A stretch of 64,000 nucleotides of DNA, taken from the IMG/VR virus record IMGVR_UViG_3300009104_000012, positions 1-64,000 of that record; one strand, given 5' to 3'. The DNA is from a virus. The notes under the pieces are model-generated. The model was not told the DNA's origin. It worked only from the letters and a program-made list of their open reading frames with translations, and made no database searches. Made by a program: the position numbers and the translations under genes. Below are positions 1 through 64,000 of the stretch, piece by piece (the stretch's first letter is position 1; every line of letters starts with the position of its first letter).

Positions 1-31
1 GGTTAGGGTTTTGTCTTACTTCATCTGCCAT
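1..31 (-). CDS. start of a gene cut by the window edge
   Basis: An ATG at 31-29 is preceded by a good ribosome binding site (GGAGA, about 5 bases upstream). It opens a frame reading M-A-D-E-V-R-Q-N-P-N before the window ends. It lies just downstream of rnh on the same strand, so it is probably the next gene of that operon. Ten residues are too few to name a product. Confidence 0.6.
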   Translation of the reverse strand, partial: MADEVRQNPN

Positions 32-52
32 TGTATCTCCAATTCAAATTGT

Positions 53-898
53 TTAAAAATCATTAATGTTAGTCATCATTGATTTCAGTTTATAGTTTAT
101 AAAGTACGGCAATAGTTTGGACCTATTAGGCACTTTATAGCTAGCATACCTATTTATAACCTGATTTTCTATCTCTTTTGGAATTTCAGTAAAGTCAATA
201 AGTTGTTTGTTTCTTTGGTAGTATTGTCTTGTTTCACTACCTAGTGGAATATCGTCTAATTTAGACCATTCTTCCAATCTCTTTTTATTAATAGGTCTTT
301 GTTTTTCTTTAGTTGTGAATATATCACTTGGTGATAGTATATTTGGTATACCATCTGACCTATCTCCTTTAATAATTTGTTGGTGTAAAAACTCTTCAGC
401 GTCCATATCTTCACCTATAAATCTCTTTAATATTGGACTATACTGATATACACCATCAAATTTTTGGAGTTGTATAAAATCTTTATCTCCTGAAATAATA
501 ATATATTTGTCTTCTTTTTGTTGTTTAACTAGTGTGGCAATTATATCATCTGCTTCAGCATTATCTACTGACAAAACCATATATGGTAAATTCTCAGCAA
601 TCTCTTCTTTGATATCCATTATCAATTTAAAAATATTGTCCCAATCTTGTCCTGATTTTTCTCTATTTGCTCTTCGTGTATGTTTGTAATGTGGAAATAC
701 CTTCCTACGCCAAGGAAACTCAGCGTCTGAACATAGTATTTGTTGACCAAACTCTTCTTTAAATTTCAAATTAAAACCTCTAATAGAGTTTAATACCATA
801 TGTCTCACCATTTCTTTATTTGGCTTAACATCATTTTTACCTCTGGTCTGTGCCATAAGGTTTGATATTAATACTTGATTAAGGTCTACTAAAATCAT
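53..898 (-). CDS. rnh: RNase H / 5'-3' flap exonuclease (T4 Rnh-like)
   Basis: This 281-residue protein resembles the T4 RNase H / FEN-1 family, which removes RNA primers and flaps from lagging-strand fragments. Visible family features are the N-terminal ILVDLNQ acidic strand, the basic KHTRRANR segment, the NAEADDIIA acidic cluster near residue 110 and the ISGDKDFIQL metal-site motif near residue 135. T4 Rnh is slightly longer (305 residues). Its ATG overlaps the stop of the upstream gene (ATGA), so the two are probably translationally coupled. In T4, rnh also sits near replication and late-transcription genes. Confidence 0.9.
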   Translation of the reverse strand: MILVDLNQVLISNLMAQTRGKNDVKPNKEMVRHMVLNSIRGFNLKFKEEFGQQILCSDAEFPWRRKVFPHYKHTRRANREKSGQDWDNIFKLIMDIKEEIAENLPYMVLSVDNAEADDIIATLVKQQKEDKYIIISGDKDFIQLQKFDGVYQYSPILKRFIGEDMDAEEFLHQQIIKGDRSDGIPNILSPSDIFTTKEKQRPINKKRLEEWSKLDDIPLGSETRQYYQRNKQLIDFTEIPKEIENQVINRYASYKVPNRSKLLPYFINYKLKSMMTNINDF

Positions 899-1173
899 TG
901 TTCGTCTCTCATCTTCTCTAATTCTTTATAAGTCTTATTTGGATTTTCTTTAGCAAGTTGGTGTAAATCTTTTTTTTTATTTAAGTGGTCTACAAACACA
1001 GCATTAGCTTTATCATAGTCCAGTTTTTCGTGAGCATATCTTTTTCTGTACCACTCTTTAAATTTTACATCTTTAAAATGCTCTACTATTTGAGCAGCAG
1101 ATACCTGGTCTGACCGAATACAATCAGCAAGGTCTTGGTATTTTTCTTCTTGCTTTTTACTTATCTTCGGCAT
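895..1173 (-). CDS. small lysine-rich protein of unknown function
   Basis: This 92-residue charged, probably helical protein has no domain I recognise. It overlaps rnh by 4 bases and the upstream gene by about 17, so it belongs to the same operon. In T4 this position next to rnh is occupied by dsbA and gene 33, but I see no motif that justifies calling either. Residues N-A-V-F-V-D-H-L-N are encoded by a 28-bp sequence that occurs again, in the same frame, in the lipoprotein gene at 4094-4570. Confidence 0.7.
   Translation of the reverse strand: MPKISKKQEEKYQDLADCIRSDQVSAAQIVEHFKDVKFKEWYRKRYAHEKLDYDKANAVFVDHLNKKKDLHQLAKENPNKTYKELEKMRDEQ
979..1006. repeat. 28-bp exact direct repeat, copy 1
   Basis: The 28 bases at 979-1006 are identical to 4328-4355, and the flanking bases differ. 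Both copies lie in minus-strand genes and are read in the same frame as NAVFVDHLN. An exact match of this length is not expected by chance in a 64-kb window. Confidence 0.95.
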
Positions 1174-1426
1174 TTTCTTTTACTCTTCTTTCAGCTTCTT
1201 TAATAATAGCGTGTGTATCAGACACGGTTAATTCAGGCATTTTACCTTCTTCTCTAATCTTATCCATTTCTTTTCTAACATATTCTTGATGTCTAGACTC
1301 TTTCATACCAGCAGCTAATTCTTCCTTCTCTTGTTCAAGTGTTTTTCTCATTTGTTGAGAAGGTGAATATATGTTAGTAAGTTGATTCTCTTCTAATATT
1401 TTTATTGTTTCTTTTTTCTTATTCAC
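1157..1426 (-). CDS. small coiled-coil-like protein of unknown function
   Basis: This 89-residue protein is rich in Glu and Lys with heptad-like spacing and is probably helical or coiled coil. The start is a GTG overlapping the preceding stop codon as GTGA, which suggests coupling to the upstream gene. No family is recognised. Confidence 0.65.
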   Translation of the reverse strand: MNKKKETIKILEENQLTNIYSPSQQMRKTLEQEKEELAAGMKESRHQEYVRKEMDKIREEGKMPELTVSDTHAIIKEAERRVKENAEDK

Positions 1427-1701
1427 TTTTTAACTTCAAATATAACCGTTGAATTACCATCATCATCAAAACCACTAGTCTTGAATATAAAATCTTTTCC
1501 ATATTCTTTTCCATCTAATCTGCCTTTTTGATTAGCATAGTTAGCTACTGCTTCAACTACATCATAACCAGCATTTAAACCACCACCTTCGCCATACTCT
1601 TCATTAATTTCTCTTGAATACGACTCTCTATTTGATAGTGTACTGATTTTATGTTCAACTTCTGTACTATCTTTCCATTTATTTTTTACTTCGTATGCCA
1701 T
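1423..1701 (-). CDS. small acidic protein of unknown function
   Basis: This 92-residue protein has a Gly-rich segment (GEGGGLNAGYD) near the middle and a Lys-rich C-terminus. It starts at an ATG preceded by GAGG. A strong hairpin (1720-1740) lies just upstream of its ribosome binding site, separating it from the gene at 1759. No family is recognised. Confidence 0.65.
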   Translation of the reverse strand: MAYEVKNKWKDSTEVEHKISTLSNRESYSREINEEYGEGGGLNAGYDVVEAVANYANQKGRLDGKEYGKDFIFKTSGFDDDGNSTVIFEVKK

Positions 1702-1719
1702 AATTTCCTCATTGTATCT

Positions 1720-1740
1720 GGAGGCCCATAAAGGGCCTCC
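1720..1740 (-). terminator. strong intergenic hairpin, terminator-like without a T run
   Basis: A perfect 8-bp GC-rich stem (1720-1727 pairs with 1733-1740) closes a 5-base loop. It follows the stop of the gene at 1759 and precedes the next ribosome binding site. No run of T follows on the minus strand, so it may be a processing or mRNA-stabilising hairpin rather than a true intrinsic terminator. Confidence 0.55.
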
Positions 1741-1758
1741 AAATTGTGTTATTGCCTA

Positions 1759-2106
1759 TTATGCAACATTTGAGTAAGCATAATCTACGCCATATAGTTT
1801 AGTAATACCAGCAGCTATAATAGCTTTTGTTGGTGTACCAATTCTATAAGATGTACCATTAGCACATTTGTTAATATATATCATATTACCTTGCGCTCTT
1901 AGCTTATCAACCATCGCTCTAGGTGATTGTAAATCAAATCTGTTTCTTAAAGTTTTCCAAGAAACTGACTCTCCTCTATTCAAAAGATTTAATACCTTTT
2001 GAGTTTTAGAAAGTCTTTTACGACCTCTAGTAGAAACTGCTTTTTTAGCAACTTTTTTAACTACTAGTTCATCACCTTGAAATAGGTTTTTTATAGTTTT
2101 AAACAT
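1759..2106 (-). CDS. putative winged-helix DNA-binding protein
   Basis: The 115 residues start with a basic segment (KKVAKKAVSTRGRKRLSK). A helix-turn-helix-like stretch follows at about residues 35-70 (SKTQKVLNLLNRGESVSWKT, then LRNRFDLQSPRAMVDKLRAQ). A wing-like strand containing YRIG comes last. This pattern is typical of small phage regulators that bind DNA. It has its own ribosome binding site and is flanked by hairpins on both sides. DNA binding is inference from the fold-like pattern; a specific role is unknown. Confidence 0.65.
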   Translation of the reverse strand: MFKTIKNLFQGDELVVKKVAKKAVSTRGRKRLSKTQKVLNLLNRGESVSWKTLRNRFDLQSPRAMVDKLRAQGNMIYINKCANGTSYRIGTPTKAIIAAGITKLYGVDYAYSNVA

Positions 2107-2162
2107 ATTTTTCTCCTCTATGTTTAGTTTTCAAATCACTCATCCATTTTACAACCTGACAA

Positions 2163-2180
2163 GCAAGGCGATTCCGTAAA
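2163..2180. other. small hairpin after the 2190 gene
   Basis: ATTCC-GTAAA-GGAAT forms a short 5-bp stem just downstream of the stop codon of the gene at 2190-2684. No T tract follows. It could stabilise the mRNA end or be incidental. Confidence 0.3.
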
Positions 2181-2189
2181 GGAATTCTG

Positions 2190-2684
2190 TTATGATAAAT
2201 CAAAGTCTGGATCAAAATCTATAAATTCTCCAAATCCGTCCCTTGTATCATCTAATTCTTCTTTAAATTCACCTTTAATTGGTGTTCGTTTTCTTTTATC
2301 ATCTATCACGGTTCCATAATTTACCGTGGCAACTGGTCTTTGATTTTTATATCTTATCTGCACCATCTTATCTGCTAATTTCTGTGCTGGGTGTTCTACT
2401 GCAAAATCTCTATAAATCATACCCCTTAAACAATCAATAACTAATGCTAAGTCTGTTGTAAAAGTATGTACATTTGATTTCATACCCATTTGTACTAATC
2501 GTTTTAATAATTCTATTCCTATATCGTCAATTGAACCTTCAACAAATTCTTTTGTTTGTTCTAATTTAATTCTTCTAGCAGCCTCTGGATCAGGTCCAGT
2601 TTTATCTTTTCTTAATCTCTTATGTAATGGAAATATTACTACGTTGTCTTTAGGCTTGTCTTTATCGTTATCATTTTCCGTCAT
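2190..2684 (-). CDS. conserved-looking phage protein with acidic hydrophobic tail
   Basis: I choose the ATG at 2684 (164 residues) because AAGGTGAG sits about 6 bases before it; an alternative start lies at 2711. The N-terminus is charged, the middle is helical, and the last residues (GFGEFIDFDPDFDLS) are acidic and aromatic. T4 gp33 and gp55 bind the sliding clamp through acidic-hydrophobic C-termini, so a link to late transcription is conceivable. There is no sequence motif to support it, so I leave it as unknown. Confidence 0.7.
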   Translation of the reverse strand: MTENDNDKDKPKDNVVIFPLHKRLRKDKTGPDPEAARRIKLEQTKEFVEGSIDDIGIELLKRLVQMGMKSNVHTFTTDLALVIDCLRGMIYRDFAVEHPAQKLADKMVQIRYKNQRPVATVNYGTVIDDKRKRTPIKGEFKEELDDTRDGFGEFIDFDPDFDLS

Positions 2685-2949
2685 TGGTAATCTCACCTTT
2701 GTAATTGACAACGCCTTTATTATTTAAATATTCTATAAGTTGGTTATAACCACCAACTATCTCATCATCAATAACTATTTGTGGCATTGACCTTACTTTT
2801 TTGCCAATGGCTTCTTGTAAGGCGTCAACGCTTTCAAAGTCTTCAAGCTTTCGCTCGGTATACACAAGGCCAAGTCTAGTTAATAGATTCTTCGCCTTGG
2901 TACAATAGACACAATTATTTTTGCTATATACAACAATCTTATTGGTCAT
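2671..2949 (-). CDS. nrdC: glutaredoxin
   Basis: From the ATG at 2949 this is a 92-residue glutaredoxin fold. The redox motif C13-V-Y-C16 follows a first beta strand (KIVVYSKNNC), the cis-Pro segment SMPQIVID is present, and so is the C-terminal GGYNQL loop that binds glutathione. It would reduce the class I ribonucleotide reductase encoded at 19.9-24.4 kb. A longer reading exists upstream to 2991, but the ATG at 2949 overlaps the stop of the lipoprotein gene and gives the usual domain start. Confidence 0.9.
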   Translation of the reverse strand: MTNKIVVYSKNNCVYCTKAKNLLTRLGLVYTERKLEDFESVDALQEAIGKKVRSMPQIVIDDEIVGGYNQLIEYLNNKGVVNYKGEITNDGK

Positions 2950-3553
2950 CTGATTTATTAGAGTCTGCCACAAGTTTATCCCAAGCTTCATTAGCTTTTA
3001 GTTTAATATTGTGAGCGTCAACAGCGTCTGCTATATTATAAGCATACAGCTTGTTAAACTCTCCCATTGGTAGAGATAATCCTATCCATACTCTATAATA
3101 ACCATTTTTAGTTAATGTTACGTCTTGAGCAAATATCTCATAACCTCTAACTGGTGTATTTTTAATTATGTTCACTAGAGTTACCTCTACTTCACTAACC
3201 ACCGTTTTCGTATGAGTTTTACCTAATTCGGTAACAAACACTTTAGATTGTTTATTCATTTCACCTTTGATAATGTCAGCAAGTTCTGCTTTCGCTATCA
3301 TCTTACCTTTATCAATAGCAAGTTGAAGGTCTGGACTTACAGCCGTTGCAACTCCAAAAAGACACATTTTTTCATTGTCTTTTTTAGTCCAAGGGCTTAA
3401 ATTACAAGCCTTCTTCTCATCAAAGTCAGCCATATACCATTTTGGTACCGTGTTGACTATTTTAGATGTCTCACTTTTAATCTTATAGTTTCCTCCACTA
3501 CAAGCAGATAAAAGCGTTGTGAATAACAAACCAATTAATAGTTTTTTATACAT
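2939..3553 (-). CDS. LPP20-like lipoprotein
   Basis: This 204-residue protein has a lipoprotein signal peptide with the lipobox LLSAC (Cys18). A domain follows resembling the LPP20 / FlgO-type family, with PKWYM near residue 40, a GVATAVSPDLQLAI helix start, and a strand pair ending in YYRVWIGLSLP. Such proteins sit in the outer membrane of Gram-negative bacteria. A consensus sigma70 promoter lies 20-48 bases upstream (3573-3601), so it is probably expressed early. An envelope role during infection, such as receptor masking, is inference. Confidence 0.75.
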   Translation of the reverse strand: MYKKLLIGLLFTTLLSACSGGNYKIKSETSKIVNTVPKWYMADFDEKKACNLSPWTKKDNEKMCLFGVATAVSPDLQLAIDKGKMIAKAELADIIKGEMNKQSKVFVTELGKTHTKTVVSEVEVTLVNIIKNTPVRGYEIFAQDVTLTKNGYYRVWIGLSLPMGEFNKLYAYNIADAVDAHNIKLKANEAWDKLVADSNKSDDQ

Positions 3554-3698
3554 TTTTCACACTCCTAATCATATTATACAACAATTCTGCTAGCTTGTCA
3601 ACCAGGTCTTGGTCTTTAATATACTGACCTACGTCAGCAAACGACCAGCCATAAATTATCATACATAGGAGTAAGATTATGATTAAATTTCTAATCAT
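3546..3698 (-). CDS. 50-residue signal-anchor miniprotein
   Basis: The frame opens with an ATG at 3698, directly after the stop of the upstream gene, and ends by overlapping the LPP20-gene start. It encodes MIRNLIIILLLCMIIYGWSF followed by an amphipathic tail, which looks like a signal anchor or uncleaved signal peptide. The tail overlaps a perfect promoter for the next gene, so part of the reading frame may be incidental. Confidence 0.5.
   Translation of the reverse strand: MIRNLIIILLLCMIIYGWSFADVGQYIKDQDLVDKLAELLYNMIRSVKNV
3573..3601 (-). promoter_or_regulatory. consensus sigma70 promoter
   Basis: On the minus strand the -35 is TTGACA (3601-3596) and the -10 is TATAAT (3578-3573), with exactly 17 bases between them. 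The transcript would start about 10 bases before the LPP20-like lipoprotein gene. Both hexamers match the host sigma70 consensus perfectly. Confidence 0.88.
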
Positions 3699-4094
3699 TT
3701 ATCGTACCTCCCATTCTCCGTCCTTTGTTAGACATACTTTTCCGAACGATTTAAAAATATGCCCAGGTCTTGAATAAAACCTGCAATATTCTGGTGTTGT
3801 GATGTCTCTATAGTAGAATTGAGCAAACAATTCCCAATAACTTGGGCCTGATACTCCTTCTCTTCCATCACTACACTTTAGAATTTCTTTTTTAATAACG
3901 GTGTCCACACCATTAATATCTTTTTCTATAACCATTTGTACTTCTATAAAACAATAAGCATCCTGCTTATCATAATTAACTACTTTAGGGTAAGTAACCT
4001 TTTCTCCTCCGTGAGCATATTCCCACGTTAATAAAAATGTTATCATTAATAACATTGCAAATAACATTGCTTTAAAAATAAATCTCGGGTCCAT
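3699..4094 (-). CDS. small membrane-anchored protein
   Basis: From the ATG at 4094, which overlaps the preceding stop as TAATG, this is 131 residues. The N-terminus FIFKAMLFAMLLMITFLLTWEYA is a signal anchor. The exported part has four Cys residues (YCFIEV, LKCSDG, EYCRFY, KVCLTK) that could form two disulfides. Longer in-frame starts exist to 4133. No family is recognised; the neighbours are also exported proteins. Confidence 0.65.
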   Translation of the reverse strand: MDPRFIFKAMLFAMLLMITFLLTWEYAHGGEKVTYPKVVNYDKQDAYCFIEVQMVIEKDINGVDTVIKKEILKCSDGREGVSGPSYWELFAQFYYRDITTPEYCRFYSRPGHIFKSFGKVCLTKDGEWEVR

Positions 4095-4570
4095 TATGGT
4101 TTCTCTATCCATCTTCCATCTGGCATTTGACAAGCAGTACCAAATACTACTTCTCTATTCACATTACCAATACCAATCATAGGCCATTGACTTGTTATAT
4201 CAACCGTATGATCATAATCTTTACATTTGATTGCTTCAACCATATATGTTCTTGTTATATGAATTATTCCTGAATTTCCTGTTTTCTGATTGTACCAATT
4301 TGTATAACTTGCTCCATTTGGACTTACATTTAAGTGGTCTACAAACACAGCATTATGAATATCTTTATCTGAATTGTACATTATTTCTGCACCAGCCCAA
4401 GCACCTACTACAGCACAACCAGCAGCCATATAAGCACTTACATTTAATTGTTCTACACATACTGCTGTTGTTGTTGTGGCACCCATAATAGCACCTGTAT
4501 GTGTTCTTTGAGCACAATTAGTTAGTAATAAACTAACTAGTAAAATCCATATTATTTTTCCGAATTTCAT
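4094..4570 (-). CDS. small lipoprotein with glycine-zipper-like segment
   Basis: The ATG at 4570 follows AGGAAG at ideal spacing, so I prefer it to the frame opening at 4591. The signal peptide ends in the lipobox LLLTNC (Cys19). A Gly/Ala-rich stretch (AAGCAVVGAWAGAEI) could insert into or pack on a membrane. The protein also contains the NAVFVDHLN peptide encoded by the 28-bp repeat. It is probably an outer-membrane lipoprotein of unknown role, perhaps in superinfection exclusion. Confidence 0.7.
   Translation of the reverse strand: MKFGKIIWILLVSLLLTNCAQRTHTGAIMGATTTTAVCVEQLNVSAYMAAGCAVVGAWAGAEIMYNSDKDIHNAVFVDHLNVSPNGASYTNWYNQKTGNSGIIHITRTYMVEAIKCKDYDHTVDITSQWPMIGIGNVNREVVFGTACQMPDGRWIEKP
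4328..4355. repeat. 28-bp exact direct repeat, copy 2
   Basis: This copy is identical to 979-1006 and is read in the same frame (NAVFVDHLN) inside the lipoprotein gene. See copy 1. Confidence 0.95.
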
Positions 4571-4742
4571 CACAAACTTCCTGAGCGTCAACGCTCTTTA
4601 TCATATAATACTCTTCATTATTATCTATTACATATCGGTTCATCTTTTTTTCCTGCCAGAAAGTATTAGCTCTGGCAGTAATAGGTCTGATTAAATGTGT
4701 GCCGTCATTGGCACTTGTACATACAAAATCACCTTTTATCAT
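4533..4742 (-). CDS. 69-residue protein of unknown function
   Basis: This short soluble-looking protein overlaps the next gene by 38 bases and abuts the preceding one. It contains DGTHLIRPITARANTFWQEKKMNRYVI, suggesting a small alpha/beta fold. No family is recognised. Confidence 0.6.
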   Translation of the reverse strand: MIKGDFVCTSANDGTHLIRPITARANTFWQEKKMNRYVIDNNEEYYMIKSVDAQEVCDEIRKNNMDFTS

Positions 4743-4961
4743 TTAATTATTACCCCAATTAAATAAGTTTTTGATTTTCGCAATTGAATTAGCAACTTGG
4801 TTTTTGCCTTCTTGCCATTTCACTTTTTGAAATTCAACGGTTTCAGCTTTTTCATTAGCAAACCACTTGTTTATTTTATTAATTCTATCTTCTACAGGTC
4901 CTGCACTAGCAGTTCCAGCAAACATAACTAATAAAATTATTGACATTATTACTTTGTTCAT
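4743..4961 (-). CDS. small secreted protein
   Basis: The 72 residues have a classic cleavable signal peptide (MNKVIMSIILLVMFAGTASAG, cut after ASA). The remainder is a charged, helical tail ending in FNWGNN. It is probably a periplasmic phage product. It lies in a run of four exported proteins (2.9-5.0 kb). Confidence 0.7.
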   Translation of the reverse strand: MNKVIMSIILLVMFAGTASAGPVEDRINKINKWFANEKAETVEFQKVKWQEGKNQVANSIAKIKNLFNWGNN

Positions 4962-4969
4962 AAGCCTCC

Positions 4970-5230
4970 TTAATGTAATGTTCGATTGATATTATCTGGA
5001 ATATCAAAAGGTTTAATAGAGTCTCTACTATTATAAAATGACTCTACGAAATTATTAAAATCTTCTTCTTTCATTTCAGTTCTTAAAATTCTTAATGCTT
5101 GTCCTAACATTGTTGTTGCAACCATAACTGGTTGTTTTGTCTCAATAGCATTTTTAATAAACACATCAAAGAAATCGTTATATGCTATAACCTGTGGGTC
5201 TTTATTTTTTGTTGTCTTCTTCAATGTCAT
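4970..5230 (-). CDS. 86-residue helical protein of unknown function
   Basis: This soluble helical protein has no recognised motif. It overlaps the gene upstream (5202-5525) by 29 bases and is in the operon started by the promoter at 5557-5585. Confidence 0.65.
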   Translation of the reverse strand: MTLKKTTKNKDPQVIAYNDFFDVFIKNAIETKQPVMVATTMLGQALRILRTEMKEEDFNNFVESFYNSRDSIKPFDIPDNINRTLH

Positions 5231-5525
5231 CTTCGTTTTCCTGTTCTCTCATCTTCTCAGCATATGTCTTACCAAATACTGCCATATAAAAAGCGTCTCT
5301 TGGATTTGGTGCTGACCAAGTCTCTAATAATTTCTCAAAATTTATATTAAGATTCTCATAAACTCTTGGTTGTGATTTTTTTGTTTCTATGTGATCTTTA
5401 AAAAATTGTATTCTATTATCGTATGTTTCTTTTTTTCTTTTTTTACCTGTAGTTGTATTAATATCTTTATCGGCTGCTACTTTAAATTCTTGGAATATCA
5501 GCTCTTTATTGTATTGAAATGTCAT
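5202..5525 (-). CDS. 107-residue protein of unknown function
   Basis: This is the first gene after a perfect sigma70 promoter, with GGGAGATATG as ribosome binding site and start. It is rich in Lys and Glu, with an acidic C-terminal tail (EDDIEEDNKK). It is probably an early protein. No family is recognised. Confidence 0.7.
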   Translation of the reverse strand: MTFQYNKELIFQEFKVAADKDINTTTGKKRKKETYDNRIQFFKDHIETKKSQPRVYENLNINFEKLLETWSAPNPRDAFYMAVFGKTYAEKMREQENEDDIEEDNKK

Positions 5526-5538
5526 ATCTCCCTATTGT

Positions 5539-5706
5539 TTAATTGTTCAACTTACTATTATAATGGAAAACGCTTAAAATGTCAAGCCCGACTAAAAGCC
5601 CTATATTTACTACGTTTTCACGCCAGGAAAGTCTCTCCAAGCACGCTGGAACGCTTTTCCAAGCCGCTTGTGTATGTCTGTATGGCCCTTTTCCTAGCAA
5701 TTCCAT
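5539..5706 (-). CDS. possible 55-residue protein in a GC-richer patch
   Basis: An ATG one base after the upstream stop opens 55 codons (MELLGKGPYRHTQAAWKS...). It fills an otherwise empty 180-bp gap. Its base composition is visibly richer in G and C than the neighbours, with codons such as GCG, CGT and TCC. The last third overlaps the promoter at 5557-5585. It could be a real small gene of foreign origin or a non-coding spacer. Confidence 0.4.
   Translation of the reverse strand: MELLGKGPYRHTQAAWKSVPACLERLSWRENVVNIGLLVGLDILSVFHYNSKLNN
5557..5585 (-). promoter_or_regulatory. consensus sigma70 promoter
   Basis: The minus-strand -35 is TTGACA (5585-5580), the spacer is 17 bases and the -10 is TATAAT (5562-5557). 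It lies about 25 bases upstream of the ribosome binding site of the gene at 5202-5525 and probably drives the early genes from 5.5 to 3.7 kb. Confidence 0.9.
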
Positions 5707-5707
5707 A

Positions 5708-6181
5708 CTATTTGCCTATCTTACTTTCGTTCTCCAGTTGTATTGAAACATCTATATCTGACTCTTCTTTTTCTTTAACTTCTTTAAGTTGTTGCAAGTC
5801 ATCTACAGCAGAATCGGTATTACCATTCTGTATATTGTCAATTACATTTTGGATAACGTCTACTTCGTTATTAAAACCATTAATGTTCATAGTGTCCTCC
5901 TTATCTTGTTCTTTATCATAGTTCATTAATAAAATAATGTAGTGTACAGCCTTTAAAAGGTCATTTCTATTAAAACCTTTTTTCTTACCGTATCTCATTA
6001 AATACTTTATAGCATTTCCGTGGCAGAAGTCTCTACCAATATCTAAATCTGTTAAAACATCTTGGATTTGAGCACCAGATTTGGTCGTGTAATGTTGACC
6101 ATATGTTTCTTTTATATATTTTGTAATTTCGTTTAATGTTGTATCTTCGTTATATTTAAATTGTAATGTTGGTTTTCTCAT
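5708..6181 (-). CDS. DUF3310-like protein
   Basis: Residues about 45-95 contain FCHGNAIKYLMRYGKK followed by DLLKAVHYIILLM, which matches the DUF3310 family of phage proteins (often annotated as putative nucleotide-kinase-like). The C-terminal 60 residues are acidic and Gln/Asn-rich. Total length is 157 residues. The biochemical role of the family is not established. It overlaps the upstream gene by 4 bases. Confidence 0.75.
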   Translation of the reverse strand: MRKPTLQFKYNEDTTLNEITKYIKETYGQHYTTKSGAQIQDVLTDLDIGRDFCHGNAIKYLMRYGKKKGFNRNDLLKAVHYIILLMNYDKEQDKEDTMNINGFNNEVDVIQNVIDNIQNGNTDSAVDDLQQLKEVKEKEESDIDVSIQLENESKIGK

Positions 6182-6417
6182 TTGCCTCCTAGGTTTAATA
6201 TCATTTGTCCATTTTTTTCAGTTAAGGAACCGTGTTCTTTTTTTTCGTTTTCTTCTATATACTTTTCAAACTCATCAACTTCGTGTTGATACTTTTTAAG
6301 TAATTCTCTAATTTTACCTCTAGTAATAATCTTTGCTGGGTCATCATCTTTTGATTCAACCGTAAGCATTTTATGTAATAATTCTAATTGTTCTATAAAT
6401 TTTAATATTTCAATCAT
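6178..6417 (-). CDS. 79-residue coiled-coil protein
   Basis: This highly charged helical protein (KYQHEVDEFEKYIEENEKKEH) is probably a coiled coil. Its ATG overlaps the stop of the 50-residue membrane protein upstream as TAATG. Function unknown. Confidence 0.65.
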   Translation of the reverse strand: MIEILKFIEQLELLHKMLTVESKDDDPAKIITRGKIRELLKKYQHEVDEFEKYIEENEKKEHGSLTEKNGQMILNLGGK

Positions 6418-6569
6418 TAATCCGTATCTCCATCTTTATATAATTCATCTAATATACTTCTTTGTTTCTTTGGTTTAGGTTTACTGCCATAATGATATGC
6501 AATCGCAAACCCTATAATAGTTAATATTATACCAATTGTACCTAATCCTATTCCATAACCTAATGTCAT
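6417..6569 (-). CDS. 50-residue single-span membrane protein
   Basis: The ATG at 6569 is preceded by GGGAGA about 9 bases upstream. The Gly/Ile-rich membrane span (YGIGLGTIGIILTIIGFAIAY) is followed by a Lys-rich cytoplasmic tail. Both ends overlap neighbouring genes as TAATG, which supports a real translated gene. A promoter (6590-6618) sits directly upstream. Confidence 0.75.
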   Translation of the reverse strand: MTLGYGIGLGTIGIILTIIGFAIAYHYGSKPKPKKQRSILDELYKDGDTD

Positions 6570-6703
6570 TATTCAGTTCTCCCACTTATAATATACCATC
6601 TGAAGCCTTCGTTGTCAAGCATTTGTTTTAATTCCATAACTTTATCTTTGCTTCCATCAAATATAATATAATCGTTATATCTTCTGTATATTACTATTCT
6701 CAT
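6569..6703 (-). CDS. possible 44-residue protein
   Basis: The frame runs from an ATG at 6703 to a TAA overlapping the next start (TAATG). It encodes MRIVIYRRYNDYIIFDGSKD and onward, with alternating strands and helices and a soluble look. The ribosome binding site is weak, and the 3' half overlaps the promoter at 6590-6618. Moderate support only. Confidence 0.5.
   Translation of the reverse strand: MRIVIYRRYNDYIIFDGSKDKVMELKQMLDNEGFRWYIISGRTE
6590..6618 (-). promoter_or_regulatory. sigma70 promoter
   Basis: The minus-strand -35 is TTGACA (6618-6613), the spacer is 17 bases and the -10 is TATATT (6595-6590), one base off consensus. It would transcribe the membrane miniprotein at 6417-6569 and the genes that follow. 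Confidence 0.8.
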
Positions 6704-7115
6704 TTAAAATATTTTTTAAATCGTCTAGTGGTTTTACTTCTTTTTCTTTAGCAACACAATCTCCTTTTTCGTTGATTATGTCATCTTCTAAAGCATAAGT
6801 ATCTATTTCTACAAAGCCATCTTCTTTAGCGTATTCTTCATCTTCATAGCAAACTTTACCAAGATATTCAGTAGTATCTGAATCTGTATAATTAGCGTCT
6901 ACCATATATGTTTCAACACCATTTTTAGCTTCGGTAATATTTTTACCTATTTCTGAATATTCTAAACCACCATCATCACAAAACTTCTTATCAGCTTCAT
7001 CTTTATCTTTAGCCAATACATCTTGTTCTATGCATAATGTATAGTATGTTTTTTTTCTGTATAGGTTTTTACCTAAATCGTCTTTAAATACAGATATGTC
7101 TGTTAATTGACTCAT
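6675..7115 (-). CDS. acidic protein of unknown function
   Basis: The 146 residues are unusually rich in Asp, Glu and Tyr, with a strong ribosome binding site (GGAGGAA). Such small acidic early phage proteins often act by binding host factors, but nothing here shows a target. It overlaps the upstream gene by 4 bases. Confidence 0.65.
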   Translation of the reverse strand: MSQLTDISVFKDDLGKNLYRKKTYYTLCIEQDVLAKDKDEADKKFCDDGGLEYSEIGKNITEAKNGVETYMVDANYTDSDTTEYLGKVCYEDEEYAKEDGFVEIDTYALEDDIINEKGDCVAKEKEVKPLDDLKNILNENSNIQKI

Positions 7116-7351
7116 ATTGTTCCTCCGTTTCTTAAATTTTCTACTTCATTTTCTTTTTCTTTTAATACCATTCCAATCCACTCTTCAGCGTCATCTTCAT
7201 TGTGTATACCTTCAAATCCTAAATCACATTTAGCATTTTTTAATTTATTTAAGGCTGTTTCTTTTGTTATTTCGCCTTCCATTAATTTTCTTTCTACATC
7301 ACCTAGAAAGTTCGTAGCTTCGTCCCAAGCCATATTTTTCACTTTACCCAT
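7112..7351 (-). CDS. 79-residue helical protein of unknown function
   Basis: This charged helical protein has no recognised family. A second in-frame ATG (MAWDEA, 7333) is possible. It is coupled to the next gene by a 4-base overlap. Confidence 0.6.
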   Translation of the reverse strand: MGKVKNMAWDEATNFLGDVERKLMEGEITKETALNKLKNAKCDLGFEGIHNEDDAEEWIGMVLKEKENEVENLRNGGTI

Positions 7352-7353
7352 AA

Positions 7354-7794
7354 TTATTGTAGTCCTTTCATATATTGAGTTTTTTTGTTTAAATTCTTGT
7401 AAGTATATTGATTTGTTAATTCTGGTTCAAAATCATATTTAAAAAATTGTCTACCATTTACTAACTGGCCATAATCATTGAATAATGCATTATCATTACC
7501 AACGGTATCGGTACCAAATTCATCTGAATAAGTTGTATAATATTCATCACCAGTAATAATTTCAACTTTAGTAGTACCAGTAGCATTACTAGCTTTCTCT
7601 ATGTAATTCTTATCACAATAAGCTTTGATTTTATCTTTAAATTTTTGATTGTTTAATTTGTTTAGAAATTTGATTGGAACATTTCTAAAAATAGTATGGT
7701 AAATAAAGAAGAATTGATCGTAATTTTCTTCTGCGTCTTGGTATTCTAAAGCGTAAACCAAGTTAAATGTACCATTTTTTGTCAATTTGTTCAT
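7354..7794 (-). CDS. soluble protein of unknown function
   Basis: The frame is open to 7827, but a likely promoter -10 at 7819-7824 and a GGA before ATG 7794 favour a start at MNKLTKNG (146 residues). ATG 7809 is the alternative. The sequence is rich in aromatic residues and Asn, with an alpha/beta character. No family is recognised. Confidence 0.65.
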   Translation of the reverse strand: MNKLTKNGTFNLVYALEYQDAEENYDQFFFIYHTIFRNVPIKFLNKLNNQKFKDKIKAYCDKNYIEKASNATGTTKVEIITGDEYYTTYSDEFGTDTVGNDNALFNDYGQLVNGRQFFKYDFEPELTNQYTYKNLNKKTQYMKGLQ

Positions 7795-7818
7795 AGTTTT
7801 TTCGTCCATTATGTCTAT

Positions 7819-7846
7819 AGGATACACTATCCACCAATGGAGTCAA
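7819..7846 (-). promoter_or_regulatory. probable sigma70 promoter
   Basis: The minus-strand -35 is TTGACT (7846-7841), the spacer is 16 bases and the -10 is TATCCT (7824-7819). It is weaker than the other promoters but correctly placed after the glycan island and before the 7354 gene. Confidence 0.55.
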
Positions 7847-7920
7847 GCACTTTTTTCAATAAAAAAGTCAATAAAATCAACGATTTCTAAATTATTTTGT
7901 TCTGGTTTTGTTCTAAAAGT

Positions 7921-8640
7921 CTATTTCCAGTTGTTTTTTACCCATTCCTGTGTCGATTCGTGTGGTTTTGGGTTGCCGTGGAACACAGCAATGGAGGCCC
8001 CCTGGACTTGTTCAAAGGTTTGTTCAGCTTTTGAGAAAACTGGATTAGTTCTATTTCGCCATTTATAAGAGAAAGACCACTCGTCTGGATATGGGTTGGT
8101 TTCTGGTCTCTTCCACATTATATCACTAACTACATTTTGGTCACCTTGCATTCTTTGGTATCTCTTTTTATCATTTAAAAAGTTATCCCATATAATTGGA
8201 CTTGTATCACTATGCCACCTCATTATACTTGAATTAAACTGGTTATCTGGTTGACCAAAATCTCTAATAACACAAAAATCCTTTACATCACCATATGTTA
8301 TAAACCTATCTATATTGTCTAATATCACAACATCTAAATCTAGGTAAAACCAATTGCTTATCATTGGTTTAAAATATGGGTGGAACATCTGCAACTTATT
8401 CCACCAACCTTGTAAATCGTGTTCTGGAAATGATTCGAAAGATATATTACCATCTTTGTTATGAATCATTTTAGGTAATTTAACGTGGTCTGTAAAAACG
8501 ATAAAATTATGGGGTATAGTAAGGTGTCTTCTTACCATATAGTATAAAGTTTGTACATAATCGGTACTAAACTTATCTCCCCAATACACACAACAAACAT
8601 TTAAATTTGTTATGCCATTGTCTAACTTAAATGGTTTCAT
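7921..8640 (-). CDS. GT-A fold glycosyltransferase
   Basis: The protein (239 residues) has the architecture of a nucleotide-sugar-dependent GT-A transferase. It has an N-terminal strand with VYWGDKFSTDYVQ, the FIVFTDH strand, and the metal-binding D-x-D motif in WFYLDLDVVIL near residue 100. A late VFHGNPKPHE segment resembles a second metal or acceptor site. It is the distal gene of a glycan island (7.9-16.9 kb) and probably glycosylates a surface polymer or virion protein. The substrate cannot be read from the sequence. Confidence 0.8.
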   Translation of the reverse strand: MKPFKLDNGITNLNVCCVYWGDKFSTDYVQTLYYMVRRHLTIPHNFIVFTDHVKLPKMIHNKDGNISFESFPEHDLQGWWNKLQMFHPYFKPMISNWFYLDLDVVILDNIDRFITYGDVKDFCVIRDFGQPDNQFNSSIMRWHSDTSPIIWDNFLNDKKRYQRMQGDQNVVSDIMWKRPETNPYPDEWSFSYKWRNRTNPVFSKAEQTFEQVQGASIAVFHGNPKPHESTQEWVKNNWK

Positions 8641-8873
8641 ATCCAGGTATTATGGTCTTTAGGATGGTGTTTTGTATCTATATCAAAGATTAAACTTATT
8701 ATCAATACCGTCATAGCAATACCTATAATCATCCAAAGACCTCTTCCTTCGTCCCAATTGGTTAATAGATACCACAAAACTTCAACGCCATTCATTCCTT
8801 CTAATGGATTTACTGGTGTTGCGTTTTGTGTTAGTTTATCAAAAAACTCATCAAGTGCTTTTAGTTCCGACAT
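8637..8873 (-). CDS. small single-span membrane protein
   Basis: The 78 residues have an N-terminal amphipathic part and one transmembrane helix (GLWMIIGIAMTVLIISLIF) near residues 44-63. A His-rich tail (DTKHHPKDHN) follows. It overlaps both neighbours. Function unknown; it may anchor the glycosyltransferases of the island. Confidence 0.65.
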   Translation of the reverse strand: MSELKALDEFFDKLTQNATPVNPLEGMNGVEVLWYLLTNWDEGRGLWMIIGIAMTVLIISLIFDIDTKHHPKDHNTWI

Positions 8874-9684
8874 TTTGTTTCCTTAATAATTCATATGCTG
8901 TACCATTTTCAATTTCTGATAGGTTAAATTGATTATCTACTATAAATCTCAACCACTCATAAACCGTCTTTCTTCCTGGTCTAAATGGTTTTTCTATTAA
9001 TTCTATTTTTCTACCTGATACTGGAGAAGCTACATTTCTTATATGTGTAATGCAAGGTGTATAATTCATTATAGCATCCACAGCAGCTAAACTCATATTA
9101 GTTACCAAACAATGAGCACCTGATAAATCATCTTTAATATGTTTACCCCACCATTGATTACCAGGTCTTGGTTTATTTCTAACAACTATTTCTTTATCTG
9201 TATATTGTTTTATTTGTGCTACCGTTTCCTCAATCCATTGTTCTTGCGTCATACCATTTATTTCGTGGCAAACGGTAGTAGAAGATGGACATACTAATAT
9301 ATGATTTCTCTTTTCATCACCAGTATCCCAACCTTTAAAATCTACATCTATTCCTTTGCTACTTATTTGTTTAACTCTTTTACCATCACCAACTGAACCT
9401 CGTATTGTATGTAAACCACCTTTAACTATTCTAAAATAAGTTCTATCATAATCGTGTATAATAGGTTCTGGATATCTTGTAATTTGTTCAGTTAAATAAC
9501 CTACATCAACATACCACCACTCTTCTCCGTTCTCCATACATTTAGCAATTTCTTTTCTATTATTTCCTGCTAAACCCCAAAAGAAATGGACAGGTTTATC
9601 TGTTTCAGGCCAACCCTTTTGAAATGCTGGCCACATCTGGTGACTCAAACATTTATCCCAATTTATTTTATGATAGATATTCAT
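8851..9684 (-). CDS. surface-glycan type protein, paralogue of the 10366 gene
   Basis: The ATG at 9684 overlaps the upstream stop (ATGA) and follows GGGAA, giving 277 residues. The C-terminal part (TNMSLAAVDAIMNYTPCITH, EKPFRPGR, EWLRFIVDNQFNLSEIENGTAYELL) aligns by eye with the same region of the protein at 10366-11148, so the two are paralogues. The pattern of a Ser/Thr-rich loop followed by AAVDA and a GT-B-like nucleotide pocket resembles capsule or polysaccharide glycosyltransferases. The exact function is unknown. Confidence 0.65.
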   Translation of the reverse strand: MNIYHKINWDKCLSHQMWPAFQKGWPETDKPVHFFWGLAGNNRKEIAKCMENGEEWWYVDVGYLTEQITRYPEPIIHDYDRTYFRIVKGGLHTIRGSVGDGKRVKQISSKGIDVDFKGWDTGDEKRNHILVCPSSTTVCHEINGMTQEQWIEETVAQIKQYTDKEIVVRNKPRPGNQWWGKHIKDDLSGAHCLVTNMSLAAVDAIMNYTPCITHIRNVASPVSGRKIELIEKPFRPGRKTVYEWLRFIVDNQFNLSEIENGTAYELLRKQNVGTKST

Positions 9685-10244
9685 TTTCCCATTCCTGGCC
9701 ATCCTTCAGATAGTCCTAAATCTTCCCATTTCTTTCCACCTTCTTGTATATTAAGTAATGGATATTCTCCATTTACTTTATAATAATCATCAACAAATTC
9801 TTTTTCTATTGTATGGTAATCAACTGACATTGTTTTTTTATTTACATCACCTGAAAATGATGGAATAGCAGTCCTTACGGTTGGTAATTTCATAAACCAT
9901 ATCTCTATATTATTATTCTCTTTTAATTCTTTTTGTAAATAATTCCAAATACTATATGTTCGTTTACTTTGACCAACTCTAAATCCATTTAAATAAGCAT
10001 TGATTGTACTTTCAATACCACCTTTTGTTTGTGAACCACCAAACTTAACTATCTTTTTATTATTAGCAATTAAATATAACTTACCATCAGAATCTTGTCT
10101 TTCATCTTTTGTACAGGCAAATTTCATACTTAATTTATTCAAATCATTAAAATGCATTTCACCTAATTTTTGCCAGTAGGTCAAATCAAGTTCATCTATA
10201 GTTTTTATTTGTTTATGCCCTAATAGTTCTGCTAATTTATTCAC
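9681..10244 (-). CDS. protein with possible GIY-YIG-like fold
   Basis: The start is a GTG overlapping the upstream stop. The segment KLYLIANNKKIVKFGGSQTKGGIESTINAY resembles the strand-loop-strand of GIY-YIG-like domains, and a later acidic helix (TIEKEFVDDYYKVNGEYPLLN) fits. The classical GIY and YIG residues are not clear, so nuclease activity is doubtful. It is placed between two paralogous glycan genes. Confidence 0.5.
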   Translation of the reverse strand: MNKLAELLGHKQIKTIDELDLTYWQKLGEMHFNDLNKLSMKFACTKDERQDSDGKLYLIANNKKIVKFGGSQTKGGIESTINAYLNGFRVGQSKRTYSIWNYLQKELKENNNIEIWFMKLPTVRTAIPSFSGDVNKKTMSVDYHTIEKEFVDDYYKVNGEYPLLNIQEGGKKWEDLGLSEGWPGMGK

Positions 10245-10369
10245 TTCTTTTTCTTTCTTCCAAAATAATGATCTCCAGGTTCATAGTCCCACCTTTTACC
10301 GTGATGACCTCTTAAATCAGCCCACCACATTCTTATTTTAACTATTACTCTTCTAATTCTATAACTCAT
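10241..10369 (-). CDS. 42-residue basic miniprotein
   Basis: The ATG at 10369 overlaps the preceding stop (ATGA), and the TGA at 10243-10241 overlaps the next GTG start (GTGA). The product is very basic and Trp-rich (MSYRIRRVIVKIRMWWADLRG, ending in GRKKKK). Coupling at both ends makes translation likely. It could bind nucleic acid or membrane phospholipid. Confidence 0.65.
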   Translation of the reverse strand: MSYRIRRVIVKIRMWWADLRGHHGKRWDYEPGDHYFGRKKKK

Positions 10370-11148
10370 TTATTTTTTAATCTATTCCAGGCGAATCCAT
10401 TTCTTAATTCTGTTAATGTGTATTGATTTGCTAATAAACTATCTATCCACTCACTTCTGTTTTCAGCATATAAAGGTTTCTCTATTTCAAATAAATCTCT
10501 TTTAGATACAGGTAAAGCACAGGATATTTTGTCGCAAAAGGACGGTACACCTGCCAACACAGCGTCAACAGCAGCAGTAGTTTGAAATGATATTACTGCC
10601 CAAGCACCTTTTATTTCTTCCATAAATGGTACTTTTGATGTCTTTAATCTAAACCTTACTTCTCTATCTGTAGACCTTCTTAAAATATTTTTCACTTCAT
10701 CTTCCCAAGTTGTATCACCTAATCCATAATAATTTTTCATAAATTGAGAAGGTGGTAATACTACAATATATGTTCCAGTTAACTGCCAATCTTTTATTGT
10801 TATTTTTTCTCTAAATTTCTTTATCCTATTATAATCTGATTCGTCTAATTTGTCAATATAATTTAATGATAAAGCATTCTTTGTTAATCTATATATTCTA
10901 TCTTTAAATATAGGGTTTATACCGTGTTTTTGTTCTTTGAAATAATAAGCGTGATCAAAGTAATAAAATTCTTTTGATCTTTTTAAAACTTCTCCAGTAC
11001 CTCTTAATACACCAAACATTGATACTGGTTTTGTAATGTCTACCGATTGAAAATCTGGACCGTCTTTATGTAATGTACCACCTGCACTCCGTACAAATGG
11101 GTCTACGACTTGGTCGGTCATAGGTCTTGTCAATAAACCTTGTATCAT
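10366..11148 (-). CDS. surface-glycan type protein, paralogue of the 8851 gene
   Basis: The 260 residues share the C-terminal pattern of the 8851 gene: SFQTTAAVDAVLAGVPSF, IEKPLYAENRSEWIDSLLANQYTLTELRNGFAW. The motif AGVP after an AAVDA helix is typical of nucleotide-sugar-binding GT-B C-domains. Duplication followed by divergence within the island is the simplest explanation. It overlaps both neighbours by 4 bases. Confidence 0.65.
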   Translation of the reverse strand: MIQGLLTRPMTDQVVDPFVRSAGGTLHKDGPDFQSVDITKPVSMFGVLRGTGEVLKRSKEFYYFDHAYYFKEQKHGINPIFKDRIYRLTKNALSLNYIDKLDESDYNRIKKFREKITIKDWQLTGTYIVVLPPSQFMKNYYGLGDTTWEDEVKNILRRSTDREVRFRLKTSKVPFMEEIKGAWAVISFQTTAAVDAVLAGVPSFCDKISCALPVSKRDLFEIEKPLYAENRSEWIDSLLANQYTLTELRNGFAWNRLKNK

Positions 11149-11816
11149 AAATTAACTTTTGATGTTTCATTAAAGTTGTTAAACCAATCTATAGAGTAAT
11201 CACAACCTTTGTATTCCTCAAACCAAGGACCGCCTTCTGTAAAGTGAACATTTTTAACATCTTCTTTATATTCATATTCACTAACTAACCAATTCCATTC
11301 TAATGGTAAATCTCCTATCAAATGGTCTCCTTCTAACCATTTAAATTGATGTAATTGTAATCCTGTTGCACTATTCACATAATCTGGTGTTAGTGCTGTA
11401 CACTTATCACAATTCATTAACATAAAACTTGACCAATTTTTCTTAACATATTTTGTTTGAGTTTGACCTAAAAACTTCTTTTCAGTTCTTGGTATATAAT
11501 CGTGTTTACATACTTGTACAGCATATTTTTCGTCTCTTAATCTCCACAATTCTGCAACATCTGTCATCATTAACTGGTCACAATCCATAAACAAAGCCCA
11601 ACCTTTATAGTTCATAAGGTGAGGTACTATAAATCTACTAAAACTAAATTCAGTTGATTCTATATTACTTCGTTCTCTAGTAAAATTATCCTTTATATTT
11701 GGTAAATATATCGGTGTAATAGATACTGGTCTGGTACTCTTTTTTAATATACTATATGAAAGTACATTAAATGCTACTTTTTCTTTACTATCATATCCAA
11801 TAAAAATGTTAATCAT
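11145..11816 (-). CDS. GT8-like glycosyltransferase
   Basis: The protein (223 residues) starts with INIFIGYDSKEKVAFNVLSYSI, a typical first strand and nucleotide-binding loop. It carries D-x-D in WALFMDCDQLMM near residue 80. Later HFTEGGPWFEEYKG resembles the acceptor region of family-8-like transferases. It probably adds a hexose to a glycan built by this island. It overlaps both neighbours by a few bases. Confidence 0.8.
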   Translation of the reverse strand: MINIFIGYDSKEKVAFNVLSYSILKKSTRPVSITPIYLPNIKDNFTRERSNIESTEFSFSRFIVPHLMNYKGWALFMDCDQLMMTDVAELWRLRDEKYAVQVCKHDYIPRTEKKFLGQTQTKYVKKNWSSFMLMNCDKCTALTPDYVNSATGLQLHQFKWLEGDHLIGDLPLEWNWLVSEYEYKEDVKNVHFTEGGPWFEEYKGCDYSIDWFNNFNETSKVNL

Positions 11817-12046
11817 TATACATCTGTTCTAATAATATGTTTTCTTAAAGCTCTAACAAGTCTTTCTATGTTATCTATAATATCAATTAAAGTTTTATCT
11901 TTAATATATCCTTGTGATTCTTTTAACTTATCATATTCTTTTAATGAGATTGACACCATTGGTGAATAATCTCTATTACTTTCATTTTCATATGTCTTAT
12001 CGTGTTCATCTGTTGTATCAAATTCGCTCATTGATTTCTGCTCCAT
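11816..12046 (-). CDS. 76-residue coiled-coil protein
   Basis: This acidic N-terminal half and amphipathic C-terminal helix (IIDNIERLVRALRKHIIR) could form a dimerising coiled coil. It lies between two glycosyltransferase genes and overlaps one. No family is recognised. Confidence 0.6.
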   Translation of the reverse strand: MEQKSMSEFDTTDEHDKTYENESNRDYSPMVSISLKEYDKLKESQGYIKDKTLIDIIDNIERLVRALRKHIIRTDV

Positions 12047-12762
12047 TCTGGACTATGTGGTTTGTATTTTCTAGGACCTTTTCTATGGTCTAGGTACTGA
12101 TTTATAAATTTGTCTCTTGCCATAATATGGCCCATACCACTATCGCCCAATTTGTGTTCTATATATTCATCTTCATTTGCCAGCATTTTTCTGGACAAAT
12201 CTAAAGTATGACAATCAGTAAAAAATTTCTTTCCTTTTATCTTTATATCATAAACGGTATCGTGTATATACCATTCCTTGTATTGTTTAAAAAACTTATC
12301 TGTACATTTTTTAGTATTATTAAATGCAACAAAACCTGTTTCTGTATATTGTTTTGGTCTATCATAAAAAGATATAAAAACATTTTCTGGTAAACATTGG
12401 TCATACCATTCCATAGGTATTGTCTTAACAAAAACTGAATCACTATCTACATAAAATACCTTATCTGCATATTTTCTAGCTGCTGATTGAGCAAATACTT
12501 TATAACTAAATCGTACAGCGTCTTGAAAAAAGTCTCCTACAACTCTATTCTTATTTCTATCCCTAAACTTTAAACTTTCAGGTTCTTCTTCAAATAAATT
12601 ATGATAATGTAAATTAGAACCTTTTGGGTATTGGTTTATATCATCTTCAACAAAAATATGTAATTCTAATTCTTGTTGAGTTTGGTAATATGATGTTATT
12701 AACTGATTAGCATAATCATCATACAACTTTTTATTATATGTACTAATTAATATCTGTTTCAA
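12028..12762 (-). CDS. GT-A fold glycosyltransferase
   Basis: The protein is 244 residues. N-terminal ILISTYNKKLYDDYANQLI is followed by HIFVEDDI. The D-x-D motif is in KVFYVDSDSVFVK near residue 105, and a GFVAFNN acceptor-loop strand follows. This fits a nucleotide-sugar transferase with a metal site. It overlaps the GDP-mannose dehydratase gene by 4 bases, suggesting coordinated production of donor sugar and transferase. Confidence 0.75.
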   Translation of the reverse strand: MKQILISTYNKKLYDDYANQLITSYYQTQQELELHIFVEDDINQYPKGSNLHYHNLFEEEPESLKFRDRNKNRVVGDFFQDAVRFSYKVFAQSAARKYADKVFYVDSDSVFVKTIPMEWYDQCLPENVFISFYDRPKQYTETGFVAFNNTKKCTDKFFKQYKEWYIHDTVYDIKIKGKKFFTDCHTLDLSRKMLANEDEYIEHKLGDSGMGHIMARDKFINQYLDHRKGPRKYKPHSPEWSRNQ

Positions 12763-13862
12763 TCTTTACCTTCAATACTTGTTCCTAGATACGGATCATT
12801 TTCTTGATTATATCTTTGTGATTCCTCTGGAAATGTTATCGTAGGCCACATATCAGATTGTCTATCACTACAATATCTATCAATATCTGCGTCTACCATT
12901 TCTTCCATTAAACTTTGTACATTATGTTTATGTTCCCAACCTAATACTTCTTTTGCTTTAGTAGCGTCTCCTTGTAGTATATCTACCTCAGCAGGTCGTA
13001 AATGTTTTTGGTCTGTAGTAATAATTAATTGGTTACCTTTTGTAAAACACTCACCATCTTTCCAATAATGTTCTATTTCTTTATAATCTAAAGCCATATC
13101 TGCAAATTCTTTTACGGTATGGATTTCACCAGTTGCTAATACATAATCATCTGGTTTATCGTGTTGTAGCATTTGCCACATACCTCTACAAAAATCTTCA
13201 GCGTGTCCCCAATCTCTTTTAGCGTCCAAATTTCCTAAAACAATTGGTGTACTATTTTGTATCCAATGTGCTAAACCTTTTGATATTTTTCTGGTTACAA
13301 AATCCTCACCTCTATGTGGACTTTCGTGGTTAAATAATATACCACAACAAGCAAACATACCATACGATTCTCTATAGTTTATTGTAATGTGATGAGCATA
13401 TAATTTTGCAACACCATATGGACTTCTAGGCCAAAACTTCGTTGTTTCTTTTTGTGGTGTTTCAAATACTTTACCATACATTTCACTTGTACTTGCTTGA
13501 TAGAATTTAATTTTAGGATTAACTTGTCTTATACTCTCTAGTATTCTTAAACAACCCATAGCGTCTATTAGAGTAGCAAGTTCTGGTTGTTTAAATGATA
13601 ACCATACAAACGATTGAGCAGCTAAATTATAAACTTCATCTGGTTGAGTTTCTTCTATTGCTCTTCTTATATTCGCTTGGTCTATTACATCAAGTTCAAC
13701 AAACTCAATCTTATCTGTAATACCCATTTCATCTAATCGCCAATGTTTTGGTGATGTACTTCGTCTTTGTCCACCAAATACTTTGTATCCTTTTTCTAAT
13801 AAAAATTTGGCCAAATAAGCGCCATCTTGTCCTGTTATACCTGTTATTAATGCTCGCTTCAT
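12759..13862 (-). CDS. gmd: GDP-mannose 4,6-dehydratase
   Basis: This 367-residue extended SDR enzyme converts GDP-mannose to GDP-4-keto-6-deoxymannose. Visible are the NADP-binding GITGQDG loop (residues 8-14) with following R-R-S, the active-site segment STSEMYG, the catalytic Y-x3-K in SPYGVAK, and the NHESPHRGEDFVTRK substrate loop characteristic of Gmd. Length matches the family. The product would feed the ColD-like enzyme encoded immediately downstream (overlap of 4 bases), the next step toward a 3,6-dideoxy sugar. Confidence 0.93.
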   Translation of the reverse strand: MKRALITGITGQDGAYLAKFLLEKGYKVFGGQRRSTSPKHWRLDEMGITDKIEFVELDVIDQANIRRAIEETQPDEVYNLAAQSFVWLSFKQPELATLIDAMGCLRILESIRQVNPKIKFYQASTSEMYGKVFETPQKETTKFWPRSPYGVAKLYAHHITINYRESYGMFACCGILFNHESPHRGEDFVTRKISKGLAHWIQNSTPIVLGNLDAKRDWGHAEDFCRGMWQMLQHDKPDDYVLATGEIHTVKEFADMALDYKEIEHYWKDGECFTKGNQLIITTDQKHLRPAEVDILQGDATKAKEVLGWEHKHNVQSLMEEMVDADIDRYCSDRQSDMWPTITFPEESQRYNQENDPYLGTSIEGKD

Positions 13863-15016
13863 TTTATCTCCTTCAAAATTGAATACACCATTTCTATGTT
13901 GTCTTTTAAATCTCTTATATCATTTCCTATAAACAATCCATTATCGTGTATATAATTAGCATTTGGATAATCTCCATTTTTATAATATTCCATATAATCT
14001 ATTACAGGATTTTTCATAAAATTACCTGCAACAATAGGTCTGCACTCTATTCCATTTTCTTTAAATGATTTAACTACTTGGTCTCTTTTACCTTTTAAAT
14101 CATCTACCAATACAATTGAGAAACCAAACCAACTGGATTCTCCTACTTCTTTTTGTATTTGTACACCTGGAAAATCTTTAAATTTTTCTTGAAAGTATTT
14201 TGCGTTCTTAATTCTTTGTTTTCTCATTTCAGGCCATTTTTTAAGTTGTACACTTCCAATTGCACCACTCATTTCTAAAGGTCTTACACTATAACCTGGG
14301 GTTACAAAGGTAAAACTATCTTTAAAATTATCACCTGTTTTTTTATAAACTTTATTATCATCTGGTAAATCTCTACACCAACCGTGTGCCCTTAATGACC
14401 TTAAATAGTTAGCGTCATCTTTATTACAACACGCAATCATTCCACCTTCCATTGTTTGTAAATGATGTGAAAAGAAAAAAGAATAACTACCTAATATACC
14501 AAAAGTACCAGCATAATCTCCTGTATCTGTTTTAGCACCTAAACTTTCACAATTATCCTCTAATATCCAAATATCTCGGTTTAAAGCAATATTAAATATT
14601 TCTTTATAATTACAAGAATTGCCTAAAAGATTTACTGCAAAGATAGCGCAAGTATCCTTATTAATAGCTTTTTTAACTTCGTTAGGGTCTATGTTTAAAG
14701 TTTCCCTATCTATATCTACAAAGTTTAATTTAAATCCGTATTGTTGTAATGGAAAAAATGTTGTTGACCAAGAAACAGCAGGTACTATAATATTTCCTTC
14801 ACAACCATATTTGTGTTTCAATAGTGCTAACATTAATAAATTAGCAGTTGACCCACTATTAACCATAACTGCTTCTTTGCAACCAAAAAATTCTGCAAAC
14901 TCTTGCTCAAACTTCTTGACGTGTGGACCCATTGTATATCGACCACTTTTTATAACTGATTGTATCGCCTCTAATTCTCTATTGTCCCAAGTATCACAGG
15001 CTAATGGATATTTCAT
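13859..15016 (-). CDS. ColD-like GDP-4-keto-6-deoxymannose 3-dehydratase
   Basis: This 385-residue protein has the DegT/DnrJ/EryC1 aspartate-aminotransferase fold. The cofactor segment is SYSFFFSHHLQTMEGGM (residues 177-193), where the usual PLP-binding Lys is replaced by His184/His185. That substitution is the known signature of ColD, which removes the 3-hydroxyl of GDP-4-keto-6-deoxymannose during GDP-colitose synthesis, instead of transaminating it. Adjacent gmd makes exactly that substrate. No ColC-like epimerase/reductase is visible in the window, so the host or another part of the genome would have to finish the pathway. Confidence 0.82.
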   Translation of the reverse strand: MKYPLACDTWDNRELEAIQSVIKSGRYTMGPHVKKFEQEFAEFFGCKEAVMVNSGSTANLLMLALLKHKYGCEGNIIVPAVSWSTTFFPLQQYGFKLNFVDIDRETLNIDPNEVKKAINKDTCAIFAVNLLGNSCNYKEIFNIALNRDIWILEDNCESLGAKTDTGDYAGTFGILGSYSFFFSHHLQTMEGGMIACCNKDDANYLRSLRAHGWCRDLPDDNKVYKKTGDNFKDSFTFVTPGYSVRPLEMSGAIGSVQLKKWPEMRKQRIKNAKYFQEKFKDFPGVQIQKEVGESSWFGFSIVLVDDLKGKRDQVVKSFKENGIECRPIVAGNFMKNPVIDYMEYYKNGDYPNANYIHDNGLFIGNDIRDLKDNIEMVYSILKEIK

Positions 15017-15028
15017 AATCTTTCCTTA

Positions 15029-16882
15029 TTATATGTTCATTTTAAATACTTTATACCAAGCTGCAAATGTAGCTATTGTAAATAACTCCTTTTGAGATTT
15101 TTGACCTGCGTTTGGATGAACAACAGGATCACCTTTTTCATTTACATCTACTTTCCAATTCTTGTTTAACATATATTTATCATCAATTTCGGAAGTAGTA
15201 TATTCAAAAATATTTTGAATATCTTTATTTTTCATAAGACTTCTAAAATATTCTTTTAAAGGTGTACTATCAGGTGCTGGTTGTGTCATCTTTCCAATTA
15301 TACCTTCGTCTGTAGGAAATCTCCAACCAGTTTTATCTCTTTCTAATATTTGTTTTGGTAATCTTTTATAGTATGCTGTCTTTAGTAATGGTTTATTATG
15401 AAAAGCCCAATTTTCTTCTAAAAACTTTTTATTTACTTTAACTCTACCAGGAATAGACCTTACAAAATCTCTAAAAGTTCTATTCATAAATGGAAATCTT
15501 CCTTCCATACTAAATCTCATACCTAACTTATCGTTTCTTATTAAAAAATCTTCTGCTAATGTATTTAAACATTCTATGTACATCAAATCATTTAATTTAT
15601 CACCTTGTAAACCACCTTTAGGTAACCAACTATCAAGATACTCTATTTGGTCTTTATGAGTTGCCCATAATTCCTTATTATTTAATATCCTATGATTAGC
15701 ACATAAACCTTTTAATTTCGTGTGCCAAGGAAATTGTTCAGCTGGTAAATTTACTCCTAATCTATGATGTTTATATCCACATAATAATTCATCACCACCA
15801 TCACCACTTAAAGTCACCGTAATATCATTTTCTGAAATCATTTTATTTGTAGAATAATAAACTGGTAAACTTTTTGCTTGTCTAGGTTCCTCTAATGCTT
15901 CCATTGTATTTTCAAATTCATTAACATAATCTTGTTCAGGAAATCTAATTTCTTGATGGTTACCACCATACAAATCTGAAAGATAAGCTGCTAATTTAGC
16001 GTCTTCATTTAATCTGCTACCTCGGAAATATGTTAGAAAACTTGATGAAAAGGTATTAGGTTTTGTTTTTAAGTGTTGTGTCATTTCATATAATATAGAA
16101 GAGCTATCAATACCACCACTTAAAAATAAACCAATCTTTCTACGACCCATTAAGGTTTGTTTTACTGCTTGATTTAATTTAACTCTCACCATATCCGAAA
16201 CATCACCAGGAGACTTTATTGAATTATCTATTTTAATTGGAATATTATTAATATTTGTGGATACTTTCTTATCTGTAATTACATTTATTTCAACAACTTC
16301 ACCAGGTACTAATTTCTTTATACTTTTAAATAAAGTTAAATAACCTGCATTATAACCTTGTTTGTAATATTGTCTAAATCCTTCTTTATCTACTTTTCTT
16401 GGAAATCCTATTTCTAACAAACTTTTAATTTCGGAAGAAAATGCTAACTTACCTTGAATATAACCATAATAGAGTGGTTTCGTTCCATTACTATCTCTAG
16501 CAATAATCAAATTTTGTGTTTTTTTGTTATAAGCTGCAAAAGCAAACATTCCATCTAATTCATTAATAAAGTCTTTTCCTTTTTGGTCTAAACCAACTAT
16601 TAATGTTTCGGTATCTGTATCTGTTTGAAATTGATGTTTTAATGAATCGTTTAATTCTTTATAATTGTAAATTTCGCCGTTATAGACTAAAACCCAATCC
16701 TTGTAAAACCAAGGTTGTTTTGAATTTTCTACCGTATCTACAATTGATAAAAGATTATGACCTAGTGTAATTTGGTCATTGTGCCATTTACCATTTCCAT
16801 CAGGACCTCTATGATGTGCTTGACACAACATTTCGTCCATTTGTCTTTCTGAAGGCCAAAGTATTCCGTGAATTGCACACAT
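15029..16882 (-). CDS. asnB: asparagine synthetase B-type amidotransferase
   Basis: The 617-residue enzyme has an N-terminal class II glutamine amidotransferase domain. The nucleophile is Cys2 (MCAIHGI), followed by HRGPDG, LVYNGEIYN and the ARDSNGTKPLYYG loop. A C-terminal ATP pyrophosphatase domain has SGGIDSS near residue 254 and SGDGGDELLCGY. It makes Asn or an amidated sugar acid from Gln and ATP. In polysaccharide clusters such enzymes often amidate uronic acids. Location next to gmd and the ColD-like gene favours a glycan role, but plain Asn supply is possible. Confidence 0.9.
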   Translation of the reverse strand: MCAIHGILWPSERQMDEMLCQAHHRGPDGNGKWHNDQITLGHNLLSIVDTVENSKQPWFYKDWVLVYNGEIYNYKELNDSLKHQFQTDTDTETLIVGLDQKGKDFINELDGMFAFAAYNKKTQNLIIARDSNGTKPLYYGYIQGKLAFSSEIKSLLEIGFPRKVDKEGFRQYYKQGYNAGYLTLFKSIKKLVPGEVVEINVITDKKVSTNINNIPIKIDNSIKSPGDVSDMVRVKLNQAVKQTLMGRRKIGLFLSGGIDSSSILYEMTQHLKTKPNTFSSSFLTYFRGSRLNEDAKLAAYLSDLYGGNHQEIRFPEQDYVNEFENTMEALEEPRQAKSLPVYYSTNKMISENDITVTLSGDGGDELLCGYKHHRLGVNLPAEQFPWHTKLKGLCANHRILNNKELWATHKDQIEYLDSWLPKGGLQGDKLNDLMYIECLNTLAEDFLIRNDKLGMRFSMEGRFPFMNRTFRDFVRSIPGRVKVNKKFLEENWAFHNKPLLKTAYYKRLPKQILERDKTGWRFPTDEGIIGKMTQPAPDSTPLKEYFRSLMKNKDIQNIFEYTTSEIDDKYMLNKNWKVDVNEKGDPVVHPNAGQKSQKELFTIATFAAWYKVFKMNI

Positions 16883-16885
16883 AAT

Positions 16886-16969
16886 CTAAGCGAACCTCCA
16901 GAACAAAAAATTGCTGAGGTAAATCCAGCGCTCAAAATAGCCTGGTTTCTTCCAGTCTGGAGAGATCAT
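16886..16969 (-). CDS. possible 27-residue miniprotein in the asnB leader
   Basis: Between the radical SAM gene and asnB there are 118 bases with an ATG at 16969 preceded by GGAA. The frame encodes MISPDWKKPGYFERWIYLSN and a short hydrophobic tail. This patch is GC-richer than its surroundings. It may be a tiny gene, an upstream leader peptide for asnB, or incidental. Confidence 0.35.
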   Translation of the reverse strand: MISPDWKKPGYFERWIYLSNFLFWRFA

Positions 16970-17000
16970 AATTTTCCATAAGTTTTTTATACGTATATAC

Positions 17001-17879
17001 TTATACATTTGGTTTACCTCTTACATCACGCTTGCAACTTTGACAAGGAGAGTTTGGAAACCAATCTGCTCTATTAATTCTTTGTCGCCACTCGGTATAA
17101 TAATCACTAGTATAATTTAAAAATAAACTTGGTTCTTTTTTTAAATCACCTACAGCCCATTTACTATGTAATTCAGGCGTTAACATATCGCAACAAATGG
17201 TCATTGAACCATCATACTCTATAAACACACCAGAATTCATACTTGTACACTTTTCAGTTCTTACATAGTCTTTATGTATATCTACACTACCAGCACGGTT
17301 GGTTCCATTTTTCCAATAGTTTCTGGCGTGTATTGTACCTTTAACCTGTGGTACTTGATACCTAATCCAATCTTTATCTTTATAATTTTCTTTAACAATT
17401 CTAGGTACACCAATTCTATCTGCTATCGTATTAATACGAACAAACACCTCATTTTCATCATATTCGGTTACACCATTTGCAAGGTAAGCTTGCATAGCAA
17501 TATGATCCATACCTGCCTCTAATAATTCTTGCAAGTAATCTTTATTAAGGTAATCTGAATTGGTATTAAGGGATATTTTGGCGTGTGGTAAATAATACTT
17601 TGCTACTTTAATTTTTGAAAGTATTATTTCTTTTTTAGATAATGGTTCGTGATACCTGGTAAAATCTATACGACCATCAAAATCTATTTCAGATAGTTGA
17701 GAAAATATAGAGTCATACATATCATCTGACATATAAACTATATTTTTATGGTCTCTTCTATCTACATCTGGTCTTGATAAAGGACAAAATGTACAAGTTC
17801 TATTACAATAATTATGTATACCTATTTCAACTGACCTAATATTCTTTTTAAAAAGTCTTTTAGATTCTTCCAAGTTCAT
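17001..17879 (-). CDS. radical SAM / SPASM-type protein
   Basis: The 292 residues contain the radical SAM cluster C25-x3-C29-x2-C32 (CNRTCTFC) in the first strand-loop. A C-terminal Cys set (EKCTSM, TICCD, PCQSCKR) resembles a SPASM auxiliary Fe-S site. SPASM proteins modify peptides, proteins or sugars through a 5'-deoxyadenosyl radical. The surrounding glycan and 2OG-oxygenase genes suggest a tailoring step on a glycan or a small peptide. The substrate is not visible. Confidence 0.85.
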   Translation of the reverse strand: MNLEESKRLFKKNIRSVEIGIHNYCNRTCTFCPLSRPDVDRRDHKNIVYMSDDMYDSIFSQLSEIDFDGRIDFTRYHEPLSKKEIILSKIKVAKYYLPHAKISLNTNSDYLNKDYLQELLEAGMDHIAMQAYLANGVTEYDENEVFVRINTIADRIGVPRIVKENYKDKDWIRYQVPQVKGTIHARNYWKNGTNRAGSVDIHKDYVRTEKCTSMNSGVFIEYDGSMTICCDMLTPELHSKWAVGDLKKEPSLFLNYTSDYYTEWRQRINRADWFPNSPCQSCKRDVRGKPNV

Positions 17880-18136
17880 TTATTTAATAATTTATCTAAC
17901 ACAGCTTCAAATTCTAATGCTGGTAGGGGTTTACTAGAAAGATATTCCTGTACTCCTAAACCTCTTCTAAATTTACCATTAGGTAACTTCTCTAGTGCTT
18001 TTGGAATTTCTTTATGTCTTCCTAATACAAATCTTCTTGTACCAGGACCATAAGGTTTTATCTCACTATGTAATACAAAATAATTTTCTCCTAATTGTTC
18101 TACTTTTGCCAATATTCTATTTAATGTTGCAGCCAT
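17876..18136 (-). CDS. 86-residue protein of unknown function
   Basis: This small basic alpha/beta protein (FVLHSEIKPYGPGTRRFVLGRHKEIPKAL) has a good AGGAGA ribosome binding site. It is coupled to the radical SAM gene by a 4-base overlap, so a partner or substrate role for that enzyme is possible. The sequence itself shows no recognition or precursor-peptide motif. Confidence 0.6.
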   Translation of the reverse strand: MAATLNRILAKVEQLGENYFVLHSEIKPYGPGTRRFVLGRHKEIPKALEKLPNGKFRRGLGVQEYLSSKPLPALEFEAVLDKLLNK

Positions 18137-18144
18137 TTTATCTC

Positions 18145-18804
18145 CTATTTTAATATAACTACATTACAAATTTGTCTATCTACAGGTGCGTTAACTTCTT
18201 TAACTCCGTGCCAACCTCCTGTACTATTTTTAAATAAGCAAGACCTATTACCAGATACACTCTCTACTTTATGGAAATAAAAATCTCCTGGTTCTGGATT
18301 CATTTTATCTATCTTCTTACCTTTATAAAATATAGTTTCACCACCCCAATCTTCTTGCCATTCTTTAGGCATAAAATAAAGTAAATGGGAACCAATCTTA
18401 CCTATACTATCTATATGTGGACTAACGTCTAGTCCTGCCCTAGTTCTATGAAAGTCAAATCTTATTTTAAAATCTTCTATGTTTAAAGTTTTACAAATCC
18501 ATTCTTTATATTCTTTGCCTCTTAATTCTGATATTAAGGTCTGCCAAACAAAAGGTAGGTCATTTACACTAGTTAAATATTGTTTAAAGTATTTACTACC
18601 TTGAGTTTCACCCATACAAAAAAACTTTCGGCAATGTGGTCTTTGTCCGTATTTTCTTTCTTCTGGAAATTCATCTTTAAATAACTCATCACCAGGAAAT
18701 GTTTTTAATAACTCTTCATAATCGTTTTGATTTATAAAGTTATCATAATAATTATGTGGTGTCCAACCATTAGTAATTAATTCTGTTGTAGGTATATTAA
18801 TCAT
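18145..18804 (-). CDS. 2OG-Fe(II) oxygenase
   Basis: The start is the ATG at 18804, which overlaps the upstream stop as ATGA (219 residues). The iron triad is H130-x-D132 (SPHIDSIG) and H199 (GGWHGV). R210 is placed to bind 2-oxoglutarate. The fold matches prolyl-4-hydroxylase-like phage oxygenases, which are common in marine T4-like phages. It probably hydroxylates a protein, sugar or nucleic-acid substrate; neighbours suggest glycan tailoring. Confidence 0.85.
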   Translation of the reverse strand: MINIPTTELITNGWTPHNYYDNFINQNDYEELLKTFPGDELFKDEFPEERKYGQRPHCRKFFCMGETQGSKYFKQYLTSVNDLPFVWQTLISELRGKEYKEWICKTLNIEDFKIRFDFHRTRAGLDVSPHIDSIGKIGSHLLYFMPKEWQEDWGGETIFYKGKKIDKMNPEPGDFYFHKVESVSGNRSCLFKNSTGGWHGVKEVNAPVDRQICNVVILK

Positions 18805-19199
18805 TGTGGCCAACTTGTTCGAGCAATATATGTCTTATAAATTATTTCATTCTTCTCTTGTAAACTTTTGACAAAATAACCTTCAATCAAATCATAACCT
18901 TGTTCTTTTGCCCATAAGACTCTTTTATTACCTGTATGTACACACATACCTTTTTTCTTTTCACCGTTCTCATCTTTAGGCCAATTTTCTTTCCAATAAT
19001 ATTCATCTGTAGTTACCACTACAGGCCATTTCATACCGTGCTTAAGAATACTAGACCTGAATAATGGCATTCTTTTTTCTAACCATTTCATACTTGGTAT
19101 TAACATTATATTTTTAACCTCAAATAAATCTAACTGAGCGAAGCTAAGTTTACCTACGGGGTCAAGATGATTTTGTGCTCTTAATATTTTCTTTTCCAT
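18801..19199 (-). CDS. ParB-like domain protein
   Basis: The 132 residues include a motif resembling the ParB/sulfiredoxin nucleotide-binding fold: MKWPVVVTTDEYYW, then HTGNKRVLWAKEQGYDLIEGYFV, where GNKR..WAKEQG corresponds to the GxHR..A.EAG segment. Free-standing ParB-like domains in phages can be nucleases, CTP-binding switches or modification partners. It overlaps both neighbours. Confidence 0.6.
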   Translation of the reverse strand: MEKKILRAQNHLDPVGKLSFAQLDLFEVKNIMLIPSMKWLEKRMPLFRSSILKHGMKWPVVVTTDEYYWKENWPKDENGEKKKGMCVHTGNKRVLWAKEQGYDLIEGYFVKSLQEKNEIIYKTYIARTSWPQ

Positions 19200-19728
19200 A
19201 TTGTGCTATGTAATAGGCGTCAACTATATCGGTAACAGGACTTGCTAATGTTTCCTGGTCTAACGCCTTCATTAAATCTATGTTAGTATCTTTTTTAAAT
19301 TGTTCATACATCTTTTCTTTATCTGCATTGCCTTTTCCTGTTGCAAACTTTTTAATATTTGCTGGCGGTATTACTTCTATTTGTCCATACTTTTCTTGTA
19401 ATCTATACTTTAAAATGCCACCATTTTCTGCAATCTGGAATAAAGCACGACCTTTACTGCCAAAGGAATAACCTTCCATAAAAATATGTTTGTCATCTAG
19501 TTGATAGTTTTCTTCCAAACAATACAAGACCGTATCGCTAAGGTTTTTAAATCTTTCCACAGGATCATTATATTCTTTTGTACCATAACCAATTATATTT
19601 CCTAAAAATATACCTTCATATTTCTTTTTAGGTGTGACGTAATAAAACATACAATCTTCATCATCTAATATACACCAACAAGGACAAGTTAAACTATAAT
19701 CAATCCCAATTATCTTCTGTTTCTTCAT
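19162..19728 (-). CDS. RuvC-like Holliday junction resolvase
   Basis: This 188-residue RNase H-fold nuclease has a plausible four-acid active site. D10 lies in IIGIDYSLTC on strand 1, E85 in FMEGYSFG, and D167 and D170 in VTDIVDAYYI on the last helix. These positions match RuvC-type resolvases, which resolve branched DNA before packaging. T4 uses the unrelated endonuclease VII, so this is a replacement of that function. It overlaps the zinc-ribbon gene upstream by 29 bases. Confidence 0.75.
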   Translation of the reverse strand: MKKQKIIGIDYSLTCPCWCILDDEDCMFYYVTPKKKYEGIFLGNIIGYGTKEYNDPVERFKNLSDTVLYCLEENYQLDDKHIFMEGYSFGSKGRALFQIAENGGILKYRLQEKYGQIEVIPPANIKKFATGKGNADKEKMYEQFKKDTNIDLMKALDQETLASPVTDIVDAYYIAQYGKENIKSTKSS

Positions 19729-19894
19729 TATCAGGTTCCTCTGCTTCGTTATCTATTTCGTAGCCACAAAACGGACAAGACAATGGATCTAAATCCGTCT
19801 CTTCATCATTATATACTAACGTATATTTAGATTGACAATTACTGCAATACTTTTTAGTTTTCGTTAATGAAGATGATTCACCGATACTTCGCAT
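19700..19894 (-). CDS. zinc-ribbon miniprotein
   Basis: The 64 residues hold two Cys pairs, CSNC and CPFC about 20 residues apart, followed by a very acidic tail (EEPDNEETEDNWD). This is a classic small zinc ribbon. Such phage proteins often touch nucleic acids or RNA polymerase. It lies between nrdB and the resolvase. Confidence 0.7.
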   Translation of the reverse strand: MRSIGESSSLTKTKKYCSNCQSKYTLVYNDEETDLDPLSCPFCGYEIDNEAEEPDNEETEDNWD

Positions 19895-19896
19895 AA

Positions 19897-20997
19897 TTAT
19901 AACTTGAATTTCTTAAACTGATTTTTCTCTACATCTTGTTTGATACCACCGATAACATAAGATTCTATTTCTGTTTCCTGTGGTGCGTTTTGTTGTGATC
20001 TACTATTCAACCAATGGTCAACCCAAGGTAATGGGTTTGTTTTTTGGTTATATTGGGACTCTAAACCTATAGCTCTCATCCGTCTATTAGCCATATACTC
20101 TACAAATTGGTGTAATAATTTTTCTGATAAACCTATCATACTACCTTGAGAAAATAGATAAGTTGCCCACCTTTTCTCTTCAGCAACTGCTTCATCATAC
20201 ATTTTATAAACTTGTTGTATGTTATCTCTAATAACTTTTAACATTACCTTATCGTTTTCAACCTCTTTATAGTTGTTTATAATTCTTTGTGATACTGCAA
20301 GGTGTTGAGACTCGTCTCTTGCAATAAAGGAAATAATCTTTGCACTACCTTCCATTAATTTTAATTCACCAAAGGCAAACGAACAAGCAAAAGAAACATA
20401 AAATCTTAAACCTTCCAAGATATTTACGGTAACCAATGCTAAATATAATCGTTTCTTTAGTTCATATATATCCACTTTACTCTTGTCTAATTGATATTTG
20501 TAACCTAATTCTATTAAATCATCATAACATTTGGTAACTGAAGCAGCTCTCTTCTCTATCTTCTCATCTGTAATAATGGTATCAAAAATTTCAGATGGAT
20601 TTGGATATAAATTTTTCATTATGTAAGTATAAGACCTACTATGAATTGTTTCCATAAAATCCCAGGTAACAATACAACCTTCTAATTCAGGTATAGATAC
20701 AAAAGGTAAAAATGCCAAACAAGGTCCTCTACCTTGTACACTATCTAACATTGTTTGGTATTTTAAATTAGATGTAAAGATATTCTTTTGATTAGGTAAT
20801 AATTCTCCATAATCATTTCTATCTTTCTGTAAAGATACTTCTTCTGGTCTCCAGAAAAAACCTAATTGTTGTTGTGTAAGTTTATCAAAGATAGGATATT
20901 TAAATGTATCATATCTTTGTACTCCTAAATCCTCACCAAAAAACATTGGTTGTTTAGTCATATCTAAATCTTTTGATTTATTAAAAACGGTTCTCAT
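19897..20997 (-). CDS. nrdB: ribonucleotide reductase class I, small subunit
   Basis: The 366-residue R2 protein holds the di-iron tyrosyl-radical cofactor. Metal and radical residues are visible in WDFMETIHSRSYTYI (Asp, Glu, His and the radical Tyr), VNILEGLRF (Glu) and IARDESQHLAVS (Glu, His). It pairs with NrdA encoded at 22.1-24.4 kb to make deoxynucleotides for replication. It overlaps the thioredoxin-like gene by 4 bases. Confidence 0.96.
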   Translation of the reverse strand: MRTVFNKSKDLDMTKQPMFFGEDLGVQRYDTFKYPIFDKLTQQQLGFFWRPEEVSLQKDRNDYGELLPNQKNIFTSNLKYQTMLDSVQGRGPCLAFLPFVSIPELEGCIVTWDFMETIHSRSYTYIMKNLYPNPSEIFDTIITDEKIEKRAASVTKCYDDLIELGYKYQLDKSKVDIYELKKRLYLALVTVNILEGLRFYVSFACSFAFGELKLMEGSAKIISFIARDESQHLAVSQRIINNYKEVENDKVMLKVIRDNIQQVYKMYDEAVAEEKRWATYLFSQGSMIGLSEKLLHQFVEYMANRRMRAIGLESQYNQKTNPLPWVDHWLNSRSQQNAPQETEIESYVIGGIKQDVEKNQFKKFKL

Positions 20998-21395
20998 ATT
21001 TCCTTTTTTGTTTCTACTCCATAATATTCTTTATAGTTTTCAATCCAATAGTTAACTCTTTCCATAAACCAATCATAACCATTGTACCCAACCATTCGGT
21101 CCATTTCTTTAAAATTTTCCTCATCATAGATAATAAATGTAGGGACACCTCTTATAGGTTTAATATCCCCTCTTCCAACTGAATCTATAAACCATTTAGG
21201 TGGTTTACTAGCGTCAATAATTTTTAATGGTAGTGTCTTACTAGCTTCTGTATCTTTATAAGTTGGATACACCTCAACCATAAATGCCTGACAATAAGGA
21301 CAGGTTTTACTATGAAACATTAATAATTCATAAGCATATAATGGAGTACAAAGTAGGAAGAATACTATACTACAAACACTTATCAGGCGAGTCAT
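20994..21395 (-). CDS. periplasmic thioredoxin-like protein
   Basis: I choose ATG 21395 (133 residues), which starts a clean signal peptide (MTRLISVCSIVFFLLCTPLYAY). The frame itself is open to 21455 but overlaps the upstream gene. The mature part has SKTCPYCQAFM with a CxxC redox site and the cis-Pro segment RGVPTFIIYD. Because it appears exported, it is unlikely to reduce the cytoplasmic NrdAB and more likely acts on disulfides of envelope proteins. Confidence 0.75.
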   Translation of the reverse strand: MTRLISVCSIVFFLLCTPLYAYELLMFHSKTCPYCQAFMVEVYPTYKDTEASKTLPLKIIDASKPPKWFIDSVGRGDIKPIRGVPTFIIYDEENFKEMDRMVGYNGYDWFMERVNYWIENYKEYYGVETKKEI

Positions 21396-22101
21396 AGGCG
21401 ACTTCATCCAAATAATCATTTGAGTCATAATCTTTTTTCTTAAATCTGTTTTCATCTTTTTCTTTCTTATCTTTCAATTCATAGAAAAAATGGTCATCAT
21501 CACCTGCTGTCCATTTTTCTTGTGATTCTACGCTGTATACCTTTGTAGAAACTTTGTAATCTGGAAATCTCATTTCACTTGGCGATAGAGATTTGTCGTA
21601 AAATATAGTTCTATTGTTTGGTTGAGCTGCAAAATGTCCATTTTCCAATCTCAATATGTTAAAAGATTTGTGCTGACTTGGTACTTCTGAATAAGTTATA
21701 TTTCTTTCCAAGTTGGTTGAATTGCAAACATCTATGGTAAACATATACCATCCTTTATACATTTTTTTACTAGGTGATAGATACTTACATCTATTACCTT
21801 CCAATAATTGTTTTTCAATTACTGCAATATCATAACTAAAACAATCCCATAATTCTAATTCAGTTAATGGTATGTCTTCTTTAAAATCTTCCTTCCAAAC
21901 AAACGCTGAAATTGGTAACTTATCGTACAAAGCACCTGTCTCATACAAAAATGTTTCAAAGTATAAAGCATTACCTTGAATACTTTTTGCTGTTGTCCAA
22001 ATACCTGGTTCTAATTCACCGTGTCCTTTTTGATGGTCATACAAATACTCTTTCTTAACAAACACCTCTACGTGTGGTATGTTTGCGACTAGAAATGCCA
22101 T
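21370..22101 (-). CDS. conserved phage protein between nrdA and nrdB
   Basis: The 243-residue soluble protein has no recognised catalytic motif. Similar-sized hypotheticals are found near nrdAB in cyanomyophages (from memory, not checked). The C-terminus is very charged (KDKKEKDENRFKKKDYDSNDY). Translation probably follows directly from nrdA. Confidence 0.7.
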   Translation of the reverse strand: MAFLVANIPHVEVFVKKEYLYDHQKGHGELEPGIWTTAKSIQGNALYFETFLYETGALYDKLPISAFVWKEDFKEDIPLTELELWDCFSYDIAVIEKQLLEGNRCKYLSPSKKMYKGWYMFTIDVCNSTNLERNITYSEVPSQHKSFNILRLENGHFAAQPNNRTIFYDKSLSPSEMRFPDYKVSTKVYSVESQEKWTAGDDDHFFYELKDKKEKDENRFKKKDYDSNDYLDEVAYDSPDKCL

Positions 22102-22110
22102 AAAGTTCCT

Positions 22111-24411
22111 TTATATTACACACGATTCACAATCCTCTGGATCGCCTGTAGGTTGATGTTCTACTTCACTTGTATTGGAATCTGACAACACTTTATCATT
22201 TTGATCTAAATCTTTCTTACTATCATATGTGTTTTGATAATATGAAGTCTTCCATCCATACTTATATGTATTTAATAAGTCTTCTGCCATCTTTGATATT
22301 GGTACCTGACCATCTTTATAATGTTCAGGATTATATGACCAATTACCGCTGATAGCCTGATCAAAATACTTTTGCATTACCGAGACTATGTTTATATATC
22401 CTTCATTTGATTTCATATCCCATAGTAAAGTATAATTATTTTTTAGTCTTCTATAATCTGGTACAACCTGTTTTAAAGGTCCCTTTTTACTTTTCTTTAT
22501 AGAAAGATAATCTCTAGGTGGTTCTATGCCATTGGTGGCATTAGAAACCACACTAGAGGATTCAGACGGCATTTGAGCTGTGAGTGTGCTATGACGGAGG
22601 CCAGTCTCAACAATCTCCTTTCGGAGTTTCTCCCAATTGAAAGATAATTTGCGGCTAACAATTTCATCTACTTCCTTTTTATAGGTGTCAATTGGTAAGA
22701 TACCATCGGAATATTTTGTCTTATTAAAGTATTCACATTTACCTTTTTCTTTTGCTAGAGTTAAACTAGATTGTAAAAGGTAATATTGGAAAGCTTCTGA
22801 TAACTTATCTACTTCTCTCCAACCTTGTTTATCTTCATAAGAATAACCTAATTTTGCCAAATAATGTGCTAACCCTATATAACCAATGCCTAAACTTCTT
22901 CTGGCTTTAGTTGATATTTCAGCAGCTTTTACTGGATATTTTTGAAGGTCTATAACTTCATCAAGAGCCCTTACGGCTAAATCACATATAGGTTCTAACT
23001 CATCTAAACTATTAATCTTACCTACATTAACAGCAGATAAAATACATAGAGCAATCTCACCGTCCTCACCATCTATATGTTGAATTGGTTTGGTTGGTAA
23101 TGTTATCTCTTGACATAAGTTAGACATTGTAATTCTATCCTTAAATGAGGAGTGAGTATTACAATGGTCTATATTCATAATGTATATACGACCTGTTTCA
23201 GCTCTTTCTTTTAGCATTGCCATAAACAATTCTTGAGCTGATATTTTAATTTTACTTATTGATGTTTTTCGTTCAGCAATTTGGTACAAATTATCAAACT
23301 CTTTTGTACCAAATGCCTCAACTAATTCAGGTACGTCGTGTGGAGAAAACAAGGTGATGTCTTCGTCATTTATAAATCGTTCATAGAATAATTTGGATAA
23401 TTGTATGGAATAATCCAATTTTCTTACTCTATTATCTTCCGTACCTTTATTATTTTTTAATACTAATATGTCTTCTATTTCTTGGTGCCAAATAGGGAAG
23501 TGAGTAGTTGCACTCCCGCCTCTAACTCCATTTTGAGTACAACACTTAACCGTTGCTTCAAACTTTTTAAGGAAAGGGATAACTCCTGTATGTTGGACCT
23601 CACCTCCCCTAATTTTCGAGTTGATTCCTCGAATCCGACCTGCATTGATCCCAATTCCAGCACGCTGGGCAATGTAGCGGCCAATAGCCATATCACTAGA
23701 AAAGATACTAGGTAAAGTATCATCAATATCAACCAGTACACAACTAGCATACTGCCTAACAGGAGTCCTAACACCCGCCATAACAGGCGTAGGAATATTG
23801 ATTTTAAATCTGGATATAGCGTCATAATACCTTTTAACATAACTCATCCTCTTATTTTTAGGGTACTTTGCAAAGATAGTAGCTGCTATCATCATATACA
23901 TAAACTGGGGTGTCTCATACACCGTACCAGAGCTTCTATCTTGAACAAGGTACTTATCTATGATTTGCCTTAATCCTGCATAGGTAAAATCATAATCTCT
24001 TTCGTGTGTAATCCAATTTTCCATTCTATCAAAATCTTTTTTCTCATAATTTTTTAGAATAGATTCGTCATAAACTTTTTTCTCAACACAATTAGTTACG
24101 TGTTTATAAAAATGTGGGTGGTCCCATAGTCTGTGGAATATTTGTTTTCTTAATGAATATAAAAGTAATCTAGCAGCAACATATTGATAGTTTGGTGCTT
24201 CAAGGGAAATTAAATCTGAAGCTGACTTGATTAATATTTGTTGAATTTCTTTTGTGGTTATGTTATCATAAAATTGTAAATCACTATTCATTTCAACCTG
24301 TGAGGAAGATACACCACTTATATCTTCACAAGCATACTCAACCATTTCGTGTATCTTATCAATATTAAGAGGTTCTATACCTCTACCATTACGTTTCTTA
24401 ACATTTATCAT
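22111..24411 (-). CDS. nrdA: ribonucleotide reductase class I, large subunit
   Basis: The 766-residue R1 subunit begins with an ATP-cone (INVKKRNGRGIEPLNIDKIHEMV). Catalytic elements are YASCVLVD (first active-site Cys), NLCQEITLP (thiyl Cys and Glu) and SYYQNTYD (the Tyr pair for radical transfer). The C-terminal tail ends CESCVI, with the redox Cys pair that a glutaredoxin such as NrdC would reload. No intein or truncation is visible, and the length matches E. coli NrdA. Confidence 0.97.
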   Translation of the reverse strand: MINVKKRNGRGIEPLNIDKIHEMVEYACEDISGVSSSQVEMNSDLQFYDNITTKEIQQILIKSASDLISLEAPNYQYVAARLLLYSLRKQIFHRLWDHPHFYKHVTNCVEKKVYDESILKNYEKKDFDRMENWITHERDYDFTYAGLRQIIDKYLVQDRSSGTVYETPQFMYMMIAATIFAKYPKNKRMSYVKRYYDAISRFKINIPTPVMAGVRTPVRQYASCVLVDIDDTLPSIFSSDMAIGRYIAQRAGIGINAGRIRGINSKIRGGEVQHTGVIPFLKKFEATVKCCTQNGVRGGSATTHFPIWHQEIEDILVLKNNKGTEDNRVRKLDYSIQLSKLFYERFINDEDITLFSPHDVPELVEAFGTKEFDNLYQIAERKTSISKIKISAQELFMAMLKERAETGRIYIMNIDHCNTHSSFKDRITMSNLCQEITLPTKPIQHIDGEDGEIALCILSAVNVGKINSLDELEPICDLAVRALDEVIDLQKYPVKAAEISTKARRSLGIGYIGLAHYLAKLGYSYEDKQGWREVDKLSEAFQYYLLQSSLTLAKEKGKCEYFNKTKYSDGILPIDTYKKEVDEIVSRKLSFNWEKLRKEIVETGLRHSTLTAQMPSESSSVVSNATNGIEPPRDYLSIKKSKKGPLKQVVPDYRRLKNNYTLLWDMKSNEGYINIVSVMQKYFDQAISGNWSYNPEHYKDGQVPISKMAEDLLNTYKYGWKTSYYQNTYDSKKDLDQNDKVLSDSNTSEVEHQPTGDPEDCESCVI

Positions 24412-24419
24412 TCAACCTC

Positions 24420-25412
24420 CTAGCACCTTTTAAATGTATTTAATCTTGTCAACGCCTCTAATTTGGAAAATGTATTACTATCTATCATCTGTTTGACCTT
24501 CACTTGGTCTAGTCCAGATTGTATCATTTCATTTATATCTTTACACTTCATATCTTCGGGCCATATTACTATATTAAAATCTTTCTCTATTACTTTATAC
24601 ATCTTATCAATAATTTCTTTGTTGCGAGGTTCGTTATCGAATATGTATGTTATATCTTCCGTCTTCACACGCAAAGTCAAATCTGAACCTGCAGCTGCAA
24701 TACAATTATCTATAAACAAACTATCAATTGGTCCTTCTGTTATGTAAATATGTTGTTGATAATTTACTCTTTCAAGACCATATATCTTTTGTTTATTTTC
24801 ATCTAATTTTATTGTAACGTATTTCGGTTGTTCTTTTCCAAATGCACGACCTTGGAAAGCAAAAAGGTTTCCTGATACATCAAAGAAAGGTATGATCAAT
24901 CTTGGATGTTCATATCTTTCATTAAACGTATCAGGTTTAACCTTCTTCACAAGCGAATAAAATTTGCTACAATAATATAATCTTCCATAATGAACGGGAG
25001 GAATCAATCTCGAGCTAATATACTTCCTTGCTGGATGTGATTCAGCAAGTTCATCAATAGATTTTAAACCAGATAATATATTTGTTTCAAACTTTGGTGG
25101 TTTAAAATCAAACAAAGGTTTTGGCGTCGCTGGGGCCGACCCTTTATATCGTTCTAGTAAATATGCTTCATACATTTTAGGGTCAACAAACTTAATAAAG
25201 TTTGCAAGATTTTGACCCATACCACAATTATGGCATTTGAAAAACATATCGTTCTTTACACGATAAAAATATCCTCTTGCTTTAGTCTTACTCTTCTGAC
25301 TATCACCACAATGGGGACATCTGAAATTAAATAAGTATTCTGTTCTTTTTTTAAACTGGTCTAACCGTAGGGCTAGCTGGTTAATAAATTTTAAATCAAT
25401 ATAATTTGACAT
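24420..25412 (-). CDS. 61: DNA primase (T4 gp61-like)
   Basis: The 330-residue primase has an N-terminal zinc-binding domain (FRCPHCGDSQ with FKCHNCGMGQ). A TOPRIM domain follows: IYITEGPIDSLFIDN (Glu strand) and ITYIFDNEPRNKEI (acidic pair). It makes RNA primers on the lagging strand together with the gp41 helicase encoded at 48.2 kb. It is the first gene after the promoter at 25439-25467. Confidence 0.92.
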   Translation of the reverse strand: MSNYIDLKFINQLALRLDQFKKRTEYLFNFRCPHCGDSQKSKTKARGYFYRVKNDMFFKCHNCGMGQNLANFIKFVDPKMYEAYLLERYKGSAPATPKPLFDFKPPKFETNILSGLKSIDELAESHPARKYISSRLIPPVHYGRLYYCSKFYSLVKKVKPDTFNERYEHPRLIIPFFDVSGNLFAFQGRAFGKEQPKYVTIKLDENKQKIYGLERVNYQQHIYITEGPIDSLFIDNCIAAAGSDLTLRVKTEDITYIFDNEPRNKEIIDKMYKVIEKDFNIVIWPEDMKCKDINEMIQSGLDQVKVKQMIDSNTFSKLEALTRLNTFKRC

Positions 25413-25438
25413 TCACACACTCAATTTGTATAAGGATC

Positions 25439-25467
25439 ATATTACACCATCTAGTGTAAAAAGTCAA
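25439..25467 (-). promoter_or_regulatory. sigma70 promoter of the primase gene
   Basis: The minus-strand -35 is TTGACT (25467-25462), the spacer is 17 bases and the -10 is TAATAT (25444-25439). It lies in the only gap between the primase and the curli block. Confidence 0.75.
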
Positions 25468-25474
25468 GTCTCCT

Positions 25475-25900
25475 TTACTTCATCATTTCAATAATCTCGG
25501 AGAAATTTCCTCCCACAATCCATCCTATAACTATTGCTCCACCTAATATAATCCAACGGTATTTCTCCAACATACCAACTCTACCACCTATATCATTTCT
25601 CAATGCTTTAATTTCGGTAAGTAACCGTCTTTCCACACTATCCATTTCATTTCTTAATTGTGTGGATAATTCTTCAATCTGGTCTTGTCGGTCTTTTAAT
25701 TTTGTAAAGATTATTTCATCTACCTTTTCTTGTTGAGATAATTTCTCTTCGTGTACAGCCAGCATAGACTTTATACTACCTGATACTTCGGTAAGTTTAC
25801 CTATTGCTGTGTCTAATCGTTCTTGGATTGATGTTGCAATAACAACATCTTTTTTAAGATTTTCTACATCTATTTTTAAATCTACTATTGGGTCCGCCAT
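25475..25900 (-). CDS. coiled-coil protein with C-terminal membrane anchor
   Basis: Residues 1-110 are a long coiled coil (LKIDVENLKKDVVI, RQDQIEELSTQLRNEMDSVERRL). Residues about 115-133 form a transmembrane helix (WIILGGAIVIGWIVGG). Similar tail-anchored coiled coils occur in T4-like marine phages. It follows the FecR-like gene by one base gap and may be part of the curli transcript. Confidence 0.7.
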   Translation of the reverse strand: MADPIVDLKIDVENLKKDVVIATSIQERLDTAIGKLTEVSGSIKSMLAVHEEKLSQQEKVDEIIFTKLKDRQDQIEELSTQLRNEMDSVERRLLTEIKALRNDIGGRVGMLEKYRWIILGGAIVIGWIVGGNFSEIIEMMK

Positions 25901-25901
25901 A

Positions 25902-28082
25902 TTAATCCGTTTGTATAATAGTTATATTAGGTTGTGTAGAGGATGTCCCTACATCAATATGTTGAGCCTCTTTGTCTTGTAGTATCTGAATATCAGCCTC
26001 TTTACTAGTTTCTACTTCAATATAAGCTCTATGATTATCATTATATCTATTTATGATTGTGTAATCACCTGAAGTTGAGGCAGTTGCGTCAAAGTCATTA
26101 TTCAATGTTGATACTCTTCCTGTTGAAGTGGTACTTGTTGACACACCACCGCTGGTTGTAGTTAAAGTTTGGGTAATATCTCCTGTAGTATAATTTAAAA
26201 CTTCTCCACTAGCAGTTACCAAAGTTTCTGCAACCGTATTGTCAACCCATTCTGTACCACATTTTTGATTTGCATTGTCCCAATAGTATCCATAGTAATC
26301 ACAATACCATTCATCTAATTCTGCCAACCATAATTCTAATTCCAAATCTGCGTCATAATCATCTTCATAACCATACTCCTCATCTAACGAAGTGCTATCG
26401 TCTCCTGAATCTCCATATGTTCCTGTATAATACCAACTATATGTATTGTCATAAAATAAATTCCAATCTTCATAAGTCCACTCACTTACATACTTATCTT
26501 TTAATCCTTCCATCTTCCAAGGTTTAGGTTGTCCATCACACCACTCATAGTTAGGCCAAGAACCACACCAACCATACCATTTTTTAAATAATTTTTTTGC
26601 TTTCTTTTCCCACGAATCAAAGTCTTTAAATAATGACCAATCATCAGCATACCATTCGTTTAAGTAGTCTAGGTATTTTTGATCACACCAAGATGAATCA
26701 TATCCATTATATTCACAATAGTTTGTTATTGTTAATTCAGGTGGACCACCAGCAGCAATGTATTCTGAATTGTTATAGTAGTCATCTGATAAATCAAAAT
26801 CTTCCCAAGTATATCCTTCAGTTGTTGATGTTGCGTCATCAACTACTTCTTCCGTTTTATCTTCTACAACAGCTGCATTGTAAGAAGTTAATCCATAGTC
26901 TTCTAATAATTTGTTGTATTCAGCTTCATATGCGTCCCAATCTACCTCGTCCCAATTTATAGAGTCCCAATTGATAGTATCCCAAGAACAATCTGAACAA
27001 CCAATAGCGTCAAGGTATGCTTGGTCCATTTCTGAATACATTTTTTTCGCCTCGTCCCAATCCATTTTCTGTTCACCTTCGGCATCCCAAACTGATATTT
27101 GGTTCTCTTCATCAATATAACCCCAATCTTTTAAGTCTTCTTCCCACTCATCATAATAAGATGTATCTATTTCTTCATCTATTATTACTTCTTCTATTGC
27201 AATATCTTGGACTACATTTGTTTCTACTTCTATTGTATCAACTGCTAAATCTGTAGTGGTGCTTTCAGTTTTACCTTCTTCTACCGTTAACTCTTCAGAA
27301 ATAATTGCTTCTTCAATCTTTTGTGCCTCTTCACTATCAATTTCAATGTCTTCAAGTTTTGATTCATCCATTTCTATTTCTTGCCAACCAATGTCTTCAT
27401 TTTCCATTGCTAAAGTAGTATATTTTTTCTCATCTTTAATTTCTTTTTCCATATCATCTATCTTCATCAAATCTTTTTGTTCTACTGGAGATAATACTTT
27501 TGGTGGTTTAGGTGCTAAGTCATTTGAAAGTACGGTTACAGATTCATATACTTGATTAAGTGTTTGAGAACCTGCGTCATTAGATACCGTAACCTCACCT
27601 ATATTTCCTGAAGAATCAGGAAGTAATGTAATTGTAGTTTTACCTGAAGTTTCTACCGTACCTGTAAATGCTGTACCTTGTACCGTAATTGAAGCAGTTG
27701 CTGTAGTAATGTTTACTTCACCACCTAATTTAGATATTGTTCCTGATTCATATGTAAATGACCCTACATTGACATTAATGTTCATTGCAATTTCTATTGG
27801 TACAACCGAAGTATCAAAAGCAAATTCATCTATAGTTAATTCTGTATTAGGTCCCATTGTAAACTTGGTGTTATCAACATAAGATAGAATCATACCACCA
27901 TCTTCTCCTGTCTGGAGAAAATCGTTCATCTGTAAAGCATAACCCATTGAGGTTTTTTGGGTCTCTCCGTCTCTTTCGTTCCAAGTGGAACCCATTTGAC
28001 CTACTACCTCTCCTACATTAACTGCAAGAGCACTAGTACAAAATGCCAGGAAAAAGGCAACTAATAAAAATAGTTTCCTCAT
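25902..28082 (-). CDS. exported FecR-domain protein with acidic aromatic tail
   Basis: Start ATG 28082 gives 726 residues with a signal peptide (MRKLFLLVAFFLAFCTSALA). Residues about 25-190 match a FecR domain: VGEVVGQMGSTWNERDG, LQTGEDGGMILSYVDNTKFTMGPNTELTIDEF, and VNITTATASITVQGTAFTG. From about residue 230 the protein is strikingly rich in Asp, Glu, Trp and Tyr. It contains four tandem pentapeptides (WDTIN, WDSIN, WDEVD, WDAYE; residues 367-386) and scattered Cys pairs. FecR domains are sensory or anchor modules in the periplasm. Linked to csgG/csgF, this is probably a secreted or surface component of the curli-like system. Confidence 0.8.
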   Translation of the reverse strand: MRKLFLLVAFFLAFCTSALAVNVGEVVGQMGSTWNERDGETQKTSMGYALQMNDFLQTGEDGGMILSYVDNTKFTMGPNTELTIDEFAFDTSVVPIEIAMNINVNVGSFTYESGTISKLGGEVNITTATASITVQGTAFTGTVETSGKTTITLLPDSSGNIGEVTVSNDAGSQTLNQVYESVTVLSNDLAPKPPKVLSPVEQKDLMKIDDMEKEIKDEKKYTTLAMENEDIGWQEIEMDESKLEDIEIDSEEAQKIEEAIISEELTVEEGKTESTTTDLAVDTIEVETNVVQDIAIEEVIIDEEIDTSYYDEWEEDLKDWGYIDEENQISVWDAEGEQKMDWDEAKKMYSEMDQAYLDAIGCSDCSWDTINWDSINWDEVDWDAYEAEYNKLLEDYGLTSYNAAVVEDKTEEVVDDATSTTEGYTWEDFDLSDDYYNNSEYIAAGGPPELTITNYCEYNGYDSSWCDQKYLDYLNEWYADDWSLFKDFDSWEKKAKKLFKKWYGWCGSWPNYEWCDGQPKPWKMEGLKDKYVSEWTYEDWNLFYDNTYSWYYTGTYGDSGDDSTSLDEEYGYEDDYDADLELELWLAELDEWYCDYYGYYWDNANQKCGTEWVDNTVAETLVTASGEVLNYTTGDITQTLTTTSGGVSTSTTSTGRVSTLNNDFDATASTSGDYTIINRYNDNHRAYIEVETSKEADIQILQDKEAQHIDVGTSSTQPNITIIQTD
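26925..26984. repeat. four tandem 15-bp repeats inside the FecR-like gene
   Basis: The sequence GTCCCA/ATCCCA recurs exactly every 15 bases (26934, 26949, 26964, 26979). It encodes four W-D-x-x-[ND/E] pentapeptides on the minus strand. This is a short in-frame tandem array typical of repeat-expanding surface or amyloid-like proteins. Confidence 0.85.
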
Positions 28083-28083
28083 T

Positions 28084-29169
28084 TTAACACCCACTATTAG
28101 TTAATTGAATAGTTGTATCTTCTGTTTGATTATTTCTGTTATAAGAATAAGTACAAGAATCAGAACCGTCTTGGTCTACTAGTAAAGTAAAGTCATAAAT
28201 TGAATCACCTGATACGGTAAGATTTGCTGTATTACTTCCGTTTAATTGTTTTAATTCAACAACTGCTTCACTTGTATAGATATAAACATATGCTGTATTA
28301 CTTCCACCATTTCCATAATATCTAAACACATTACTATTACCACTAGTTACCGTTTTCATATAATTATTATTACCTCTTTGTACCATTCTAACGTGAGAAC
28401 CTGAAACGTCTGGATGAACATCTAAAATATTTGAGTTGCCTATTACGTCGTGTACTTGGTAGTTGCCTGTACCCCAAGAAGCCATATGTACTTGATTTGA
28501 ATTACCAATTATATAAACATCTATCGTTGCGCCTTCACTTCCTGAAGTATCTGCAAATTGTCCGTGTGAAGCAACCTGTGGACCAATTGCCTTATTGGAG
28601 TTTGTATTCATACCTTCTGATAAAGTAGGGTGTGAATAAAATTCTACATCATTTGAATCACCAGACATAAGAACATATAAGAAATGACCATCACCTCTAC
28701 TATACATCCAAAAATCATTTGAGTCTCCAACTATATCTAAATCAACATTGGTAAGTTTAACATCATCACTTGTAACCGTATCTATTTCTACTATGTTTGA
28801 ACCACCTGTAATATCAATATCATAATAATGTCCTTCAGCACCAACATCATCTAAATCTACTCTTAATATATTAGAATTACCTGTAGCTGTATAATCAAAG
28901 GTCATATCCTCACCCATAAATGATTTATGGTTGCTATCGGTTACTAGATTTGAATTACCTATTTGTTTAATGATAAGAGTTAAGTTGTTACCTCTCATAT
29001 TGAAAGTAGATGAGGTACTTATACCAACTTTATTACCAGAGCCATCTTGCTTGATGTAAATTGATCCGTCTGTGTCTTGATTGTCTTGTTTTATCCAAAC
29101 AGAATTACCTGCCCAACAATTAGTTGTTAGGGTTACCAGAGTCACTAGAATCATTATCAGTTTTTTCAT
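28084..29169 (-). CDS. curlin-repeat-like exported protein (CsgA/CsgB-like)
   Basis: The 361 residues have a signal peptide (MKKLIMILVTLVTLTTNCWAG). The mature part is then built of about a dozen short repeats centred on G-[ND]-S-N followed by a hydrophobic strand: GNSNLV, GNSNIL, GDSNDF, GDSNDV, GNSNQV, GNSNIL, GNSNVF, plus IKQDNQ and IKQDGSGN, which resemble curlin Q/N repeats. This predicts a beta-solenoid that could polymerise like curli amyloid. It overlaps csgG by 49 bases. Confidence 0.8.
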   Translation of the reverse strand: MKKLIMILVTLVTLTTNCWAGNSVWIKQDNQDTDGSIYIKQDGSGNKVGISTSSTFNMRGNNLTLIIKQIGNSNLVTDSNHKSFMGEDMTFDYTATGNSNILRVDLDDVGAEGHYYDIDITGGSNIVEIDTVTSDDVKLTNVDLDIVGDSNDFWMYSRGDGHFLYVLMSGDSNDVEFYSHPTLSEGMNTNSNKAIGPQVASHGQFADTSGSEGATIDVYIIGNSNQVHMASWGTGNYQVHDVIGNSNILDVHPDVSGSHVRMVQRGNNNYMKTVTSGNSNVFRYYGNGGSNTAYVYIYTSEAVVELKQLNGSNTANLTVSGDSIYDFTLLVDQDGSDSCTYSYNRNNQTEDTTIQLTNSGC

Positions 29170-30160
29170 CTTGCTCCTCCTTTTCGTCTGTATCTATTTG
29201 GTTCCATTCTGCTTCGTTAGCTTCTTCTTTTAATTTCTCGTCTGCTATTTCATTTTCTTGTTTAAGTTTCTTTTCTTCAAGGAATTCTTCATAAGTCTTT
29301 TCTTTTTTAGGTCCTGTATCGTGTATATTAAGTTCAATAGCATTCATTTCTACAACTGGTTTATCTTCAACAGCAATCTCTTCTATTGCCAGTTCTTTAT
29401 ATCTCCACAATCCTTTATCAACACCTTCTTTTATTAATTCTACTACACCTTTTTCAATTGCTTTTCTTACTGCAAAGGTAACTGGTTCATTTCTAGCAAC
29501 ACCAGCTTCTACTTCTAATAACATTGTATCAGCGTCAAAGTATTTAAATATATCTGCACCTCTTGATGTAGAAAATATAGTCTTCTCTATTGTAGTTGTT
29601 ATAACTACTTCACCACTTTGTACATTAACCAATCTTAATATAATAGTAACCACATCTTGTCTGTATTGTGCGTGGTTTTGTATACCTAAAATTCTTGCAC
29701 CAACACCACCTGATTTAATATCAGAATCATACCCAACTATACCACCTGTGATATATGCACCAGCAAATAGTAATGCTGGTAAAGGTTCAGCACCTTCTCC
29801 ATCTACTTGTTGTCTTGTAGACCTAATTAATTTTCTTTCTTGTAAGAGACTTGGTAAACTTGCTCTTTCAACAACTCTAAACCATTTGCCATCGCCTGCG
29901 TCTTGTAATGCCTTAATTAATAATTGATAAGACCCTTGCGTTACCGCTGTACTCATTGAAGCAAAGTCTCCACCTGGTTTCTTTTGACCTGTTAAGTCAA
30001 CGAAATCATAAACAGCAATGACTATTGGGTCGCCTTCTAGTTGCTCAACTTTTTCTAAATCTTTATAAGCAACATCAGCTATTCTTACATCAAAGTCTGG
30101 TTTGCCAGCACAACTAACTAATAATAAAGTTAGTAAAAATATTCCTATGTACTTAAACAT
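29120..30160 (-). CDS. csgG: CsgG, curli secretion pore lipoprotein
   Basis: This 346-residue lipoprotein (lipobox LLLVSC, Cys17) has the CsgG core: VIAVYDFVDLTGQ, GSYQLLIKALQDAGDGKWFRVVERASLPSLLQERKLIR, GAYITGGIVGYDSDIKSGGVGARILGI, and VVTIILRLVNVQSGEVV. CsgG forms a nonameric outer-membrane channel that exports unfolded curlin. An extra Lys/Glu-rich tail of about 70 residues follows the usual end. Its ATG overlaps the csgF stop (TAATG), so the two are coupled. Confidence 0.93.
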   Translation of the reverse strand: MFKYIGIFLLTLLLVSCAGKPDFDVRIADVAYKDLEKVEQLEGDPIVIAVYDFVDLTGQKKPGGDFASMSTAVTQGSYQLLIKALQDAGDGKWFRVVERASLPSLLQERKLIRSTRQQVDGEGAEPLPALLFAGAYITGGIVGYDSDIKSGGVGARILGIQNHAQYRQDVVTIILRLVNVQSGEVVITTTIEKTIFSTSRGADIFKYFDADTMLLEVEAGVARNEPVTFAVRKAIEKGVVELIKEGVDKGLWRYKELAIEEIAVEDKPVVEMNAIELNIHDTGPKKEKTYEEFLEEKKLKQENEIADEKLKEEANEAEWNQIDTDEKEEQDEKTDNDSSDSGNPNN

Positions 30161-30636
30161 TACGAATTGTCTTCCTTCGGCATAGTAAATGTTGTTACCG
30201 TACCATCTGATTCTGTAACCGTTACCGTAACCGTATCATTTGTTCCTGTAGTTGTTGTTGCCCAAGTTACCACTTCACCACCTACTGGTGATGTAAATGT
30301 TCCAGAATCTTGTTGTAATCCATCTGTACCAAATACGTTATCAGTAATTTGTTTAGCAAGAGCTGTGTAAAATCTTGCTTCTAAATTTGCTTTGAATTTT
30401 GCTATAGCTGTTGCTTTAGCTTCTGCTTTTGCTTTTTCAGCGTCAGCTTTTTCAGCAGCTTTAATTGCGTCTTTTCTAGTCTTCTCTATATTCTCTATAG
30501 TTAAATAGTGTGATGATTTACCAACTCCTGAAAATGATGGACTATGGAATTTAAAATCTAATTCACTAGCGTTTACGCTACCATTATATAAAACAAAACC
30601 TACTAAAACTGACAGAAAAATGGCGATTCTGATCAT
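30160..30636 (-). CDS. csgF: CsgF, curli assembly factor
   Basis: The 158 residues have a signal peptide (MIRIAIFLSVLVGFVLYNGSVNA). ELDFKFHSPSFSG follows, matching the N-terminal segment of CsgF that inserts into the CsgG pore. An unusual Lys/Ala/Glu-rich helix sits where the E. coli protein has a shorter linker, followed by FYTALAKQITDNVFG and a beta-rich TVTVTVTESDGTVTTFTMP tail. It is first in the csgF-csgG-curlin-FecR operon and has a strong AGAGGAGATATA ribosome binding site. Confidence 0.85.
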   Translation of the reverse strand: MIRIAIFLSVLVGFVLYNGSVNASELDFKFHSPSFSGVGKSSHYLTIENIEKTRKDAIKAAEKADAEKAKAEAKATAIAKFKANLEARFYTALAKQITDNVFGTDGLQQDSGTFTSPVGGEVVTWATTTTGTNDTVTVTVTESDGTVTTFTMPKEDNS

Positions 30637-30660
30637 TATATCTCCTCTAATTTACTCCTA

Positions 30661-30668
30661 TATTTATA
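30661..30668 (-). promoter_or_regulatory. T4-like late promoter upstream of csgF
   Basis: TATAAATA on the minus strand matches the T4 late -10 element exactly. It lies about 25 bases before the csgF start, inside the 56-bp divergent region shared with the cyclase gene. It places the curli operon in late transcription. Confidence 0.7.
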
Positions 30669-30692
30669 AACTTTGACAACTAAATATTGTAA

Positions 30693-32324
30693 ATGATTGC
30701 TATTATTAAAAAAGTAGGCTGGGCTTGGTTAACTATTGCTGTACTTCTATTTTTATATTTAGGAAATCCTACGTTAATGGAGACATCAAGACTTTCCACG
30801 TTTGATTCTTACCAAAAAATAGGTAAGCACTATGATTCCAAAAGCCTAATATTGCTGGATATTTCAGACGCAGCCTTGGAAAAGCAAGGTCAATGGCCTT
30901 GGAAAAGGGACCAATTAGGTCGTGTAGTGGTCAATGCATATAAAAATGGAGCTGCTCTTGTAGTTATGCAAGTAGTCTTCCCACATAAAGATAGATTAGG
31001 TGGTGATGAAATGTTCCTTAAAATGATTACAAAATATCCTGTAATATTAACCGAAACAAATGAAGTTAAAAATCTACAAAGTATTTCCAGAAAATCTTTA
31101 GGTGTAGGTAATGTAGATGTACCTGTAGATATAGACGGTACTATAAGAAAATTACCTGTAAATAATTCCATACCCCAGGTTATATTAAAAGTTATAAACT
31201 TTCCAAAAATAGAACAAGATAATATATGGGTAGATTTTAGATACCATATTCCTAGAATAGATTATACTGATAATGATTGGTCAGGTATGAAAGGTAAAAT
31301 AGTATTCATTGGTACCACATTTAAAGGTTCAACTTTTGTAACCACACCTAATGGATTAAAAAACACTCACGAAATTATGGCAATCAGTACAGAAAATTTA
31401 CTATCAGGAAAATTTATTGATAGACCTGATTGGTTACCTTACGCTGAAGGTGTTTTTATTTTACTTGCTTTATTATTTTTTGTACTAGTTATTCCTAGAT
31501 GTGGTGTAATGTGGTCTTTTCTATGGTATGCTGGATTTATATTTGATATTTTTCTTGGTGCTGGATTTCTATGGTGGAAATACCAATACATAGCTGATTG
31601 GTTTAGTCCTCTATTACTAGGGTCTATACTATGGGCTCACTTAACATATAATAATTATTCAATAGAAAATAAATTAAGACTACAAATTAAAAAACAATTT
31701 GAACATTACTTGGCACCTGCAATGGTACAAAGACTAATGGATAATCCATCACTATTAAAATTAGGTGGTGAAAGAAGAAAATTAACATTTCTATTTTCAG
31801 ACATAAGAGGTTTCACTCCTATATCGGAGAAATTTAAAAATTCTCCTGAAAGACTAACTCGTTATGTTAATAGATTTTTAACTGCAATGACAACCATTAT
31901 ATTACAACACGGTGGTACTATTGATAAGTATATGGGTGATTGTATTATGGCCTTCTGGAACGCACCCCTAGATGTTAAGGAACACAGGAAACTGGCTGTT
32001 CAATGTGCTATAGCAATGAGAAGAAAACTTAAATTAATGAACATAAACAAAGAGTTTATGCCACCTATCAACATTGGTATTGGTATTAATACTGGTGAAT
32101 GTCTTGTTGGAAATATGGGGTCTAAACAAAGATTTGATTATTCAGTTATAGGTGACGCTGTAAATCTAGCAAGTAGATTGGAAGGTGTTAGTAAAAATTA
32201 CAACACCACTATTATAATCGGTGAAGATACTAGGGAGGCTTTAGAAGGTTTTAAATTCTATAAACTTGATGATGTAAAAGTCAAAGGCAAAACTGAAAAG
32301 ATTACCATTTATTCTGTTAGATAA
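30693..32324 (+). CDS. CHASE2-domain class III nucleotide cyclase
   Basis: This is the only plus-strand gene. The protein (543 residues) has an N-terminal membrane anchor and a periplasmic CHASE2 sensor (about 35-245: IGKHYDSKSLILLDISDAALEKQGQWPWKRDQLG, VFIGTTFKGSTFVTTPNG). Three transmembrane helices follow at about 248-315, then a class III cyclase domain at 355-540. Catalytic elements are complete: FSDIRGFT (369-376), KYMGD (412-416, second metal Asp), and GDAVNLASR (487-495, transition-state Asn and Arg). The substrate-pocket Lys suggests ATP, so cAMP is the likely product. It is divergent from csgF. No clear ribosome binding site precedes the ATG. Confidence 0.92.
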   Translation: MIAIIKKVGWAWLTIAVLLFLYLGNPTLMETSRLSTFDSYQKIGKHYDSKSLILLDISDAALEKQGQWPWKRDQLGRVVVNAYKNGAALVVMQVVFPHKDRLGGDEMFLKMITKYPVILTETNEVKNLQSISRKSLGVGNVDVPVDIDGTIRKLPVNNSIPQVILKVINFPKIEQDNIWVDFRYHIPRIDYTDNDWSGMKGKIVFIGTTFKGSTFVTTPNGLKNTHEIMAISTENLLSGKFIDRPDWLPYAEGVFILLALLFFVLVIPRCGVMWSFLWYAGFIFDIFLGAGFLWWKYQYIADWFSPLLLGSILWAHLTYNNYSIENKLRLQIKKQFEHYLAPAMVQRLMDNPSLLKLGGERRKLTFLFSDIRGFTPISEKFKNSPERLTRYVNRFLTAMTTIILQHGGTIDKYMGDCIMAFWNAPLDVKEHRKLAVQCAIAMRRKLKLMNINKEFMPPINIGIGINTGECLVGNMGSKQRFDYSVIGDAVNLASRLEGVSKNYNTTIIIGEDTREALEGFKFYKLDDVKVKGKTEKITIYSVR

Positions 32325-32564
32325 TTATCCTTTTATCTTTTTAGTTATCCAAAGTACAGCTGCATACATTATTAAAGCATAAACGGAAACAAATAAAATT
32401 TCTGGAATATATTGAAATACATTGTAGGTTAAATCTAATACTGCTTCAACATCTCCCATTTCAGAAGATCCGTCTTCATCCATATCAATGGTTATAGATT
32501 TGGTAAAATCTCCTTCTACATTACCAACATTTTGTTCTATGTCTAATGTATTGTCTTCGTTCAT
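32325..32564 (-). CDS. 79-residue membrane protein
   Basis: The N-terminal half is acidic (DIEQNVGNVEGDFTKSITIDMDEDG). The C-terminal half has one or two transmembrane spans (EILFVSVYALIMYAAVLWI). It is convergent with, and directly abuts, the cyclase gene. No family is recognised. Confidence 0.6.
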   Translation of the reverse strand: MNEDNTLDIEQNVGNVEGDFTKSITIDMDEDGSSEMGDVEAVLDLTYNVFQYIPEILFVSVYALIMYAAVLWITKKIKG

Positions 32565-32728
32565 TTTCTATCTGATAACTTATTAATAAGGTCAAACGCA
32601 ACTTTTACTTTTTCTTTAAGCACGATTATATCTCCGTGCATTTTTGCTAGGACAATTACCAAAGTTATAAACCCTAAAAATAAGGGCCACATCTTCATTA
32701 ACATTGTCATTACTTCTAACGATTCCAT
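32561..32728 (-). CDS. 55-residue membrane miniprotein
   Basis: A strong AGGAGATT ribosome binding site precedes the ATG at 32728. The frame encodes a transmembrane helix (WPLFLGFITLVIVLA) followed by an amphipathic cytoplasmic tail. Its TGA overlaps the next start as ATGA. Coding is therefore well supported. Confidence 0.75.
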   Translation of the reverse strand: MESLEVMTMLMKMWPLFLGFITLVIVLAKMHGDIIVLKEKVKVAFDLINKLSDRK

Positions 32729-32741
32729 AATCTCCTTTTGG

Positions 32742-32867
32742 TTATTGTATTATTTTATGATCGGGTCTTTCTTTTTCGCAAGCCGAGCAATCACATTTTT
32801 TACAATCGCAATTTGAGCAAGTCTCTGGACAATGTGCTTCACATTTACAATTTCTACAATCTTCCAT
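32742..32867 (-). CDS. Cys-rich metallothionein-like miniprotein
   Basis: An AAGGAGAAAAT ribosome binding site is perfectly spaced before the ATG at 32867. The 41-residue product has ten Cys at positions 4, 7, 9, 13, 17, 20, 22, 25, 27 and 30, plus His12, in repeating C-x2-C-x-C spacing. This is the pattern of metallothioneins or small metal-cluster scaffolds. It lies in a different frame inside the 3' half of the membrane ORF 32750-32971, so both cannot be equally constrained. The regular Cys spacing and the ribosome binding site argue that this frame is translated. Confidence 0.7.
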   Translation of the reverse strand: MEDCRNCKCEAHCPETCSNCDCKKCDCSACEKERPDHKIIQ

Positions 32868-32971
32868 ATTTTCTCCTTAATTTCTTTTCTAAATGCTATA
32901 GCACCGCCAGTAAGTAAAATGAATAGTATTAAATATCCCATTGTTGGTCCGTTATCTATGTATTCAATCAC
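32750..32971 (-). CDS. membrane miniprotein overlapping the Cys-rich gene
   Basis: A GTG start overlaps the formate dehydrogenase stop (GTGA), and an ATG lies at 32941. The first half is a transmembrane helix (MGYLILFILLTGGAIAF) followed by a basic tail. The second half is read in another frame from the Cys-rich gene. The first 35 residues look real; the tail may be a by-product of the overlapping frame. Confidence 0.5.
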   Translation of the reverse strand: MIEYIDNGPTMGYLILFILLTGGAIAFRKEIKEKIWKIVEIVNVKHIVQRLAQIAIVKNVIARLAKKKDPIIK

Positions 32972-34164
32972 TTCTTAAACTTGGCAGCTTCTTCTGAACC
33001 TTTTGTAGCACTACCTTTACTATAACTATGTGCTCCCATTCCAGCAAGTTCACCATCTTTTACAATATAATATTTATCTCTTATGTCAGTCTTATCAAAG
33101 AAACATTCCAATATTTCTCTAACACCAGCAGCATATCTATATTGTGCTGATAGAGAAGTTCCACTTGTATGTGGTGTCATACCGTGGTTTGGCATTGTTC
33201 TCCAAACGTGGTCATTTGGTGCTGGTTGTGGAAACCAAACATCACCTGCGTAACCACTTAATTGACCTGACTCTAATGCTCTTGCGATAGCGTCTCTATC
33301 ACAAATCTTTCCTCTAGCAGTATTAACTATATATGCTCCAGGTTTACATTTACCAATTAGTTCATCATTAAATAAATGTTCCGTTTCTGGATGTAAAGGA
33401 CAACTTATATTAATTACATCACATACACTAACTAATGACTCTACTGAATCGTGGAAAGTTAAGTTTAATTCTTTTTCTTTTTCTTCTGGCAATCTATGTC
33501 TATCAAAGTAATGTAAGTGTACATCAAATGGTGCCATCTTTCTTAACATATCATAACCAATACGACCAGCTGCAATTGTTCCTATGTGCATACCTTCTAC
33601 ATCATAAGATCGTTTAACTGCGTCAGCAATATGCCAACCACCTTCGTTAACTATTCTATGTTGATTGTGGTAATCTCTTACTAAAGATAAAATCATCATA
33701 ACTATATGTTCAGCAACTGACCGTGAATTACAATAAGTTACCTCAACTACATCTACTTTATTATCCATCGCAGCTTGTAAATCTACGTGGTCTGAACCAA
33801 TACCTGCTGTGATTGCCATTTTTAAATTTGGTGCTGATTCCATTTTTTCTCTTGTTAAATAATAAGGCCAAAATGGTTGTGATATAACCACATCAGCGTC
33901 AACTAATTCTTTATCTGCTTGACAACCTTCTCCGTCTTTATCAGACGTAACAACTAATGTATGTCCATTGTCTTCTAAAAATTTTCTCAATCCCAATTCA
34001 CCTGATACACAACCTAATAATTCTCCAGGTGTAAAGTCAATTGCTTTGGGTGTTGGTAGTGTCATACCATCTGGATACTTTTCTAATTTAGGTAAGTCTT
34101 TGACAGGATATGATTTTGGCATACCGTCTTTGGGGTCATCATATAATATACATAATATTTTCAT
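32968..34164 (-). CDS. NAD-dependent formate dehydrogenase
   Basis: This 398-residue enzyme oxidises formate to CO2 with reduction of NAD+. It matches metal-free bacterial FDH (Pseudomonas sp. 101 type) position for position. Pro97 lies in QPFWP, Ile122 in AGIGSDHVDL and Asn146 in YCNS. The Rossmann loop is GTIAAGRIG, with Asp221 in DRHR giving NAD preference. Further matches are Arg284 in NTARGK, Asp308 and Gln313 in GDVWFPQPAP, and His332/Ser334 in PHTSGT. The C-terminal AHSYSKG is also present. No truncation or missing catalytic residue is seen. As a phage auxiliary gene it could supply NADH from formate, a C1 compound used by marine heterotrophs such as SAR11. Confidence 0.95.
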   Translation of the reverse strand: MKILCILYDDPKDGMPKSYPVKDLPKLEKYPDGMTLPTPKAIDFTPGELLGCVSGELGLRKFLEDNGHTLVVTSDKDGEGCQADKELVDADVVISQPFWPYYLTREKMESAPNLKMAITAGIGSDHVDLQAAMDNKVDVVEVTYCNSRSVAEHIVMMILSLVRDYHNQHRIVNEGGWHIADAVKRSYDVEGMHIGTIAAGRIGYDMLRKMAPFDVHLHYFDRHRLPEEKEKELNLTFHDSVESLVSVCDVINISCPLHPETEHLFNDELIGKCKPGAYIVNTARGKICDRDAIARALESGQLSGYAGDVWFPQPAPNDHVWRTMPNHGMTPHTSGTSLSAQYRYAAGVREILECFFDKTDIRDKYYIVKDGELAGMGAHSYSKGSATKGSEEAAKFKK

Positions 34165-34547
34165 TATTTTTTCTCTTCTTTCTTTTCTTCCTCATAGTAT
34201 TCTCTATAAGTGTTTAAGATTTGATTTTGTTTCATAATATAAGCACGGATTTGTGCAAAATTCTTTGCTAACTTTTCGTACTCTTCATCTGTAAGTCCAA
34301 ATAAAACTGGATCAATATTATCTTTTTCTAATTTTGCCATTACTTCATCTGCATTTTCAGAAGTGATAATAAGCCAATTTAATTCTTCTAATTTTGGTGC
34401 TGGTGTGTTGTCAAGGTTTAGATGTTGTCTCTCAACCTCGGTTTTGAATATCTGTAGTTTCTTAACGCCTGAACAACTAGTAAGGAACGTAACTAGGATT
34501 AGCGATAGAAGGACACTCTGGATTAATTTGAGATTTCTTCGTAGCAT
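34164..34547 (-). CDS. outer-membrane spanin lipoprotein (o-spanin)
   Basis: The protein (127 residues) has a lipoprotein signal peptide with lipobox FLTSC (Cys25), then a helical, Glu/Lys-rich periplasmic domain. It begins inside, and out of frame with, the preceding i-spanin gene, overlapping by 71 bases, the classical Rz/Rz1-type arrangement. Spanins fuse inner and outer membranes at the last step of lysis. Confidence 0.75.
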   Translation of the reverse strand: MLRRNLKLIQSVLLSLILVTFLTSCSGVKKLQIFKTEVERQHLNLDNTPAPKLEELNWLIITSENADEVMAKLEKDNIDPVLFGLTDEEYEKLAKNFAQIRAYIMKQNQILNTYREYYEEEKKEEKK

Positions 34548-34962
34548 TCAATTCTTTCTCCGTCAATGGGCTACCCATTGCAATTTCATTACAACGAATA
34601 GCGTTTTGGGTAGCCCGATTTATTATTTTTTCAATCAGCTTCGGTTTTGCGATAGCGAGGTCACCGACGTCTCTCTTCTTACCTGAAGCATTTGTTTTAT
34701 TAAACTTATCGTCAAGAAGTTTTAAGTCTTTATTCAATTTGCCATTAAGTTCGGTTAACTCTTTGTTGGCATTTAATATGCGTTCAAAGTCTTTCTTTTG
34801 TTGGGCAAGAACCTCTTTTTGAGATTCAACTGCTTCTTCCAGTTTGATTTGATTGGCTTTTAAAATTGCGTTGTCAGAACGTAGTTTCATAACATACATT
34901 CCTGCTCCCGCTATACCAGCAATCATTATGATTGCCATTACCATTTTCAATTGCCCAAACAT
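34477..34962 (-). CDS. inner-membrane spanin (i-spanin)
   Basis: The 161 residues have an N-terminal signal anchor (MVMAIIMIAGIAGAGMYVM, about 7-26). A long coiled coil follows (LKANQIKLEEAVESQKEVLAQQKKDFERIL), and the C-terminal region is rich in Pro and Asn. Topology and the overlapping lipoprotein gene point to an i-spanin. It forms a periplasm-spanning complex with the o-spanin. Confidence 0.75.
   Translation of the reverse strand: MFGQLKMVMAIIMIAGIAGAGMYVMKLRSDNAILKANQIKLEEAVESQKEVLAQQKKDFERILNANKELTELNGKLNKDLKLLDDKFNKTNASGKKRDVGDLAIAKPKLIEKIINRATQNAIRCNEIAMGSPLTEKELNATKKSQINPECPSIANPSYVPY
34568..34616. other. 10-bp perfect inverted repeat before the o-spanin start
   Basis: GGGCTACCCA (34568-34577) pairs with TGGGTAGCCC (34607-34616) around a 29-base loop. 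In the mRNA this hairpin lies about 20 bases upstream of the o-spanin ATG and inside the i-spanin reading frame, where it could tune o-spanin translation. Confidence 0.55.
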
Positions 34963-34966
34963 TATA

Positions 34967-35125
34967 CTAGTCTTTCTTTAGTATTGCCCAAGCGCCGTAA
35001 GCGATTGCAGCCCAAGCTGCAATGTGAGCAATAGGACTAAAAAATAAAACCACAACACCCATACCGATTAATACTCCACCGTGTAAAGATGTTAGTTCTT
35101 TAATTCTTCCTTTAATAAACTCCAT
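34967..35125 (-). CDS. 52-residue holin-like membrane protein
   Basis: AGGAGAAAAAAT precedes the ATG at 35125. The product has an amphipathic start (MEFIKGRIKELTSLHGG), then two short hydrophobic spans (GVLIGMGVVVLFF and IAHIAAWAAIAYGAWAIL) and a Lys tail. Its place just before the spanin pair suggests a holin or holin regulator. No family signature proves it. Confidence 0.65.
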   Translation of the reverse strand: MEFIKGRIKELTSLHGGVLIGMGVVVLFFSPIAHIAAWAAIAYGAWAILKKD

Positions 35126-35141
35126 ATTTTTTCTCCTTTTT

Positions 35142-35723
35142 TTATTTTATCTTGGCGTTAACTTTTCTATGTTTATTCCAAGCCATAAATCCACCTAGTC
35201 TCAAAGAGTAGTATGCTAGGTAGTTCATAAGATAGAATCCATTGACTTCTATATTAATATCTCTAAAGATTTCATCTGATCGTTTTTGAGATATAACACC
35301 AAGGGTATCTTTCTTATTTTGTCTTAATAGTGTCTGATACTTATAAGCATAATCGTGTACCAAACCACCCATTAATAACACACCAACTGGTGATAAAAAT
35401 GTATGCAAGAATTTTGGTATACTTGCACCATCAAATTTAAAACCTGCTGGTATAATATATTTATTTCCGTTTAATACATACTCAAAATCTTCTACAATTT
35501 CCCAATGTCTAACACCGAGCAACCATAAAAGAATTCCTTTAAAAAAACCTTTACCTTTTGTTCTTATTGGTATTGGTTTCATTGTTGGCATTTCTGTATA
35601 AGCAAATGTATAACAACTAGCTTTCTTCTTATCAAATAAATTGATAATTAATCCTGCTATAACAACTAATATTAAAATTGTCCACATCCAAAATTTCATT
35701 GCTAAACTTATTAATAATTCCAT
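35142..35723 (-). CDS. DUF1353 family membrane protein
   Basis: The 193 residues start with a transmembrane helix (FWMWTILILVVIAGLII). They then contain the DUF1353 signature YIIPAGFKFDGASIPKFLHTFLSPVG ... GGLVHDYAY. DUF1353 proteins occur widely in tailed phages near virion or lysis genes; their activity is not established. The HDYAY motif could be a metal or catalytic site. Placement next to the holin-like and spanin genes suggests an accessory lysis role. Confidence 0.8.
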   Translation of the reverse strand: MELLISLAMKFWMWTILILVVIAGLIINLFDKKKASCYTFAYTEMPTMKPIPIRTKGKGFFKGILLWLLGVRHWEIVEDFEYVLNGNKYIIPAGFKFDGASIPKFLHTFLSPVGVLLMGGLVHDYAYKYQTLLRQNKKDTLGVISQKRSDEIFRDINIEVNGFYLMNYLAYYSLRLGGFMAWNKHRKVNAKIK

Positions 35724-35724
35724 A

Positions 35725-36198
35725 TTATTTCTTTCCCTTACCTTTTAATTTTGATATTATTTTTTTAGCGGTAAGAAATGGTCTCATTGTTCCTGGTGCT
35801 TGAGCAGAATGGTTAGCATTTAAACCAACACCTCTGCTATCTCTTCCACCTTGACCTTTCGGTGGTTTATCACCTAAACTTTTCATTGGCGATATACTAT
35901 CAAAACTTCCTAGTCTAACACCACCAAGATATATATTCTCTTGCTTACCATAGCTTTTTTCATCTATAATTTTATCGGCATTATCTAGTTTATCCAATAT
36001 CTGTTTCATAACTACATTATTATTGTCATCACTTTCTTGTACTTTTCTTTTCAAAGTACCCATAACAGGATTTTTTTTCTTTTTCTTATCTACTCCTGGT
36101 TCGTGAGTAGGTGGTAATGCAACATTAGCACCTGAACCAACAGCATTTGTTGGGGCGTCCTCCGACCACAATTCTTTAAACTTTTTGTAATCTACCAT
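35725..36198 (-). CDS. probable virion-associated protein
   Basis: ATG 36198 follows AGGAAGAAT and avoids most of the overlap with the upstream gene (157 residues). The sequence begins MVDYKKFKELWSEDAPTNAVGSG, a Gly/Asn pattern seen at the start of many T4-like cyanophage structural hypotheticals. The C-terminus is basic (KKIISKLKGKGKK). It is in a run of late virion-type genes. Confidence 0.65.
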   Translation of the reverse strand: MVDYKKFKELWSEDAPTNAVGSGANVALPPTHEPGVDKKKKKNPVMGTLKRKVQESDDNNNVVMKQILDKLDNADKIIDEKSYGKQENIYLGGVRLGSFDSISPMKSLGDKPPKGQGGRDSRGVGLNANHSAQAPGTMRPFLTAKKIISKLKGKGKK

Positions 36199-36667
36199 AT
36201 TCTTCCTCTGGATATAATTCTCCATTAAGTTCATAAATGTCAATACCAAAAGCAGTACACATAGGTTTTACTCCTTCAATGATAGGTTTTTCTTCTCTCT
36301 CTTCAAGTAAAACCCTTTCATATTCTCCCATTTCTTTTAACCATTTTATAACAGCACTTTCTAAAACCATTTGATGTTTTACATAACTTTTATCTTCTCT
36401 AATTAATAGAGCCATAGCTACACCAAAAGCAGCTAACTTACTTTTTAAACCAACTCTTTGTAATATCCTTTTCAGGTTAAATACAAATCGGTGTAATATA
36501 GTATAAGATTTTCTTTCTTTAGACGTCTTTAATGTCTTTGACTTTCTTAATACTTTACCTCTATTATCTATAATTCCGAAGGCGTAAGCCTCTTGCTTTT
36601 CCCAAGGAGTTACCAATAGTTTAATAACCCTATATGTTATTAATAAATCAATTGCTCTACTAGCCAT
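36176..36667 (-). CDS. conserved T4-like marine phage protein
   Basis: The 163-residue protein starts MASRAIDLLITYRVIKLLVTPWEKQEAYAFGIID. It resembles a widespread cyanomyophage hypothetical thought to be structural (from memory). It carries a basic middle and an acidic end. No catalytic motif is seen. It is coupled by a 1-base overlap to the upstream gene. Confidence 0.7.
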   Translation of the reverse strand: MASRAIDLLITYRVIKLLVTPWEKQEAYAFGIIDNRGKVLRKSKTLKTSKERKSYTILHRFVFNLKRILQRVGLKSKLAAFGVAMALLIREDKSYVKHQMVLESAVIKWLKEMGEYERVLLEEREEKPIIEGVKPMCTAFGIDIYELNGELYPEEEYGRLQKV

Positions 36668-37029
36668 TATACTTCCTTTAATAAATCTATTATATGTTTA
36701 TCTTCTTTAACATCTTCTAATTCGTGTGGATAAAGATAGTTTAAGTATTTAAAAACTGGTTTTAATATCTTCCAATATCGTCTATCAATTTTATACAACA
36801 ACAAAATTACACTAGCTTCTACACCAAACACATTTTGCAATACAATAATATGGTTAAGTATTAACCTAATTTTTATATCGTTTGTAACGTCATACTTACG
36901 AAATAACCTTTTAAGATATTTAAATCTTTTTAAGTCTTCGTAAAACTCTTCCTCTTTTTCAAGAGTAGGGTTATCATAATTGTGTTGTGCAAATAAAAGC
37001 CAATTATCTTTTGTAATATCCTTAAACAT
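36667..37029 (-). CDS. conserved small helical phage protein
   Basis: This 120-residue helical protein (NHIIVLQNVFGVEASVILLLYKIDRRYW near the middle) is of a type common in T4-like cyanophages. Function unknown; it sits in the virion gene block. Confidence 0.7.
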   Translation of the reverse strand: MFKDITKDNWLLFAQHNYDNPTLEKEEEFYEDLKRFKYLKRLFRKYDVTNDIKIRLILNHIIVLQNVFGVEASVILLLYKIDRRYWKILKPVFKYLNYLYPHELEDVKEDKHIIDLLKEV

Positions 37030-37049
37030 AATCTAAAATTCAAAAGATA

Positions 37050-37478
37050 TTAAACTAATTTTGCATAAACTTTAGATGAACCGTTTTGTAATGTTTCGTG
37101 CTTAATTTCGATTTTCATACCATCAGCTTTTCTATGACTGATACCATCATCATCTAAATCCGTTCCATCTGTATCTTTACCTTTTCTGCCACCATATTGT
37201 GTCATTTCTGCTGTGATAGATCCACTAGGTCCGTCCAACTTAGCGTCAAAATCTAAACCAATTGTGTTTAGTTTCATTTTAAGTTGTTCAACTGCACCTT
37301 GAGGATTGATATACTCTCCATCACCAATAGAACCGACATAAGCATTCACTTTTTGCAATACAGCTGGGTCTTGTATGTTATGAGCGCCTATATTTCCATC
37401 TTCTGGAGAATTAGACGTGGTAACACCTACACCCATTGTATTAAGGTCTTCTTTAACGTGTTCCTTAAATCTTTTCAT
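37050..37478 (-). CDS. probable structural protein with acidic loop
   Basis: The 142 residues contain an Asp-rich loop (DTDGTDLDDDGISH) that could bind Ca2+. Its N-terminus MKRFKEHVKEDLNTMG resembles several neighbouring late genes that start with MK-[RTQ]-[FY]-K. Product unknown. Confidence 0.65.
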   Translation of the reverse strand: MKRFKEHVKEDLNTMGVGVTTSNSPEDGNIGAHNIQDPAVLQKVNAYVGSIGDGEYINPQGAVEQLKMKLNTIGLDFDAKLDGPSGSITAEMTQYGGRKGKDTDGTDLDDDGISHRKADGMKIEIKHETLQNGSSKVYAKLV

Positions 37479-37489
37479 TTCCTTTTCCT

Positions 37490-37729
37490 TTATTTAACTA
37501 GTGTAGCTGCAGCTACATTAGCTTGTTTGCCTGCCATTTCAGTATCTATGTCCTGTCCTAGCATAGCAATAAATTTATCAGTTTGTTGAATCGCACCGTT
37601 CAAAGCATTTAAATTTGCTTTCATCTGACCTAAATCCGTTTCAACTCCTTTAATCTTTTCGGCATAACCAGTAAATTCTCTTTCGAGTCTTTGCTTTTCT
37701 GCCTTTAATGTTGTTTCATCAATTTTCAT
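37490..37729 (-). CDS. 79-residue coiled-coil protein
   Basis: Heptad repeats run through nearly the whole length (KAEKQRLEREFTGYAEKIKGVETDLGQMKANLNALNGAIQ). It could be a small trimeric or dimeric virion or scaffold component. Confidence 0.7.
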   Translation of the reverse strand: MKIDETTLKAEKQRLEREFTGYAEKIKGVETDLGQMKANLNALNGAIQQTDKFIAMLGQDIDTEMAGKQANVAAATLVK

Positions 37730-37747
37730 AATTTCTCCTAATAATTA

Positions 37748-38209
37748 TTATGCGACAGCGTAACCGTGTCCACCAATTATATTCCAGTTGGAATTTTTAA
37801 ATAACAAATGCACCGTTTCACCTGGAGCATTCAAAGTTATGTTAGCACCACCTCTTAAATTTGTAGGTGTTATAACTAATGCTTCTGTTCCTGATGTTGC
37901 TGTGTCTATTATAATTTTAGTTTGTCCATCTGCACCGTCAGCTATAGAACAAGCTCCGCCACCACTAGTTGCGTTAATTTCTGTAATTTGAGAAGTAACG
38001 TCTACTACTAATGCTGAAGAACCATCTGCTGTTAATGCTTGTGATACTTGTTTTAAACCGATCCAAGAAGGTACATTATTGAACACATCAGCTGACGTGA
38101 CCTTTTTATTGATTGGTGTACCAGAAGGATCATCTACTATATGAAACAAATCTACGGCCGCTAAAGCGTCACCGAGATCAGTTAGGGCTGTAATTTTTTT
38201 ATCTGCCAT
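37748..38209 (-). CDS. probable virion decoration or fibre-type protein
   Basis: The 153 residues begin MADKKITALTDLG, a start seen in phage structural and fibre proteins, and are otherwise beta-rich with many Gly, Ala and Thr. A strong late promoter (38286-38293) and a structured leader precede it. It is probably abundant in the virion. Confidence 0.7.
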   Translation of the reverse strand: MADKKITALTDLGDALAAVDLFHIVDDPSGTPINKKVTSADVFNNVPSWIGLKQVSQALTADGSSALVVDVTSQITEINATSGGGACSIADGADGQTKIIIDTATSGTEALVITPTNLRGGANITLNAPGETVHLLFKNSNWNIIGGHGYAVA

Positions 38210-38223
38210 TTTATCTCCTTATT

Positions 38224-38263
38224 AACCCCTTAATGGGGAATGCTACTCCGTGCATATACACGG
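38224..38263 (-). promoter_or_regulatory. two hairpins in the mRNA leader of the 37748 gene
   Basis: CCCC-TTAAT-GGGG (38227-38237 region) and CCGTG-CATATA-CACGG (38248-38263) lie between the late promoter and the ribosome binding site. Such 5' hairpins can protect abundant late mRNAs. Confidence 0.45.
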
Positions 38264-38285
38264 ACCACTTTATTAATATATGTAC

Positions 38286-38293
38286 TATTTATA
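38286..38293 (-). promoter_or_regulatory. T4-like late promoter
   Basis: A TATAAATA element on the minus strand lies directly after the terminator of the preceding gene and about 80 bases before the start of the 37748 gene. Confidence 0.8.
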
Positions 38294-38330
38294 AAAGAAA
38301 AAAGGCGCCAAAGATTATTCGGCGCCTTCT
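38294..38330 (-). terminator. intrinsic terminator
   Basis: On the minus strand AAGGCGCC (38328-38321) pairs perfectly with GGCGCCTT (38309-38302) around an 11-base loop. TTTTCTTTT follows. It ends the transcript of the 38354 gene and is immediately followed by a late promoter. Confidence 0.9.
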
Positions 38331-38353
38331 TTAGTGTTGATTTCTATAGACTA

Positions 38354-38641
38354 TTAAGCGTCTGCTGAATTAGTCAATGCGACTAGAGTTTCGTGTGATA
38401 CACGACCTGATCTGCCACCAGAACCAGTTGTTTTCAAGTTCCAACCTGCGTGAGCCATTGCTACCGTTGTTTCTGAATCTTTGTAATTGAAAAGACCCAT
38501 AGTAACCCCAGTAATAAAATTGTCTGCTGTTGTATCGTTGAAAAGGTCAGTACGATTAGCACTAGACCATTCTTTTCTGATTGCTGCTACAGACCATAAT
38601 GGTGCTCCAGCTGCTTCGTCTTTATTTGTATGACTTGACAT
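38354..38641 (-). CDS. small virion-type protein
   Basis: The 95-residue protein has a C-terminal half (AMAHAGWNLKTTGSGGRSGRVSHETLVAL) that resembles a short, conserved structural protein of T4-like cyanophages. It has its own late promoter (38696-38703) and terminator (38294-38330), so it is a single-gene transcription unit and probably strongly expressed. Confidence 0.75.
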   Translation of the reverse strand: MSSHTNKDEAAGAPLWSVAAIRKEWSSANRTDLFNDTTADNFITGVTMGLFNYKDSETTVAMAHAGWNLKTTGSGGRSGRVSHETLVALTNSADA

Positions 38642-38695
38642 ATTATTCTCTCCCTTGTTTAATTGTTAAGGTACTCAATTTTTACTATATGTTGG

Positions 38696-38703
38696 TATTT
38701 ATA
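38696..38703 (-). promoter_or_regulatory. T4-like late promoter
   Basis: A TATAAATA element on the minus strand lies about 55 bases before the start of the 38354 gene. Confidence 0.8.
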
Positions 38704-38788
38704 AGATTAATGATTGAAGGATAAAGATTAAGACACCGATAGCGACAGAACAAGCCAAGATCCCTGCTATGGTATATACGGTGTTCAT
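38699..38788 (-). CDS. possible 29-residue membrane miniprotein
   Basis: The frame from ATG 38788 encodes MNTVYTIAGILACSVAIGVL and a hydrophobic end, which would be a single membrane helix. The ribosome binding site is weak. The stop codon lies inside the late-promoter element of the next gene. It fits the pattern of other tiny membrane proteins here. Confidence 0.45.
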   Translation of the reverse strand: MNTVYTIAGILACSVAIGVLIFILQSLIL

Positions 38789-38801
38789 CTACTCGTATTT
38801 A

Positions 38802-39317
38802 TTAGTACCCTAACCTTTGTAATTGTCTTATAGTATTTGATGTTGATGTATGGAAAATTGCTATACCACCTTTTGATTTCCATTGGTCTACATTTCTTTT
38901 AAAATCATCTATTAATAAGTTAGGTCTACCAGCAGTCTTGGCATATAATTGTTTTTCTATTCTCTTAACTAAATGTAATCTTGAATTAGGTACACTTAAA
39001 TATCTCATAGCCCATTTAGTTTTACCTGCAATGCAACTAGGGTCTGTAGATGGATCTACATATGCTGATAGTATATGTGGTTGAAAAGGAAGTATCTTTT
39101 GCCATAAAGCTTTACCGTCTCTAGTCCAAGGCATAGTGTCCCAAAAATTAGGATAATTTTTGATTGGTTTCCATTTATCTCTTATTGATTTATAGACCGT
39201 TTTAGGTTCTTTCATCCATTTTGCAATGGGCATACCTGTAGCTCGTTGTGCTTGTGTGATAAAATCACATAACACTCCGTCCATATCACAATAGATTGTT
39301 GGTAAATTGTCCTTCAT
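38802..39317 (-). CDS. HAD-superfamily hydrolase
   Basis: The 171-residue protein has the nucleophile motif YCDMDGVLCDF (Asp11 and Asp13), a Thr/Ser motif II candidate in HILSAY, and a late LLIDDFKRN acidic motif. This matches 5'-nucleotidase- or phosphatase-type HAD proteins of phages. It is probably a nucleotidase that supports nucleotide recycling. It ends before a gap containing a tiny reading frame. Confidence 0.85.
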   Translation of the reverse strand: MKDNLPTIYCDMDGVLCDFITQAQRATGMPIAKWMKEPKTVYKSIRDKWKPIKNYPNFWDTMPWTRDGKALWQKILPFQPHILSAYVDPSTDPSCIAGKTKWAMRYLSVPNSRLHLVKRIEKQLYAKTAGRPNLLIDDFKRNVDQWKSKGGIAIFHTSTSNTIRQLQRLGY

Positions 39318-39334
39318 AAAGTCCTTTATGAAGA

Positions 39335-40603
39335 TTATCGGGAATAATTTATCTTCGGCTCTGTATCTACTTTAGCAGGTTTTCTACCAGTCAAAGTTTT
39401 GGTAACATCTTCGCCTACAATAGGTGGTAATGCAACAACAACTGGTCCATCACTATCTTTTTTTGCTTTTTGGAGTACCGTCTTCGCTTTAGCTACATCT
39501 TTCTTTGCAACATATAATTTTCTAAATCTAAATTCTCCATCTATACCTGCGTCTTTTAAATGATGTAATATATTGCCTTCATAACCTTCATTTACTTTTT
39601 CGTTTAGTTCATTAATTTGGTGTTCTAATGATTCCTTTTTCATCTTATCTTTAAGATGTTTATAAGCAACACCAATAGTTAAAGGCACTTCTCCTGTTTC
39701 TTTATTCGGTTGTGGTTTAACTACCTTATTTTTTTCGTTTTCTATTTTAGTTTTAAGAACATTAACTTGTCCTTGTAAAGTTAAGATTTGTTTTTTTAAT
39801 GCTTCGGGGTCCTCTTGTTTACCTGAATCTGAACCGTCCATCTTATCTCTTTTTAATCTAATCTTTGCAATCTTAACACCAGGTTTATTATCTTTTTTAA
39901 TTGCTGGAACATCTGCTGTAGAAGCTTTTTCTTTTTCATCAGCCTCTTTCATAGAAGGATCATAATGTCCAACTTTGACACCAAAACGTTTTTTCTTTGC
40001 TCTTTTCCAAATACTACCTTTTCTTGAAGCTGTATTTGCACCGTCTCTTTCCTCTATGTCTTGACCTTTAGGTTCGTGTTCTGCTTTTTTGAATTTTTTA
40101 TCGCCGTGTTTACCACCAGAAGCTTTTCGAGCACCCCATATTTCGTCTATTGATTCTGGTATTATTTTAATAGCTTTCATTTTAGAAAGGTTACCTGTCT
40201 TATACCAATCAATCCATTTTTGGGCTTCTTTTTCTGTCTTATAACTACCGTGTACAAATTTACCACCATCTGTTTTAGTAACCTGTACGGTAAATTTTTC
40301 AGTTCTTAATTTTTTAAGGTCTGAACCATCAATCTTATTGTTCTTATTTAAATCAATCTTCTTTTGTTTTGGAGTTAATTCTTCTTTGATACCTTTTTTA
40401 ATCTTAGCGGGGTCTGATTTTTTACCTGCTGGTACCTTTTGAATCTTTCCGCCTTTAGCAAGAAAGTCTTTCATCTGTTTGTCAAATGCTTTTTGTTGGT
40501 CTGGTGTTCTAGCTTCTAATTTAGTATAGATTGGTTGGTTTTTAGCTGCTATAGCTGTAGCCATTTCTTCTACACTACCTGCTTTACTTTTTAAATAACT
40601 CAT
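39335..40603 (-). CDS. Lys-rich structural or core protein with EF-hand-like loop
   Basis: The 422 residues are Lys-rich with many charged helices. One loop, DLNKNNKIDGSDLKKL near residue 82, fits an EF-hand or dockerin-like Ca2+ site. The overall look (repetitive, basic, with coiled-coil segments and an FRFRKLYVAKKDVAKAK region near the end) suggests a virion-internal or scaffold protein. Confidence 0.6.
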   Translation of the reverse strand: MSYLKSKAGSVEEMATAIAAKNQPIYTKLEARTPDQQKAFDKQMKDFLAKGGKIQKVPAGKKSDPAKIKKGIKEELTPKQKKIDLNKNNKIDGSDLKKLRTEKFTVQVTKTDGGKFVHGSYKTEKEAQKWIDWYKTGNLSKMKAIKIIPESIDEIWGARKASGGKHGDKKFKKAEHEPKGQDIEERDGANTASRKGSIWKRAKKKRFGVKVGHYDPSMKEADEKEKASTADVPAIKKDNKPGVKIAKIRLKRDKMDGSDSGKQEDPEALKKQILTLQGQVNVLKTKIENEKNKVVKPQPNKETGEVPLTIGVAYKHLKDKMKKESLEHQINELNEKVNEGYEGNILHHLKDAGIDGEFRFRKLYVAKKDVAKAKTVLQKAKKDSDGPVVVALPPIVGEDVTKTLTGRKPAKVDTEPKINYSR

Positions 40604-42225
40604 TTTTTTGCCTTATCTCCCCGTTTATGCTGTAGCCATAATCTCTCAAATGTTTTACTAGCATTTTCGTTCTTATATTTATCCTTTTTAACTGGTGTAC
40701 CATCTTTGTCTTTGTAATGTGGTTTATGACCTTTATTTTTCATAGACCAAGCAAGAGCATATGGATTATCAATCTTTGGATTATCTTTCATAGCTCTAAC
40801 AGAACCTTCCCAACCTGGAGGAGAAACTTCCTTAATTACTTCTTCTTTTTTCATATTATAATCTGCGTCACCATCATCTATAATTTTATATCTTAAATCT
40901 TTTGCCATTGCCTTAACTTGTTTGTCAGAATCTTGTCCTCTATTACCTGCTGTAATTTTTAAAGTACCAATCTTTGAACCTGTTTTGATAACAAACATTC
41001 TTTGATTGTTTCCTTTAAGAGTAAAAAATCTGTCTCTTCCTCCAGCAGTTTCACCACTAAATGTTCCATATTTTTTAAGTGTATTCATATCTACAGGTGG
41101 ATTAAAATTAATATCTGTACTTTCTGTTAGTTTTTGTTCAACTGGTGATGTATTTCTACCCATTTTATCAATCTTAAAACCTTTAGCTCTTAATTTCTGT
41201 GCCTTGTTTTGAATATCTTGTAATGAAGAACCGTCTTCAAAGCCTGCGTGTTTGCCATACTTATCACTATAAGATAATCTGAAAGGTGCTTTAGCTTCTC
41301 TTAATGTAAATTCTTCTTTAGCAAGTTTTGATAACACATTTATATTTGCCTGACTTATTGCAATCTTTGTAGGTTCATCATAACCTTTAATCATTTTTCT
41401 AATCGCTGGCGTTACGTCACTTGGTTTTTTAGTTGACCATAATTTTTTAATATTGGCAATCTGAACATCATTTAATTTACTTCTTAAATAATCATCACCA
41501 ATATCCTCTTGTACTTGGTCTCTTGTCTCTTCTGTTTCTACACCTGCAATAAAGAAAGCTGAGTGTTCACCATAACTTTCGGTAACTGGCATTTTCTTTT
41601 GTATCATACGTGATAAAGCAAGACCAGATATGAAAGGTATCTTTTTCTTTCTTAATCTGTTCAAAGCACTATCAGGTATTCTATCAAAGATTTTTCTTAA
41701 TTTGTTTGCGTTAGGTAATGAAATAGTTTTACCTTTCATATCAGCATATGATTTTGCCAATGCGTCTAGTTGAGCGTCTGTAAATTCCATTATGTCTTGT
41801 TCAAAGGCTTCAATTAAAGAATTTTCTAATTCAGTTTCTTCATTAGCTCTCTTCAATGCATTAGCAACACTTGGATGTTTTGCTAAACCTTTTGCAATCT
41901 TTTCAATAGCTGCATAAGCACCTGAATAATTACCGCCTTTGTATCTAGGGTCATTTAATATACCAAATGCCATCTTGATTTGTTTATCAGTATATTCTAC
42001 TATAGTTCCTTCACCTAGTATATCTTTAACCGTTGATACTGATAATTTTAATTTCTTTGCTATCTCAGCAGCACTAGCACCATCATCACGCATTGTTGCT
42101 ATGTCTTTCATTCTGCCTTCTTCAACAGCAGCTGCTTCTTTTAGAGCTAGACCTAAATTGCCTAAACCTTTTTCGTTTCTTTTAGCTACTTGCGCTAAAG
42201 CGTCTGACATTCTTAATAAAGCCAT
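40600..42225 (-). CDS. large virion-type protein with N-terminal HTH
   Basis: This 541-residue protein has a helix-turn-helix segment near residues 46-70 (DDGASAAEIAKKLKLSVSTVKDILGE). The C-terminal PPGWEGSVRAMK..PYALAWSMKNKGHKPHYK region resembles conserved cyanophage virion or core proteins (memory-based). A DNA-contacting packaged or scaffold protein is one possibility. It overlaps both neighbours. Confidence 0.6.
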   Translation of the reverse strand: MALLRMSDALAQVAKRNEKGLGNLGLALKEAAAVEEGRMKDIATMRDDGASAAEIAKKLKLSVSTVKDILGEGTIVEYTDKQIKMAFGILNDPRYKGGNYSGAYAAIEKIAKGLAKHPSVANALKRANEETELENSLIEAFEQDIMEFTDAQLDALAKSYADMKGKTISLPNANKLRKIFDRIPDSALNRLRKKKIPFISGLALSRMIQKKMPVTESYGEHSAFFIAGVETEETRDQVQEDIGDDYLRSKLNDVQIANIKKLWSTKKPSDVTPAIRKMIKGYDEPTKIAISQANINVLSKLAKEEFTLREAKAPFRLSYSDKYGKHAGFEDGSSLQDIQNKAQKLRAKGFKIDKMGRNTSPVEQKLTESTDINFNPPVDMNTLKKYGTFSGETAGGRDRFFTLKGNNQRMFVIKTGSKIGTLKITAGNRGQDSDKQVKAMAKDLRYKIIDDGDADYNMKKEEVIKEVSPPGWEGSVRAMKDNPKIDNPYALAWSMKNKGHKPHYKDKDGTPVKKDKYKNENASKTFERLWLQHKRGDKAKK

Positions 42226-42623
42226 TAGCCAAATATCCTTCCGATTCTTTGTCTGTATAAGTGTCCACCGTGAGTATCATAATTACGTTTTAAATTAGTC
42301 ATATAAGTTCTGTCTAATACATTACCTCTAGGACCTTTAGCTGGCGCATTAAAACTGGCTGGTTTTAAAACATCTCCAGTATTCTTATCTATAAAACAAT
42401 TGATACTTCGTCTGCTACCTTTTTCCACATTATAAATTTTAATGTATTTCGGGCCTACTGATTTATCTAAATCGTTTTTTTGACGTGCGTATAAGTCTTT
42501 AAAAGTAGGGTGATTTTTATATTTCTCCCTACCTATTTTCATATACTCTTCTGCGCCTTTGATAACTGCAGCTTGATTAACCTGCTCATTAACAAGTTCT
42601 CTAATTTGTTTATATGTTTTCAT
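42225..42623 (-). CDS. conserved small virion-type protein
   Basis: The 132 residues contain RRSINCFIDKNTGDVLKPASFNAPAKGPRGNVLD. This segment is shared by many marine tailed-phage structural hypotheticals (from memory). The protein is basic. Function unknown. Confidence 0.7.
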   Translation of the reverse strand: MKTYKQIRELVNEQVNQAAVIKGAEEYMKIGREKYKNHPTFKDLYARQKNDLDKSVGPKYIKIYNVEKGSRRSINCFIDKNTGDVLKPASFNAPAKGPRGNVLDRTYMTNLKRNYDTHGGHLYRQRIGRIFG

Positions 42624-44776
42624 TATTTTACAAATTCTTTGAAGCTCTTAAATCTCTCATCATCTTCAGCTAAATCTTCGTGCATACGCATTGTTGCGTC
42701 CTCCAATTTAACTTTCCATTCTTCGCCGTATCTTTTCTTATATTTATCTATTGTAGACTCTGAAGCAGACCAATCATCAATATCCTCTTTGGTTATTTCT
42801 TTTTTAGCCTCTGGAGCCTGTTCAGCTCTCTTCTTGGTATCTACAGGTTTTTCACTTGGTGTCTCACCTGGTGTAATCTCTTTAGTATGGTTGGCATAAT
42901 CAGCACCAATTTCATACGCTTCATCTTGTTCTTCTGAACCAACCAAATCTTTTTTAAATTGGTCTAAAGATTTTTTATCTTCGTTCATTTCTTTATCCTT
43001 TATCTTGTCTGATACCGCTTCAAAACCATAATCTACATTAAGGTTATATTCTCTCAATATTGCTTCTTTATCAGCAGCTACTGGCATACAATCCCAAATC
43101 CAACATTTGTGTAAGTTTTCATTGGTGTCTTCTATCAGTACATAATTTGTACCTCTTCTCTTGACTATGCCTTGTAAATTTTCTGTTATACTTTTAACGG
43201 TATCGTTTATGTTAAATAATTGTTCTCTTATGTAAAGGTCTCTAACTTGTTTTGCTTCAAACTGACTTCTTAAATTTACCATTGGTTTGACACCTTTTTT
43301 ACCTGTAACGTGTATCATACCACCAGCTGTGTCAGCAGCCAAGTTCATACCTTTTCTGACCGATTTAAATAGTAATTCACCACTTCCAAATCCACGAGGT
43401 AAACCTCTTTTGAAGGTAGCAAAATCGTTTTGAGCAGCAGCACTTCTCATCTTGCTTGCACTCATACCCATTGCCCCCTCAGCGTCTGGATCTCTTTCAC
43501 CAGCTGACACTACGTTAATATTCTTAAAATTATAATATCCGTGTCTGCTTTGTACATCATTATATTTTTTTAAAATGGTATCAAACTCTCTTACTCGGTC
43601 ACTACCAACCACCATTGTTATATCGGCGTAATTTTGTTTGTATAGTTTTGTTGCTATATCCAAAATCATATTGGTAGTATTAATCTCTATGTCTCTAGCA
43701 TATCTAGGAAACATCTTTTTCATATAGCTTAATTTCTCACTAGGACTTAATGGGTTCTTTTTATTATCTTCTGACCTACTAATATAAATTTTATGTGTGT
43801 CAGCTCTAATCCCTTTAACTTTATTAATAAGCTTTTCGTGTCCTATTGTCGGAGGGTTAAATCTACCAAAAGTAAACGCCATATGCTTTTCAGTAATAAC
43901 TTCTTCCTTGATTTTACCTAATGATTTAATCTCATCATCTGTTACCTTACCATCATCTAATATCTCTTTAAGTTTCTTATAAAGTTTTTGATAATGATAT
44001 TTTTCTAGGTATTTGTAAATAACATTTTTAGGAAGTTTGTGTTTCTTACCAAATTTTCTTATTTCTTCTGGTGACATATCATTACCGAAGGCAGCTTGTC
44101 TGTCTTCTAACGATTTATCTCCTATTTTTACTAATATTTTAATACTCTCTTCAATCTCTTCTAACTTTTCATTTATTAATTCTTGCAAGTCTGCAACATC
44201 ACTTGGTTTCAAACCTGTAAGTTCTTGATAGTCAATCAGGTCTCTTTGTAATTCTCCTGTAACCACATCAATTTCTTGTACCTTTTTTTGGAATTCTTTT
44301 TCGTATTGTGTTTTATCAAACTCATCACCTGTTGGTTTTCTTATCCAATCATTTGCTTTAATGTCAAATATACCATCAGCCATATTATCATTTTTCTTTT
44401 TTAATTCTGGATCGGTAATAACATAATAGTTAATTGGATGTTTTGTACCTGGTACCAATTTGCCATTTATATTCTTTAAAGTTTTGGCAATTCTTAATCT
44501 TACTTCGTCTCTCTTTGCCTTTGGTACACCAAATAATACATTGATATCCAAATCAGCGTCATCACGGTATCTCTTTGTAAGAATAGAACCAATTAAACTA
44601 TGCTTAATTACAGGTGCCTCATCATTGAATTTTTTAAGCTGATCATTAATCATATCCAAAACTACCTTTTTAAGTTTTGGATTTGGAGTATCAGCTTTAT
44701 CAAATACACCTTGCGAGTATGTTTTTCTAGGTATATCAATAATTGATTCTTCTAAATGTTTTTTAAATTGTTTCAT
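42623..44776 (-). CDS. fusion: Pol-beta-like nucleotidyltransferase + NMNAT-like domain
   Basis: This 717-residue protein joins several domains. Residues about 55-150 hold a Pol-beta NTase motif (LIGSILTKRYRDDADLDINVLF, with GS and DxD). Residues 299-460 form a cytidylyltransferase/NMNAT-type domain with FGRFNPPTIGHEKLI ((T/H)IGH motif), DRVREFD and the late MSASKMR motif that binds phosphate. The C-terminus is acidic and linker-like. The first could transfer a nucleotide to RNA or protein, and the second could make NAD or another adenylylated cofactor. It neighbours a P-loop kinase and a KxDG ligase-like protein. Confidence 0.8.
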   Translation of the reverse strand: MKQFKKHLEESIIDIPRKTYSQGVFDKADTPNPKLKKVVLDMINDQLKKFNDEAPVIKHSLIGSILTKRYRDDADLDINVLFGVPKAKRDEVRLRIAKTLKNINGKLVPGTKHPINYYVITDPELKKKNDNMADGIFDIKANDWIRKPTGDEFDKTQYEKEFQKKVQEIDVVTGELQRDLIDYQELTGLKPSDVADLQELINEKLEEIEESIKILVKIGDKSLEDRQAAFGNDMSPEEIRKFGKKHKLPKNVIYKYLEKYHYQKLYKKLKEILDDGKVTDDEIKSLGKIKEEVITEKHMAFTFGRFNPPTIGHEKLINKVKGIRADTHKIYISRSEDNKKNPLSPSEKLSYMKKMFPRYARDIEINTTNMILDIATKLYKQNYADITMVVGSDRVREFDTILKKYNDVQSRHGYYNFKNINVVSAGERDPDAEGAMGMSASKMRSAAAQNDFATFKRGLPRGFGSGELLFKSVRKGMNLAADTAGGMIHVTGKKGVKPMVNLRSQFEAKQVRDLYIREQLFNINDTVKSITENLQGIVKRRGTNYVLIEDTNENLHKCWIWDCMPVAADKEAILREYNLNVDYGFEAVSDKIKDKEMNEDKKSLDQFKKDLVGSEEQDEAYEIGADYANHTKEITPGETPSEKPVDTKKRAEQAPEAKKEITKEDIDDWSASESTIDKYKKRYGEEWKVKLEDATMRMHEDLAEDDERFKSFKEFVK

Positions 44777-45453
44777 CTTTTTCTACTTGCCATTTCTCTT
44801 GCTATCCATCTTTTTGCAATATGACTTTGTATAGGTGCTTTCATTTTCTGTCTCACTATTTTGGATGCTTTACTCATTGTTAAAGTTACCAATTCAGATT
44901 CAGATTTATTATTATCTACAATAATAAAATTTGACATACCAAATAATCTTTGAAATTTACCCATATTACTTTGTACCGTTTCCCAAGATTTTACTAAATA
45001 AAATTCTGGTACTTGTCTGCTTCTAGTTTTGTTTCTTTCTTTTGCCACATCTAAACTTGTATTAACAAATATCATATAACAATCATAACCTAATTGTTTT
45101 AATAAAGATACTTGAAGGTGTATAATACTATAATCTCTACCCGTTGCGTCAACTACCATACCTAATCTACCTTGTACATAGGAATCTATTTGTCTTTTTG
45201 TTAATGCTTTAGCTCTACCTCGAATCATATCTCTAAAATATTGTTCACTATCTGGCATAGATAAAGATAAATTAACTTGTTTTAACATTCTTTCAAAATG
45301 TACATCTGAATTTACTAACTTCATTCCTAAACCAGCAGTAACCGAATTGGTTACAAAAGTTTTACCTGAACCAGGTCCACCTGCCAGAAAAAAAGCTTTA
45401 AATATTCCTGGATCGTAAACACCTTCTGTTAATATCTGACTATAACTTTTCAT
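44773..45453 (-). CDS. P-loop kinase
   Basis: The 226-residue protein has Walker A GGPGSGKT (residues about 27-34). VVDATGRDYS follows as a Walker B-like strand, and an Arg-rich LID (RNKTRSRQVPEFYLVKSWE) comes later. This matches AAA_33/zeta-type small-molecule or polynucleotide kinases. It overlaps the NTase-NMNAT gene by 4 bases and abuts the ligase-like gene, suggesting one nucleic-acid-end or cofactor pathway. Confidence 0.85.
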   Translation of the reverse strand: MKSYSQILTEGVYDPGIFKAFFLAGGPGSGKTFVTNSVTAGLGMKLVNSDVHFERMLKQVNLSLSMPDSEQYFRDMIRGRAKALTKRQIDSYVQGRLGMVVDATGRDYSIIHLQVSLLKQLGYDCYMIFVNTSLDVAKERNKTRSRQVPEFYLVKSWETVQSNMGKFQRLFGMSNFIIVDNNKSESELVTLTMSKASKIVRQKMKAPIQSHIAKRWIAREMASRKR

Positions 45454-46683
45454 TTACCATCCTTTAGGCAATGTAAAATTTGCCCTACTAAAATCTAATC
45501 TATCTACCAACTTAACAGCACCTGCAACTCTATCAACTGCAACATATCCTTCAGGAGAGGTTACTCTATAACCATCTTTTGTTCTTATAAAATGTCCAAT
45601 ACTGGATATCTGTGCCAATTTTTGTATCAATGTGTTCTTACAATTTGCTAAACTTATATGACTTGCTATTGCAAAATACAATGATGACTTATTCCTATCT
45701 ATAAATTTTAAACCATCTGCTTTTGCTTTAATATATTGTGATTTACCTTTATCAGTTTTTCTTGAGTCTATTTCTTGTTGCAACATATTTTCATAGTAAT
45801 CTCTAAACATTTCTTGCATTTGTTTTACTTTACCCATATCACCTTTTGTATTTTTAATATAATAATTAAAGAAACTTTTTAATCTAAAACCTACTGATAA
45901 AGGTTTACTTGAATTCTTTTCCATTTCATTTAATATTGCTGTGGCTTTATATAAAGAACCTTCTGCCATTCTTATTTGTGCGTCAAATCTATTTAAATCT
46001 CCTTTACTAAATGTTGAGGTACCAGATGTATCTTTATAAGCAGCGTCAGCTAAAAATATAGAAGATGTACTTGACCTGCCTGATATGGTTCCATAACCAG
46101 CAGATAATCTATTCATACTTTTACCACTATAAGATGTATGAAAAACTATTCCTATTTTTGCTCTTCTTATTCGTCTGCCAAGGTCCGAACCAGCTGGTAC
46201 TGCATATGTAATTGTATTAGGTGTAAAAGTTATCATACTTTCACCATTAATTTTGTCTCCTGATAAATCACCTTTAGTAAATAATAAATCACCTTGTAAG
46301 ATACCTTTGATACCTAACTTTGGTAATTCTCTTAAACATACTTGTAATTTATTAACCAGGGGGCCATTATGGTTTCTACGGATATCTCCTGTAGAATAAT
46401 TGATTTTTGGATTTACATTGAAGACTGATTTGGTACCGACAAAGAATTTGCCGTTTTCTGGATTGATTCCACATATTACAGCAGGCGCACCGTCCCACTT
46501 AACAGACATATTAAGTTTTCCACCTGTATTACCTGCTAGCATATCTCTTACTGCTTTTAAGAAATTTACAGCATTATCACCGCCTTTGGAACCTCTATTG
46601 ATTATGTCATCTTCTAGGTGTTCTAGGTGGGTGTTCGTAGTTTTTGTGAAAAACCCTTTGAAACTAAAAAATTCGTTTAACAT
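45454..46683 (-). CDS. ligase-like nucleotidyltransferase with KxDG motif
   Basis: The 409 residues contain SVKWDGAPAVICG (K62-x-D-G), the motif I of ATP/NAD ligases and capping enzymes, with Lys62 as candidate for AMP attachment. GKFFVGTKS resembles motif Ia, and GILQGDLLFT (about 127-136) motif III. It is larger than T4 RNA ligase 2 and lacks a clear OB-fold motif VI, so a ligase assignment is provisional. A late promoter precedes the gene, so it is expressed with virion genes. Confidence 0.65.
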   Translation of the reverse strand: MLNEFFSFKGFFTKTTNTHLEHLEDDIINRGSKGGDNAVNFLKAVRDMLAGNTGGKLNMSVKWDGAPAVICGINPENGKFFVGTKSVFNVNPKINYSTGDIRRNHNGPLVNKLQVCLRELPKLGIKGILQGDLLFTKGDLSGDKINGESMITFTPNTITYAVPAGSDLGRRIRRAKIGIVFHTSYSGKSMNRLSAGYGTISGRSSTSSIFLADAAYKDTSGTSTFSKGDLNRFDAQIRMAEGSLYKATAILNEMEKNSSKPLSVGFRLKSFFNYYIKNTKGDMGKVKQMQEMFRDYYENMLQQEIDSRKTDKGKSQYIKAKADGLKFIDRNKSSLYFAIASHISLANCKNTLIQKLAQISSIGHFIRTKDGYRVTSPEGYVAVDRVAGAVKLVDRLDFSRANFTLPKGW

Positions 46684-46733
46684 TTTTCCTCATTTTATCC
46701 ATTAATATAATATCACTTATTCCATTAACCACT

Positions 46734-46749
46734 CATACTACTATTTATA
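46734..46749 (-). promoter_or_regulatory. late promoter, TATAAATAGTAGTATG motif
   Basis: The minus strand reads TATAAATAGTAGTATG. The same 16 bases occur again at 47893-47908. Here the ATG is followed by 50 bases before the gene start at 46683, so it is a normal late promoter with a short leader. Confidence 0.75.
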
Positions 46750-47895
46750 CTAAAATATTTTTATAAAAGGGCCATTCAAATTACTAAATTCTTTTTTTGC
46801 TCCATAGTATAAAGTTTCCAACCATTCTTCAAATTTTCTTTTTCGGTCTATTTTCATATATAAATCAATAGTTCTTAAAGCGTGTAGTTTTGAGTATATT
46901 CTACCTAGTGTATTTCTATCTTTTTCAAAGTTTCTTAAACCTCTTTTTAAGTTTTGTTCAAAACTAGATTTTGCTGTGCCATATGTTAAAGGAGCGTCCC
47001 AATTAACTTTTTGTCCTGCAATAGTTTTATTTTTTATTCTATCATAAAAATTTGCCCAAAAATCTATTTGTTGATTAGTAAATTTACCTGATATTGTTAT
47101 CATATTATCTTTTACTACCGAAGGAGGCATTTCAAGATTTAATTTAGATAGAAAAGGTCTTAAAGCTGCTACGGAAGATTTACCTAATTTTGCACCACCA
47201 CTTTTTGGTGTTATGTCAGTTTGAGGACCAGTTGTTGGTTGAGAGTATCTAAAACTTCTAACTTGTAAAGCATATTCTTTATCGCCTGCAAAAAATCTTA
47301 ATGAAAATTCTCCTGTATCAAATAGAGGTGGTTTCTCCATATCTAAATCACAATACAAACTATTTGCTTTTAATTTAAATTTTAATTCTTTTTTATTACC
47401 TAAATTTGCCTCTTCTACTCTTGCTACTTTATCAGTTTTATTTAAACCTTTTAGTGAAATAGGTATCATTGATTTATTAAGTAATCTTTTTTGCATAAGT
47501 TTATTTAATTTTTCCAACTTTGCGTCATTATCTTCACCACCAGATAACATTTTTTTAATTTCTTTTTCTACTTTTAACTCTTCACCTTTTTTAACCATCA
47601 CAATATCCATAGGATTCCATTTATCTTTAGTAGAAACTCCCATATCCCTAGCCGCTTTTTCTAAAAAAGGCATAATACCATTATCTCTACTATAAAGATA
47701 ACCTTTGTGATTACCCAAATATTGTTTTAATGCTTTTGCTTGTAATTGAAAATAGTAATACCATAACGCTGGCATATTTGGATATGCTTTTTTCTCCACG
47801 AATGCTATCGTTGGTTCTTTACCTTTTTCTATTAATTGCTCGAAGAAAACTCTTGAACCGTTTTCTTGCATTTTTGTATCTTTTGCTGAAGCCAT
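46750..47895 (-). CDS. virion-block protein of unknown function
   Basis: The 381-residue protein is rich in Lys and aromatic residues, with an alpha/beta mix (SLYCDLDMEKPPLFDTGEFSLRFF, LSVNFTNQQIDFW region). No recognised domain. It may be leaderless: the late -10 element TATAAATA ends only 5 bases before the ATG (47893-47908). Next to the ligase-like gene, but a functional link is only positional. Confidence 0.65.
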   Translation of the reverse strand: MASAKDTKMQENGSRVFFEQLIEKGKEPTIAFVEKKAYPNMPALWYYYFQLQAKALKQYLGNHKGYLYSRDNGIMPFLEKAARDMGVSTKDKWNPMDIVMVKKGEELKVEKEIKKMLSGGEDNDAKLEKLNKLMQKRLLNKSMIPISLKGLNKTDKVARVEEANLGNKKELKFKLKANSLYCDLDMEKPPLFDTGEFSLRFFAGDKEYALQVRSFRYSQPTTGPQTDITPKSGGAKLGKSSVAALRPFLSKLNLEMPPSVVKDNMITISGKFTNQQIDFWANFYDRIKNKTIAGQKVNWDAPLTYGTAKSSFEQNLKRGLRNFEKDRNTLGRIYSKLHALRTIDLYMKIDRKRKFEEWLETLYYGAKKEFSNLNGPFIKIF

Positions 47896-47931
47896 ACTAC
47901 TATTTATATACTAGTAGTTATCGTTAGTCAA
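47893..47931 (-). promoter_or_regulatory. combined late and sigma70-type promoter
   Basis: The minus strand has TTGACT (47931-47926), a 17-base spacer, then TATAAA inside the late element TATAAATA (47908-47901). Both kinds of recognition could start transcription almost at the ATG of the 46750 gene. Confidence 0.65.
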
Positions 47932-47935
47932 GCCA

Positions 47936-48211
47936 TTATCTTACGGTATTAATACAAAGGAATTTTGGTATGCCACCATTAACTTGCCAGACCTTATTCT
48001 TATTCTGGAATTTGACTAATGCTGAAGCATCCTTTTCAAAGAAATATACGGCGACTACCTGTTTGGTAGGGTATTCAATAACTTTCCATAAAATATCTTT
48101 ATTCTTTTTAAACATACGCTTACGGTAAGTTAATGGTGTATTTCCATTTCTATTACCTGGTCGTCTGTCGCCTCTATGGAACCTTGTTTTATTTTTATAT
48201 CTTTTTCTCAT
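47936..48211 (-). CDS. small Arg/Lys-rich basic protein
   Basis: The 91-residue protein is very basic at its N-terminus (MRKRYKNKTRFHRGDRRPGNRNG), with a compact C-terminal beta part. Basic proteins of this size next to gp41 are found in marine T4-like phages (memory). It probably binds nucleic acid. Confidence 0.65.
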   Translation of the reverse strand: MRKRYKNKTRFHRGDRRPGNRNGNTPLTYRKRMFKKNKDILWKVIEYPTKQVVAVYFFEKDASALVKFQNKNKVWQVNGGIPKFLCINTVR

Positions 48212-49581
48212 ACTTTAAATTCAGAAAACTTATCGTACATATCTTCTGGCTTTTCTTTCTCTTCATCCGTTTGGTTAGCGTCCACTATATTCTGAGCTTT
48301 GTTTTCAACATCATACAATCTCATTTTAGACCTATCTACACCAACAATAAATGCCCTATTAATACTCGGGTCATTATATCTATTCTTTAATTGTTTTATT
48401 TTCATTTGAGATAGAGCTTCTAACTCTTCATTTGAAATAAGAGCAAACATAAAGTCTGCTGTTGCTGGTAATCCAAAACTTTCGGATGTATCTTCTAAAC
48501 CAATATCAGTTGACACAAAACCTGCTCTATTGGTTTGTGTTGCACTAAATATCGGCATATTAAATTCTACTGCAAGACCTCTTAACTCTTCAGCAATGGA
48601 TTTAACCATTGTATAAGTGTTTATATTTGCACCTCTAAATCTTGCTGATGTACATATGTTTAAATAATCTATAAACAATACATCTGGTTTAAAACTTTTC
48701 TTTAATGCTAATTCATTTAACAATGCCCTAAAATGTCCTGCGTGTGCAGCTGCTGTAGGGTATTCTTTAATGATTAATTTACCTGCTGTCTTCTCATTTA
48801 ATTTTTTAACTTTATCATCATACAATTGTTTTGGCATAACGTGTAAATCTTCCATAGAAACATCTAATAAGTTAGCGTCTATTCTTTCAGCAATTCTTTC
48901 TTCTGCCATTTCTAAAGTAATGTATAATATATTCTTACCTTGTAATAGATAAGATGAAGCTGTATGACACATATATAAAGACTTACCAACACCTGTACCT
49001 GCTAGACAAATATTTAAAGTCTTTGGTGGTACACCACCTTTGGTAATCTTATTCATATATTCTAAATCAAAATTAAATCTCTTTTCTTTTGTATGGTAGA
49101 AATCAAATCTTGATTGAGAGTCTTCTATATAATCGTGACCAATATGAGTATCAAAAGATACTGCTAATGCGTCTGATAAAATGGAAGGTATAGCTTCGGG
49201 TGTTCTTTTAGGGTCTTTCTTATCTAATATTCTGATACCACTTAATACTGCATTGTGAACAGCACGGTCTTTACAAAACTTTTCAGTTGTATCTAACAAC
49301 CATTCTTGGTCAACATCTTCTTTATTTAAAGTATTAACTAATTCTTTAACAGCTTTATAATCATCTTCTCTTACATCTTTTCTGTTATTAAATTCTATGA
49401 TAATTGTTTCTTTGGTAGGAACATTTTTATATTTTAAAACAAACTTCTCTATTTCTCTAAATAAAATCTTCTCAATGTTGTTTGTAAAATACTCTTCTTT
49501 GATAAAAGGTAATGCCTTACGGACATATGGTTCATTGAAAAACAAATTTCTTAATATGGTTATTTCAATTCGCTCATTCAT
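48208..49581 (-). CDS. 41: replicative DNA helicase (T4 gp41-like, DnaB family)
   Basis: The ATG at 49581 gives 457 residues. RecA-core motifs include Walker A AGTGVGKS (194-201), YITLEMAEERIAERIDAN (H1a/Glu strand), DVLFIDYLNI (Walker B) and FSATQTNR (H3, sensor Gln). It unwinds DNA at the fork and works with the gp61 primase. A promoter with TTGACA and TATATT lies just upstream (49637-49665) within the preceding gene. Confidence 0.93.
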   Translation of the reverse strand: MNERIEITILRNLFFNEPYVRKALPFIKEEYFTNNIEKILFREIEKFVLKYKNVPTKETIIIEFNNRKDVREDDYKAVKELVNTLNKEDVDQEWLLDTTEKFCKDRAVHNAVLSGIRILDKKDPKRTPEAIPSILSDALAVSFDTHIGHDYIEDSQSRFDFYHTKEKRFNFDLEYMNKITKGGVPPKTLNICLAGTGVGKSLYMCHTASSYLLQGKNILYITLEMAEERIAERIDANLLDVSMEDLHVMPKQLYDDKVKKLNEKTAGKLIIKEYPTAAAHAGHFRALLNELALKKSFKPDVLFIDYLNICTSARFRGANINTYTMVKSIAEELRGLAVEFNMPIFSATQTNRAGFVSTDIGLEDTSESFGLPATADFMFALISNEELEALSQMKIKQLKNRYNDPSINRAFIVGVDRSKMRLYDVENKAQNIVDANQTDEEKEKPEDMYDKFSEFKV

Positions 49582-49894
49582 ATACAACCGTTCCCTCTTT
49601 CATTTGTTTATCCATAATTTCTACTAATACGTCTCCAATATAATCTATAAACTCTTGATTGTCAAGCAAATCAAAGTCATTTGGATTCCTCATAATAGTG
49701 TAATCAAATTTTAAAGGCATTTCACCTTTCTTATTTTCTTTACCTGCAAAACCGACCTTGCCATATTTGTATATAACATCTTTAAACTTTTCGCAAGTGA
49801 GCTTAATACAGGTATGGTCCTCTTTATCGTTTTGTGCGTAAACGTATTCGAGTTTATTCGGTACCGTAGGAGAATTTCTTTTTGGTATGTTCAT
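49574..49894 (-). CDS. small protein between uvsX and gene 41
   Basis: The start is the second of two consecutive ATGs. The 106-residue protein overlaps uvsX and gene 41. It has no recognised motif. Its sequence contains the gp41 promoter, so it is likely part of the uvsX transcript. Confidence 0.65.
49637..49665 (-). promoter_or_regulatory. sigma70 promoter of gene 41
   Basis: The minus-strand -35 is TTGACA (49665-49660), the spacer is 17 bases and the -10 is TATATT (49642-49637). It lies about 50 bases upstream of the helicase start. Confidence 0.75.
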
Positions 49895-50873
49895 CAATCT
49901 TTTTCAATACTTCCTTTGTAAAATATTTTTCAGGATCATTATAGATTTGTTTACCAAATACTTTTGAACCATCTGGCATTTCATATCTTGTTGATACCTT
50001 TTTAAATAAATCTATTTCTTCTGCTAATTCTAATAAACCATAATATTTGTCTAACCCTTTATCATAGGTTAACATAACATCTATCATAGCATTCTCTTTT
50101 GTTATTCTTGATTTATAATTTTTACAATGTATAATATTACCAACTACTTCTGTTCCATCTTTTACTTTTTTCTTGGAAAGGTAGATGATTGATGAAGCAG
50201 CGTATTTCAGACCTGAACCGCCACCCATTTCTTTTTGTGGGAACATTGAGCCAATCACATCATAAGTGTGGTTGGTCATTATCATAGGCACATTTGCTTT
50301 GCCTAATTTAAGTGTTAAAACTCTAAATGTAGATTTGACTATTTGACTTCTAGTCATATCTCTTGTCTCTTTACCTTCTGCTGTGTCGGTCATTTCTTTA
50401 GTTGTAGATAACATACCTAAACTATCTAACACGAACATTAAAGGTTTTCTTTTTGATTCGTCTTGTTCTAAATATTTGTCAACTATTTTGATTGCTTGTG
50501 CTCTGAATTCTTGTACGGTTGCAACTGGAACAACTACAACTCTTTTACTATCTAAACCTCTCTTCTCAATTAACTCTCTTGATACGGCATTTTCTGATTC
50601 GAAATACACCACACCAGCTTCTTTATTAGTATCTAAAAAATTCTTACATATACCTAACGCAAAGAAAGTTTTACCTGTCATAGCTTCTCCTGCGATAGCA
50701 GTTATTCTATTACCTGGTAAACCTCCATAAACACTAGCGGATAGTAAAGCATTGAAAGCGTAGGAACCTGTGTCAATAAAAGTTGAAACATCAGCAGCGG
50801 TTACTCCTTCACTTGCTAATGTAGCATATTCATTTCCAGTTTCTTTGATTATATCTTTTAAAAAATCACTCAT
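49854..50873 (-). CDS. uvsX: UvsX recombinase (RecA family)
   Basis: The 339-residue protein has Walker A GEAMTGKT (62-69), the FESENAVS catalytic-Glu strand, LMFVLDSLG (Walker B) and the [10 protein letters not shown] loop region. It catalyses strand exchange in recombination-dependent replication and repair. A perfect sigma70 promoter precedes it. Confidence 0.95.
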
Positions 50874-50893
50874 TTTTATATTATTATCTCCTC

Positions 50894-50922
50894 ATTATAT
50901 ACCAATTATTTATTATTGTCAA
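50894..50922 (-). promoter_or_regulatory. consensus sigma70 promoter of uvsX
   Basis: The minus-strand -35 is TTGACA (50922-50917), the spacer is exactly 17 bases and the -10 is TATAAT (50899-50894). Both hexamers are perfect. Confidence 0.9.
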
Positions 50923-51260
50923 GCTTTATCGTGTAACCATTTAGCCTTGACTACTACAGGTTTTCCTTTTTTCATATGTTCAATTTGTTTAGGGCCTGGT
51001 TCTTTTTCCCACTCGAATCTATATGTTGTGTCTTCTGGTACCCAACCTACTTGTGGCTCTTCATAAGCCTCTTCAGGTAATTTAACCCATAACGAATCAA
51101 ATAACTCTTCAGCACTCATCATACCAAATTGATTATATATCTTACCTGTCATTTCTTCTGTTAGATGACGTAACCTTTCTTTATTGTATTCCTTCTTTCG
51201 TTGGAAATCCCAATATGGTCCTAGGTCTTCATAACTTTTCTTTGTAATTGTCATTATCAT
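50919..51260 (-). CDS. 113-residue protein of unknown function
   Basis: The protein is helical, then beta/Pro-rich, with Trp residues near the ends. Two near starts (51260 and 51254) are possible. It abuts the GT-B-like gene by 1 base. No family is recognised. Confidence 0.6.
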   Translation of the reverse strand: MIMTITKKSYEDLGPYWDFQRKKEYNKERLRHLTEEMTGKIYNQFGMMSAEELFDSLWVKLPEEAYEEPQVGWVPEDTTYRFEWEKEPGPKQIEHMKKGKPVVVKAKWLHDKA

Positions 51261-51261
51261 A

Positions 51262-52656
51262 TTATTTATTATAGATGTAATGTTCCTTCTTGTCTATCAT
51301 TGTTGTATAATAATGTGGTAAACTTCTTATTAAGTTTCTATACTTCCTAAAACCTATAGATTTACCCCAACCCATATAGTCCCTTATTTGACTTATAGTT
51401 ACCTGTTTATTATCTTTTATAAACTTTAATAACTTTTCTCTACTTCTTGACTCACCCATAATATCTTTTTTAATTACAGATAATCCTTCATCTATCATAT
51501 TCTCAAAACCTTTTACTCTATTCTTCCAACTATGGACTTTTCTACAATGTTTAAGTGCTAGTTTTGCCTGTTCATTTCTCCATTTAGTTGAAGTTATTAA
51601 ATGTTCAAAATGTTCTACTGCTTCATCTACGGTATTAAAACCAGTTTCTAAATCTCCAAACAATTCTTTTGTCTCACTACCAATCTGGTAAACATATGGT
51701 ACACCTTGACCTAATCCGTCCTGTGAAGACATTGCCCAACGGTTACCACCGTGGAAACCTGCAACACATTTATGTAATTCATCCAAATATTCTTGTCTAT
51801 CAGCTGGGCCACCAAATTTAATAAAAGATAAATCATCAAAGTATTTTTTTAATTTTGTTTTAGAAGTTGTAGCGTCTGCCATTGTTAACCATAACCTAAA
51901 ATCTGTTCTTTTAGACCTTAACTTTTTAATAATTTGTAAAAACTTTTCCCAACCTCTATAGTTATGCGTTCTATGATTGAACACTATATAAGGTCCTGAT
52001 ATTTCTTCTACATCTTTTCTAATTTTATCATCTTCAAATCCTAGATAAACTGGTCTCATTATACCTCTTAACTTATCAATTGTTTGTTTACTATAATGTT
52101 GTTCTGCTTCTGCAAGTGTATCATCTATTTGTGTTTGTGTATTAAAACCACACGCCTTCATTAATAACATACCACTAATATTGTTATGATAAAAACTTAC
52201 CAACATATTAGGATTGTTTTCTTTGTTCTCTATCCAATGTGAATAACCAATTACAGGAGAGTCCTGACTATATAAGTTTATCATATTATTCATTACATTG
52301 GTTGTTTGTTCTGGTAAATGTGAAAACACCAAATCTATTTCCATAATTCTATTGTCTAATATAGTTTTCCAAAAATAGAAATCATAATGAGACCTCATAG
52401 AATTTGGAAATGTAGGTGTATTAAAAATGTATTGTTTAACATTTGGAAAATCAAACTCTTTACAATGTGATGGCATTGGCATATGAAAGAATAAATCTTT
52501 TCTCTTCTTGTTTAATTCTTTAATGACATTGGACATTACTAGAACATAACTATCTTTTGATAGTTCTCTTTGTTTAGTAATATTAGGTACAACTAATATT
52601 TGGTAAATATTTTCTTTGCCTAATGGTTGTTTGTTAAAGAATTTATCTAATGTCAT
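51262..52656 (-). CDS. GT-B-like glycosyltransferase with winged-helix-like tail
   Basis: The protein has 464 residues. Residues about 1-200 look like a GT-B N-terminal domain. Residues about 215-380 resemble a C-terminal domain (GPYIVFNHRTHNYRGWEKFLQII, FRLWLTMADATT, MSSQDGLGQGVPYVYQIG). The last 60 residues (REKLLKFIKDNKQVTISQIRDYMGWGKSIGFRKYRNLIRSL) resemble a DNA-binding winged helix. In T4-like phages GT-B enzymes glucosylate hydroxymethylcytosine in DNA, so a DNA glycosyltransferase is an attractive reading given its place in the replication block. It is unproven. Confidence 0.6.
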   Translation of the reverse strand: MTLDKFFNKQPLGKENIYQILVVPNITKQRELSKDSYVLVMSNVIKELNKKRKDLFFHMPMPSHCKEFDFPNVKQYIFNTPTFPNSMRSHYDFYFWKTILDNRIMEIDLVFSHLPEQTTNVMNNMINLYSQDSPVIGYSHWIENKENNPNMLVSFYHNNISGMLLMKACGFNTQTQIDDTLAEAEQHYSKQTIDKLRGIMRPVYLGFEDDKIRKDVEEISGPYIVFNHRTHNYRGWEKFLQIIKKLRSKRTDFRLWLTMADATTSKTKLKKYFDDLSFIKFGGPADRQEYLDELHKCVAGFHGGNRWAMSSQDGLGQGVPYVYQIGSETKELFGDLETGFNTVDEAVEHFEHLITSTKWRNEQAKLALKHCRKVHSWKNRVKGFENMIDEGLSVIKKDIMGESRSREKLLKFIKDNKQVTISQIRDYMGWGKSIGFRKYRNLIRSLPHYYTTMIDKKEHYIYNK

Positions 52657-53485
52657 TAGCTAATCTCCTTGCACCATAAGTTATCATAAAATCTGCACCA
52701 GCTCTTTTAAATACTTCGTATGTTTCTCTTAAACTACCAGGCGCACCAATACCTAACCACTCACCCGATACTTGATAAGCACCACAAGGTTTGCCTGTTG
52801 CTTTCTTTATGCCATAAATTAAATCTATACTTGTCATACCTGGTTTCACCATTAATTCATCTGCACCATCTTGAGCATATTTTATAGACCTTTTAATTGC
52901 ACCTGCTTTATCTGATACATCTAATTGATATGGTCTTTCAATCCCTTTCGGTATCGCCATAGTCTCACGCCAACCTCTATAAAAAGTAGAACGGAATTTT
53001 GTACTATAACTCATCACAGGTATATTACCATCTTTTATTGATTTAATATTCTTAACCGTATTATCTTGACAATCACTTGGTGCTATTGTAGCACCTGAAG
53101 CTGTGTAAATATCTTTTGCTTGTTGTAATAATAATTTATCTGTACGCTCTTGGTCTCCTATAATGCAACAATGTCCGTCCTGTGTATAAGAACATAAACA
53201 AATATCTACATTTAATTTAATAGGTAAAGTTGAAAGACTAGCTGCTACTACACATACTTGGTCAAATTTATGGTCATCAATTCCTTCTCCAGGTCTCCAA
53301 CTATCTGATTTTTCTCCTAGTTTAAATTCTGGAACATAGAATAATAAAAACTCTTTAACACCTAGGTCTATATCTTTCTTAACTCTTTCGTTAATTTCTT
53401 TCCAAGCATTAAAAATTTTATTATCTTCACCTAATCCAGTATCTTTTGTTCTAGGTCCAGCAAATATTGGTTGTATTAATCTCAT
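52643..53485 (-). CDS. hemB: porphobilinogen synthase (ALAD/HemB) homologue
   Basis: The 280-residue protein has all active-site elements of ALAD, which condenses two 5-aminolevulinate molecules into porphobilinogen. The zinc ligands are C96, C98 and C106 in DICLCSYTQDGHC. The two active-site lysines are K163 (MSYSTKFRSTFY) and K214 (LMVKPGM). RPYQLD and AYQVSGEW are also present. It is about 40-50 residues shorter than cellular HemB, mainly lacking the N-terminal arm that mediates oligomerisation. It overlaps both neighbours, so it is a stable part of the operon. Confidence 0.88.
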   Translation of the reverse strand: MRLIQPIFAGPRTKDTGLGEDNKIFNAWKEINERVKKDIDLGVKEFLLFYVPEFKLGEKSDSWRPGEGIDDHKFDQVCVVAASLSTLPIKLNVDICLCSYTQDGHCCIIGDQERTDKLLLQQAKDIYTASGATIAPSDCQDNTVKNIKSIKDGNIPVMSYSTKFRSTFYRGWRETMAIPKGIERPYQLDVSDKAGAIKRSIKYAQDGADELMVKPGMTSIDLIYGIKKATGKPCGAYQVSGEWLGIGAPGSLRETYEVFKRAGADFMITYGARRLANDIR

Positions 53486-54588
53486 CTTATTATATCAATC
53501 TTGTCCATAGTCTGATTGTTCCATACTTCGTTTTCAGTTCTTAATTTATTATCTGTTTTTAATTTGTCATATCTTTTTGTTGCTTTATTCTTCCACCATT
53601 TTACAATATTTTCTAATTCAAATTTATCATAGTTTTCACCTTTAATTAACTTATCGGTCTTACCTAATAATATATCTTTGACATTTGAGAAACCATAATC
53701 TGACATATAAAATCTTTTTTGTGTTGTAATACCTTCTGCCTTTGCCATAGATTTAACAAAGGTATCATAATCACCACTACCTTTTAATGCTCTCTTAACC
53801 ATACCAATCATTGCTGTGGTAATTTTTAACTTTCTACTAGAGGCACCTTTATGTACAATATCATCACCTATAATATCTTCAATATAACTTTTTAAATTAA
53901 AATAAGTTTCTTCACCTAAAGTTGGTACAAATTTTGACATTGTATCTCCTTTATATCTTAAATATGGTTTCAGTCCATCATACATAGATGTACCTTTTAT
54001 ATTACCATATAAACTTGTAGTTTCAAACAAACAAAATTCTGTATCATATTTCTTATTTAGCATTTCTCTTACTTTATGAGAACAACAAATCAATGCCAAT
54101 AGTTTACCACCAAGATAATTAAAACCAAATGGTTGTACTGGTACTATATTGAAACCCATTATGGCCCTTTTATTAAAGATAGGTAAATCTGGAGTACCAC
54201 CCAAATAATTATTTCTTGGTTTAGAATTGATAATAGGCGAACCTAATTTAATAAATCCTATAATAGTATTTGAAGTATTATCTTTAACAACTAATTTTAA
54301 TTCTTTACCTGGCGCCTGGTCTGGAGAGAAACTAGCAATCATTTCCAACATTGTATTAAAAGTGGAGTGTTGCATTTCAACCACTTGTATATCCATATCT
54401 TCAGGTTTAATATTATAATCATTAAACATATCATCTTCCAATCCAAAACCTGGTAGTGATGGTGGAATATTCTTAACTCTTTCAATCTTTCTCAATCTAA
54501 AATAGTCATCTATACGATTCAAACTATCAAAATAATCTCTAAAGATTTTAGAGCAATGTAATGCTTGTTCAACGTTTAGGGTCTTCAT
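53482..54588 (-). CDS. DUF4338 / DruA-like protein
   Basis: Start is the second ATG of a pair (368 residues). Residues about 110-230 (GFIKLGSP, KRAIMGFNIVPVQPFGFNYLGGKLLALICCSHKVREML, FETTSLYGNIKGTSMYDGLKPYLRYKG) resemble the DUF4338 family that includes DruA of the Druantia anti-phage system. DruA is a bacterial defence protein, so a phage relative could be a decoy, an inhibitor, or an unrelated user of the same fold. Alignment is by eye only. Confidence 0.5.
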   Translation of the reverse strand: MKTLNVEQALHCSKIFRDYFDSLNRIDDYFRLRKIERVKNIPPSLPGFGLEDDMFNDYNIKPEDMDIQVVEMQHSTFNTMLEMIASFSPDQAPGKELKLVVKDNTSNTIIGFIKLGSPIINSKPRNNYLGGTPDLPIFNKRAIMGFNIVPVQPFGFNYLGGKLLALICCSHKVREMLNKKYDTEFCLFETTSLYGNIKGTSMYDGLKPYLRYKGDTMSKFVPTLGEETYFNLKSYIEDIIGDDIVHKGASSRKLKITTAMIGMVKRALKGSGDYDTFVKSMAKAEGITTQKRFYMSDYGFSNVKDILLGKTDKLIKGENYDKFELENIVKWWKNKATKRYDKLKTDNKLRTENEVWNNQTMDKIDIIR

Positions 54589-54679
54589 CATTCCACTTCT
54601 TTAATAACCATATCGGTAATATATAAACTAATACCATAAATAATATAAAAATTAATCCTACTCCTATCATTTCCATCAT
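54569..54679 (-). CDS. 36-residue membrane miniprotein
   Basis: The ATG at 54679 overlaps the methyltransferase stop (ATGA), and the TGA overlaps the start region of the DruA-like gene. The product is a single membrane helix (MIGVGLIFILFMVLVYILPIWLL) and a short basic tail. Coupling supports real translation. Confidence 0.65.
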   Translation of the reverse strand: MMEMIGVGLIFILFMVLVYILPIWLLKKWNDEDPKR

Positions 54680-55218
54680 AATTCATTCCCCCAATTATCC
54701 CAACCATCTACTTGTTGTCGGGCAAATAGTTCTATTCTTGGCAGATCACCTGCCAACTCTATAATTCTTGACCTAACCTCATCTGGTTTTCTACTATGTT
54801 CTCTTCGTTCAGCAACCACTAATCTATCTACATTGGTACCAACTCTATGTGGTTTTCCTTTTGTTGCCAAGATACATATTTCAGGATTGGCTCTTGTCCA
54901 TAATCCTGTACCTTTAAAATAATAATTCTTAATTCTATTCTTGTTAGTTTTTATCCAATAAAATCCTACCGTCTTATATTTAAAACCCCATTTCTCAACA
55001 ATTGGTATTTGTTTATGTAATAATGGGTCTGTACACCACATAAACAATATACAATCTTTATCTGCAATATCTCCAACTGGTAAATCTTCAATCTCTTTCA
55101 TTGTCATTGTTGGATAATGGTGTATAGGATTTGTTTGTGCCTTATCATTATTCCAATTCTGAAAATGCCAAGGAGGATCGGCATAAATTATATTATATTT
55201 TTTCTTACTTAATTCCAA
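54676..55218 (-). CDS. MT-A70 family adenine-N6 methyltransferase
   Basis: The 180-residue enzyme has the catalytic DPPW motif (residues 14-17), the SAM-binding region FMWCTDPLL, and KKGKPHRVGTN and HSRKPDEV (C-terminal SAM/target loops). MT-A70 enzymes methylate adenine N6 in DNA or RNA. In a phage this commonly blocks host restriction or marks phage DNA. It sits directly downstream of the DNA polymerase, with a 10-base overlap. Confidence 0.9.
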   Translation of the reverse strand: MELSKKKYNIIYADPPWHFQNWNNDKAQTNPIHHYPTMTMKEIEDLPVGDIADKDCILFMWCTDPLLHKQIPIVEKWGFKYKTVGFYWIKTNKNRIKNYYFKGTGLWTRANPEICILATKGKPHRVGTNVDRLVVAERREHSRKPDEVRSRIIELAGDLPRIELFARQQVDGWDNWGNEL

Positions 55219-57683
55219 AAGTCCTCCAAACTCGCCACTCGTTCATACTTCCAACCAATAGAGTTTAATATAAATCTCAATGGGTCTAAAAATGTTTTTT
55301 CAAATTGAGTTGTATAATCTATATACTCTTGCAACTTAAATTCTCTAGGTAATTTTGTAAGATAACTAATAACACCATACTTAAATGGATTAGGTTCTTT
55401 TAATAATATAAACTTAATCTTATCTCCTTCTTGTATCAATGGATATTTAGCAGTAAGTTTAAGTTGTTTTAAATAATGATTGTATATTAAAGACCCTTTA
55501 ACGTGTATTGGACAACTCTTCTGAAATATATTACTAGCGTCTGAATATTTTTTAAGATTATTACAAGACCTTGGAAAAGCAATCGCTTCTGGTGGTAGTC
55601 CTTCAAATTCATTTTTAAACTTATCAACAAAATTAATTAAATCTGGTTCTTCCTTCTTCATAATAATATCAATTGCTTCTTTAATTCTTTTTCTACAAAT
55701 TGCTGGTGTTGAAGATTTAACTGCCTCAATTCCCATAATTTTCATTTTAGGTTCAGCATATCTAACGCCTTCACTATCATATACATTTAACATATATCTT
55801 TTCTTTGATACCCATATACCTTTATCAGCAATAACTTCTCTTGCCATTTCCATTTTTTGGTCAAAAGCATTTGTATATTCTGCAAGTTCTTTATAACACT
55901 TATCAATATATGGTTCAAATTGTTTTTCACACGCCTTGTTTAAAAATTCAACTACTTGGTCTTTTGATTTATTACCACATATTTTTTCTACTAACTTATC
56001 TAAACACACATAAATTGAATCTGTATCAGACGCAACTATATAATCGTGGTCATCTGTTTTTAATAAATGATTTAAATAATCGTTCATCTTATTCTCAATA
56101 AATTTAATAACATACTGACCTCCAGTAGTTATCGCTGTCGCTTGTCTTACATCATAGTATCTGAAAAATTGGTTACCAATAGCACCATAGGCACTATTCA
56201 ATGCAATCTTTCTTGACCATTGTATATTATGGAATCTACTTACCTTTTTTAATAAAGACTTCTCTTTTGTTTTTTCATATTCTTGTCTTGCTTTAATTTC
56301 TTTTTGTTTAAATTTAACTCGTTCTTTATACATTGTCTCCATCATATTAGCAAGAAAACCTTGACTATCGGTTTTAAACAACGCACCATTTGGAGTTATA
56401 CACGCACCTTCTTTTTTAAGATAACTTAAATCTGATTTTTTATTTAATAAATTACTTACAGAAACTCCATTACCTTTCATACCAATAATTTTTTCAGGTG
56501 AAATATTATATTGCATAATTAAATGTGGATACAAACTATTTAAATCAAATGACACTACCCACTTATGCATACCAACCTGTGGATCTTTTACATATGCACC
56601 AATATATTTTGTATCTTTACTATGTTCTTCTCTAGGTGGTACAGCAATCTTATTTTTTAATAAGTGATTATAAATTAAAGTATCCCAAGTTCTAACTTGA
56701 CTAAACACATCTGAATAATTTACTTTAGCGTCATACGCCATAGTTAAGACTAGTTCAATTAAACCAAGTTTATCTTCTAGTCTATCCACTATTTCAACAT
56801 CTTGAATATTATAATCTATAAAAGATTGTAAATCTTTAGTGTACCATTCTTTAAATGTATCATAAGGGTTATCATCTTTCTTTTCGCCTAGTTCTACTTG
56901 ACCAATCCAATCCAATCTATAACTCTCTTGTCTTGTTGGAATATATTTTGTATATAAATCCAAATAATCTAACATTGCAATACCAACCACATTGTATACC
57001 GTTTGTGGTCTACCTCTTACTTCAACCGTTTCTTGTTCAACTATATTCCAAGGTGATAATTTTCTTATTACTTTTTCATCTGTTAATAATTTAATTCTAT
57101 TGCATAGATATGGTAAATCAAAAAACTTTGTATTCCAACCTGTAATAACATCTGGATAATTTTTCATCCAGAATTTCATAAACTCCATTATTAAAACTTT
57201 TTCATTACTACATTTAATATAGGTTACATCTTTTCTATCTGTTTTAAAATCACCAATACCCCAAGTTATAATCTGTTTGTTAGAGGCATTTTTAACCGTA
57301 ATACATATTAACTCTTCTATAGGATTTTGTACATCTGGAAATCCATCTTCACAGGTTGTTTCTATATCTAATGTAAAAATGGAAATAAATTCTTTAGACC
57401 ATTCAATTGTTTCTGGATATTCAGCTGAAATATATTGATATTGAAATCTATCTAAACCAAATAATGGAGCACCACTATATGATTTTTTAAATTCTCTTGC
57501 TCTTGAAATACTATTAAAGTTTACAGGTTTTAAATTTTGACCTTGTAAAGTTTTCCAATCTCCATTACCTAATACATAAAGAGTTGGATTAAAATCTATC
57601 TTCTCTTGGAAAGACTTGTTTCTTTCAATACCACGGACTAGTAATTTACCTCTATGTTCAATAACTGATTTATAAAAATTCAC
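55209..57683 (-). CDS. 43: DNA polymerase (T4 gp43-like, family B)
   Basis: The 824-residue polymerase has the proofreading exonuclease motifs (FTLDIETT; later ITGWNTKFFDLPY and NIQDVEIVDRL). Its polymerase motifs are SFDLNSLYPHLIMQYNISPE (A), KIALNSAYGAIGNQFFRYYD (B) and IVASDTDSIYV (C, the DTD metal site). A C-terminal tail (ASLEDFWN) likely binds the sliding clamp, as in T4. No intein or split is seen, though some cyanophage relatives have one. A promoter lies at 57724-57752. Confidence 0.97.
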   Translation of the reverse strand: MNFYKSVIEHRGKLLVRGIERNKSFQEKIDFNPTLYVLGNGDWKTLQGQNLKPVNFNSISRAREFKKSYSGAPLFGLDRFQYQYISAEYPETIEWSKEFISIFTLDIETTCEDGFPDVQNPIEELICITVKNASNKQIITWGIGDFKTDRKDVTYIKCSNEKVLIMEFMKFWMKNYPDVITGWNTKFFDLPYLCNRIKLLTDEKVIRKLSPWNIVEQETVEVRGRPQTVYNVVGIAMLDYLDLYTKYIPTRQESYRLDWIGQVELGEKKDDNPYDTFKEWYTKDLQSFIDYNIQDVEIVDRLEDKLGLIELVLTMAYDAKVNYSDVFSQVRTWDTLIYNHLLKNKIAVPPREEHSKDTKYIGAYVKDPQVGMHKWVVSFDLNSLYPHLIMQYNISPEKIIGMKGNGVSVSNLLNKKSDLSYLKKEGACITPNGALFKTDSQGFLANMMETMYKERVKFKQKEIKARQEYEKTKEKSLLKKVSRFHNIQWSRKIALNSAYGAIGNQFFRYYDVRQATAITTGGQYVIKFIENKMNDYLNHLLKTDDHDYIVASDTDSIYVCLDKLVEKICGNKSKDQVVEFLNKACEKQFEPYIDKCYKELAEYTNAFDQKMEMAREVIADKGIWVSKKRYMLNVYDSEGVRYAEPKMKIMGIEAVKSSTPAICRKRIKEAIDIIMKKEEPDLINFVDKFKNEFEGLPPEAIAFPRSCNNLKKYSDASNIFQKSCPIHVKGSLIYNHYLKQLKLTAKYPLIQEGDKIKFILLKEPNPFKYGVISYLTKLPREFKLQEYIDYTTQFEKTFLDPLRFILNSIGWKYERVASLEDFWN

Positions 57684-58485
57684 TTAAATTGCCTTCCGCT
57701 TTATACTTTGATATGTTCTTCCTATTATACACCATTTCTTTCGATAAGTCAAATGGCATTTTCTTTGTTTCTTTGTACGAAGAAGTTCCACTCATCCACG
57801 ACTTCACCCACCAAATCAAATCGGTATGTTTTGGGTATTTTAAGTTCCAAGTAACCGTTGACTTTTTTAAATTTTTTCGGTCTTTCGGTGTCATTGGATA
57901 GATATATCTAAATTGTTTACCCTTCACTCGGTTCAATTTTAATTCTTTAAGTTGTTTTGGGTTTGGTCTATGACCGTATTTTAAACCTTCTTTATTTGGT
58001 AATTGTCCTTGTAAAGTTCTAGGGTGTACTTTCTCTCCTGTTTCGGTAACATAAGTATCTGTTATAGAAAATCCACCATATAAAAAATTAGCTGCCTGAT
58101 ATACATAGCCAGGTTTGCCCACAATACCATCTGCCCAAGTATAAAGATATTTAACATCTGTATTTTGTTTTAACCATTTAATTGATAGTGATAGTAATTG
58201 AGATTCAGAATTTCTAGGCATAGAATCATCCATACACATCTTGCCTATTTCTAGGTAATCTTTTGTATCTAATTTTGGAAATAATTTTTGTATAGTATGT
58301 TTTGGTCTTGTACCCCAACCAAAGGTAATAACTCCAACTAATGTATCATATGAATCTACTGGAAACTTTTTGTTTCTTACAAAGCAACCTAGATAATGCT
58401 TAGTGAGTCTCGGCATAACAGCCGAGTAATGGCGTTTAGCAACGAATTCAGCTGCTGTTATTTTGTGTAAAGGTTTTATTATCAT
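57670..58485 (-). CDS. Mom-like DNA adenine modification protein
   Basis: The 271 residues share features with phage Mu Mom and related GNAT-fold adenine-modifying proteins. These are FVAKRHYSAVMPRLTKHYLGCF, GVITFGWGTRP, PRNSESQLLSLSIKWLKQNT and YQAANFLYGGFS. Mom converts adenine to a carbamoylmethyl adenine that resists restriction. It overlaps the polymerase gene and the ferredoxin gene, and carries the polymerase promoter in its 3' end. Confidence 0.75.
   Translation of the reverse strand: MIIKPLHKITAAEFVAKRHYSAVMPRLTKHYLGCFVRNKKFPVDSYDTLVGVITFGWGTRPKHTIQKLFPKLDTKDYLEIGKMCMDDSMPRNSESQLLSLSIKWLKQNTDVKYLYTWADGIVGKPGYVYQAANFLYGGFSITDTYVTETGEKVHPRTLQGQLPNKEGLKYGHRPNPKQLKELKLNRVKGKQFRYIYPMTPKDRKNLKKSTVTWNLKYPKHTDLIWWVKSWMSGTSSYKETKKMPFDLSKEMVYNRKNISKYKAEGNLSEFL
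57724..57752 (-). promoter_or_regulatory. sigma70 promoter of the DNA polymerase gene
   Basis: The minus-strand -35 is TTGACT (57752-57747), the spacer is 17 bases and the -10 is TATAAT (57729-57724). It lies about 40 bases before the polymerase start, inside the Mom-like gene. Confidence 0.8.
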
Positions 58486-58805
58486 TATATATCATCTTTG
58501 TCTCTCAATTCTACTATCAATTTGTCGTGTTCTTTGCCTAACATTATTTGGCAACCTAATCTACTTCTTTTAGGGTCATAACCCTTTTCATATTCCAAGA
58601 GTTCTTGTTCTAAACTATTTTCAACAATTGGTAAATTATCCACATACACGTGGCAGGTAGCACAGGCGCAATTACCCCCACAATCGGCAGGTATTTCGGG
58701 AATTGGAACACTACTAAACTTTGTAGCAGCTTCCATAATTGAAAATCCTGGTGGTACTTCAACTCTTATCTTTGAACCGTCTCTTACAAAATATATTTCT
58801 ATCAT
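58485..58805 (-). CDS. 2Fe-2S ferredoxin (adrenodoxin type)
   Basis: The 106-residue protein has the cluster ligands C42-x5-C48-x2-C51 and C85 (CGGNCACATC ... LGCQI), typical of vertebrate- and ISC-type 2Fe-2S ferredoxins. It would carry electrons to an unseen partner, perhaps a host reductase or a 2OG/radical SAM enzyme of this phage. An extra Cys46 lies next to the cluster. Confidence 0.9.
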   Translation of the reverse strand: MIEIYFVRDGSKIRVEVPPGFSIMEAATKFSSVPIPEIPADCGGNCACATCHVYVDNLPIVENSLEQELLEYEKGYDPKRSRLGCQIMLGKEHDKLIVELRDKDDI

Positions 58806-58808
58806 TCA

Positions 58809-59138
58809 TCACTTATCTATTTTAGGTAATTCTGTTTCAGTAATCAATTCTGGTTTTCTTGGTTGTATAATTCCTGTACCTAAATGATAATTGTATGAGT
58901 TTTTTATATCTGTTTTTGGTGATACCTCTGCTATAATATGTTCTCTTTTAATTTTAATAACATCTTCTGTAGCATAAGGTAAATAGGGAGTTAACATTAA
59001 TTGTACAGGTTTTCCTGGTGCTGATTGTGTTGGTATAATCACAAACGCTTTTTTAATTTCTGTTATCTCTCCTGATTGATTTTGTATTTGGCCTATTACA
59101 TCTTCGCCAGTAGATAATCTTAATATTTTTATTTCCAT
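58809..59138 (-). CDS. Sm-like fold conserved phage protein
   Basis: The 109 residues start MEIKILRLSTGEDVIGQI, a beta-barrel pattern of Sm/LSM-like domains seen in many T4-like marine phage proteins. RNA binding is possible. It has its own perfect sigma70 promoter (59148-59176), suggesting early expression. Confidence 0.7.
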   Translation of the reverse strand: MEIKILRLSTGEDVIGQIQNQSGEITEIKKAFVIIPTQSAPGKPVQLMLTPYLPYATEDVIKIKREHIIAEVSPKTDIKNSYNYHLGTGIIQPRKPELITETELPKIDK

Positions 59139-59147
59139 AATCTCCTC

Positions 59148-59176
59148 ATTATATCATTACTTTAATCTAATGTCAA
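59148..59176 (-). promoter_or_regulatory. consensus sigma70 promoter
   Basis: The minus-strand -35 is TTGACA (59176-59171), the spacer is 17 bases and the -10 is TATAAT (59153-59148). It drives the Sm-like gene and perhaps the ferredoxin and Mom-like genes. Confidence 0.9.
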
Positions 59177-60570
59177 TCCTCGTCCTTCAAACTATACTTT
59201 GTTGTTATTATATACTTACGGTTAGGATTAACCATTACATTAAATCTATTCATTGTTTCTCTATCAAATAATATTTTAGATTTTTCTTCTCTATCATCTA
59301 AAGTAAATTCAACATCTTTATATAATCCACCTGCAAATTCTACATCAAGTTCGATTACATATCTATCTTCTTTATAATCTCTTAAACCACCTACATTAAT
59401 TGTTTCTTTTCTTATTATATCGTTTGTAATTGATTTGCCTTCTAGTGTCCAAGTAATTTTCTTACCACTAACTTTCATTTTCTCAGCGTGTATAACGGAG
59501 TTACCTGAATTACCTGTATCAAATTTTCCAACAATTCGTCCAAATGGGTGTATATGTACCACTTCTTTATACCCACACTCAGCAGGTACTCTTTTCCAAT
59601 TTTCTCTATCTTCAAAGTGTTGTACTATTTCTTTACTTAAATTTCTTCCTGTTGCCTCTTCAATACCTTGCGTACCAGCAGAAGAGTTAACTTCAATAAT
59701 ATATGGTGGTTCTTTTTCTCTATTCTTAGCAGGTATAAAATCTACTGCAACAAATAATCCATCTACTGCTTTTGCAGCCTTTAAACTTTCTTCAACTTCC
59801 ACTTCCGTTAATTCTAATTTTGAAACTCCTGCACCTTGAGATACATTACTTCTAAAATCTCCTGGTATAACTTCTCTTTTCATTGAAGCTAATACTTGAC
59901 CATTTAATACCAAAACTCTAGCGTCCCAATCCGTTTTAACATATTGTTGTAATAAAATATCAGAGTCTTCATCTTGTTTATTAAGTAATTGTACAATCGA
60001 ATCTAATGCTCTTTCTGATTCAATAAACAATACACCAACACCTTTTGAACCTCTTAATGTTTTTAAAATAACAGGAAACTTTTCCTCTAATTGTTCAAAT
60101 GCTTCCATTGAATTTTCTGGATCGGTAACCAATACTGATTTAGGTTGTTTAATACCATAATCAGATAATCTTAAAGAAGTTCTATATTTGTCAGCACATA
60201 TACTTATAGCCTGTCTGCTATTAACAACACAAACCATATGCTTTTCTAATCTTGAAACCAAGTCCATCCAACTATCTCTACGAACAACTGAACCTCGTAC
60301 AATTGCTACCGTATCTTTAGATGAAACTCTAAAACCTTTTTTATCTTCTTTGTTATGGAAATATAACTCTTCATCTTCTTCTTTGGTTACATAACCACCA
60401 GTATTTCTAAAGATGTATGCTTTATGTCCTAACTTAAGCGCCTCTTTCATAAGGTTTTTTGCCGTATGAAAATTTAAATCATCTTCAGGTTCATCTGAAA
60501 TAATGATTAATCTAAAAGGTTTTCTTACTTTAGCTTCTGTTATGTATTCTTTGAATTTTGGTACTTGCAT
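59173..60570 (-). CDS. RimK-like ATP-grasp ligase fused to retropepsin-like domain
   Basis: The 465-residue protein has an N-terminal RimK-type ATP-grasp region (about 1-330). Visible elements are VLKTLRGSKGVGVLF (ATP loop), LLQQYVKTDWDARVLVLNGQVLASM, and IIEVNSSAGTQGIEEATG (metal/ATP site). The C-terminus (about 345-465) contains GKFDTGNSGNSVIHAE, a D-T-G motif like retropepsin-type proteases associated with RimK. RimK adds Glu residues to proteins such as ribosomal S6. Such fusions are common in cyanophages (memory). Target unknown. Confidence 0.85.
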   Translation of the reverse strand: MQVPKFKEYITEAKVRKPFRLIIISDEPEDDLNFHTAKNLMKEALKLGHKAYIFRNTGGYVTKEEDEELYFHNKEDKKGFRVSSKDTVAIVRGSVVRRDSWMDLVSRLEKHMVCVVNSRQAISICADKYRTSLRLSDYGIKQPKSVLVTDPENSMEAFEQLEEKFPVILKTLRGSKGVGVLFIESERALDSIVQLLNKQDEDSDILLQQYVKTDWDARVLVLNGQVLASMKREVIPGDFRSNVSQGAGVSKLELTEVEVEESLKAAKAVDGLFVAVDFIPAKNREKEPPYIIEVNSSAGTQGIEEATGRNLSKEIVQHFEDRENWKRVPAECGYKEVVHIHPFGRIVGKFDTGNSGNSVIHAEKMKVSGKKITWTLEGKSITNDIIRKETINVGGLRDYKEDRYVIELDVEFAGGLYKDVEFTLDDREEKSKILFDRETMNRFNVMVNPNRKYIITTKYSLKDED

Positions 60571-61010
60571 TACTCATCTTCTTTTTTAACTTCCTCGGTG
60601 ACATTTTTCTTACCGATATTATATTTAGTTGCTAATGTCCACTCTTTTTTTTCTTTAAATGGTAAAACTTTAATTTGACTTAACGGTGCTTTATTCTCCG
60701 CCTTTGTCTTATCATTAATTTCAATCAAACTCCAGTCCTGTAATAGAACAGCAATGGTATTTCTACGCTGTATATCGTTTTCTGTTAGTGTTGATTTTTT
60801 ACCGTCTAAAGCAAATAGTTCTTTGAAATGCGTAATGTAATATTTACCTTGCTTGTGTAATATATGGCAAGATTGAAATAACGTTTTGTCTTTTCTGGAA
60901 GCGACACCGATTCGTGTCAAGGTTTCTCTAACTTTTAAAAAATCGTCAGGTTGTTTTATTGATACTTCCAGCATATCACTAACCGACCACTTTATAATCT
61001 CTTCATTCAT
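60570..61010 (-). CDS. regA: RegA translational repressor
   Basis: The 146-residue protein matches RegA in position (regA-62-44-45 order) and sequence (VKETLTRIGVASRKDKTLFQSCHILHKQGKYYITHFKELFALDGK). RegA binds start regions of early phage mRNAs and shuts off their translation. It is about 20 residues longer than T4 RegA, mainly at the C-terminus. Confidence 0.9.
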   Translation of the reverse strand: MNEEIIKWSVSDMLEVSIKQPDDFLKVRETLTRIGVASRKDKTLFQSCHILHKQGKYYITHFKELFALDGKKSTLTENDIQRRNTIAVLLQDWSLIEINDKTKAENKAPLSQIKVLPFKEKKEWTLATKYNIGKKNVTEEVKKEDE

Positions 61011-61402
61011 TTTCTTTTTCTCCCACCTTTTTCAAGGTTCAATTTAATATTTTCAAGTTGGTCATTTGTTAGTATGCTTAAAGCCTCTTTTGCTTTTGAA
61101 TTACTATAATCATAATACTCTTTTACTAATTCAAGGTCTTTGACTTTCTTTTGTGTAAGCCATCTACCACCAAATCGCCTTCTCTCTCTTATACTATTTA
61201 TAAAATAGTCAAATTGCATTTTCTTTGGGAGAAAATGGTAACCGTTCATTTCATTGGAATGCATTATGGTATCATAAAAAGAAGATAGACACCTGTTAAT
61301 AATAAATGATGGATATTTCTTTTCCCAAGTAAGGTCATCTGAATCCATTAACCGTTTCTTGGTTATATTAATTGCATTTAAATAATCTTTTAGTTCGTAC
61401 AT
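61007..61402 (-). CDS. 62: clamp loader small subunit (gp62-like)
   Basis: The 131 residues show the gp62 pattern LNAINITKKRLM, FIINRCLSSFYDTIMHSNEMN and QFDYFINSIRERRRFGGRW. It is shorter than T4 gp62 (187), as is usual for marine relatives. It partners gp44 in loading gp45. It overlaps RegA by 4 bases. Confidence 0.88.
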   Translation of the reverse strand: MYELKDYLNAINITKKRLMDSDDLTWEKKYPSFIINRCLSSFYDTIMHSNEMNGYHFLPKKMQFDYFINSIRERRRFGGRWLTQKKVKDLELVKEYYDYSNSKAKEALSILTNDQLENIKLNLEKGGRKRK

Positions 61403-61968
61403 ATCTTCTTAATAAAAATTAACTTCTTATTCTCACCTGTTGGTTTAACATACAAAGATTTCAACTCTTCTTTACTATGCCATTTCATAGATACTGCTTT
61501 ATGTTTAGGTAGACCTGCAGTTTCGCCAATCATTTTCCAATTATCTGCCTTATAGACAGCACCATTATTACCACCTGCAACAAAGGTAATTAGGTATTTT
61601 AATTCATTCCCATACTTTTCCCGCCAATATGGAATCGCTTGTCTCCTTAATTCTTTTAATACTCTGGTTCCAACATTTTTAATCTTTTTCCTCATACAGA
61701 ACCTCCAATTATTCGCAAAACTATTGAAGTTTTCCTTATATGTTTTGATATCCATACCAACATATTTAAGAATATCCTTTGGTGGTGGATAGACGGAGGA
61801 ACCAATTCCTATCATACCAACTGGTTTATCTTGATAAAACACAACCCAATCCACTCTCCGACCAACGGAGGCTGTTGTTGGTACGTAACTATGATACTTT
61901 GATATAGTCTCTTTAATGTACTCTTTGGATTGATTGTCATTTGCTATTCTTAGCTCGATTGTTTCCAT
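61390..61968 (-). CDS. DruA/Mom-related GNAT-like protein
   Basis: The 192 residues contain VGRRVDWVVFYQDKPVGMIGIGSS, LKELRRQAIPYWREKYG and GAVYKADNWKMIGETAG. The last segment resembles DruA (GTCYRAANW..GETQG) and, more loosely, Mom (YQAANF). It sits inside the clamp-loader gene cluster between gp62 and gp44, where T4 has no such gene. Function unknown; a DNA or defence-related role is possible. Confidence 0.6.
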   Translation of the reverse strand: METIELRIANDNQSKEYIKETISKYHSYVPTTASVGRRVDWVVFYQDKPVGMIGIGSSVYPPPKDILKYVGMDIKTYKENFNSFANNWRFCMRKKIKNVGTRVLKELRRQAIPYWREKYGNELKYLITFVAGGNNGAVYKADNWKMIGETAGLPKHKAVSMKWHSKEELKSLYVKPTGENKKLIFIKKICTN

Positions 61969-62564
61969 TCTTTATTATGTCCACTTACTCCAAAATGCAT
62001 TGTATTAAAACTAATTACATACCTTTCATCTGTAGTATTTGTTTTTGTGCCGTGTTCTAACCAACTTGGAAATAGATATAAATGTCCTTCTTTTGCTGGT
62101 AGTATTGCTTCCATAGCATTGTATCCTGTAACCTCACTATAGAGTTCACACATCTTATAAGGTTGCAAAGGATTTTTAAAAGTTAAACCTACTGAACCTT
62201 CAGGACATTTTGGATAATAAGCACCACTAATAAGACTTGCTTGGTGTCTATGCATTTTTAAACTTGTATCTTTTTCCATAATACTAAACCAACTATTAAT
62301 CATTTCAAATTCTCTTAACCCTAATAACTTTCCGTATTCTTTTAAACGCTGTTCAAATTCTCTCCTCAATTCGGCGAATTCTGGTTTATCTAATATACTA
62401 TCATATGGATTATATGTACTCTTACCACCACCTTCTAATAAAGGGTGATCTTTCATTGATGGTTTATATGCTTCTAATTTCTCCGTAATATGGTCATTAG
62501 GTGAGCATAAAATCCTAAATTCCATTACTGCTAATGGAAATATATTATGTATTTCTATTGTCAT
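61950..62564 (-). CDS. 2OG-Fe(II) oxygenase
   Basis: The 204 residues carry SLKMHRHQASLISGAYYP (iron-binding His region, residues 103-117), SWLEHGT (H171) and R181 for 2-oxoglutarate. This family is frequent in marine T4-like phages. Substrate unknown. Its ATG overlaps the stop of a membrane miniprotein (TAATG). Confidence 0.85.
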   Translation of the reverse strand: MTIEIHNIFPLAVMEFRILCSPNDHITEKLEAYKPSMKDHPLLEGGGKSTYNPYDSILDKPEFAELRREFEQRLKEYGKLLGLREFEMINSWFSIMEKDTSLKMHRHQASLISGAYYPKCPEGSVGLTFKNPLQPYKMCELYSEVTGYNAMEAILPAKEGHLYLFPSWLEHGTKTNTTDERYVISFNTMHFGVSGHNKEWKQSS

Positions 62565-62665
62565 TAATTAAATGCTCCAAAAAAATTAGGATTATTAAAA
62601 GTCATATACACTACAAATATTATATACATTAATAAAAATACATACAACATTAACATATATTTCAT
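62564..62665 (-). CDS. 33-residue membrane miniprotein
   Basis: The ATG at 62665 overlaps the gp44 stop (ATGA), and the TAA overlaps the oxygenase start (TAATG). The product is one hydrophobic helix (MKYMLMLYVFLLMYIIFVVYM) with a short polar end. Two-sided coupling supports translation. Confidence 0.7.
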   Translation of the reverse strand: MKYMLMLYVFLLMYIIFVVYMTFNNPNFFGAFN

Positions 62666-63606
62666 TTGAATTTACAATTTGCCATTATTTCAGTTAGACA
62701 AGCAACCATATTAATTTCTTGGTCTGCAACAAAAGCTGCCTTGTATTGGTAACCTGCAATAATTAAAACTGCCTGTGGTATTGATTTTGGTTCCAGATAC
62801 TTATAAAGAACATCATATAATCCTGTAAATAATGTTGATGGATCTTTATCTAAATTCTGAACAACCCATTTACGCATATCATTAAATTTTTTATCTTTAA
62901 GCATAGCAATTAATTCTTTATTGTTTGCTTCAGATAAACTGAATAATATACCACTATCTATCTTACCTCTAACAGAATACCGTTGAAGTTCATTAATAGT
63001 TCTTCTAAAATCTGGATAAAATTTTTGTACTAGTTCAGCAAGTACCTTCTTATCATAACCAATCTTCTCTTCTTCTAATAGTTTAATTAATCGAAGCATA
63101 AACGCTGTAGCCGTTTTGACTTTTTGACCATTAGCGATCTTAAAATCAATCACGGTACATCTACTATGGAGTGCTGGTATGATTTTGTTTTTGTAATTGC
63201 AAGTAAATATAAATCTACAATTATTATAAAATGTTTCTATAAAATTTCTTAAAGCAGGCTGAACACTATCAGCATTCATATAATCTGCTTCATCTACAAT
63301 TACAACTTTATGATTAGAGTCTTCCGTTAGGGATACGGTTGACGCAAAATTCTTAATCTTATTTCTTAAAGTATCTATGTGTCTACCTTCATCTGAACCA
63401 TTAATAATAATGTAATCAGCGCCTAGTTCTTCACATAAAGCACGAGCTACGGTAGTCTTACCTGTACCTGCTGTACCTGATAATAAAAGATTTGGGATTT
63501 CTTTTTGTTTTAGAAAATTTAAAAAAGTTTCTTTTAAATCTGCTGTGAGAATACAATCACGTATTGCTCTTGGTCGGTATTTTTCAACCCATAAGTAATC
63601 GGACAT
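62662..63606 (-). CDS. 44: clamp loader large subunit (gp44-like AAA+)
   Basis: The 314-residue AAA+ ATPase has Walker A SGTAGTGKTT (about 43-52), Walker B VVIVDEADYM and the SRC motif (PALHSRC) that contacts neighbouring subunits. With gp62 it opens and loads the gp45 clamp on DNA. It is followed directly by the clamp gene upstream with an AGGAGG-type ribosome binding site (11-base gap). Confidence 0.96.
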   Translation of the reverse strand: MSDYLWVEKYRPRAIRDCILTADLKETFLNFLKQKEIPNLLLSGTAGTGKTTVARALCEELGADYIIINGSDEGRHIDTLRNKIKNFASTVSLTEDSNHKVVIVDEADYMNADSVQPALRNFIETFYNNCRFIFTCNYKNKIIPALHSRCTVIDFKIANGQKVKTATAFMLRLIKLLEEEKIGYDKKVLAELVQKFYPDFRRTINELQRYSVRGKIDSGILFSLSEANNKELIAMLKDKKFNDMRKWVVQNLDKDPSTLFTGLYDVLYKYLEPKSIPQAVLIIAGYQYKAAFVADQEINMVACLTEIMANCKFK

Positions 63607-63617
63607 TTAGAACCTCC

Positions 63618-64000
63618 TTAAAATTCGGAATCTGGTTCTAATGCTATCCAATATTGTATAGGTCTATTGCGATTAACAAAATGACTTATCTTCTGTTTAG
63701 AAATTGCAACATCATAATCATCAGGAAACATTTTAAAGTTTTCTGCTTTAAAGTAAGCAGTAAATGATTTAGTTGTTTCTCCTAGATTTACAGCATAAGT
63801 GTTTGATGACTTATTCTTTTTATCTGTTGCGACTATACTAATTTTCTTACCATCACCTTTAACTGCAATGTCTGGTAGATTTAATGTAGTATAACCTTTT
63901 CTAACTTTTTCAAAGTCAGCTTTTGTAAGTTTAAATGCTACTTCTTTATCTGGCATATTAATAGTTTTGCTTGGCGCCACTATTACTGATTTGTCAGCAA
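63618..64000 (-). CDS. 45: sliding clamp gp45, 3' part only
   Basis: The reading frame stays open to the right window edge, so only the C-terminal part (about 127 codons) is present; the GTG at 63980 is internal. Its place upstream of 44-62-regA and sequence (MPDKEVAFKLTKADFEKV, TDKKNKSSNTYAVNLG, MFPDDYDVAISKQKISHF) match the T4 clamp. T4 gp45 is 228 residues. It ties DNA polymerase and late transcription to DNA. Confidence 0.85.
   Translation of the reverse strand, partial: ADKSVIVAPSKTINMPDKEVAFKLTKADFEKVRKGYTTLNLPDIAVKGDGKKISIVATDKKNKSSNTYAVNLGETTKSFTAYFKAENFKMFPDDYDVAISKQKISHFVNRNRPIQYWIALEPDSEF

Follow-up and report, generated by a model that had tools for sequence, protein, structure and literature searches.

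Phage-borne genes for curli-type secretion have been in the literature since 2020, so the basic module described here is not new (PMC7029224; PMC9599517; PMC9004378). Operons of csgF and csgG were reported from pelagimyophages, for which sibling capture was proposed (Zaragoza-Solas et al. 2020, PMC7029224), and the full set was later described in podo- and myophages, where it includes curlin, FecR, an adenylate cyclase and a histidine kinase, with FecR being read as an iron-dependent regulator (PMC9599517, published in 2022). Pore genes were also found in Melnitz, whose cultures did not clump and for which a function as pinholin or secretin was put forward (PMC9004378, published in 2022); the text of that report gives csgA and csgB as absent, whereas two curlin-repeat genes are annotated in the Melnitz record along with FecR and a cyclase. 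The first-pass annotation of the DNA studied here, which mentioned curli-type genes in pelagimyophages, was therefore right on this point (PMC7029224; PMC9599517).

Two kinds of bacterial systems are relevant for comparison. Alphaproteobacterial curli operons resemble those of the phages in that csgF-csgG is accompanied by curlin-repeat genes located after or before the pair, but their curlins contain many textbook repeats, unlike the phage proteins. In the other kind, a secreted FecR protein adjoins a CHASE2 enzyme, as it does in the phages: in Sinorhizobium meliloti, the outer-membrane protein NsrA signals to CHASE2 cyclases (CyaK/CyaD) (PMC7529298; PMC13001267), in Campylobacterota CHASE2 cyclases cluster with FecR outer-membrane proteins (PMC9239204), and a biofilm operon of Burkholderia combines a CHASE2 kinase with a LysM-FecR protein (PMC5192318).

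Gene content and late promoter of the phage module

The window, i.e., the whole stretch of 64,000 nucleotides that was analysed, belongs to a viral contig of 73.9 kb. Its genes nrdA, primase, uvsX, gp41, gp43, gp44 and regA match those of Pelagibacter phage HTVC008M, and the record therefore represents a relative of the T4-like pelagimyophages. The first-pass annotation had described csgF, csgG, a curlin-repeat gene and a FecR gene behind a T4-type late promoter, and this arrangement on the minus strand is borne out. The span of 25475-30668 that had been given for the cassette holds these core genes and, in addition, a gene for a DUF7201 protein, the membership of which is doubtful because it adjoins primase in relatives; a sixth part of the module, a divergent gene for a CHASE2 adenylate cyclase, had been left out and lies outside that span. 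The features are as follows:

25475-25900, minus strand: DUF7201 gene encoding a coiled-coil plus transmembrane protein, downstream of fecR (Pfam)
25902-28094, minus strand: FecR-domain protein with GTG start and N-terminal signal peptide (Pfam PF04773, E 2e-4)
25905-25994, minus strand: terminal curlin-like repeat of the FecR protein (DIQILQ...NITIIQTD, Q-Q spacing 22)
27627-27917, minus strand: FecR domain, CHASE2-partner class (Pfam, class HMMs, tree)
28084-29169, minus strand: curlin-family repeat protein, putative fibre subunit (family profile against CsgA 8enq, E 6e-5)
29120-30160, minus strand: csgG, outer-membrane lipoprotein pore subunit (Pfam PF03783, E 2.2e-49; E. coli CsgG structures, E 8e-45)
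29123-29386, minus strand: acidic/lysine-rich C-terminal extension of CsgG with a conserved EKTYE[DE]YLxEK-like motif
30160-30636, minus strand: csgF, outer-membrane adaptor (Pfam PF10614 CsgF, E 7.6e-10; signal peptide; FxFxSPSFSG)
30661-30668, minus strand: T4-type late promoter TATAAATA of csgF, kept in relatives
30679-30686, plus strand: late-promoter-like element ACTAAATA, 14 nt before the cyclase ATG
30693-32324, plus strand: divergent CHASE2 adenylate cyclase gene (Pfam PF05226, E 3e-26; PF00211, E 7e-25)
30741-31478, plus strand: CHASE2 domain of the cyclase gene (Pfam PF05226)
31779-32312, plus strand: class III adenylate cyclase domain (Pfam PF00211)

The reading frames of the neighbours csgF, csgG, curlin-like gene and fecR overlap or abut; on the opposite strand, the cyclase gene starts at a distance of 57 bases from the start codon of csgF. 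The same gene order, which had been suggested as something to look for in other phages, was found to be constant in 71 viral loci and in HTVC008M and Melnitz. Wherever the contig allows, the cyclase gene adjoins the module, being located either divergently upstream of csgF or co-directionally after fecR, and its retention beside the module despite rearrangement suggests a functional link. Every gene is under purifying selection (median dN/dS 0.21-0.35). The modules of HTVC008M and Melnitz share the genes and their order, FecR, a CHASE2-type cyclase and the FecR end motif with the window. They differ from the window clade in having two curlin genes instead of one and a FecR protein of about 370 instead of 730 residues, and their CsgG proteins do not have the charged C-terminal extension, while the clade of the window has this extension and a divergent cyclase gene with its own promoter-like element.

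The motif TATAAATA occurs seven times in the window, always on the minus strand and never on the plus strand (the mean for shuffled sequence is 18 over both strands). Of 39 distinct relatives, 31 also have the motif in front of csgF, as a rule between -26 and -32; the background level is 0.015 per 130 nt. A T4-type late promoter precedes the operon, as had been proposed. A sequence of the type NTAAATA is also present close to the cyclase ATG, at the corresponding position in most relatives; 19 of 32 distinct copies have [AT]CTAAATA between -12 and -18, and the element occurs with both gene arrangements. The geometry of T4 late promoters would place the mRNA start at or near the ATG when applied to this element. 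Together with the position of ACTAAATA, this predicts a leaderless cyclase mRNA.

With regard to the pore, the lipobox cysteine of CsgG (Cys17) is invariant in 16 aligned copies, the protein matches E. coli CsgG structures in the PDB as listed above, and the N-terminal FxFxSPSFSG segment of CsgF is conserved in an alignment of 14 phage copies; a profile of phage CsgF did not retrieve CsgF chains or anything else from the PDB. In the loop that bears the constriction residues of E. coli CsgG (Y51/N55/F56), the phage protein differs in sequence (QKKPGGNFASMSTAVTQ), and its length and pattern are those of non-enteric bacterial CsgG (QAKPNDSFAEYSRAVTQ). The pore is therefore of the alphaproteobacterial kind and has not been lost; what had been named as evidence against a working channel, loss of the CsgG pore residues, turned out to be an alteration relative to E. 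coli only. The 74-kb record, which may be a fragment, gave no match to the CsgE gate (PF10627), and CsgE is not universal in curli systems. "Complete", as the cassette had been called, is therefore loose wording, although CsgG and CsgF are indeed full length. As a guess, the CsgG tail of the window clade, with its EKTYEDYL-like motif, may do the work of the absent CsgE.

The protein encoded between csgG and fecR had been described as curlin-repeat-like. On its own, it matches Curlin_rpt only weakly (E 0.79), yet 14 of 25 family members match this model (best value 4.5e-7) and the only PDB match of the family profile is the structure of E. coli CsgA (8enq), so that assignment to the curlin family is confirmed at family level. 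An AlphaFold model shows a regular beta-arcade (pTM 0.75), with which Foldseek retrieved generic beta-helices only and nothing below E 0.039. Late export of a curli-type protein appears plausible on the basis of the full-length CsgG/CsgF pair, the curlin-family subunit, purifying selection and the conserved late promoter. Amyloid formation and the uses suggested at first pass, namely aggregation, trapping of progeny and perforation of the outer membrane to help lysis, gain no support from these data.

The FecR protein and the CHASE2 cyclase

FecR of the ferric-citrate system (FecI-FecR-FecA) and the phage FecR share the same domain fold, but the phage protein has a signal peptide in place of the N-terminal cytoplasmic part of an anti-sigma regulator, and its gene has no adjacent sigma gene. 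Matches to the phage fold include the PupR signalling domain and BDI_1681. Neighbours were surveyed in 24 genomes that carry curli genes and are mostly alphaproteobacterial: of their 48 CHASE2 domains, 28 lie no more than 8 kb from a FecR domain, compared with about 1% expected by chance. FecR proteins encoded away from CHASE2 are built in the classical way, in that the domain follows some 90-140 residues into the protein and a signal peptide is not apparent. Phage FecR proteins score 47-79 bits with an HMM for the CHASE2 partners and 3-12 bits with an HMM for the FecI type. In a tree of 62 FecR domains they fall inside the CHASE2-adjacent class with the FecI type on the other side, the split being of moderate support (72/90) given the few columns available. 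By these sequence comparisons, the phage FecR is of the secreted type and belongs to the CHASE2-partner class. A role as iron regulator was rejected on the grounds of class (HMM, tree) and architecture.

The phage FecR differs at its C-terminus from the bacterial partners examined, in which TPR and barrel-like, cadherin/Ig or glycine-rich parts are present and none has a curlin tail. Each of the 46 complete phage FecR proteins, with 29 distinct tails among them, terminates in I-x-I-x-Q followed by zero to three residues, and in the clade of the window a matching strand is mostly located 22 residues upstream of the terminal one, which corresponds to the curlin period. Among 178 proteins of the window and HTVC008M, this ending is confined to the two FecR proteins and CsgB; elsewhere, 32 of 190 bacterial curlins have it, and so do 8 of 2099 other ORFs from bacteria. 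A profile of the FecR tails yields HTVC008M CsgB as its sole other significant phage match (E 6.6e-6). Alignment of FecR tails with phage CsgB tails by hhalign gives a score of 29.7 (85%), compared with at most 15.8 among 150 column shuffles, and the match falls to 39% when the window clade alone is used; against bacterial curlin tails, the FecR tail gives no significant result (hhalign 2.9%). AlphaFold predicts strands at residues 700-706, 709-715 and 723-728 with pLDDT values of about 80. By sequence pattern and profile matches, the phage FecR thus ends in one curlin-like repeat, to which phage CsgB is related.

Of 15 aligned cyclases, all except that of Melnitz have intact catalytic residues (two metal-binding Asp, a Lys and an Asp for purine binding, as well as Asn and Arg), and domains and residues identify the phage enzyme as a CHASE2 class III adenylate cyclase with predicted activity. 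Both FecR and cyclase nest within the bacterial FecR-CHASE2 class. The closest bacterial cyclases are encoded at loci L218, L219, L227, L249, L250 and L251, and the closest FecR proteins at L218, L219, L209 and L227, with L209 and L251 representing one gene. Loci L218, L219, L227 and L251 are thus common to both sets and, because the nearest relatives of the two proteins come from the same loci, FecR and cyclase were probably acquired together. Several bacterial partner FecR proteins are giant adhesins. In Afipia (L249), the operon encodes a FecR-cadherin/Ig adhesin of 1502 residues, an ABC exporter (type I), HlyD and a CHASE2 cyclase, that is, FecR and CHASE2 occur together with a secreted surface protein and its exporter; among the other CHASE2 partners, that of L227 is a FecR-cadherin-VWA protein and that of L235 a FecR-TPR protein with 1213 residues.

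None of the bacterial FecR-CHASE2 pairs resides at the curli loci examined. At about 70 true bacterial curli loci, neither FecR nor a full CHASE2 cyclase was found within 10 kb or up to the contig end, with the qualification that the FecR model was trained on phage proteins and could miss remote bacterial ones; a single weak and cut CHASE2 match is present at the far edge of one locus (L154). Four contigs that do contain curli, FecR and cyclase genes (L075, L077, L086, L117) carry a phage-like csgF and sit in MAG bins, as do two more with a phage-like csgF (L080, L103) that end before the cyclase gene. For the sampled loci, an inherited bacterial curli-FecR-cyclase cassette was rejected, as true alphaproteobacterial loci are without FecR and CHASE2 cyclase and the carriers are phage-like.

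Proteins that could read cAMP were sought in hosts and phages. The host sample consisted of 118 genomes from the family of the L080 genome, which is by title a Candidatus Pelagibacter MAG, and thus covers a probable SAR11 host family. Cyclic nucleotide-binding domains are encoded in five of these genomes, class III cyclases in three, and CsgG in three; two of the three cyclases reside on CsgG-bearing contigs. In HTVC008M, Melnitz and the other virus records searched, no cNMP-binding protein was found. A cAMP reader is therefore missing from this sample as a rule, and these data speak against signalling via host CRP as well as against a phage-borne cAMP receptor.

A possible sensing arm and competing explanations

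The module has to be read differently because the CHASE2 cyclase had been missed at first pass and FecR had been taken as a bystander. New here is the proposal of a sensing arm, which is supported by the FecR class, the predicted curlin tail and the shared loci of the nearest relatives. We give an even chance to the view that the phages possess a curli-type (type VIII) export module which is expressed late and includes a sensing arm that ties the state of fibre or export to cAMP. FecR, curlin, CsgF and CsgG would be exported by Sec, CsgG and CsgF would assemble into an outer-membrane pore, and the curlin-family protein would leave through it as a beta-solenoid fibre. In the periplasm, we infer, the N-terminal FecR domain would meet the periplasmic CHASE2 domain of the inner-membrane cyclase, while the C-terminal curlin-like repeat would dock on the fibre or the pore or would itself be exported; the signal would then run from the fibre or export state via cyclase activity to cAMP. 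More tentatively, and with rather less than even confidence, we suggest a fibre-coupled sensor in which a curlin repeat replaced the surface part of a CHASE2-partner FecR and the phage cyclase reads the fibre or CsgG export into cAMP, such that phages would have joined the FecR-CHASE2 pair to curli genes, from which it is separate in the bacteria examined. The benefit would most likely consist in shaping the contact of infected cells with their neighbours.

Other explanations account for parts of these observations. The confirmed curlin family and the late promoter upstream of csgF are in line with the published idea (PMC7029224; PMC9599517) that fibres serve aggregation ("sibling capture") or the exclusion of other phages, with FecR (iron) and the cyclase (cAMP) as regulators of expression. 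This appears unlikely to us, as the phage FecR lacks the anti-sigma half and stands outside the FecI-linked class, the element before csgF is a T4-type late promoter and not one for a host regulator, cNMP-binding proteins are rare in the probable host family (see above), and clumping did not occur in Melnitz cultures (PMC9004378). It is somewhat more improbable that CsgG exports FecR, by way of the curlin tail, as a second surface protein carried on the fibre and that the cyclase acts independently on host metabolism: the tail itself and the giant adhesins among bacterial partner FecR proteins would fit, but the nearest relatives of FecR and cyclase are encoded at the same bacterial loci, and the cyclase gene is still adjacent after rearrangement.

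Least probable in our judgement is a CsgG-CsgF pore that resembles a pinholin or secretin and either sets the time of lysis or makes the outer membrane leaky (PMC9004378), all other genes being accessory. Curlin, FecR and cyclase genes are kept in fixed order under similar purifying selection, and a simple pore would not need them, even though the 74-kb record yielded no CsgE gate and the promoter is a late one, both of which would suit such a function.

Among phages that infect the most abundant bacteria of the sea, curli modules are widespread, and they were recorded at all 65 GOV2.0 stations (PMC9599517). A phage cyclase in hosts seemingly without cAMP receptors poses a puzzle. If FecR is indeed a CHASE2 partner with a curlin tail, this would explain why FecR and cyclase are retained beside the fibre genes.

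Genes neighboring the module and a second cyclase

The phage carries a full-length gene for an NAD-dependent formate dehydrogenase, which is adjoined by three short membrane-protein genes:

32968-34164, minus strand, formate dehydrogenase, NAD-dependent (match to NCBIfam PRK07574 at E 1e-197)
32325-32971, three short membrane-protein genes

In some relatives, an additional CHASE2 cyclase is encoded after fecR on the opposite strand, and these phages therefore have two cyclases each:

L046:14361-16286, opposite to fecR, second CHASE2 cyclase
L045 and L048, near 14503, opposite to fecR, second CHASE2 cyclase

Individual deviating copies

The cyclase of the cultured pelagiphage Melnitz (L074) is changed at two catalytic positions, with S for Asp482 and Asn491, yet its C-terminus still ends in the DWNGVFxATTK tail seen in bacterial CHASE2 cyclases. 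In the compared locus L004, fecR (L004:5260-7397) is broken into two overlapping reading frames of 509 and 222 aa, which is a frameshift or sequencing error.

Origin of curli-bearing records

A CsgG-like protein (39% identical) is encoded by OR851715.1 (database match H7), a 1.5-kb record titled Salmonella phage S.Kent 1-2-1 that may be host DNA. Phage-like curli contigs (L075, L077, L080, L081, L086, L103, L106, L117, and L122) were present in bacterial MAG bins assigned to Rhodobacteraceae, Flavobacteriaceae, Pelagibacter, Synechococcus, Pirellulales, and Sphingobacteriales, and curli surveys of these taxa would be misled by them.
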